DNA of 22,607 bases. Origin: a virus. Where the stretch lies: positions 1-22,607 of IMG/VR virus record IMGVR_UViG_3300025759_009681. One strand, 5' to 3'. Positions 1-22,607 of this stretch are shown here, piece after piece (the stretch's first letter is position 1; each line of letters opens with the position of its first letter). A model generated the notes under the pieces. It was not told the origin of the DNA and searched no databases. It saw only the letters and a program-made list of their open reading frames with translations. The position numbers and the translations under genes are program-made.

Positions 1-113
1 AGCCCTGGTCCGGTTTCCCAGTTGTCTTGATTGCTGGGGTTACTAACACGTGCCATGCGCACGATCAGTTTTTCAGCGTCTGGAGTTGCCCAGACCAATT
101 GAACATTGCTCAT
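1..113 (-). CDS. thyX: Flavin-dependent thymidylate synthase ThyX, N-terminal part
   Basis: The first 37 or so codons are present; the rest lies beyond the window edge. The translation starts MSNVQLVWATPDAEKLI and continues with RMARVSNP and then NWETGPG. The MARVSN...TG segment is the conserved N-terminal block of ThyX. The family makes dTMP from dUMP using FAD and methylene-tetrahydrofolate, and phages carry it to supply thymidylate. The ATG (113-111) overlaps the TGA of the upstream zinc-ribbon gene in an ATGA arrangement, so translation is probably coupled. The active-site motifs are outside the window, so functionality cannot be judged. Confidence 0.85.
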   Translation of the reverse strand, partial: MSNVQLVWATPDAEKLIVRMARVSNPSNQDNWETGPG

Positions 114-334
114 GAATAAAGCGCAGAGATCAGACGTTGCACCACATCTTTTTTAATGTGGTAGTGCTTGTTGCAGTGGACGTGAAGTGTATCCACGGAA
201 ATTTCTACGGAATACAAAAGTGTGGAGCACACCGTACATTTCCAAGCCCGTGTCGTCGCTACTTCGTATGACCTACGAGTGCCTATGATTTTTACGACGC
301 CCCTGCCTGAGGCACCGCAATTAGAACATTCCAT
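110..334 (-). CDS. Small zinc-ribbon protein
   Basis: This is a 74-residue protein with two CxxC knuckles, CSNCG near residues 3-7 and CTVC near residues 33-36, which should bind one zinc ion in a zinc-ribbon fold. The remainder has a basic and aromatic character and no enzyme motif. The ATG at 334 shares its A with the TGA of the sigma-factor gene (TGATG), and its own stop overlaps the thyX start, so it sits in a coupled sigma / zinc-ribbon / thyX chain. Small zinc ribbons often bind nucleic acid or proteins of the transcription machinery; a role alongside the sigma factor is inference. An in-frame ATG lies five codons upstream, but the overlap favours 334. Confidence 0.6.
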   Translation of the reverse strand: MECSNCGASGRGVVKIIGTRRSYEVATTRAWKCTVCSTLLYSVEISVDTLHVHCNKHYHIKKDVVQRLISALYS

Positions 335-1191
335 CACAGCGGCCCACACGTACCTATTTTTGCAAGTACATGAAGTTTTCTTAAGGCTTTATGGTATCTT
401 TGCCTTACACGCTCTCTGGACATACCCAAGTCCTTTGAGATTTTTATGTAGGTCTGTGTTTCGCCGCCATCAAAAGCAAATACACGTTCAACGATGGTAC
501 GGTCTACGGGGCTTAGGGTCATTAAGAGCCTGTCTACCGTATCACTGCAGAAAATGTTGTCAAGCTTTTCCATGGGGTGTTCCCCATCAGTAATAAGTTC
601 AAGCAAGGTATGGTCAGAATCCAAACCAACCCCAACTTTATCCAAGCTAAGGCAGTCCTCACTGCTCTCTAGGTATTCCCGCAATCGCTTAGGGGTTATA
701 GCACAGTATTCTGCGCTTTCTTCTAGGGTGGGTGGCCTACCATGCGACAACTCAAACTGGGGTCTCCATTGACGCAGCTTCGTTAATATTTCCCCGGCAT
801 GAGACGGAATGCGAATCATGCGGTCGTGGTAACTCAGATAGCGACTAATTGACTGCCTGACCCACCAGTAGACATACGTGGACAGAGCATAACCACGTTC
901 TGGGTCAAACTTTTTAATGCCGTGAGCAAGCCCGATGTTTCCTTCTTGCACAATGTCAAACATTTCTGTGCGCTTGGAACGTAATGTGTAACGTTTTGCG
1001 ATAGATACGACAAGCCTTAGGTTGCAGTTGATGAGCTTTTGATAGGCCCGTTTGCCCGCCTTAATTTCCTTTGCGGTGGGGTTTTCAGATGTAACCCAAA
1101 CCTGCACTTGCCGCGCCAGCAGTATTTCCTGCTCTTTGTTCAAGAGCGGATACCGGACAATGTCCTTCAGGTATTGACTAAAACCGTCCAT
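334..1191 (-). CDS. RNA polymerase sigma-70 family factor (RpoD-like)
   Basis: The 285-residue product has the layout of a primary-like (group 2) sigma factor without region 1.1. Region 1.2 is at about residues 2-30. Region 2 contains DIVQEGNIGLAHGIKKFDP and then STYVYWWVRQSISRYL. Region 3 starts after RIPSHAGE. Region 4.2 ends in the helix-turn-helix SRERVRQRYHKALRKL. Such factors direct core RNA polymerase to -10/-35 promoters. Region 4.2 has RYH where host-type factors usually have an I-E pair after RQ, so -35 recognition may differ. The start ATG overlaps the stop of the upstream gene (TGATG). In a phage it could switch host polymerase to middle or late promoters; that role is inferred. 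Confidence 0.92.
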   Translation of the reverse strand: MDGFSQYLKDIVRYPLLNKEQEILLARQVQVWVTSENPTAKEIKAGKRAYQKLINCNLRLVVSIAKRYTLRSKRTEMFDIVQEGNIGLAHGIKKFDPERGYALSTYVYWWVRQSISRYLSYHDRMIRIPSHAGEILTKLRQWRPQFELSHGRPPTLEESAEYCAITPKRLREYLESSEDCLSLDKVGVGLDSDHTLLELITDGEHPMEKLDNIFCSDTVDRLLMTLSPVDRTIVERVFAFDGGETQTYIKISKDLGMSRERVRQRYHKALRKLHVLAKIGTCGPL

Positions 1192-1403
1192 CAGTAAGAA
1201 ACTTCCACAATGCTTGGTACGCAGCCCATACTGTCTTCGAGGCTACGTGCCACTTGGCAAGCTTTCTCAATAGTCACATAGGAGCAAGCGTCTTCTGCTT
1301 TGTACGTCAAGCGAATACCGTTGTTTTTAGGAAAGTTTGCGTAGTAGGCCGCAAGATACAAAACTTTACCTTCGTGTGTTGTTTTAAGTGCGTAGCGAGT
1401 CAT
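1191..1403 (-). CDS. Hypothetical protein, 70 residues, leader gene of the sigma operon
   Basis: The ATG at 1403 gives MTRYALKTTHEGKVLYLAAY and so on, ending in IVEVSY. The pattern of short strands (KVLYLA, RLTYKA, YVTIEKA) suggests a small alpha/beta protein; I do not recognise the family. A longer reading from a TTG at 1445 would run through a likely -10 element (TGC-TACTCT at 1437-1429), so 1403 is preferred. The stop TGA overlaps the sigma-factor ATG by one base, which argues the two are translated together. It has no transmembrane segment or cysteine motif. Confidence 0.6.
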   Translation of the reverse strand: MTRYALKTTHEGKVLYLAAYYANFPKNNGIRLTYKAEDACSYVTIEKACQVARSLEDSMGCVPSIVEVSY

Positions 1404-1428
1404 TGGCCGGTAAGTATCAGACCCAGGA

Positions 1429-1437
1429 AGAGTAGCA
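1429..1437 (-). promoter_or_regulatory. Extended -10 promoter for the 1403-to-thyX operon
   Basis: On the minus strand the sequence reads TGTGC-TACTCT, an extended -10 (TGn plus TACTCT). The expected start of transcription is near 1421, leaving a leader of about 18 bases before the ATG at 1403. No good -35 is visible. It matches the TGC-TACnnT elements seen elsewhere in the window. Confidence 0.4.
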
Positions 1438-1451
1438 CAGTACAAAGCCTT

Positions 1452-1718
1452 TTACTTGGTATCTTCAGGAGCTTTACGTGACTTAATACGGCCTTCCACC
1501 CGTTTACGAACAGAAGCCCGCCAAGCAGCTTCATCCTTAGCAACTGCCTCGTTGTAAACCGCAGCAGGGTATTCCCGTTCCAATGCTTTGTAGACCGCAG
1601 CACGAATCCAAGCGGTGGGACGTGTGCTAGCTTTTTCAGCTAGGTCAAACAACAATTTCGCCCTATGCGGATCAAGAAGAATCTGCATATACGTTTTATT
1701 TCCGTGCCGAATCGCCAT
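1452..1718 (-). CDS. Ribbon-helix-helix DNA-binding protein
   Basis: The 88-residue protein begins MAIRHGNKTYMQILLDPHR and continues LLFDLAEKASTRPTAWIRAAVYKAL. This is a short beta strand followed by two helices with a turn between, the layout of the CopG/Arc ribbon-helix-helix family. The C-terminal half is basic (RKRVEGRIKSRK). Such proteins bind DNA as dimers and usually repress. A TTG one codon upstream is ignored in favour of the ATG at 1718. Its promoter contains a perfect 14-base palindrome (1734-1747), which would suit self-repression. It lies between the polA group and the sigma operon. Confidence 0.65.
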   Translation of the reverse strand: MAIRHGNKTYMQILLDPHRAKLLFDLAEKASTRPTAWIRAAVYKALEREYPAAVYNEAVAKDEAAWRASVRKRVEGRIKSRKAPEDTK

Positions 1719-1733
1719 CAAGTAGTAGCCCAG

Positions 1734-1747
1734 TAGACTTTAGTCTA
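1734..1747. promoter_or_regulatory. 14-bp palindromic operator candidate over the RHH gene promoter
   Basis: TAGACTTTAGTCTA is a perfect inverted repeat. Its right half is the minus-strand -10 (TAGACT, 1747-1742), preceded by TGC, so the palindrome covers the -10 and the likely transcription start about 15-20 bases before the RHH ATG at 1718. Palindromes of this size are typical RHH-dimer targets. Use as an autoregulatory operator is inference. Confidence 0.5.
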
Positions 1748-1755
1748 GCAATGTG

Positions 1756-1932
1756 CTACCAAAGAAGCGCCTGATCCACATGCTTACGCCATCCAGTCTG
1801 CTGATCCTTACGAGCTTTTGTGCGCTGTTTACGACAGCCGCGCCTTACTTCCCTAGCACCTTCAAGGAAATTGGCTGCGCGGAGCAAGTCTGCAGTGGTG
1901 GCACGCGCTATTTCGTACTGCAAGAACTTCAT
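1756..1932 (-). CDS. Hypothetical small basic protein
   Basis: From the ATG at 1932 the product begins MKFLQYEIARATTADLLRAA and continues through a strongly basic stretch (RRGCRKQRTKARK) to HVDQALLW. It looks like a helical, possibly nucleic-acid-binding protein; no family is recognised. Upstream in-frame ATGs at 1962 and 1971 are also possible starts. The 5' end overlaps the previous gene (1862-2059) in another frame by at least 71 bases, so one of the two may be a false reading. The composition (helix-forming, few rare residues) makes it plausible. Confidence 0.4.
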   Translation of the reverse strand: MKFLQYEIARATTADLLRAANFLEGAREVRRGCRKQRTKARKDQQTGWRKHVDQALLW

Positions 1933-2059
1933 AACTATCTGCCGCCCTGTTTCTGGTGGCATAGGCAGCATCCATCACTTCCGCAAGACTACGGTAACAA
2001 CCTGTTTCCTGAGGGGTATGGAAGGACCATCCGTTAAGCGTGCGATAGATGCTGACCAT
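1862..2059 (-). CDS. Hypothetical protein downstream of polA
   Basis: The 65-residue product begins MVSIYRTLNGWSFHTPQETG and continues with SLAEVMDAAYATRNRAADSYEV, a convincing small alpha/beta start; the tail has CHHC. The ATG is 13 bases past the DNA polymerase stop, and an AGGA precedes it by about 12 bases, so it is probably cotranscribed with polA. No family is recognised. The C-terminal third overlaps the following gene in a different frame, so the true end or the neighbour's start is uncertain. Confidence 0.5.
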   Translation of the reverse strand: MVSIYRTLNGWSFHTPQETGCYRSLAEVMDAAYATRNRAADSYEVLAVRNSACHHCRLAPRSQFP

Positions 2060-2072
2060 GGTGCGTTATTTC

Positions 2073-4013
2073 CTAGTGAATTTCAGACCAACGCTTTCCT
2101 ATAGAAGGTTCAGCTAGAGGCGGAATGTCTCCCAACCACTTAGCTTCGGCGCTTTCCATTACTTGTTTTAGCTGGTCCGCCCAATGCTGCGCCTTTTCTT
2201 CACGAACAAGTAAGAGAATTTCATCGTGGATGCAGGCCGCAATTTTTACTTCCTGCTCACCAGCTTCTAGAACCTTTGGCCATAGGTTTCCTAGAGCGCA
2301 TTTAAGGATGGCCGCACCAGCCCCCTGGATTGGGGTGTTGCACCTTACTGTCAGACGGTTCATGTCACCTGGCAGAAAACGCCGCATGTCAGAGCCTGGA
2401 ATACGGATTTCGGCCCACCGATTACTTGCTGTCTTTGATGCGTCGGCAGCATTCTGGTTTTGCCACCGCTTCACACCTGCATAAGTATCCAACCATTGGT
2501 TACGAATTGTTGCAGCTGCCTCCACAGTCATGGTGACGCCAGAGCTAGCAGCGTAATTCCGCAAACCTTTAGCACCCGACCCATACAGCAAACCAAAATT
2601 CGCGCTTTTCGCGATCTGGCGAGAACAACCAATTGCTTCAGCGGTAACCGTATGAAGGTCTTCACCAGCCTGGAACGCTTTGGTCATCTTTTCATCCTGC
2701 GCCACTGCTGCAGCGAGTCGAAGTTCCATCTGACCAAAATCCGCATCCACAAGCAGCCAACCATCAGGAGCCTCAACACATTGCCGAAACTCTGTATCAC
2801 GGGGAATCTGCTGATTGTTCGGCTTAATGCAGGACATACGACCAGATTCCGCCCCAAGCTGCAGGTAGCTGGCACGTACAAAGCCGTCCGGGTCCATCTT
2901 TTCAAGGATCCCTTCAGCCATTTGACGCCGCTTTTCACTTTTCTTCCATGCCAAATAGGTCTGTATGACATGGTGGTCCGCAGCGTAATCCTGAAGGGCT
3001 GCCCTACTAGCACTAGGCTTGCCGGTTTTATTGTCCTTTGGCACTGTCCCTAGAAGTGCTGTGAATTTTTCTAACAATTGCTTGGGACTACTTAAGTTGA
3101 AGCCTGCTTCTAGTTTGGTCCCACGGCGAGAATCACCTGTAGCTTTCGGCCTGAGGTTAAACGCTTTCGGCGCCGTTTCAATCTGTTCAATTTCCGCATA
3201 CCACTTTTCGTAGTCTGAGTCTTCGTGCCCCATTTGCGTAACAAGGTCTCGAAGCTTTGAAAGTCTTTGAGTATTTGCTGCTTCTCTTGGAAGCTTATGT
3301 TCCGCCGGAAGCGCGTTATCAAGTTCCCGTAAAAAGTCTCTACCGAGCGCATGAATGTCGTGTTGGTAGTCATTACAAAGCTGCTCAAGACTGGTACGGT
3401 TCCAAGGAAGCCCGGTACGCCACATCTGGGCCATAGCGGGAAGTGCTTTGCACTCTAATGCGTATGCGTCAGCAAGCCGTGCATTTTGCAACGCCACTGT
3501 AAGTGGATAATCCAGCTGGAGCAGCACCTCAACATCTTTAGCGGCATAGACCAATTGGTCTCGACTTAAGACTGGAACGCTCCAATCAGACCGCTGCTGT
3601 TCCTTGTCGAGTTCAATTTTGAGGACACGCTTGGCCACATGGGCTAGCCCGTGTCTGAGGTTAGGCGTTCCATTGTGGTGGAGCTTACTGGCAAGCATGG
3701 TGCAGCCAATTCTCCGTCCCCGCACATAGATGCCATGTTCTTGAAGCCAACCAAGGTCAAACACTGCATTGTGGGCTAGCCAGTAACGCTCACCATTGGT
3801 AAAGAACAGGCGGAGCTTTTGCCAGCCATCCGTATCTAGTTCAAAACAGTCAATGATGATAATGGTTTTGCTAACTTCGCAACCCAGTTGTATCAAACGA
3901 AGTTTGCCGATTTCAGGCTGTAGCTGGAGCGTTTCAGTATCGAAGGCGATAGAAATTGATGTCGAGATCTTGTGCAGATGCTCGACACCGAAAAACAAGT
4001 TGTAGTCAGACAT
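2073..4013 (-). CDS. polA: Family A DNA polymerase with 3'-5' exonuclease
   Basis: The 646-residue replicative polymerase has two recognisable parts. The proofreading domain (about residues 15-175) carries Exo I FDTET, Exo II NAVFDLGWL and Exo III YAAKDVEVLL. The polymerase domain carries motif A (DADFGQMELRLAA), motif B (RQIAKSANFGLLYGSG) and motif C (IHDEILL). All catalytic acidic residues are visible, so it should be active. There is no 5'-3' nuclease domain, as in phage T7-type enzymes. It probably works with the primase-helicase (6655-9060) and an SSB (9211-9789). The ATG lies nine bases after the preceding stop. Confidence 0.95.
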   Translation of the reverse strand: MSDYNLFFGVEHLHKISTSISIAFDTETLQLQPEIGKLRLIQLGCEVSKTIIIIDCFELDTDGWQKLRLFFTNGERYWLAHNAVFDLGWLQEHGIYVRGRRIGCTMLASKLHHNGTPNLRHGLAHVAKRVLKIELDKEQQRSDWSVPVLSRDQLVYAAKDVEVLLQLDYPLTVALQNARLADAYALECKALPAMAQMWRTGLPWNRTSLEQLCNDYQHDIHALGRDFLRELDNALPAEHKLPREAANTQRLSKLRDLVTQMGHEDSDYEKWYAEIEQIETAPKAFNLRPKATGDSRRGTKLEAGFNLSSPKQLLEKFTALLGTVPKDNKTGKPSASRAALQDYAADHHVIQTYLAWKKSEKRRQMAEGILEKMDPDGFVRASYLQLGAESGRMSCIKPNNQQIPRDTEFRQCVEAPDGWLLVDADFGQMELRLAAAVAQDEKMTKAFQAGEDLHTVTAEAIGCSRQIAKSANFGLLYGSGAKGLRNYAASSGVTMTVEAAATIRNQWLDTYAGVKRWQNQNAADASKTASNRWAEIRIPGSDMRRFLPGDMNRLTVRCNTPIQGAGAAILKCALGNLWPKVLEAGEQEVKIAACIHDEILLLVREEKAQHWADQLKQVMESAEAKWLGDIPPLAEPSIGKRWSEIH

Positions 4014-4022
4014 GGGTGGTCT

Positions 4023-4445
4023 TCAAAGAAGTGTGTATTCAGGAAGTGGGCCTGTCCATTCGGACTCGTGTTGGCCTTCGGGACTGTACCAGCCGGTGTC
4101 GTCAATACGCCAGCCAGCTGTGCAACGCTTAAGAGCCTTGTAATTTTCCCAAACAGGTTCTTCAGGAAAAGGATTTCCGTAGTCGTGTTCCCAGTCGTGT
4201 TCGCTGATGCCAGTGGGTGTGTACCAGCCACCTTCATCGGCTTCCCAACCTTCTGCGGTGCGCATTTTCCAACGCTTGTCTTGATCAGCCATAGCAGCAT
4301 CAAACTGAGCAGCGTTTACAGCGTAGTTATCAAACCAAGCCGCAACCCGGAGATTGTAATCCGCAGCTTCGTTTTGCAAGTAGTTTGGAACGTGCTTGAG
4401 TTTTACGCTTGCAAAGTTGCTGGTGTCAAATGGGTGTGTAGACAT
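4023..4445 (-). CDS. Hypothetical acidic protein with two GWY repeats
   Basis: The 140-residue product has two related tryptophan-rich units in its second half. The first, at about residues 65-95, reads GWEADEGGWYTPTGISEHDW. The second, at about 110-135, reads GWRIDDTGWYSPEGQHESEW. They share a GW-x4-GWY-(T/S)P-x-G-x2-E-x-(D/E)W pattern, which suggests a duplicated small binding module. The protein is acidic, soluble and has no enzyme motif I recognise. It lies two bases after the zinc-ribbon gene stop and nine bases before polA, inside the replication operon. Confidence 0.6.
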   Translation of the reverse strand: MSTHPFDTSNFASVKLKHVPNYLQNEAADYNLRVAAWFDNYAVNAAQFDAAMADQDKRWKMRTAEGWEADEGGWYTPTGISEHDWEHDYGNPFPEEPVWENYKALKRCTAGWRIDDTGWYSPEGQHESEWTGPLPEYTLL

Positions 4446-4447
4446 GA

Positions 4448-4684
4448 TTAAAGAGGAAAGGTTTCGTAAGAGGCTTGCAAGAGGCTTTTAACTATTACCT
4501 CTAGCTCTGCAACCCTATCAGTAGAGTCAAGGTCGCAGATAATTGGGACTTCAGCTGTAAACCATTTGTAACCACAGGCAGGGCATTTACGGCCCCGCAC
4601 AATGCTGCTTTCAAAACGAGGTTTAGTTTGAGTAACCCACCGATCACCTTTTTGCGGTGATCGGTTGCAGTCCGGGCAATTCAT
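4448..4684 (-). CDS. NrdR-like zinc-ribbon protein
   Basis: The 78-residue protein starts MNCPDCNRSP and carries a second knuckle CPACGYKWFTAE at about residues 34-45. The CPxC...RGRKCPACG...FTAE arrangement resembles the zinc ribbon of NrdR-type regulators, but the ATP-cone that NrdR needs is missing. The C-terminal half (DRVAELEVIVKSLL) looks like a short amphipathic helix. The ATG overlaps the DUF3310 stop in an ATGA arrangement. Zinc binding is well supported; a role in transcription or nucleotide metabolism is a guess from similarity. Confidence 0.6.
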   Translation of the reverse strand: MNCPDCNRSPQKGDRWVTQTKPRFESSIVRGRKCPACGYKWFTAEVPIICDLDSTDRVAELEVIVKSLLQASYETFPL

Positions 4685-4923
4685 CTGAGAGGATCGTCAT
4701 ACGGATTAAATTCAAATTCTGAAATCAAACGGCGTAGATACCACTCGGCTTTACGGAGATCTTCAACGCCATTTTTTTCGCGATACCTCCAGGTGTACTT
4801 GAAGCAATTGCCGCGCAGATACCCAATAAATTCATCGAATGTCATTGCGGCTTTGATCGCTTCAATACACTCCACGCCATTAGGGCTTTGGTAATGCGCT
4901 GGAGCGTGCACAGGATCAGTCAT
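4681..4923 (-). CDS. DUF3310 family protein (putative nucleotide kinase)
   Basis: The 80-residue product begins MTDPVHAPAHYQSPNGVECI and continues FIGYLRGNCFKYTWRYREKN, then EDLRKAEWYLRRLI. The DPVxxPxHY...ECI...F..YLRGN..KY.WRY..KNG.EDL.KA.WYL pattern is the DUF3310 signature, widespread in phages. In phage T7 a larger protein containing this domain (gp1.7) is a nucleotide kinase, so a role in nucleotide supply fits the thyX and polymerase context. Eight bases overlap the upstream gene and four the downstream one. Confidence 0.8.
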   Translation of the reverse strand: MTDPVHAPAHYQSPNGVECIEAIKAAMTFDEFIGYLRGNCFKYTWRYREKNGVEDLRKAEWYLRRLISEFEFNPYDDPLR

Positions 4924-5182
4924 CGTCGAAAGTGATAGGAGGAATAGCGCACCAGTCAGTGATCCAGGGAAGCATACGCTCCACCTGTTCCCGTGTTGGT
5001 GCGTTTGTGTGGTCTAGTGGTTCGTCCCAGAGAATGACTGCTTCACAGTGTGCAGAGTCAAACTCGGGTGGATCTAAGTGGGTTGCAGGCAAGACCTGAA
5101 CAGCATCATCAACAGTGGCCTGGACATGCAGAAGATCTGATCCTCTGGTGTAGCTGTAGCTGATTAGTTGAGCGTGGGCCAT
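4916..5182 (-). CDS. Hypothetical protein, 88 residues
   Basis: Starting at the ATG at 5182 the protein begins MAHAQLISYSYTRGSDLLHV and ends ITFDDD. It looks like a small beta-rich soluble protein with an acidic tail; no family is recognised. The start is set by a good Shine-Dalgarno (GGAG, seven bases upstream), rare in this window. A longer reading from a GTG at 5218 would cover the likely promoter. The stop overlaps the DUF3310 start, so it opens a coupled group running into polA. Confidence 0.6.
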   Translation of the reverse strand: MAHAQLISYSYTRGSDLLHVQATVDDAVQVLPATHLDPPEFDSAHCEAVILWDEPLDHTNAPTREQVERMLPWITDWCAIPPITFDDD

Positions 5183-5206
5183 GGTGGGGCTCCGAACGAC
5201 TTGCTT

Positions 5207-5215
5207 ACAGTAGCA
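5207..5215 (-). promoter_or_regulatory. Extended -10 promoter for the polA operon
   Basis: The minus strand reads TGTGC-TACTGT, an extended -10. Transcription would start near 5200, leaving about 18 bases of leader containing the Shine-Dalgarno of the gene at 5182. The -35 is weak. The sequence is almost identical to the -10 at 1429-1437. Confidence 0.5.
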
Positions 5216-5217
5216 CA

Positions 5218-5523
5218 CTACGTCAGAAGCGACGTAATGCTGGGAAAAATTTCATGTGCGTAGGTGCTCAAAATGCTGGCATCGATGCCCATAGTCAGCG
5301 CAAAATCTACGTCCCGCTCCAAGCGGCAGAAATCCTCAGGCATGTCGTAATACAAATCTTCGCAAATACTGACAGGCCGCAGGTCCGTTCCATGCGCCGT
5401 ATACCGCACAATTGCTAAATAAGGTGTAGGCCCTTTTAGTTGGTAGTAAGTAATGGTGGCCCAGTCTTCCATTGGACCGCAGTACCTAATACCAGTCTGA
5501 CGCGAAAGCCAATTATTAAGCAT
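5218..5523 (-). CDS. Hypothetical protein, 101 residues
   Basis: From the ATG at 5523 the protein begins MLNNWLSRQTGIRYCGPMED and continues with ITYYQLKGPTPYLAIVRYTA, a beta-rich segment, and an acidic alpha part (ICEDLYYDMPEDFCRLERDV). No family is recognised. A longer reading to 5625 would run antisense into the plus-strand gene at 5548, so the shorter form is preferred. Its ATG overlaps the plus-strand -10 at 5521-5526, so expression of the two divergent genes may interfere. Confidence 0.5.
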   Translation of the reverse strand: MLNNWLSRQTGIRYCGPMEDWATITYYQLKGPTPYLAIVRYTAHGTDLRPVSICEDLYYDMPEDFCRLERDVDFALTMGIDASILSTYAHEIFPSITSLLT

Positions 5524-5526
5524 AAT
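5497..5526 (+). promoter_or_regulatory. Promoter for the lone plus-strand gene
   Basis: CTGACG (5497-5502), an 18-base spacer and CATAAT (5521-5526) make a plausible sigma-70 promoter, with a transcription start near 5533 and about 15 bases of leader before the ATG at 5548. It lies inside the 5' end of the minus-strand gene 5218-5523. Confidence 0.45.
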
Positions 5527-5547
5527 GTAGTAGTGAGCGTTTGTACA

Positions 5548-5736
5548 ATGGACCCAAACCGCGAATTTGTATACGAGCGGTACGCCCGTAAAATTTCCAG
5601 CTGTGAAGACACGAAAGAACTGCAAGAGTTGACCTGCAAGTTCTTTCGCCTTTACCTAACACAACAAGAAGTGGTGGAAGGTCTGATCAAAAAGGGCTGG
5701 CTACCTGATCTACCCAATGATTCTGATATGCCCTGA
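5548..5736 (+). CDS. Small protein, possible distant NblA-like
   Basis: The ATG at 5548 gives a 62-residue product beginning MDPNREFVYERYARKISSCED and ending in GWLPDLPNDSDMP. A long helix (about residues 20-50, ELQELTCKFFRLYLTQQEVV) leads to a KKGWLP end. Length, helix and the W near the end recall NblA, the phycobilisome-degradation adaptor carried by some freshwater cyanophages (pattern LxxLYxQM...K..WG). Identity is low and the call is tentative. It is the only plus-strand gene in the left arm and has its own promoter. Its 3' end overlaps the convergent gene 5710-6030 by 27 bases. Confidence 0.5.
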   Translation: MDPNREFVYERYARKISSCEDTKELQELTCKFFRLYLTQQEVVEGLIKKGWLPDLPNDSDMP

Positions 5737-6030
5737 TCGTGCTTGAGCAGCGGCAACACGCGCATTTTTATTATGTACAACCTGCGTAGCCGTTTCTCTA
5801 AAGCAGGCTCGCTTTGTTTCTATAGGAATAGCTGTAAGAAGCTTTTGCACCTTAAAAACAAAAAACTCGTCGCGTTCACTGACTTGTTCAGTGCATGAGC
5901 GGCCCGCCTGAACTCCATTGCATAGAGAGCTAACCATCCAGTAGGAAAAAGCAGGTGATTCCAAAAGATCCCTTAACAGGATGTTCTCAGAAGCTGCAAG
6001 GACGTTTTCGGGCAAATCAAATGTAGGCAT
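5710..6030 (-). CDS. Hypothetical protein, 106 residues
   Basis: The protein begins MPTFDLPENVLAASENILLR and continues LLESPAFSYWMVSSLCNGVQ; the second half is basic (ETKRACFRETATQVVHNKN). It looks mostly helical and soluble, with no recognised family. The ATG at 6030 has no Shine-Dalgarno. It is separated from the RHH/acidic-tail gene by 45 bases and converges on the short plus-strand gene, overlapping it by 27 bases. Confidence 0.5.
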   Translation of the reverse strand: MPTFDLPENVLAASENILLRDLLESPAFSYWMVSSLCNGVQAGRSCTEQVSERDEFFVFKVQKLLTAIPIETKRACFRETATQVVHNKNARVAAAQARSGHIRIIG

Positions 6031-6075
6031 GGGTGTAGGTGGGTGGGTTTACTAAAGTAGTGGACCGTCAGAACC

Positions 6076-6609
6076 CTACACGAAGTCGTCGTCAAAGTCA
6101 CCCACCAAAAATTTATTTATCAATTTCTTCAAAAAGTACGTCCTCTTTATATCCATATCATCCAACTTTGCATCCATACGCTCCACCAAATCCGCAGGCA
6201 TGTTGCTTACGGTGAAGGTCTGTTTCTGTGCTGGCGCGGCCTTAAGTGATTGCAATTTTTTATCTTCGGGTTTAAAAGTATTAAAAAAACTAATTAACGT
6301 GCCGAAAGCTTTGCCATCGTATTTTGTAGACGGTTGCTGGGCGAGCACCCTAATCGTAGTGCCAGGCTCAATATTGGCAATGGTTTCCTGTTGCTGCTGA
6401 AGAGGCATATCGCTATGGCAGTAGCATCGCATAGTGGTAGCAGGGTTATTTAAGCGGTCATATATTTCTGGTGAAGGATTGACAATCACACCTTCAATAA
6501 ACGGACGTTTTTTGCTATCAGCAGCGGCAAAAGTTACACAAACTTCAACAGGAAAGCTATCTGCGTATCTAGCCAGCTTGAAGTTGACTTCGGTTTCTTG
6601 CGACAGCAT
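6076..6609 (-). CDS. RHH-like C-terminal domain protein with acidic tail
   Basis: The 177-residue product has two parts. Residues 1-115 are beta-rich (VEVCVTFAAADSKKRPFIEG, then TIRVLAQQ) and could be an OB-like fold. Residues 130-170 read TFTVSNMPADLVERMDAK and IKRTYFLKKLINKFL, a strand-helix-helix that resembles ribbon-helix-helix. The last residues, GDFDDDFV, form an acidic tail like those that SSB proteins use to recruit partners. It lies directly downstream of the primase-helicase, so a DNA-binding accessory role in replication is reasonable. The family is not recognised. Confidence 0.6.
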   Translation of the reverse strand: MLSQETEVNFKLARYADSFPVEVCVTFAAADSKKRPFIEGVIVNPSPEIYDRLNNPATTMRCYCHSDMPLQQQQETIANIEPGTTIRVLAQQPSTKYDGKAFGTLISFFNTFKPEDKKLQSLKAAPAQKQTFTVSNMPADLVERMDAKLDDMDIKRTYFLKKLINKFLVGDFDDDFV

Positions 6610-6654
6610 GTGAAGGCTGGTAAGGCCCTCACATACTACACAGACAAACCTAGG

Positions 6655-9060
6655 TCAGTCGGACCACTTGTCCCAAGCCGCATTCATCAGAGCGTCTGAT
6701 TCTTCCTTGGTACGATCCATTTCCCTCGCGCGGGGATATTGCCCTGAGGGTCCAGTCTGGGCAGAACCCGCACCATCACAGGGTTCTGAGGGTGGACGCC
6801 CCTCTACGTCAGTTGCAGTGTGTCCTGCCTCAACGTCCTTAACGTCCTCACCGGAATCTAGGTTGGACACTTCTTCTGTTTCTTGGACGCTGTCCACCCT
6901 GACATCCGTTCCACTGGAAGGGTTTTCCTTAGATGGACACACATACGCAACCTCTCCACACGCGAGGACAGCCTGGTACGTCTTTTTTCCGTACCTACCA
7001 GTTCCAGGAATCTCAGAAATAAGGCCGCGCTTTACCAACCGTTGGAGCGACTTCTGGATGGCGGCAGTTTTTCCGCCCACCACTGGATCGGAATTGAGTT
7101 CCGTGTTGGTAAATGCACGGGGGTGCCCAACACGAAGCCTTTGGAGCACCCTGCCGGTGACGCTGGAAGGCGATACATCGTTGTTATCGACCTCTGGTGT
7201 GAAATCAGCCACGGAGAAGCTCAGGTCGGTTTCCTGGCGCATGATGAGCGCCGTACCGGAACGACCAGACCGGGACTTCTCAATCGTGATGATTCGGCTG
7301 TGCGCTGGAGCGGAACCTTTTTCCACGTCCTCATTGCTGGGCTTACGGAGTGCCCATGTTTCATCGACAGCATCCCGAATGGCAGAGGTGCCACGAAAAC
7401 CGCCCTGCTTGTTGGCGTGGTGGATAACCAAGATGGTGGTTGCAGGGAATAACACACCGTTGTTCTTAGTCAGCCAATACAGAGGCGTTGCGAAGTCGCT
7501 TTTGTTTTCATCAAATGCCCTACCGCCAGAGCAACCGATTAACGAATCAATGACAACCAATTTGGGCTGGACCTTTTCCATCAGCTTGACGAACTGGGCA
7601 TAACGCTGGAGCGACCAATCCGTAAGCAGTTTGGTGTTGGAGTCCATCGGATAATCAACTTCTTCCAGCTGCTCTTTGAGCTGGATCAAAGGCTGATCGC
7701 CATTCAGAAGCAACACAGGGCCTTGCTGGACTGGAACGTGCCTCCCACGGACCACAAAGGGTGCTCCAGTAGCGATGTGCTTTGCCAGCGTCCAGGCAGA
7801 CATGGACTTGCCGTCACCACCAGCGCCATAGATCAGGACAACCGAAGGATGTGGAAGCACATCAGGGATCAAAAATTCACGTTGACCCTCTAAATCTTGG
7901 AGCGCAGCCACATCCATTAACCCCTTCGCGCCTTCGTACTGAATCTGGTCAACAATCAGCTTTTCCAGTGCAAATTGGTCCCGGTAACCAGCATCAAGGG
8001 CCAAGCTGTTGAGCTTGAAGTTGGTCTCAGCGGGATTATCCAGCTCCAGATAGGACCGAGCTTTTTCAATTACCTCTTCAAAGGAAGGCCGTTCACGTTG
8101 CCATAAAACAGGCTTGGCCTCGACTTCATCAACAACTGAGCCGCAGCCATCACGGGTGAAGCGTTGCCGTTCTGGGTCGTAATGATCGGCCAGCCGGATA
8201 AGGCTTCCAAAACCCAGACCACCTTGGGACTTAAAGCCATTTTCCCAGCGGCTTTGGCAGGGGTCTTTGCCATCAGCCCAGTCATCTTCGTATTCAGAAT
8301 CCTGGAGCGACCATTCACGCCACAGGTTGAGACCTTCATCACCAGGCAGGTCGGACTGAAGCATCGCCCCGATCTGCCACCAAAGCTGTTCAGAGCCCCG
8401 GCCTTGTGGCTGGATAACAGACAGACAGGACTGAGCAATGGCGATGCGTTCTTCGGTGGAACGCATTCGCCAGCGGCCATCACGGGCTGATTTAGTGACC
8501 TTTTTGTCGTTCTTGGCCTTGAACGACTGCTTCATGTGCTCTACAAGCCACCCAGGAGCCTCTGGAATGGCGTTTAGGTCACCTTCAAGGGTGTAACTAC
8601 CACCAGAGGGGTAGGCACCGTTTAGAAGCCCTTGACGGCCCCACAGAACTTCCCAGCCTTCACCGCTAGCAGCAAGGCTGATGTCTGAAACTTCAGTCCA
8701 AAGATCTGGTGGAACGGTAAACAGAAACTTTGCAGCCGCTTTCTTGGGCGACGTAATGCGTGGAGCGTTAGCTAAATCCTTGCCCCACTTGGCTTCAACA
8801 GCGCCGAGATTGGCATCAACATCCAAGATCACCAACCCGTCAGAGCGTGGCCCGGTAAAAACACCAACAGCCTGAAACTTTTCGGGCTCACGTTCAATGA
8901 CCATCGCCGTGGCTTCGGGCGACATCTTGTCGTGGTGCGCCCTACCAAGCGGATTTTTGCCGCAGGCTTCGCCACCTTTTGGCATTGGAACGCCTTTTTT
9001 GTAGATAGGCGCTGTTGCCCACTGGTTCGGCAACGACCGAACAAACGACAGCAGATTCAT
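6655..9060 (-). CDS. Bifunctional primase-polymerase / RepA-like helicase
   Basis: The 801-residue protein has an archaeo-eukaryotic primase (Prim-Pol) domain at about residues 1-180, with the acidic metal site in VILDVDAN and an SGEGWEVLWGRQG block. A PriCT-like linker follows (about 205-300). A RecA-fold ATPase starts near residue 400, with Walker A YGAGGDGKS and Walker B KLVVIDSL, and a DEXW...RIITIEKSRSGRSG region. A winged-helix-like segment (RLVKRGLISEIPGTGRYG) precedes a disordered, acidic tail. It should prime and unwind DNA for the PolA-type polymerase. The ATG is preceded by AGGAG at eight bases, a strong ribosome site. Confidence 0.88.
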   Translation of the reverse strand: MNLLSFVRSLPNQWATAPIYKKGVPMPKGGEACGKNPLGRAHHDKMSPEATAMVIEREPEKFQAVGVFTGPRSDGLVILDVDANLGAVEAKWGKDLANAPRITSPKKAAAKFLFTVPPDLWTEVSDISLAASGEGWEVLWGRQGLLNGAYPSGGSYTLEGDLNAIPEAPGWLVEHMKQSFKAKNDKKVTKSARDGRWRMRSTEERIAIAQSCLSVIQPQGRGSEQLWWQIGAMLQSDLPGDEGLNLWREWSLQDSEYEDDWADGKDPCQSRWENGFKSQGGLGFGSLIRLADHYDPERQRFTRDGCGSVVDEVEAKPVLWQRERPSFEEVIEKARSYLELDNPAETNFKLNSLALDAGYRDQFALEKLIVDQIQYEGAKGLMDVAALQDLEGQREFLIPDVLPHPSVVLIYGAGGDGKSMSAWTLAKHIATGAPFVVRGRHVPVQQGPVLLLNGDQPLIQLKEQLEEVDYPMDSNTKLLTDWSLQRYAQFVKLMEKVQPKLVVIDSLIGCSGGRAFDENKSDFATPLYWLTKNNGVLFPATTILVIHHANKQGGFRGTSAIRDAVDETWALRKPSNEDVEKGSAPAHSRIITIEKSRSGRSGTALIMRQETDLSFSVADFTPEVDNNDVSPSSVTGRVLQRLRVGHPRAFTNTELNSDPVVGGKTAAIQKSLQRLVKRGLISEIPGTGRYGKKTYQAVLACGEVAYVCPSKENPSSGTDVRVDSVQETEEVSNLDSGEDVKDVEAGHTATDVEGRPPSEPCDGAGSAQTGPSGQYPRAREMDRTKEESDALMNAAWDKWSD

Positions 9061-9091
9061 TTGCTAAACTCCTACAGGGTTGCATGGACAT

Positions 9092-9122
9092 GCGCCCTAG
9101 GGTCTTACCAACTCTGGGGCGC
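9092..9122. promoter_or_regulatory. Hairpin in the divergent intergenic region
   Basis: GCGCCC (9092-9097) pairs with GGGCGC (9117-9122), followed on the plus strand by TTTTTATT. It could terminate plus-strand transcription, but no plus-strand gene lies directly before it. It also falls right at the expected 5' end of the minus-strand primase mRNA, where it could stabilise the message. Confidence 0.45.
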
Positions 9123-9127
9123 TTTTT

Positions 9128-9156
9128 ATTGTAGCGAAGCTGTCCACCCTCATCAA
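9128..9156 (-). promoter_or_regulatory. Sigma-70 promoter for the primase-helicase
   Basis: On the minus strand TTGATG (9156-9151), a 17-base spacer and TACAAT (9133-9128) form a near-consensus promoter. Transcription should start near 9121, with about 60 bases of leader that hold the hairpin at 9092-9122 and the AGGAG ribosome site. Confidence 0.6.
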
Positions 9157-9158
9157 TG

Positions 9159-9167
9159 TGCTATATT
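9159..9167 (+). promoter_or_regulatory. Extended -10 promoter for the SSB gene
   Basis: TGC-TATATT is an extended -10; no good -35 is present. The start would be near 9174, just before a small GGGC/GCCC hairpin (9179-9193). It overlaps the -35 region of the opposing primase promoter, so the two may compete. Confidence 0.5.
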
Positions 9168-9210
9168 GGCCAAGCACCGGGCAGTTCTAGCCCACAGCTA
9201 AAGCCACAAA

Positions 9211-9789
9211 ATGAGTTTCCTGAAGAACAAAGAGGCCGTTGCAGGCGGCGCAGGCGGCGGTTATTTGAACCCCAGCAAGATCCAGGCAGGCAGCCAGGTT
9301 CGTTTTGCGCTACTCGCCGAAGAGCCACTGGAATTTTATGAGTGCTGGGGCGAAGCTACAGACGGCAGCGTAAGGCCATTCCGTTTTCTTGACGATCCAT
9401 CACCTGCTGATGTTGAGCAGGAAATGGGACCAGGCTATTCACGCCGGATGAACCGTGAAGGCACTGGACCGGAAGCAGTCAAATTTGCCATTGCTGTTCC
9501 CTGCTACAGCCACGATTCAAGAACCATTCAGGTTCTGAGCATCACTCAGAAGTCAATCATCAAGGAATTTGACAGCCTTTCCCAAATGGAAGACTACGAA
9601 AACCTGATGGAATGGGACTTTGTTCTTAGCAAGGAAGGCTCAGGACTAAATACGGAGTACACACTGCGGCCTGTACCCCGTAAGACCAGCCAAGCAGTGA
9701 TGGATAAGGCATGGGACGCAGCATTAAAGGCTGGTTTTGACATCACCAGGCTGATTGCTGGTGGTAATCCATTCAAGGAAGCTGCCTAG
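9211..9789 (+). CDS. Phage single-stranded DNA-binding protein
   Basis: The 192-residue protein starts MSFLKNKEAVAGGAGGGYLNP. A central block reads KFAIAVPCYS, then TIQVLSITQKSIIKEF, then DYENLMEWDFVLSKEG and GLNTEYTLRPVPRK. This is the pattern of gp32-like phage ssDNA-binding proteins (IQVLxITQxxI...D...(W/Y)D....GxGLxTEYxxxP.P). The C-terminal part (LIAGGNPFKEAA) is short and only mildly acidic. It should coat single strands during replication and sits divergently beside the primase-helicase. The gene ends at a clear terminator and has its own promoter; no Shine-Dalgarno is present. Confidence 0.75.
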   Translation: MSFLKNKEAVAGGAGGGYLNPSKIQAGSQVRFALLAEEPLEFYECWGEATDGSVRPFRFLDDPSPADVEQEMGPGYSRRMNREGTGPEAVKFAIAVPCYSHDSRTIQVLSITQKSIIKEFDSLSQMEDYENLMEWDFVLSKEGSGLNTEYTLRPVPRKTSQAVMDKAWDAALKAGFDITRLIAGGNPFKEAA

Positions 9790-9800
9790 CACCTAATAAG

Positions 9801-9830
9801 GCCCCGTGTTTCTATGGCACGGGGCTTTTT
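9801..9830 (+). terminator. Rho-independent terminator after the SSB gene
   Basis: GCCCCGTG (9801-9808) and CACGGGGC (9818-9825) form a perfect 8-bp stem with a 9-base loop, followed by TTTTT. It starts 11 bases past the SSB stop. Confidence 0.9.
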
Positions 9831-9836
9831 ATTGGC

Positions 9837-9842
9837 TATAGT
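9837..9842 (+). promoter_or_regulatory. -10 element for the nuclease gene group
   Basis: TATAGT directly follows the terminator of the SSB gene; a start near 9849 would give a 15-base leader to the ATG at 9864. The -35 is not clear, so this is a moderate call. Confidence 0.4.
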
Positions 9843-9863
9843 AGATATGGGAAAGAGTATTTT

Positions 9864-10022
9864 ATGACCACTAGGGAAGAAGTACAAGCGCAGCGAGAAC
9901 GGCAGAATAGGCTGGAACGTATGTACATGGACGATGGCCGAGACGACCCCAAGCACCAATATCACAGCTTGTATACCGGACTCGGTGAAGGTGCCGGAAA
10001 CAAAAATCGTGACGGAACCTGA
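9864..10022 (+). CDS. Small hypothetical phage protein, 52 residues
   Basis: The product begins MTTREEVQAQRERQNRLERM and continues YMDDGRDDPKHQYHSLYTGL. The DGR-DxPxHxxHxLYTGL block looks conserved, as in small cyanophage proteins I have seen, but no function is known to me. The N-terminal half is a charged helix. It starts 34 bases after the terminator, behind its own -10, and is followed four bases later by another possible short gene, then the nuclease. Confidence 0.6.
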   Translation: MTTREEVQAQRERQNRLERMYMDDGRDDPKHQYHSLYTGLGEGAGNKNRDGT

Positions 10023-10026
10023 CTCG

Positions 10027-10140
10027 ATGGTACGTGTCACGGTCGGCGATAAGGTGGGTTGGGTCAGTTCATACCACTTAATAGTCCCGAAGGAAAATCA
10101 GCTTATAAAAGCATGGCTAGCAGCGCACAGCAAAAGCTGA
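10027..10140 (+). CDS. Possible short gene, 37 residues
   Basis: ATG at 10027 gives MVRVTVGDKVGWVSSYHLIV, then PKENQLIKAWLAAHSKS. The strand-turn-strand followed by a helix looks protein-like and the ATG is four bases past the previous stop. It overlaps the nuclease gene by 28 bases if that gene starts at 10113. Alternatively this DNA is the nuclease N terminus, read from a TTG at 10059, and this gene is not real. Confidence 0.4.
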   Translation: MVRVTVGDKVGWVSSYHLIVPKENQLIKAWLAAHSKS

Positions 10141-10937
10141 ATAACCTAAGTAGAAATACCCTGGTACGTGATGATTCTGGCCCTTTCCGCGTGTATCGGG
10201 ATGACGCTGGCAGCGTTTTTCACAGTGTTACGCACATTCTCAAAGAAACGGCACCCGAATGGCAGCAACAAGCCCTGGAACGGTGGCTCACTAGACCGAC
10301 TGCTAAAGAAGACCGAGACATGGCTGCAAAGCGTGGAACGCTTGCCCATGATCACGCGGAACGTCTATTACGAGTCACCAGAAAACTCGCCATCCAAACC
10401 GCCACAAAACGAGGAAGCCTAAAAGACAACAAGGAGGGCCTGGAACGTTGTCCACCAGCTATCACCAGCTGGGCACTCGACAAGGCCATTCAAAGCGCCC
10501 CTAGGGTTGCCTGGAGCGCATCAGGCTATGCACGCGGCCTGCGAGGGTGGATCGAATCCAATCTTGCGGCCATTCATGCGATTGAATTCAGCATCCGGCA
10601 CCCGCTTGGATTTGCTGGAACGGCAGACGCCCTGCTGGAGATAAAGGACCGTAAAGGACTTTATGTCGTGGATTGGAAGACCAGCGTCCGCGAAAGAAAC
10701 GAGGATATGTTACAAAACTACATAGACCAATGCGGCGCATACTCGCTGGGGCTACGTGAAATGACCGGCATTCAAGCGGCTGGAGCGTTAATTGTGGTGG
10801 CACGTCGTACCGGAGCACCACAGGTCCGCGAGCTATCCGCATTAGAGCTAATCGGCGCTGAAACCAGGTTCAAGGACCGGGTGGAACGTTATTTCTCGGG
10901 CCTAGCGGCCCTCGAAAACGCCATTCATTACGAATAG
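10113..10937 (+). CDS. PD-(D/E)XK nuclease (RecB/Cas4-like)
   Basis: From ATG 10113 the protein is 274 residues. Visible motifs are KRGTLAHDHAE (an early His), GFAGTADALLEI (metal-binding Asp), LYVVDWKTS (the D-x-K catalytic pair) and QCGAYSLGL (QxxxY). Together they define the RecB-type nuclease fold, as in phage exonucleases and Cas4. It may resect or process DNA ends in recombination or packaging. A TTG start at 10059 would add 18 residues. The gene is dense in the TGGARCG motif (six or seven copies on its coding strand). Confidence 0.85.
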   Translation: MASSAQQKLNNLSRNTLVRDDSGPFRVYRDDAGSVFHSVTHILKETAPEWQQQALERWLTRPTAKEDRDMAAKRGTLAHDHAERLLRVTRKLAIQTATKRGSLKDNKEGLERCPPAITSWALDKAIQSAPRVAWSASGYARGLRGWIESNLAAIHAIEFSIRHPLGFAGTADALLEIKDRKGLYVVDWKTSVRERNEDMLQNYIDQCGAYSLGLREMTGIQAAGALIVVARRTGAPQVRELSALELIGAETRFKDRVERYFSGLAALENAIHYE

Positions 10938-11181
10938 CAAGACGCTAAAAATTCGCCTTTGCCTAGGTCGCCGCACACAAGGGGCCAGGGCCGGATTTGC
11001 CATTCAAGCAGCTGGAACGTGTCACCACATGCCGCCAGCGCACAGCGGGTCGCGTGGTACACTGACGTGGACAGTACGAAATATTTTGCGGTGGTTCGTC
11101 CATCGCCCATGGTGAGCAGCACTAGACGCGGACACGCGAAAAATCCGTGCGTTCTGGTGCTTTGCATCAACCAAAAATAAA
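10938..11181. other. Intergenic stretch without a convincing gene
   Basis: This stretch of about 240 bases holds two antiparallel open frames of 73 and 80 codons that mirror each other; neither has a ribosome site, a recognisable domain or good context. One TGGAACG motif is at about 11011. No promoter or repeat stands out. Confidence 0.35.
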
Positions 11182-11206
11182 GCCAGCCCCTAGGTTAGGA
11201 ACTGGC
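11170..11206 (-). terminator. Rho-independent terminator of the minus-strand HTH gene
   Basis: On the minus strand GCCAG...CTGGC (11206-11182), with CCTA...TAGG inside, is followed by TTTATTTTT (11180-11172). It lies just past the stop of the gene at 11213. Confidence 0.7.
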
Positions 11207-11212
11207 ACGGTT

Positions 11213-11581
11213 TCAAGCGTGGGGCGATTGCAGCGGTGACGCTTTCTCTTGTTTCAAGCCACGCCATGAACGGGCTTTGTCCATTGATTGAACCAGTTTG
11301 GCCATGGCTGGCACGTCCCCACTTGCGGCCGCGATGTTGAAGTGATGCTGCAACGTGGCCAAGACGCTGAGAGGGTTTAAGTCATCCTGTTCTGATTCTG
11401 CTGGCCCGTCATCACTGGAATCGATTGTTTGCTGTGCCTGCCGTATGGCGTCATATGAAACGGATCTGCTGATTTGAAAGCGGACAGATGCCATGGTTGC
11501 CGCGCTGCTGTGAGTTATGCCGGATTCCAGCCAACCGCGGATAACAGACTGCCGTTGCTCGATTTCTGCTTTAGTTGCCAT
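11213..11581 (-). CDS. Helix-turn-helix protein, possible small-terminase-like or regulator
   Basis: From ATG 11581 the protein is 122 residues, beginning MATKAEIEQRQSVIRGWLES. A predicted HTH covers about residues 15-50 (SSAATMASVRFQI, then SVSYDAIRQAQQTI). An acidic linker leads to a helical domain (LATLQHHFNIAAASGDVPAM, then AKLVQSMDKARSW). An N-terminal HTH plus helical oligomerisation domain suits a small terminase subunit, but it sits on the opposite strand about 2.4 kb from TerL, so a regulator is equally likely. A TTG seven codons upstream is the alternative start. It has its own terminator. Confidence 0.5.
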   Translation of the reverse strand: MATKAEIEQRQSVIRGWLESGITHSSAATMASVRFQISRSVSYDAIRQAQQTIDSSDDGPAESEQDDLNPLSVLATLQHHFNIAAASGDVPAMAKLVQSMDKARSWRGLKQEKASPLQSPHA

Positions 11582-11671
11582 GGTGTGGCGATTGACTACC
11601 AAAGCACACTAACAGGAAAACCAGGAAAGACAAGACGATCAGCGAATGTTGGTGCATTTTCGCCTTGGGGG

Positions 11672-11701
11672 TTGACGGTTCTTTGTATTGTGATCTAGTA
11701 T
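11672..11701 (+). promoter_or_regulatory. Promoter for the gene at 11728
   Basis: TTGACG (11672-11677), an 18-base spacer and TAGTAT (11696-11701) make a good sigma-70 promoter; transcription would start near 11708. AAGG six bases before the ATG at 11728 is a ribosome site. Confidence 0.55.
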
Positions 11702-11727
11702 CAGGGAGAACCCACCCAAGGTCACCC

Positions 11728-11964
11728 ATGTTTGAACTAACAGTCATCGCAGCCTACGGCCGCGCATACAGCAGCAAAGCAGCTATCTGGTCTGACTGGT
11801 CAGCTGGAAAGGATTTTCAAATCGTCAGTGTTGGCACGTACTATGGGCGATACATCAACAACGAAGATGCCGACCGTGCCGGTCTTGCTTGTGTGTTGGT
11901 TCGTTACGGGAAAGACTACGCGAAAAGCGCAAGCGTGAATCTCATCAAAGGTCGGATGAACTGA
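11728..11964 (+). CDS. Hypothetical protein, 78 residues
   Basis: The protein begins MFELTVIAAYGRAYSSKAAI and continues with WSDWSAGKDFQIVSVGTYYG. It reads like a compact beta-rich protein, with a run of hydrophobic strands and GRYINNEDADRAG, and no transmembrane or metal motif. No family is recognised. ATG 11728 is chosen because promoter, leader and AAGG fit it; a longer frame upstream would cover the promoter. It is followed by a promoter overlapping its stop. Confidence 0.5.
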   Translation: MFELTVIAAYGRAYSSKAAIWSDWSAGKDFQIVSVGTYYGRYINNEDADRAGLACVLVRYGKDYAKSASVNLIKGRMN

Positions 11965-11966
11965 TC

Positions 11967-11975
11967 TGCTACAGT
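11967..11975 (+). promoter_or_regulatory. Extended -10 promoter for the DUF7227 gene
   Basis: TGC-TACAGT starts three bases after the previous stop. A start near 11982 would give a leader of about 23 bases to the ATG at 12005, with no Shine-Dalgarno. Confidence 0.5.
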
Positions 11976-12004
11976 ATCAACTCAACTTAAACCCACTTAT
12001 TCCA

Positions 12005-12751
12005 ATGATCACTCGTTTCCAAGTCACAAAGACAGCCAACCGCAAACTCACCGCTAAGGGTCAACCTGCAATGCTTGCGATGAGAACATCGGCGAACAGT
12101 TGCCCTGACACTTGCGAGCATAAGATCAACCGAACTTGCTATGCCATGTTTGGCCACGAAGGCATGGCATGGAAAAAACTTAATGATGGCACGTCAAAAC
12201 GTGGTGGCGACTGGCTGGACTTATGCGATCAGTTGCGAGACTTAAAGCCAGCCCCTGGCACGATGATCAGAGTCAACACGGCTGGGGATCTGCCGCATCA
12301 TGGTGGCAGAATCGATCCCACTGTGGTGGGCTTTCTCGCTGACAGCTTTAAGTTTCACAAGCTGAGACCCTACGGGTACACTCACCACATCCACAGCGAG
12401 TCAAACCTAGAAACAATCAAAGAGCAGAATCAGTCAGGCTGGACAATCAACCTATCTTGTAACTCCGAAACACAGGCTTCCGAGATGACACGGCAGGGCT
12501 TCGCTTCGGTCTGTGTTGCTGCCCACGATGATGAGCGCAGACAGTGGACCGATGAGCACGGCATTCAATTCGTAGCCTGCCCGCAACAGTATCGCGACGG
12601 CGTTACCTGTCAGTCTTGCAAACTGTGCGCCAAACCCTTGGAAGCTCAGCAGGCAAGCGAAGGCTTCCGGCGCTGTGTCGTTGTCTTTAAAGCGCACGGC
12701 GCTAGGAAGAAAGCGCTTAGCCAGTGGATCGCCGATAGTGTGACGGTTTGA
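12005..12751 (+). CDS. DUF7227 family phage protein
   Basis: The 248-residue protein carries SCPDTCEHKINRTCYAMFGH near residues 32-51, then IRVNTAGDLPHHGGRIDP, YTHHIH, TINLSCNS and VTCQSCKLCAKP, ending with KAHGARKKA. This order (CPDTC..C, R.N.AGDLP, YTH, INLS.N, C..C.LCA, HG..KK) matches a family common in phages and plasmids that I know as DUF7227. It has no proven activity. The cysteine and histidine pattern suggests bound metal. It has its own extended -10 promoter and no Shine-Dalgarno. Confidence 0.65.
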   Translation: MITRFQVTKTANRKLTAKGQPAMLAMRTSANSCPDTCEHKINRTCYAMFGHEGMAWKKLNDGTSKRGGDWLDLCDQLRDLKPAPGTMIRVNTAGDLPHHGGRIDPTVVGFLADSFKFHKLRPYGYTHHIHSESNLETIKEQNQSGWTINLSCNSETQASEMTRQGFASVCVAAHDDERRQWTDEHGIQFVACPQQYRDGVTCQSCKLCAKPLEAQQASEGFRRCVVVFKAHGARKKALSQWIADSVTV

Positions 12752-12761
12752 GAATTGATTG
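12740..12761 (+). repeat. Direct repeat at gene end, copy 1
   Basis: A 22-base sequence containing TTTGAGAATTGATTG, repeated at 13050-13071 with a single mismatch, 310 bases apart. It spans the end of the DUF7227 gene and precedes the next promoter. Confidence 0.8.
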
Positions 12762-12773
12762 GAGCGTCAACAC

Positions 12774-12801
12774 GTAGACAGCCCCCATAGTTTGCTACAG
12801 T
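12774..12801 (+). promoter_or_regulatory. Promoter for the membrane-HTH gene
   Basis: GTAGAC/TAGACA near 12774-12780 and TACAGT (12796-12801), preceded by TG-C, give an extended -10 promoter with a short 15-16-base spacer. Transcription should start near 12808, at the base of the following hairpin. Confidence 0.5.
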
Positions 12802-12805
12802 AAGG

Positions 12806-12839
12806 ACCGAACGGAGAGCACCACATACGCCCGTTCGGT
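12806..12839 (+). promoter_or_regulatory. 5' leader hairpin of the membrane-HTH gene
   Basis: ACCGAACGG (12806-12814) and CCGTTCGGT (12831-12839) form a perfect 9-bp stem with a 16-base loop. It occupies the expected first bases of the mRNA, ten bases before the ATG. No Shine-Dalgarno lies between hairpin and ATG; a GGAG sits in the hairpin itself. Confidence 0.6.
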
Positions 12840-12849
12840 TCTGCTTTCA

Positions 12850-13053
12850 ATGATCACCACATCTACAGCTGCAATCATCGCGCTGATTCTTTTACCACTG
12901 ATCGTGATCCTATGGGTCACTGAGTCACCACAGCAACGGCAGACGCGGCAAGCCAAACGCCTAAGCCGTCACTACGGGTTGAGCCAACGCCAGATTGCTC
13001 AACACCTAGGCATCAGTCAATCTACTGTGTCGCGTCGCCTAAAGATGGCGTGA
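12850..13053 (+). CDS. Small membrane-anchored helix-turn-helix protein
   Basis: The 67-residue protein has a single hydrophobic helix at about residues 6-24 (TAAIIALILLPLIVILWV), then a basic Gln-rich linker (ESPQQRQTRQAKRLSRHYG). An HTH follows (GLSQRQIAQHLGISQSTVS), close to Xre/Cro or resolvase-type motifs. It thus looks like a DNA-binding domain tethered to the membrane, an odd design at this size. A regulator of lysis or superinfection is possible, but nothing shows it. The leader hairpin and promoter are its own. Confidence 0.6.
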   Translation: MITTSTAAIIALILLPLIVILWVTESPQQRQTRQAKRLSRHYGLSQRQIAQHLGISQSTVSRRLKMA

Positions 13054-13071
13054 CAGTTTGAGAATTGATTG
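13050..13071 (+). repeat. Direct repeat at gene end, copy 2
   Basis: Same 22-base sequence as 12740-12761, one mismatch. It again spans a stop codon and is followed by a TTGACA promoter. Confidence 0.8.
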
Positions 13072-13084
13072 CCAGCGTTAAGCG

Positions 13085-13112
13085 TTGACAGCTGCTTCCA
13101 AACTGCTACACT
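13085..13112 (+). promoter_or_regulatory. Strong sigma-70 promoter for the gene at 13152
   Basis: TTGACA (13085-13090), a 16-base spacer and TACACT (13107-13112) preceded by TG-C. This is the closest to consensus in the window. A small GCGG/CCGC hairpin (13121-13136) follows at the expected start. Confidence 0.7.
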
Positions 13113-13151
13113 ACAGACAAGCGGAACACACACCGCACAACTTACAAAACA

Positions 13152-13328
13152 ATGAAGACTCACTCCGAACGCTACCAAGTCGTCCTCCTATTAGACGGTG
13201 TCGAGTCTGACTTGTGGACCGACTATAGGAATGTTGCCGAAAGCCTGGCTAAAAGCATGCGCGAGCGTCACCCTGACGCGGCTGTAGTTGCTCTGTACGA
13301 TCACAAGCCCGAGCCTACGTATTTTTGA
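13152..13328 (+). CDS. Hypothetical protein, 58 residues
   Basis: The ATG at 13152 gives MKTHSERYQVVLLLDGVESD, then LWTDYRNVAESLAKSMRERH and a strand (AAVVALYDHKP). The beta-alpha-beta pattern is typical of a small soluble domain; no family is recognised. It has a near-consensus promoter and a following terminator, so it is probably transcribed on its own. No Shine-Dalgarno is present. Confidence 0.55.
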   Translation: MKTHSERYQVVLLLDGVESDLWTDYRNVAESLAKSMRERHPDAAVVALYDHKPEPTYF

Positions 13329-13337
13329 GTTAGGACT

Positions 13338-13363
13338 GTGTGCCCTCATTGGGCACACTTTCT
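13338..13363 (+). terminator. Rho-independent terminator after the gene at 13152
   Basis: GTGTGCCC (13338-13345) and GGGCACAC (13351-13358) form a perfect 8-bp stem with a 5-base loop, followed by TTTCT. The U tract is short, so it may be moderate in strength. Confidence 0.7.
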
Positions 13364-13410
13364 GAGATCAAGCACAGCTATCACAAACCTTTACATCAAA
13401 ACTTCTTATC

Positions 13411-13626
13411 ATGACCAACTGCATCCCTCAGAAATCCCTATACGTTGCCTGCTTCGCTATCAGTGGTATCACAGCAGCCTGTGTGGGCGTTGCGCTGGCT
13501 GGCCTACTGTCGGCTGACCCCAAAGGCCCTGACGCGACTGGGCGTGCCGTGGCAATGGTTGCCTGCGCTGGCTTGGCCGGAACTTGCCTGACCCTGGCTG
13601 CCGGCGCTGCTACTGACGCCGACTGA
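13411..13626 (+). CDS. Two-transmembrane-helix protein, possible holin
   Basis: The 71-residue protein has two hydrophobic stretches: about residues 9-34 (SLYVACFAISGITAACVG and on) and about 44-67 (GRAVAMVACAGLAGTCLTLA and on), joined by a short polar turn (SADPKGPD). Small size, two helices and position before the terminase match a holin, but many small phage membrane proteins look alike and no lysis enzyme is seen nearby. No Shine-Dalgarno precedes the ATG. Confidence 0.5.
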   Translation: MTNCIPQKSLYVACFAISGITAACVGVALAGLLSADPKGPDATGRAVAMVACAGLAGTCLTLAAGAATDAD

Positions 13627-13699
13627 TCCCGTCACATTTTGTAATGTAGGACAGTAGACAAAGTGTCACAGCCACTGGCACAAGCGCGGCTTATTGTAC

Positions 13700-13705
13700 T
13701 ATATT
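13700..13705 (+). promoter_or_regulatory. Possible -10 for the terminase leader
   Basis: TATATT with a weak -35 (GGCACA, 17 bases upstream). It would place the start near 13712, exactly at the first of the two tandem hairpins. Confidence 0.35.
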
Positions 13706-13711
13706 AAGTAC

Positions 13712-13752
13712 ACCAAGAGGAACGGAGAAGGGTTCACCCTGCGCCTCTTGGT
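13712..13752 (+). ncRNA. Tandem hairpin 1 of the terminase leader
   Basis: ACCAAGAGG (13712-13720) pairs with CCTCTTGGT (13744-13752), a 9-bp stem. The 23-base apical part begins AACGGAGA and holds an inner AGGG/CCCT helix with a TTCA tetraloop, then GCG. It is almost identical in hairpin 2, though the stem sequence is different. This looks like a structured RNA or a protein-binding site. Its class is not recognised. Confidence 0.65.
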
Positions 13753-13760
13753 TCAACTGT

Positions 13761-13799
13761 ACTACCGGAACGGAGAAGGGTTTACCCTGCGCCGGTAGT
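13761..13799 (+). ncRNA. Tandem hairpin 2 of the terminase leader
   Basis: ACTACCGG (13761-13768) pairs with CCGGTAGT (13792-13799), an 8-bp stem. The 23-base apical part equals that of hairpin 1 except for one C-to-T change (loop TTTA instead of TTCA). Different stems that still pair, around a kept loop, show selection on the structure. Confidence 0.65.
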
Positions 13800-13900
13800 T
13801 CATTTTTACTAATCGACCCGTTCTCAACAAGGGGGGCGGGTTCGCAACAAGGGCGGCCAATAAAAGGACATAGGGAACCTGCTGGTACGTGGGAAACATC

Positions 13901-13961
13901 TGTTACTGTAATACTAAGGGGGTATCCACCAAAAGTCAACTATCCTGTAGTACAGGCCCCC
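13901..13961 (+). promoter_or_regulatory. Extended -10 and nested hairpin before terL
   Basis: TG-T-TACTGT (13901-13909) is an extended -10 with an expected start near 13916. GGGGG (13918-13922) can pair with CCCCC (13957-13961), and CCTGT-AGT-ACAGG (13944-13956) forms a short hairpin inside. Eight A residues follow, so it is not a terminator on the plus strand. Confidence 0.4.
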
Positions 13962-13996
13962 AAAAAAAATACGCACCCAATACTTTCTACTGTGAT

Positions 13997-15250
13997 ATGG
14001 CTGTACGTACACCACCCGCACTATCGCTACGGCACGCGCAGGGTGAAGTTTTCAACAGCGATGCGCGTTTTCGCGTACTGGTAGCAGGCCGCCGCTTCGG
14101 GAAGTCGTACCTAGCCTGCATCGAACTATTGCGTGGAGCGATTGCCGCACCCGGCGAGACCTTCTTTTATTGCGCCCCGACTTACCGCATGGCAAAAGAC
14201 ATTGCCTGGAAAGTTATGAAACGTATTGTTCCCCCGGCGTGGATCAAATCCAAGAACGAAACGGACCTCAAGCTGGAACTTGTCAACGGTTCCACGATTG
14301 AGTTAAAGGGCACCGAAAACGCAATGGCGCTACGAGGCCGCAGTTTATCGGGCGTAGTCCTCGACGAAGCCGCATTTATGGACGCCGCCGTCTGGTTCGA
14401 GGTAATCCGCCCCGCACTAGCCGACAAACAGGGCTGGGCCTTATTTATTTCCACCCCCGATGGAACGGCCAGCTGGTTTTACGAGCTATGGCAGTACTGC
14501 ATCACAGGCGACGCCAACTGGAAACGGTGGAGCTTCACTACGATTGAAGGCGGCAACGTTCCACCGGAGGAAATCGAAGCTGCACGAGGCCAACTCGACC
14601 CCCGAACTTTCCGCCAAGAGTTCGAGGCCAGCTTTGAAAACCTATCCGGCCTCGTTGCCGTCTCATTTAGCGACGCCAACATCAGCACCACCGCAAAGGA
14701 CATCCCAATCCTCCCATTACTACTGGGCGTGGACTTCAACGTGGACCCAATGACAGGAATCTGCGCCGTCACGGACAACGACACCCTCTACGTTTTCGAC
14801 GAAATCCACCTAACCGGCGGCGCCACCACCTGGGATTTCACAGAAGAAGTAATCCGCCGCTTCGGCCTGGAACGTCGCATCATGGCCTGCCCGGACCCAA
14901 CAGGCGGCGCCCGCAAAACGCAAGGTGTAGGCGCAACAGACCACAACATTTTACGAAAATCGGGATTCCGCGTCTGCGCACCCCGCAGCCCATGGAAAGT
15001 ACGCGACAAAATCACCGCCGTCAACACCGCGCTTTTAGATGCCACTGGAACGCGCCGCTGCTTCATCCACCCGCGCTGCAAGGAACTAATCAAATCCTTC
15101 CGCAGCCTGACCTATGCCCCTGGAACGGGCCTACCGAACAAAAATCTTGGCGTAGACCATGCTTTTGACGCTTTCGGTTACTTATGCCTACAACAATTCA
15201 ACCTGGCAAAAGCAGGCGTAATGGGCAAAACTTCATATAGGTTGTACTGA
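13997..15250 (+). CDS. terL: Terminase large subunit
   Basis: The 417-residue packaging motor has Walker A VAGRRFGKS near residue 30, Walker B SGVVLDEAA and the coupling motif LFISTPDGT. The C-terminal RNase H-like nuclease has LGVDFNVDP, MACPDPTGG and DHAFDAFGYL supplying the acidic metal ligands. It drives ATP-dependent packaging and cuts concatemeric DNA. The ATG at 13997 gives MAVRTPPALSL; a longer frame from 13889 would pass through the leader hairpin and adds a non-conserved stretch, so it is rejected. No Shine-Dalgarno is seen. The gene is preceded by the hairpin-rich leader. Confidence 0.95.
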   Translation: MAVRTPPALSLRHAQGEVFNSDARFRVLVAGRRFGKSYLACIELLRGAIAAPGETFFYCAPTYRMAKDIAWKVMKRIVPPAWIKSKNETDLKLELVNGSTIELKGTENAMALRGRSLSGVVLDEAAFMDAAVWFEVIRPALADKQGWALFISTPDGTASWFYELWQYCITGDANWKRWSFTTIEGGNVPPEEIEAARGQLDPRTFRQEFEASFENLSGLVAVSFSDANISTTAKDIPILPLLLGVDFNVDPMTGICAVTDNDTLYVFDEIHLTGGATTWDFTEEVIRRFGLERRIMACPDPTGGARKTQGVGATDHNILRKSGFRVCAPRSPWKVRDKITAVNTALLDATGTRRCFIHPRCKELIKSFRSLTYAPGTGLPNKNLGVDHAFDAFGYLCLQQFNLAKAGVMGKTSYRLY

Positions 15251-15263
15251 GCTACACAAACCA

Positions 15264-15758
15264 ATGGTTAATTACGAAGGCCCAAAAAAGCGAACCCGTG
15301 GTGATAAACGCGCCCAAGAATACATCGAGGCACGACAACGCCGCATGTACCGGCACCAACTTGACGGCCACAGCGTGCGCCAAATCGTATATGAACATTC
15401 TGCCCGCGAAGGAATAAGCATCCCCACTGCCTGGCGCGACTGGGACCAAGTAAAAAGCTGGACCGAAGAGGACTGGATCCGCGACCGCGAAGCAATGCTG
15501 GGCCGCATCCAAACAATGCGTCTCCGCGTCGTCCACGCCGCCATGAAAAAAGGCCACTACCAAGTCGCCGCGCAAGTTTTGGATTCCCTGGGACGTGTTC
15601 TGGGCGAAAACACCCCCGAACAAGTCTCGGTCCAAGTTCCATCACTAAATATCCAAGTCGAACCAAAAGTAGTCACCGCGCAACTACCGCAAAGCGACGT
15701 AATCGAAGCCGAAATAACACCACAAAAAGAGGTAGATTCAGCTGAACCCAGCGAGTAA
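15264..15758 (+). CDS. HTH protein after terL, candidate small terminase
   Basis: The 164-residue protein starts MVNYEGPKKRTRGDKRAQEY. A putative HTH lies at about residues 35-60 (SVRQIVYEHSAREGISIPTA), then a helical part (AMLGRIQTMRLRVVHAAMKK, then VAAQVLDSLGRVLGE) and a disordered acidic tail. N-terminal HTH plus a helical oligomerisation segment is the layout of small terminase subunits, but they usually precede terL. It starts 13 bases after terL. The gene at 11213-11581 has a similar layout, so which one, if either, serves is open. Confidence 0.55.
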   Translation: MVNYEGPKKRTRGDKRAQEYIEARQRRMYRHQLDGHSVRQIVYEHSAREGISIPTAWRDWDQVKSWTEEDWIRDREAMLGRIQTMRLRVVHAAMKKGHYQVAAQVLDSLGRVLGENTPEQVSVQVPSLNIQVEPKVVTAQLPQSDVIEAEITPQKEVDSAEPSE

Positions 15759-15762
15759 ATCA

Positions 15763-15828
15763 ATGCCCGGACACTACGGCCAAGGCAAAAAGAAGAAGCC
15801 CAAAGGAAAGAAAGGCCCCAAGAAGTAG
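15763..15828 (+). CDS. Tiny Lys-rich protein, 21 residues
   Basis: The ATG four bases past the previous stop gives MPGHYGQGKKKKPKGKKGPK plus K. A short Gly-Tyr head and a poly-Lys tail are typical of very small phage proteins found near packaging and head genes. Such peptides are thought to bind DNA or the capsid interior, but no function is known here. Short length makes it uncertain. Confidence 0.45.
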   Translation: MPGHYGQGKKKKPKGKKGPKK

Positions 15829-15853
15829 AATATGAACAGCTGTCGCGATTTCC

Positions 15854-16021
15854 ATGGCAAAACGCGGTCTTTACGCCAATATCCACGCCAAGCGTAAGCG
15901 CATCAAGGGTGGCGCGGACGAAAAAATGCGCAAACCAGGCTCAAAGGGCGCCCCAACCGCTGACGCATTCAAAAAAGCGGCCAAAACAGCCAAAAAACGT
16001 AAACCAAAGGGACAAAAATAG
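15854..16021 (+). CDS. Small basic protein (DUF6321-like)
   Basis: The 55-residue product starts MAKRGLYANIHAKRKRIKGG and continues ADEKMRKPGSKGAPTADAFK. The (K)RGLYxNIHAKRxRIKxG...EKMRKPGxKGAPT pattern is common in phages and, as far as I recall, assigned to DUF6321. It is strongly basic and probably nucleic-acid-binding. Its stop TAG shares its G with the GTG start of the next gene. Confidence 0.65.
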   Translation: MAKRGLYANIHAKRKRIKGGADEKMRKPGSKGAPTADAFKKAAKTAKKRKPKGQK

Positions 16022-16200
16022 TGGGCACCCGAATCGTCAGCGGTTTCTGCACACACCTCGAAGTGGACTCCGAAAGCCGCACCACGGAAGCCTCATTTGC
16101 CTTCATGACACCCCAAGACCCCGAGGATTTTGCGGGTCTGATGGTACGTCTTGCCAGCGGCATCGAAGTAATGATCGAAGTCGAGGACGATGAGAACTAG
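16021..16200 (+). CDS. Small acidic protein, 59 residues, GTG start
   Basis: Starting at the GTG that overlaps the previous TAG by one base, the protein reads MGTRIVSGFCTHLEVDSESR, then TTEASFAFMTPQDPEDFAGL and IEVMIEVEDDEN. It is acidic and beta-rich, with no recognised family. The one-base stop/start overlap with the very basic previous protein suggests a coupled acidic/basic pair. Confidence 0.5.
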   Translation: MGTRIVSGFCTHLEVDSESRTTEASFAFMTPQDPEDFAGLMVRLASGIEVMIEVEDDEN

Positions 16201-16216
16201 TTAAAAGAAAACTAGC

Positions 16217-16222
16217 TATACT
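16217..16222 (+). promoter_or_regulatory. Possible -10 before the fibre gene pair
   Basis: TATACT lies 31 bases before the ATG at 16254, flanked by CTAG repeats (16212-16215 and 16227-16230). No clear -35 is present. Confidence 0.3.
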
Positions 16223-16253
16223 ATCACTAGATTGCTCTACTGCGGCTTAAGCG

Positions 16254-16496
16254 ATGTCTACGACCGCACGCACACAAAGCGGTTTAATAAGAAACCCTGA
16301 CGGCACATATTCAGCCTCAGTTGTCCAAGGTTTAGAAGTACCCGGCCACGATTACATCGAATTTAGCCCTGCAGCTACCCCAGCTACCGGAAGTCAAGAC
16401 GTAATCTTTAAACTCGGTGGTGCCACTGGAACGACGGTAGCAACTTTAACGTTGACTTATTCCAGTGGAAACCTTTCCAGCGTTGCTAAGGTCTAG
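16254..16496 (+). CDS. Small phage structural-type protein
   Basis: The 80-residue protein begins MSTTARTQSGLIRNPDGTYS and has HDYIEFSPAA and then FKLGGATGTTVATLTLTYSS. The DYIxxxxxxxx...(Y/F)K.GGATGTTVATLTLxY...NLxSV pattern is frequent in small phage proteins encoded just before tail or head fibre genes. It should be a beta-rich virion or connector protein. The stop is two bases before the ATG of the DGR target, so the two are surely cotranscribed. Confidence 0.55.
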   Translation: MSTTARTQSGLIRNPDGTYSASVVQGLEVPGHDYIEFSPAATPATGSQDVIFKLGGATGTTVATLTLTYSSGNLSSVAKV

Positions 16497-16498
16497 TC

Positions 16499-18118
16499 AT
16501 GAGCTATAAGTTCAACCCATTTACCGGCAACCTCGACGAAGTAGGAGCAGGCGGCGCTGCCACTCCTGGCGGTGCGGACACGCAGGTTCAATTTAATGAC
16601 GGCGGAGCCCTAGGTGGTGACGCCGGTCTTACCTACGACAAAACGACAGACAAGCTCACTGTCGGCGGTGACCTTGAACTAGAGAATGGCGGAACATTCA
16701 CTACCACTGGCCCTATTGGCGTAGGCGGTGCTAACTATGGAGCAGCAGGTCAAGTACTTGTCTCCAATGGATCCAGTGCAGCCCCAACCTGGGAGCAAAT
16801 TACTCCATCCGCAGTCTTTGGCTGGGACCACGACGATGATACTTATGGGCTTTATCTGCCAGGTACCAGCATCAAAGTCAGCGACCTTACGGGCGCGGTA
16901 GACATTGACGTTCAATCGCGAATGCGTCGTTGTGTCATTAACGATGCTGGGGTTGTTCAGTATTACCTAGACGCTGATGACAGCGACATGAAAGCAGGCG
17001 ATTGGCTTCGCATTATAGAAACTGAAGCACTTGATACTGCTTATACTGGCACAATTAGTGAAAGCACAAATAGTTCACTTCGTGTCGGTGTACCGGCATG
17101 GGCTGCTGGTACGTTCACCGTGGGGCAGCGTGTTACGAATGGCGGGTACTTGTGGGAATGCCTTGCAGCCACTTCAACTGCTACACCTGCCGCTGGTGCA
17201 GTAGCAAGTGACCTTACAGGTACTGATGGTCAAGTGGTTGTTGAGGTGCCTGCATTCAGCGTGCGTTACGGCTTCTTAAATGGTGTTCACACCCGTGAAG
17301 TCAAATTGGGTTGTAACGATGGTCTTATTGCCCAAGGTTTCCGGCCACATCCTGCATTTATCAAGACAGACGGTACTTACAAAAGTGCGTTCTATTTTGG
17401 GGCTTATCACACCTATGACGATGCTGGCACTGGATCTAGCGTAAGCGGTCAAACAAATACCCGCAGCCAAACCCGCAACACCTTCCGCACCGAAGCCGCA
17501 GCTCGTGGCACTGGATGGCATGTATTGTCTTACTTAGAGCTGGCTGCTATTCAAACACTGCTTGTTTGCGAGTTTCAGGATTACAACTCACAAAAAGTGA
17601 TTGGGAATGGCTCTGACGCTGGCACAACTTATGGAGTGACAACAGGTCAAAGTGATGGTGATGGCAATCACAGCGTCAACAGCACTGATAACGGTTCCAA
17701 CGCTGATGATTACATGTCATATCGCGGCATTGAAAATCTTTATGGTCGCGCGTGGCAATTCGTTGACGGCATAAACGTTTATGAGCGAGTGGTCTATTTG
17801 ACTAATGATCAAACAGCTTTTGCAGACAACACTGCTGATGGTTATGACTTTTACGCTCAAGTTCCAACTGGATCAGCGTCATACCAGAAAGAGCTACATC
17901 CGTTAGCAGATGTATTTTTACCGTCTGTTGTGACGGGAGCAAGCAGCACGACGTACCTGGGAGATGCTTTCTGGAGCTCTACCGGGTGGCGTGTGGCCTA
18001 TGTGGGGGGCGATTCCGGCAATGGTGCGCTGGTTGGGGCCTTCTGCTTGTGGCTGGCCGATGCTTCGGGCGTTTCCGGCGCGTACTTCGGGTCTCGCCTG
18101 GCGTATGCTGAAAATTAA
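16499..18118 (+). CDS. Fibre-like protein with C-type-lectin domain, DGR target
   Basis: The 539-residue protein starts MSYKFNPFTGNLDEVGAGG and has QVQFNDGGALGGDAGLTYDK, the usual start of phage fibre proteins. From about residue 270 it carries a formylglycine-enzyme/C-type-lectin-like fold (FIKTDGTYKSAFYFGAY, GTGWHVLSYLELAAIQTLL, MSYRGIENLYGRAWQF, GDAFWSSTGWRVAYVGG). The VR encodes roughly residues 495-533, GWRVAYVGGDSGNG to YFGSRL, followed by AYAEN. The changing residues lie where lectin-fold targets display their binding surface. Adenine-directed mutagenesis would alter about 15-20 residues here. Binding to a host receptor is the expected role. Confidence 0.85.
   Translation: MSYKFNPFTGNLDEVGAGGAATPGGADTQVQFNDGGALGGDAGLTYDKTTDKLTVGGDLELENGGTFTTTGPIGVGGANYGAAGQVLVSNGSSAAPTWEQITPSAVFGWDHDDDTYGLYLPGTSIKVSDLTGAVDIDVQSRMRRCVINDAGVVQYYLDADDSDMKAGDWLRIIETEALDTAYTGTISESTNSSLRVGVPAWAAGTFTVGQRVTNGGYLWECLAATSTATPAAGAVASDLTGTDGQVVVEVPAFSVRYGFLNGVHTREVKLGCNDGLIAQGFRPHPAFIKTDGTYKSAFYFGAYHTYDDAGTGSSVSGQTNTRSQTRNTFRTEAAARGTGWHVLSYLELAAIQTLLVCEFQDYNSQKVIGNGSDAGTTYGVTTGQSDGDGNHSVNSTDNGSNADDYMSYRGIENLYGRAWQFVDGINVYERVVYLTNDQTAFADNTADGYDFYAQVPTGSASYQKELHPLADVFLPSVVTGASSTTYLGDAFWSSTGWRVAYVGGDSGNGALVGAFCLWLADASGVSGAYFGSRLAYAEN
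17982..18098 (+). repeat. DGR variable repeat (VR)
   Basis: 117 bases in the 3' end of the fibre gene, matching the TR at 18178-18294 without gaps. There are 93 identities and 24 mismatches; 23 mismatches are at TR adenines (14 to G, 7 to T, 2 to C) and one is T to G. The first 17 bases and the last 12 are identical. The shared 3' end (TCGGGTCTCGCC) is where the IMH-like element for homing is expected. Confidence 0.97.
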
Positions 18119-18136
18119 GAAAAGCTATACTTATAC

Positions 18137-18158
18137 GGTGATGCCAAATTACATCACC
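18137..18158 (+). repeat. Hairpin downstream of VR
   Basis: GGTGATG (18137-18143) and CATCACC (18152-18158) form a perfect 7-bp stem with an 8-base loop, 39 bases after VR and 20 before TR. Some DGRs have a hairpin or cruciform just after VR that aids homing; an 8-base loop is longer than the usual 4. It could also be a weak transcript end. Alternative pairing GCCAA/TTGGC exists. Confidence 0.5.
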
Positions 18159-18177
18159 TTGGCTTGGCTCTGTTTTT

Positions 18178-18294
18178 CCGGGTGGCGTGTGGCCAATGTG
18201 GGAGGCAATTCCAACAATGGTACGCAGGATGGAGCCTTCTACTTGAATCTGAACAATGATTCGGGCAATTCCAACACGAACATCGGGTCTCGCC
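18178..18294 (+). repeat. DGR template repeat (TR)
   Basis: 117 bases located between the fibre gene and the RT gene. It contains 29 adenines, mostly as AAY codons in the VR frame (aat, aac), so adenine changes can yield many residues. In frame it would read GWRVANVGGNSNNG, then QDGAFYLNLNNDSGN and INIGSRR-like residues. Only six adenines are unchanged in VR. Confidence 0.97.
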
Positions 18295-18297
18295 GTT

Positions 18298-18406
18298 GCC
18301 CCCAGGTTTTTAGTAAACCATACAGAGCAAGCCACACCTCTTGGTGAAACAACTGCACCGCATAAAGCATTAGTAGGTACGCCGAATATGCTGCGACGCT
18401 GGGGGC
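18298..18406 (+). ncRNA. TR-RT spacer RNA closed by an 8-bp helix
   Basis: GCCCCCAG (18298-18305) and CTGGGGGC (18399-18406) are perfect complements enclosing 93 bases. In the Bordetella DGR the spacer after TR primes cDNA synthesis and must fold; this spacer (about 118 bases from TR to the RT ATG) is a comparable length. The right arm lies six bases before the RT ATG. Confidence 0.5.
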
Positions 18407-18412
18407 TTAAAA

Positions 18413-19495
18413 ATGAAACGTTATGGTAATTTATATCATCAAATTTACGACATAGAAAACCTTCGGGTTGCTTACGAAAATGCAAAGCGTGGCAAGACCA
18501 GAACTCAACAAGTTATAAAAGTAGACGAAAATCCTAATTGTTATTTGCTTAAAATACAGCAACTGTTAGAAGATGAAGCATTTGTGAATGGCAAATACAC
18601 CACTTTCGAGCTGGTAGAGCGCGGCAAACATCGCGTTATCCATGCCTTACCATTTTTCCCTGACAGAATTATTCACCATGCAATCGTTCAAATTATTGGT
18701 CCAATATGGATAAAAGCGTTTATCCGCGATAGTTATTCCTCGATACCAGGCAGGGGCATACATGATGGCGTTAGACGCATCAAACATATAATGCCGAACT
18801 GCAAGGGATGGTATGCGTTGAAATGTGACATCAAAAAATTTTACCCATCGATAGATCATGACGCACTTAAAACAGCTGTCCGCGCAAAGATAAAAGACCC
18901 AAGCCTGCTAAAGATTCTGGATACAATCATTGATTCCGAAGAAGGCGTACCAATTGGTAATTACTTAAGCCAATATTTTGGTAACGTAATATTTAACTCA
19001 TTTGATCACTGGATAAAGGAGGATCAAGGCGTTAAGTATTATTTTAGATATTGCGATGACTTTGTCATTCTTGCCCCAAGCAAAGAAAGACTTCATTTGC
19101 TAAAGAAAGAAATAGAAAGCTACTTAAAGCAGCTCAAATTAACACTAAAAGAAAACTGGCAAATATTCCCTATTGATTCTAGAGGCGTTGATTTTATGGG
19201 TTATCGTTTTTGGTGTGATAAAACTTTGGTTCGCAAAGCAACCATTCAGCGATTTAAGGAAAGATTGAAGGTCAAGCGTATGACGTTGAATGAAGCAATT
19301 CGACTGCGGCATGTCATTGGATCTTTTCGCGGCTGGCTTCGGTACGCTGATACGTCTAAACTGATAAAAGAAAGCGTATTGCCAGCCAAATCCCGTGTCA
19401 AAGCCTACCTTCGTAAATTACGGCAGCGATTATCCCAGACCTCGCTTCGTCAAGAATCAGTGGCTTGTTCCGTATGCCGTTACCCCAAGCACTGA
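18413..19495 (+). CDS. DGR reverse transcriptase
   Basis: The 360-residue enzyme carries the RT palm motifs. They are RGKHRVIHALPFFPDRIIHH, SYSSIPGRGIHDGVRRI, KCDIKKFYPSIDH (first catalytic Asp), EGVPIGNYLSQYFGN, YYFRYCDDFVIL (Y-C-D-D) and GVDFMGYRFW. The IGNxLSQ form of motif 4, instead of the QG..LSP of group II introns, marks a DGR enzyme. All catalytic Asp residues are present. It copies the TR RNA with adenine errors; the cDNA replaces VR. The gene looks AT-richer than its neighbours. The last 34 or so codons overlap the next gene in another frame, so the C-terminus may be an extension. Confidence 0.96.
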   Translation: MKRYGNLYHQIYDIENLRVAYENAKRGKTRTQQVIKVDENPNCYLLKIQQLLEDEAFVNGKYTTFELVERGKHRVIHALPFFPDRIIHHAIVQIIGPIWIKAFIRDSYSSIPGRGIHDGVRRIKHIMPNCKGWYALKCDIKKFYPSIDHDALKTAVRAKIKDPSLLKILDTIIDSEEGVPIGNYLSQYFGNVIFNSFDHWIKEDQGVKYYFRYCDDFVILAPSKERLHLLKKEIESYLKQLKLTLKENWQIFPIDSRGVDFMGYRFWCDKTLVRKATIQRFKERLKVKRMTLNEAIRLRHVIGSFRGWLRYADTSKLIKESVLPAKSRVKAYLRKLRQRLSQTSLRQESVACSVCRYPKH

Positions 19496-19763
19496 TGAGG
19501 ATGGCGTAATCAGCTACGAAGCAAGCGAAGTTGCAAGCAAGACGCTATTTGCACACGATCTTGATGCCGTGGTTCCAGCAGGTAATGATGCTGACGTGAT
19601 TGAAGCCGTTAAACACGGGATCAGATTGCAACGAGCAGCGGAATACCCACCGATTCAGGATTTTCTAGACGGGACCGCCAAAGACGATCAAGACCAAATC
19701 GATGAATACAAGGCTGCCTGTCTTGCAGTAAAGGCAAAGTACCCGTTCCCCGAGGAGCAGTAG
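19395..19763 (+). CDS. Tail/fibre assembly chaperone-like protein
   Basis: A GTG at 19395 gives MSKPTFVNYGSDYPRPRFVK, then WLVPYAVTPSTDEDG. The C-terminal part reads AAEYPPIQDFLDGTAKDDQD, then QIDEYKAACLAVKAKYPFPE. The YPP(I)xDxLDGxxKxDxxQxxxYxxxCLAVKxKYP pattern is common in small phage proteins encoded after fibre genes, often labelled XkdW-like or assembly chaperones. The first third lies inside the end of the RT gene in a different frame. The N-terminal residues look protein-like, so the overlap is likely real. Confidence 0.65.
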   Translation: MSKPTFVNYGSDYPRPRFVKNQWLVPYAVTPSTDEDGVISYEASEVASKTLFAHDLDAVVPAGNDADVIEAVKHGIRLQRAAEYPPIQDFLDGTAKDDQDQIDEYKAACLAVKAKYPFPEEQ

Positions 19764-19764
19764 T

Positions 19765-19941
19765 ATCAAAAGCGCACTCCAAGTCTCACTAGACACTAAT
19801 GGTGCTACTGGCATCGCACTTGGCATCGGCGGCGGCACTAACGCTCACACCTCCACATGGTCAGCGGCTGCTAATGCAGCTTGGCTTAGTCTTGACGCCA
19901 AGGGCTGGAACATCACACATAATGGACCTGATCCTACCTAA
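19765..19941 (+). CDS. Small reading frame without a standard start codon
   Basis: A 58-codon frame begins at an ATC (19765). It reads IKSALQVSLDTNGATGIALG, then GGGTNAHTSTWSAAANAAWL and SLDAKGWNITHNGPDPT. The repeated A...L.AKGW.I..NGP end resembles leucine-rich tail-protein repeats in phages. AGGAG lies seven bases before the ATC, the ideal distance for a ribosome site. No ATG, GTG or TTG is in frame before it back to a stop at 19729. It could be a rare AUC start, a decayed gene or the end of a frame-shifted product. Confidence 0.45.
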   Translation: MKSALQVSLDTNGATGIALGIGGGTNAHTSTWSAAANAAWLSLDAKGWNITHNGPDPT

Positions 19942-19961
19942 TCGTAAGAAGCGGTGACTAA

Positions 19962-21440
19962 ATGACATACGCAGTCCCTGGTAACATTCGCACCCACCTT
20001 GTAAGTTCCAACACCCTCGGTGGAGCTGACAGTCCGTTCACCCGCACGCAAGCGGTGCTGGACATGATGAAGGGCTGGGAAATCATGAAGGCCGTCACCC
20101 TTGGGACGGAATACCTCCGCGAGAACAGCGAGGCGTTCCTGCCAATTGAACCACGCGAGGACTACACGGCGTATTTAGCGCGTGTAAACCGGGCCGTATT
20201 TTCCCCATTTACGCAACGCCTGGTGCGTGCTGCTGCAGGACTAATTCTGCGCAAACCGATCAGTTTAGTCGGCGACCCATACTGGACGGATATTTTTGCA
20301 AAGGACGTTGATGGTTGCGGCTCAGATTTAGACGAATACGCCCGCCGCCTGCTGCTGTGCTCATTAACCTACGGGCATTGTCATACACTAGTAGATTTTC
20401 CAGCTCCAACGGGTGCCCGCAGCCTTGCGGAAGAGCGCGAGCTTAACCGCCGCCCTTATTGGATCGAAATCGACCCAGACAACATCTACGGCTGGCGCCT
20501 GGACCGTGAAGTCAACTACGGCAATTTAGTACAGGTCCGCATCAAGGAAAAAGCAGTAGTCCCTGACGGCGAATTTGGCGAAAAAGTATACGACCAGATC
20601 CGTGTAATCGAGCCCGGCCAATACCGCATCTACCGCCAGGTCGAAACCAAAAAGGACATGCAGGGAGGCTTCCCATATCCAAACGCCTTCGACGCAACAG
20701 ATGCCACCTCGGACTACGAGTTAGTGGAATCAGGCGACTACAGTTTGGGCCAAATCCCGCTGGTCACAACATATTCCGGCAAAGTAGACACCCTTACAAG
20801 TAAGCCGCCCTTACTTGACATTGCATATTTAAACCTGGCCCATTTCCAGCGCCAAGCCGACCTAATCCACAGTCTGCATATCGCAAGCCAGCCAATTCTT
20901 GTCCTCGAAGGCTGGGACGACCAATCCAAAGACGTAGCCACCAGCGTCAATTACGCCATGGCAACCCAACCTGGCAACACAGTTTATTACGTAGAACCAG
21001 CTGCAAACGCATTTGAAGCACAGTCCAACGAAATCCGCGAACTACAAATGCAGATGGCCACGCTTGGCATCAGCACGTTAAGCCAACAAAAGTTTGTTGC
21101 CGAGTCTGCCGACGCCCGCCGCCTGGACCGTGTTGACACAAATTCAATGCTGTCGATGGTATCTCTTGACCTAGAACAAGCCTTACAAAAAGCGTTCAAT
21201 TTAGCCGCCGACTATGTAGGAATCGCACCACCCGAAGTAAAGATCAGCCGCGATTTCGACATCGACCGTTTAATCGGCCAAGACGTAACCGCGCTGACGG
21301 CATTGTTCGAGCAAGGTGTCCTGGCGCGTGACGAGTTCCGTCAAATCCTTGTCCAAGGCGAAATTCTTCCCACCGCTAGTGAGCAACAGCAGGCTGGTAC
21401 TGAAACTGAGGACAGTGAGTCCGACCCAACTGAGGAATAA
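19962..21440 (+). CDS. Portal protein (DUF4055 family)
   Basis: The 492-residue protein starts MTYAVPGNIRTHLVSSNTLG and carries FSPFTQRLVRAAAGLILRKP, then GDPYWTDIFAKDVDGCGSDL and DEYARRLLLCSLTYGHCHTL with VDFPAP. The GDPYW(T)...DGxGxxLDE(Y/F)ARR(L/V)L...YGxxxxLVDFP pattern is the DUF4055 signature, a portal-like family of tailed phages. The portal ring is the DNA entry channel at one head vertex, where TerL docks. The C-terminal part is acidic and disordered (AGTETEDSESDPTEE). The gene is followed by the scaffold and capsid genes. Confidence 0.85.
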   Translation: MTYAVPGNIRTHLVSSNTLGGADSPFTRTQAVLDMMKGWEIMKAVTLGTEYLRENSEAFLPIEPREDYTAYLARVNRAVFSPFTQRLVRAAAGLILRKPISLVGDPYWTDIFAKDVDGCGSDLDEYARRLLLCSLTYGHCHTLVDFPAPTGARSLAEERELNRRPYWIEIDPDNIYGWRLDREVNYGNLVQVRIKEKAVVPDGEFGEKVYDQIRVIEPGQYRIYRQVETKKDMQGGFPYPNAFDATDATSDYELVESGDYSLGQIPLVTTYSGKVDTLTSKPPLLDIAYLNLAHFQRQADLIHSLHIASQPILVLEGWDDQSKDVATSVNYAMATQPGNTVYYVEPAANAFEAQSNEIRELQMQMATLGISTLSQQKFVAESADARRLDRVDTNSMLSMVSLDLEQALQKAFNLAADYVGIAPPEVKISRDFDIDRLIGQDVTALTALFEQGVLARDEFRQILVQGEILPTASEQQQAGTETEDSESDPTEE

Positions 21441-21505
21441 ACGCCAAGACATAAGTTCTTACAAACTACACAAGTAGACTAAACAAGTACATGGAGTATG
21501 CCTAC

Positions 21506-21670
21506 ATGGGCAAGTCACTAGAAAAAGTGCTTAAACCTGATGGTTCTGAAGTATGGGAACTCGTGGAACTACGCGAACCCCAACCAGAACCTGAGGTATG
21601 CAAACCTGTGCGTAAGCGCAAGCCCTCAAAGCCTGCGGAAGAAACCCCTACCTCTACTTTTGAATTCTGA
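21506..21670 (+). CDS. Small hypothetical protein, 54 residues
   Basis: From the ATG at 21506 the product reads MGKSLEKVLKPDGSEVWELV, then ELREPQPEPEVCKPVRKRKP and ends in TFEF. A GGAG nine bases upstream favours this ATG over the one at 21491. A Pro/Glu-rich then Lys/Arg-rich tail suggests disorder. It sits between portal and scaffold genes, two bases before the latter's ATG. No family is recognised. Confidence 0.55.
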   Translation: MGKSLEKVLKPDGSEVWELVELREPQPEPEVCKPVRKRKPSKPAEETPTSTFEF

Positions 21671-21672
21671 CT

Positions 21673-22398
21673 ATGGAAGAGCACGTCATCCAGGAAACGC
21701 CCGTGGCGAGTCCTGCCCAGCCCGTGGCTGCAGCCGACACCGCTCCACAGCAACCAGACCCTGCACTTGCTGTAAAAGCCGAATACGAGACCCAGCTTGC
21801 CGCCTTAAAACAGCAAGCAACTGAAGCCGAGGAACGTTTCCAAGGCATCAAATCCAAGCTGGATGAGGTCTACAAAAAGCAGGACGACCAGCGCAAACAA
21901 ACGCTGGAAGACCAAGGCCAATGGAAAGACCTTTGGGAGGAAGCTAATAAAAGCGCCCAAGAAAAGGACAGCCAAATCAGCGCACTGGAGCGTCAGCTGG
22001 CGGACCTAAGGGTTTCCAACGAAGAGGCGACCATGCGCACAAAAGCGTTGTCCGCAATCAGCCAAGCCGGTGCCATCAATGCCGAGCAGATGCTGCTGCT
22101 GGTACAAAACAACCTGCACAAAAAGGACAACGGCGACGTTGTAATTTTGGACAAAGGTGTCGAGCAAGATATTACTAACTACCTAGGCAATTTAAAGAAT
22201 CCCGGTTCAGGTTTTGAGCACCACTTTAAACCCAGCAGCGCCGCTGGTATGGGAGCCAAGCCCACACCAAACTCAGTTATTGCCCCTGGAATGCCTAATC
22301 CATTCAAGGCCGGTAGTATTAACATAACGAGACAAATGCAACTAAAAGCAGAGGAGCCTGAACTTGCAGCTGTGCTGGAAAGGGAAGCTTCTTTGTAG
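21673..22398 (+). CDS. Phage head scaffold-like protein
   Basis: The 241-residue protein has a Pro/Ala-rich start (MEEHVIQETPVASPAQPVAA), a long charged coiled coil at about residues 35-120 (EYETQLAALKQQATEAEERF, then WKDLWEEANKSAQEKDSQI and ALERQLADLRVSNEEATMRT), and a C-terminal Gly/Pro-rich region (SAAGMGAKPTPNS, then MPNPFKAGSINITRQ). Such layout, directly before the major capsid gene, is typical of phage scaffold proteins (GPO/P22-type) that guide head assembly and are then removed. Confidence 0.75.
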   Translation: MEEHVIQETPVASPAQPVAAADTAPQQPDPALAVKAEYETQLAALKQQATEAEERFQGIKSKLDEVYKKQDDQRKQTLEDQGQWKDLWEEANKSAQEKDSQISALERQLADLRVSNEEATMRTKALSAISQAGAINAEQMLLLVQNNLHKKDNGDVVILDKGVEQDITNYLGNLKNPGSGFEHHFKPSSAAGMGAKPTPNSVIAPGMPNPFKAGSINITRQMQLKAEEPELAAVLEREASL

Positions 22399-22440
22399 CC
22401 CCGGTGGGGCTTGTCTCCCCAAGTCCGTGGCTTGGACCCC
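22398..22440 (+). promoter_or_regulatory. Hairpins between scaffold and capsid genes
   Basis: GCCCC (22398-22402) and GGGGC (22406-22410) make a 5-bp stem with a 3-base loop starting within the scaffold stop. A GTCC/GGAC pair (around 22423-22436) follows. No U run, so it may slow transcription or protect the capsid mRNA rather than end it. Confidence 0.4.
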
Positions 22441-22469
22441 GCACACACCTGTAACGTTGGTTTTCTAAG

Positions 22470-22607
22470 ATGGCCGCACCATTTCAGAATTATTCCGGCG
22501 GTGTCCTACTCGCGGACATCGTAAAGAGGAATAATCTCAGCACCTATGTGTCTGAGGCAGTAAAAGAGCGCAGCTTGTTCATCAAGTCTGGCGCTGTTGT
22601 TCGTAAT
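22470..22607 (+). CDS. Major capsid protein, N-terminal part
   Basis: Only 46 codons lie within the window. They read MAAPFQNYSGGVLLADIVKR, then NNLSTYVSEAVKERSLFIKS and GAVVRN. The helix plus (E)RSLFIKSGAVVR(N) is the usual N-terminal arm of HK97/P22-type coat proteins, and the position after a scaffold gene agrees. The rest is outside the window, so the fold type cannot be settled. Confidence 0.75.
   Translation, partial: MAAPFQNYSGGVLLADIVKRNNLSTYVSEAVKERSLFIKSGAVVRN

Follow-up and report, generated by a model that had tools for sequence, protein, structure and literature searches.

A predicted Avd-less diversity-generating retroelement in a cyanophage-like genome, and the fibre cassette that carries it

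Organization of the locus

The window, by which we mean the whole 22,607-nucleotide stretch of viral DNA that was analysed, carries a tail fibre gene, a pair of related repeats and a reverse transcriptase (RT) gene in close succession on one strand. The elements that define the locus are as follows.

16499-18118, plus strand: tail fibre protein of 539 aa, the target gene (phrog_5302 tail protein, 4.9e-83)
17982-18098, plus strand: variable repeat (VR), 3'-terminal part of the fibre ORF
18087-18098 (TR copy 18283-18294), plus strand: candidate IMH, a 3' block common to VR and TR, from their alignment
18126-18131, plus strand: TATACT, possible -10 element for a TR transcript (TATAAT in L009 and L010)
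18137-18158, plus strand: inverted repeat GGTGATG-N8-CATCACC between VR and TR, kept in relatives and in Synechococcus phage S-EIV1
18178-18294, plus strand: template repeat (TR), between the fibre stop codon and the RT ORF
18413-19495, plus strand: reverse transcriptase of the diversity-generating retroelement (DGR) type, 360 aa, with motifs IGNYLSQ and YCDD (RVT_1 1.4e-19; phrog_1423 1.6e-117; 8ub7 1e-45)

VR and TR align without gaps over 117 nt at 79.5% identity. Twenty-three of the 24 mismatches fall at a TR adenine (A>G 14, A>T 7, A>C 2; P = 7.6e-18, hypergeometric), with 6 of the 29 TR adenines the same in VR, and the sole exception is a T>G at TR position 18248. The initial annotation had reported this adenine-specific pattern, and its repeat coordinates, alignment length and mismatch counts all proved exact. 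When both strands of the whole window were scanned with tolerance for changes at adenines, VR scored 83 and the next candidate 13; only VR stood above background, and no second VR was found. TR had also been described as a non-coding copy. It does lie outside the fibre and RT genes, but an ORF at 17964-18347, which is without a family match, runs through it.

The two repeats diverge directly 3' of the shared block TCGGGTCTCGCC, which by its position may function as the IMH. The inverted repeat further downstream is a candidate counterpart, by analogy of place and presumed function, of the stem-loop that BPP-1 has downstream of VR; because its inner pairs are without covariation, we draw no conclusion from it. 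The TATACT element could, tentatively, serve as the -10 of a TR transcript, and a promoter scan found no consensus sigma-70 promoter before TR.

Variation at VR among relatives

The initial annotation had named a lack of adenine-specific variation at VR among related genomes as a possible refutation, and such variation is present there. Counted column by column over nine relatives, VR varies at 28 of the 30 TR-adenine columns, against 8 of the 87 other columns. TR itself is nearly constant, varying at 7 of its 117 columns when L010 and L014, whose TRs carry changes at adenines, are set aside. VR/TR pairs that are accompanied by an RT show 0-2 non-adenine differences, and the VRs of L100, L103 and L107, which have lost TR and RT, show 6, 15 and 22 such differences from the TR of a relative. 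This argument from VR drift is limited to older RT losses, because L111 and S-EIV1, both without a whole RT, have only 1-2 non-adenine differences.

The reverse transcriptase

The annotation of the gene following the repeats as an RT with IGNYLSQ and YCDD is borne out by its motif, structural match and phylogeny. IGNYLSQ fits the DGR-type pattern [IVL]GxxxSQ, where group II RTs have QGxxxSP; the closest solved relative is the BPP-1 DGR RT (8ub7, 1e-45), and the protein is about 40-45% identical to RTs of crAss-like phages. In a tree, the window RT sits in the DGR part, apart from four group II RTs, with a support of 100/100, so that a grouping with group II introns, raised at annotation as a possible refutation, was not seen. 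An Rfam search of the window at the gathering threshold gave no match, group II introns included. RVT_1 and the PADLOC RT profiles hit RTs of many classes, which would allow for an RT that derives from a group II intron or from some other RT system, beside a coincidental duplication. The motif, the closest solved structure and the tree nevertheless agree on a DGR RT, and the adenine bias recurs in relatives, leaving this alternative with a negligible probability.

The accessory protein Avd was sought with PF22296, which found the BPP-1 control (2.2e-37), after PF05635 had missed that control and been dropped as a probe. By this search, Avd was absent from the window and from 40 related contigs, which are fragments. 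Avd is not required in general, as about one quarter of DGRs are without it (PMC7290462). The element had been called complete; VR, TR and RT are indeed all there, but the word holds for the Avd-less type only. As observations that sit uneasily with a DGR, we record the one VR mismatch off adenine, the missing Avd, which BPP-1 needs, and the missing consensus promoter. On the sequence evidence as a whole, the window very probably holds a genuine DGR of the Avd-less type, in the order fibre-VR-TR-RT, a further example of an established type.

The fibre protein

The fibre is a composite protein. Residues 1-70 are common to the phage backbone, with an N-terminus that is shared with cyanophage KBS-S-2A, and residues ~71-539 belong to an exchanged cassette described below. 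VR had been placed in a C-type-lectin-like domain; a Pfam search finds no such domain in the fibre, and the claim therefore needed a structure model. In the model (pLDDT 85.8), residues 237-539 form a C-type-lectin-fold domain that ends in VR, and its PDB matches are TaqVP (1.5e-13), Mtd (2.8e-4) and FGE, the first two of which are DGR variable proteins. The modelling thus supports a C-type-lectin fold for the C-terminal domain, as in DGR variable proteins, although Pfam does not detect it.

An RT-17-like RNA between TR and RT

The interval between TR and RT has the features of a structured RNA.

18295-18412, plus strand: structured spacer RNA between TR and RT, with a divergent RT-17 (RF03020) at 18330-18412
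18298-18305 with 18399-18406, plus strand: spacer helix, consensus fold
18335-18338/18343-18346, plus strand: spacer hairpin with loop UCUU, consensus fold
18366-18370 with 18388-18392, plus strand: spacer helix, consensus fold

The signal emerged only by comparing relatives and by searching Rfam in E-value mode. At 32.4 bits (E 2.6e-4), the RT-17 match of the window is below the gathering score of 40.4, and we therefore call the spacer RT-17-like rather than a member of RF03020; the same match led us to reject the motif as an undescribed RNA. The spacers of L007 (37.9) and L013 (37.2) also fall below the gathering score, and those of L019, L021, L015, L041, L070 and L075 pass it. Our own covariance model, R1, which has the window sequence in its training set, gives 62.6 bits at 18330-18395. 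Covariation across 29 sequences scores 0.539 versus 0.224 when shuffled, and 0.226 versus 0.130 within the cyanophage group, and was reached in 0 of 500 shuffles. Like RT-17, the window spacer has the hairpin, an A-rich linker, the YURGUA...GAA element and a position before the RT; spacers of the cyanophage group differ in an extra covarying closing helix. A search of the literature on DGR spacer RNA structure found nothing on the DGR lineage of the window.

What this RNA belongs to may be judged from its neighbours. It lies downstream of an adenine-biased TR in 54 of the 68 loci tested, and in most loci it directly precedes the RT start codon, as would be expected of a leader with a regulatory role for the RT message and no part in the template RNA. 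A leader role is nevertheless unlikely. In L076, L035 and L030 the RNA recurs behind an additional adenine-biased TR, which is paired with a VR of its own, and no RT follows this second copy. In BPP-1, the spacer in the corresponding position is an Rfam family, Bacteriophage DGR RNA (RF03022), which reportedly recruits bRT-Avd and primes cDNA (PMC12875486). These duplicated TR and RNA units without a neighbouring RT suggest, from their arrangement, that RT-17 is a template-RNA module of Avd-less DGRs.

Sharing and loss of the cassette

The DGR is part of a larger unit that is shared with other phages.

16695-19782, plus strand: exchangeable cassette of fibre C-terminus, VR, TR, spacer RNA, RT and small gene, delimited by identity with G001 and G002
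19395-19763, plus strand: small gene that overlaps the 3' end of RT and invariably closes the cassette (phrog_9114 1.6e-6; phrog_2687; unknown function)

The cassette is 98.0% identical over 3088 nt in G001 and 97.5% over 2671 nt in G002, with no DNA match to the window outside it in the parts compared. One of these contigs is a KBS-S-2A-like siphovirus and one an S-RIP1-like podovirus. The small gene is kept after the fibre or the RT in relatives and is probably fibre-associated.

Relatives with 95-98% identical fibres (L100, L103) have lost TR and RT, and these two and S-EIV1 represent three different kinds of loss. The loci form a series that runs from an intact cassette, through one with an endonuclease in place of the RT and one with the RT deleted, to a fossil in a cultured Synechococcus phage. 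As read from these genomes, RT loss is a repeated event in which relatives, cultured S-EIV1 included, have kept VR.

Every contig except S-EIV1 is a metagenome assembly and VR and TR are 80% identical repeats, so chimeric assembly could account for finding the cassette in more than one phage type, for the losses and for the altered TRs, and the adenine changes in the L010 and L014 TRs could be VR reads. We regard this as very unlikely. The region of the window recurs unchanged in two more contigs, L002 and L003; in G001 and G002, the cassette ends well away from the repeats and at points that do not quite coincide; the losses in L100, L103 and S-EIV1 differ in kind; and the S-EIV1 genome is complete and comes from a cultured phage.

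The same losses, together with the truncated RT of S-EIV1 beside a retained VR, TR and spacer, raise the question of whether the DGR of the window phage worked until recently and is now silent, its VR pattern a relic. This is improbable, as the window RT has a full-length open frame with intact motifs and is 96-100% conserved in relatives, and VR and TR differ by one non-adenine mismatch only. An intact DGR remains our preferred reading.

The phage relationships of the window, to S-EIV1, KBS-S-2A and S-CBS1/S-CBS3, agree with its annotation as cyanophage-like. Comparisons of TerL and DNA polymerase yielded no host assignment, and the virus probably infects Synechococcus cyanobacteria.

Proposed mechanism and implications

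The TR/VR pair, adenine-limited variation, stable TR, DGR-clade RT, conserved spacer structure, cassette sharing and RT losses, all read from sequence, and the modelled lectin fold of the fibre are consistent with the following scheme. From a presumed transcription start, TR would be transcribed together with the structured, RT-17-like 3' spacer RNA. RT would bind the spacer, within which priming may occur, and copy TR with errors opposite adenines. By retrohoming, the mutated cDNA would take the place of VR in the terminal part of the fibre gene, with TR left unchanged, and would thereby alter surface residues of the C-type-lectin-fold receptor-binding domain, possibly allowing receptor switching on a Synechococcus-type host.

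We lean, by a modest degree, towards a broader interpretation. The RT-17-like RNA would be the template-RNA 3' module in a large Avd-less DGR lineage, marking TR for RT, able to serve several TR/VR pairs in trans, and perhaps taking over part of the role of Avd and spacer in BPP-1. The whole cyanophage receptor-binding cassette would move as a unit between podoviruses and siphoviruses, and lineages would later fix VR by RT loss.

Gut phages and BPP-1 are well-known carriers of DGRs; of the 15 publications surveyed in which DGRs and cyanophages are both named, not one has a cyanophage DGR in its title or the opening of its abstract. The series from intact to fossil loci allows the effect of mutator loss on a receptor-binding tip to be followed. 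A fibre-plus-mutator unit common to different morphotypes would, if true, imply an exchange of host-range evolvability itself. A link between RT-17, known from its position before RT genes, and an Avd-less template RNA would make RT recruitment and priming without Avd directly testable.

Comparison with known systems

The fibre of S-EIV1 is 65% identical to that of the window over its whole length, and VR, TR and spacer RNA follow in the same order. It differs in its RT, which is reduced to residues ~1-27 and 309-357, with no other RT in the genome.

The BPP-1 DGR shares with the window an adenine-mutagenized TR/VR pair, a lectin-fold tail protein as target, a DGR RT and a structured spacer RNA between TR and RT (RF03022), and the inverted repeat of the window is a candidate match for its stem-loop. 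BPP-1 has Avd and another spacer RNA, in the gene order mtd-avd-TR-brt, whereas the window has no detectable Avd, an RT-17-like spacer and the order fibre-TR-RT.

The crAssphage LMMB DGR (lineage 3, PMC7290462) is alike in its target-VR-TR-RT order, in lacking avd, in targeting a tail fibre and in having a VR and a TR with the same 3' end. Many related phages, 66 of 91 genomes, carry partial cassettes of the LMMB type (PMC7290462). It resides in gut Bacteroidetes phages, whereas the window phage presumably belongs to Synechococcus cyanophages, and the window cassette differs in being shared, at 97-98% DNA identity, by phages of different types.

A genuine retroelement in a cyanophage genome

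The window carries a genuine diversity-generating retroelement (DGR) of the known kind without Avd, the accessory protein of the DGR in Bordetella phage BPP-1. As the initial annotation held, it comprises a variable repeat (VR), a template repeat (TR) and a reverse transcriptase (RT). A literature search found no earlier report of a DGR in this phage group.

16499-18118, + strand: fibre gene, the target (phrog_5302, tail protein)
17982-18098, + strand: VR, within the fibre ORF
18178-18294, + strand: TR, in the gap preceding the RT ORF
18413-19495, + strand: RT ORF (RVT_1, phrog_1423, IGNYLSQ, YCDD)

The genome had been described as cyanophage-like, and its relatives bear this out: its sigma factor most resembles the ones in Synechococcus phages S-CBS1 and S-CBS3 and is also near that of KBS-S-2A, the fibre N-terminus is common to KBS-S-2A, and the entire fibre is common to the cultured Synechococcus phage S-EIV1. 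TerL and the DNA polymerase carry little information on the host, which we infer to be cyanobacterial and probably Synechococcus. The tail fibre and DGR sit between the terminase and portal genes (13889-21440), an unusual location for a fibre.

The RT matches the profiles RVT_1 and phrog_1423. Searched by sequence against solved structures, it comes nearest to 8ub7, the BPP-1 enzyme (1e-45); the best group II RT scores 8e-22. It contains IGNYLSQ and YCDD, with QGxxxSP found in all four group II RTs compared. A maximum-likelihood tree built from 45 RTs, four of them group II RTs, sets these four apart (support 100/100) and places the window RT among phage DGR RTs in a well-supported group; the BPP-1 branch is long and its position within the DGR side unsure. 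Motifs, closest solved relative and tree agree on the DGR-type enzyme first proposed, and the tree separates it from the group II introns named as the alternative. At its 3' end the RT gene runs into the next, small gene, with 19395-19495 common to both; the overlapped stretch occurs twice in two related contigs (L006:5525-5957 and L048:328-841), and the junction differs in a third (L014:6996-7090), as though insertion of the RT had been followed by a different repair in each case.

Residues 237-539 of the fibre were modelled with a pLDDT of 85.8. The model matches a Thermus DGR variable protein (1.5e-13), variants of Mtd, the BPP-1 variable tail protein, and formylglycine-generating enzymes, so that the C-type-lectin-like domain claimed around VR is upheld as a predicted C-type-lectin fold.

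Variation is concentrated at template adenines

The repeat pair lies where it had been placed, and alignment reproduced the earlier count: 117 positions without gaps and 24 mismatches, 23 of them at TR adenines (P=7.6e-18). Six of the 29 TR adenines are unchanged, and the replacements in VR are G (14), T (7) and C (2). A scan of both strands of the window found no TR match besides VR.

For comparison, VR-TR regions were aligned from viral contigs carrying a close RT. Within each pair, VR and TR differ almost exclusively at TR adenines (0-2 other differences), except in contig L010, because its TR is altered. Compared across nine VRs, 28 of 30 adenine columns are variable versus 8 of 87 non-adenine columns; with L010 and L014 set aside, the TRs show differences in 7 of 117 columns. 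Adenine-specific variation among relatives, on which the initial annotation had staked its reading, is therefore present beside a nearly fixed TR, which is the signature of an unchanging template copied again and again with adenine mutagenesis. The window DGR is probably active.

The L010 TR (2948-3064; VR pair 197 upstream) is altered at many adenines and elsewhere at group-specific sites only, and that of L014 at two adenines; the changes came either from homing of mutated cDNA into TR or from misassembly of VR reads there.

The cassette is shared between phage types and repeatedly lost

Two contigs of otherwise different phages share the cassette: G001 is 98.0% identical in DNA to 16695-19782 of the window and G002 97.5% identical to 16738-19408. 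Apart from a 343-nt continuation in G002 and cross-matches of VR with TR, no further DNA match was found in the parts of the contigs compared. G001 encodes distant relatives of the window TerL, portal and sigma factor, and a lambda-J-type tail protein of siphovirus type, 69% identical to its KBS-S-2A counterpart; G002 has podovirus genes, with an internal virion protein closest to that of S-RIP1. Conversely, four contigs (L117, L120, L121 and L123) have TerL 94-95% identical to the window and little or no fibre match past about residue 70; no RT was found in their available stretch, three of them ending soon after. The shared unit therefore comprises the fibre C-terminus, VR, TR, spacer, RT and small gene.

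In L100, the backbone is as in the window (TerL 100%, fibre 96%), with TR and RT replaced by an HNH_3 + AP2 endonuclease gene. This gene (4407-4949) lies exactly at the window's TR/RT place. L103 lacks window 18147-19319 and retains a C-terminal RT remnant, similar to that in L107 and L108; none was found in L106 and L111. S-EIV1 retains VR, TR and spacer, with its RT reduced to residues about 1-27 and 309-357, and no second RT was found in its genome. The record of this fossil DGR (KJ410740.1, about 21216-21760) annotates hypothetical proteins only. Non-adenine VR differences, counted indirectly from a relative's TR, number 6 in L100, 15 in L103 and 22 in L107, versus 0-2 in RT-bearing pairs, which reads as VR drift once rewriting stops; L111 has 1. 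Cassette loss as such is not new, since 66 of 91 crAss-like phage genomes carry partial cassettes (PMC7290462).

A structured RNA between template and RT

In relatives, the TR-RT spacer comprises a hairpin whose loop is of the UCUU type, an A-rich linker and another helix that encloses YURGUA...GAA. Across 29 sequences, both partners changed in 8 of 10 pairs, with a covariation score of 0.539 versus 0.224 when shuffled (<=0.146 with slid partners); 0 of 500 shuffles reached it, a count that is not a probability, since the sequences are related and were picked for the motif. An extra helix (18298-18305/18399-18406) closes the spacer in the cyanophage group, paired in all and changed on both sides at two pairs. 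RNAalifold, unaided, gave essentially the same helices.

In relatives the motif is recognised by Rfam as RT-17 (RF03020); the window spacer scores 32.4, under the 40.4 cut-off. R1, a model that we built for this RNA, matches directly 5' of the RT in nearly all loci of the window's RT group, training sequences by construction. It has no match in BPP-1, group II loci or RT-less fibre loci, S-EIV1 excepted, and a chance-level match in one outgroup DGR. An adenine-biased TR ends 8-53 nt upstream of the RNA in 54 of 68 loci; in most of the remainder, the scan had picked a different repeat or the contig did not extend far enough. A twister-P1 ribozyme match (L041:10773-10827) scores 42.1 bits, under the gathering score of 67.2.

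Three contigs carry a second TR with a second RT-17-like RNA, no RT behind and a VR of its own.

L076:8362-8568: adenine mismatches 14/14
L035:3696-3879: adenine mismatches 11/11
L030:3109-3298: adenine mismatches 13/14

L035 and L030 are related. The arrangement suggests that one RT serves several templates.

Proposed mechanism and relation to known DGRs

Template, target, mutator enzyme, target fold, adenine specificity and spacer structure can all be read from the sequence. A TR-spacer transcript, possibly started from TATACT at 18126-18131, would be bound at its spacer by the RT and primed near the closing helix adjoining the TR 3' end; integration may be guided by the 3' block common to VR and TR, perhaps also by the inverted repeat at 18137-18158, and receptor specificity would change. 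The more interesting results are the loss series including S-EIV1, the cassette common to different cyanophage types and the association of RT-17 RNA with DGR templates.

The Avd probe PF22296, which detected BPP-1 Avd in the same search, found none in the window, in 11 close contigs or in another 29 related ones; the contigs are fragments, so absence from whole genomes is unproven. Avd-less DGRs with the same gene order are known (PMC7290462). The BPP-1 spacer is itself an Rfam family (RF03022, Bacteriophage DGR RNA); this RNA is reported to be folded, to bring in bRT-Avd and to serve in cDNA priming (PMC12875486). That RT-17 stands in for Avd is a guess; most simply read, it is the counterpart of that spacer in Avd-less DGRs, their template-RNA module.
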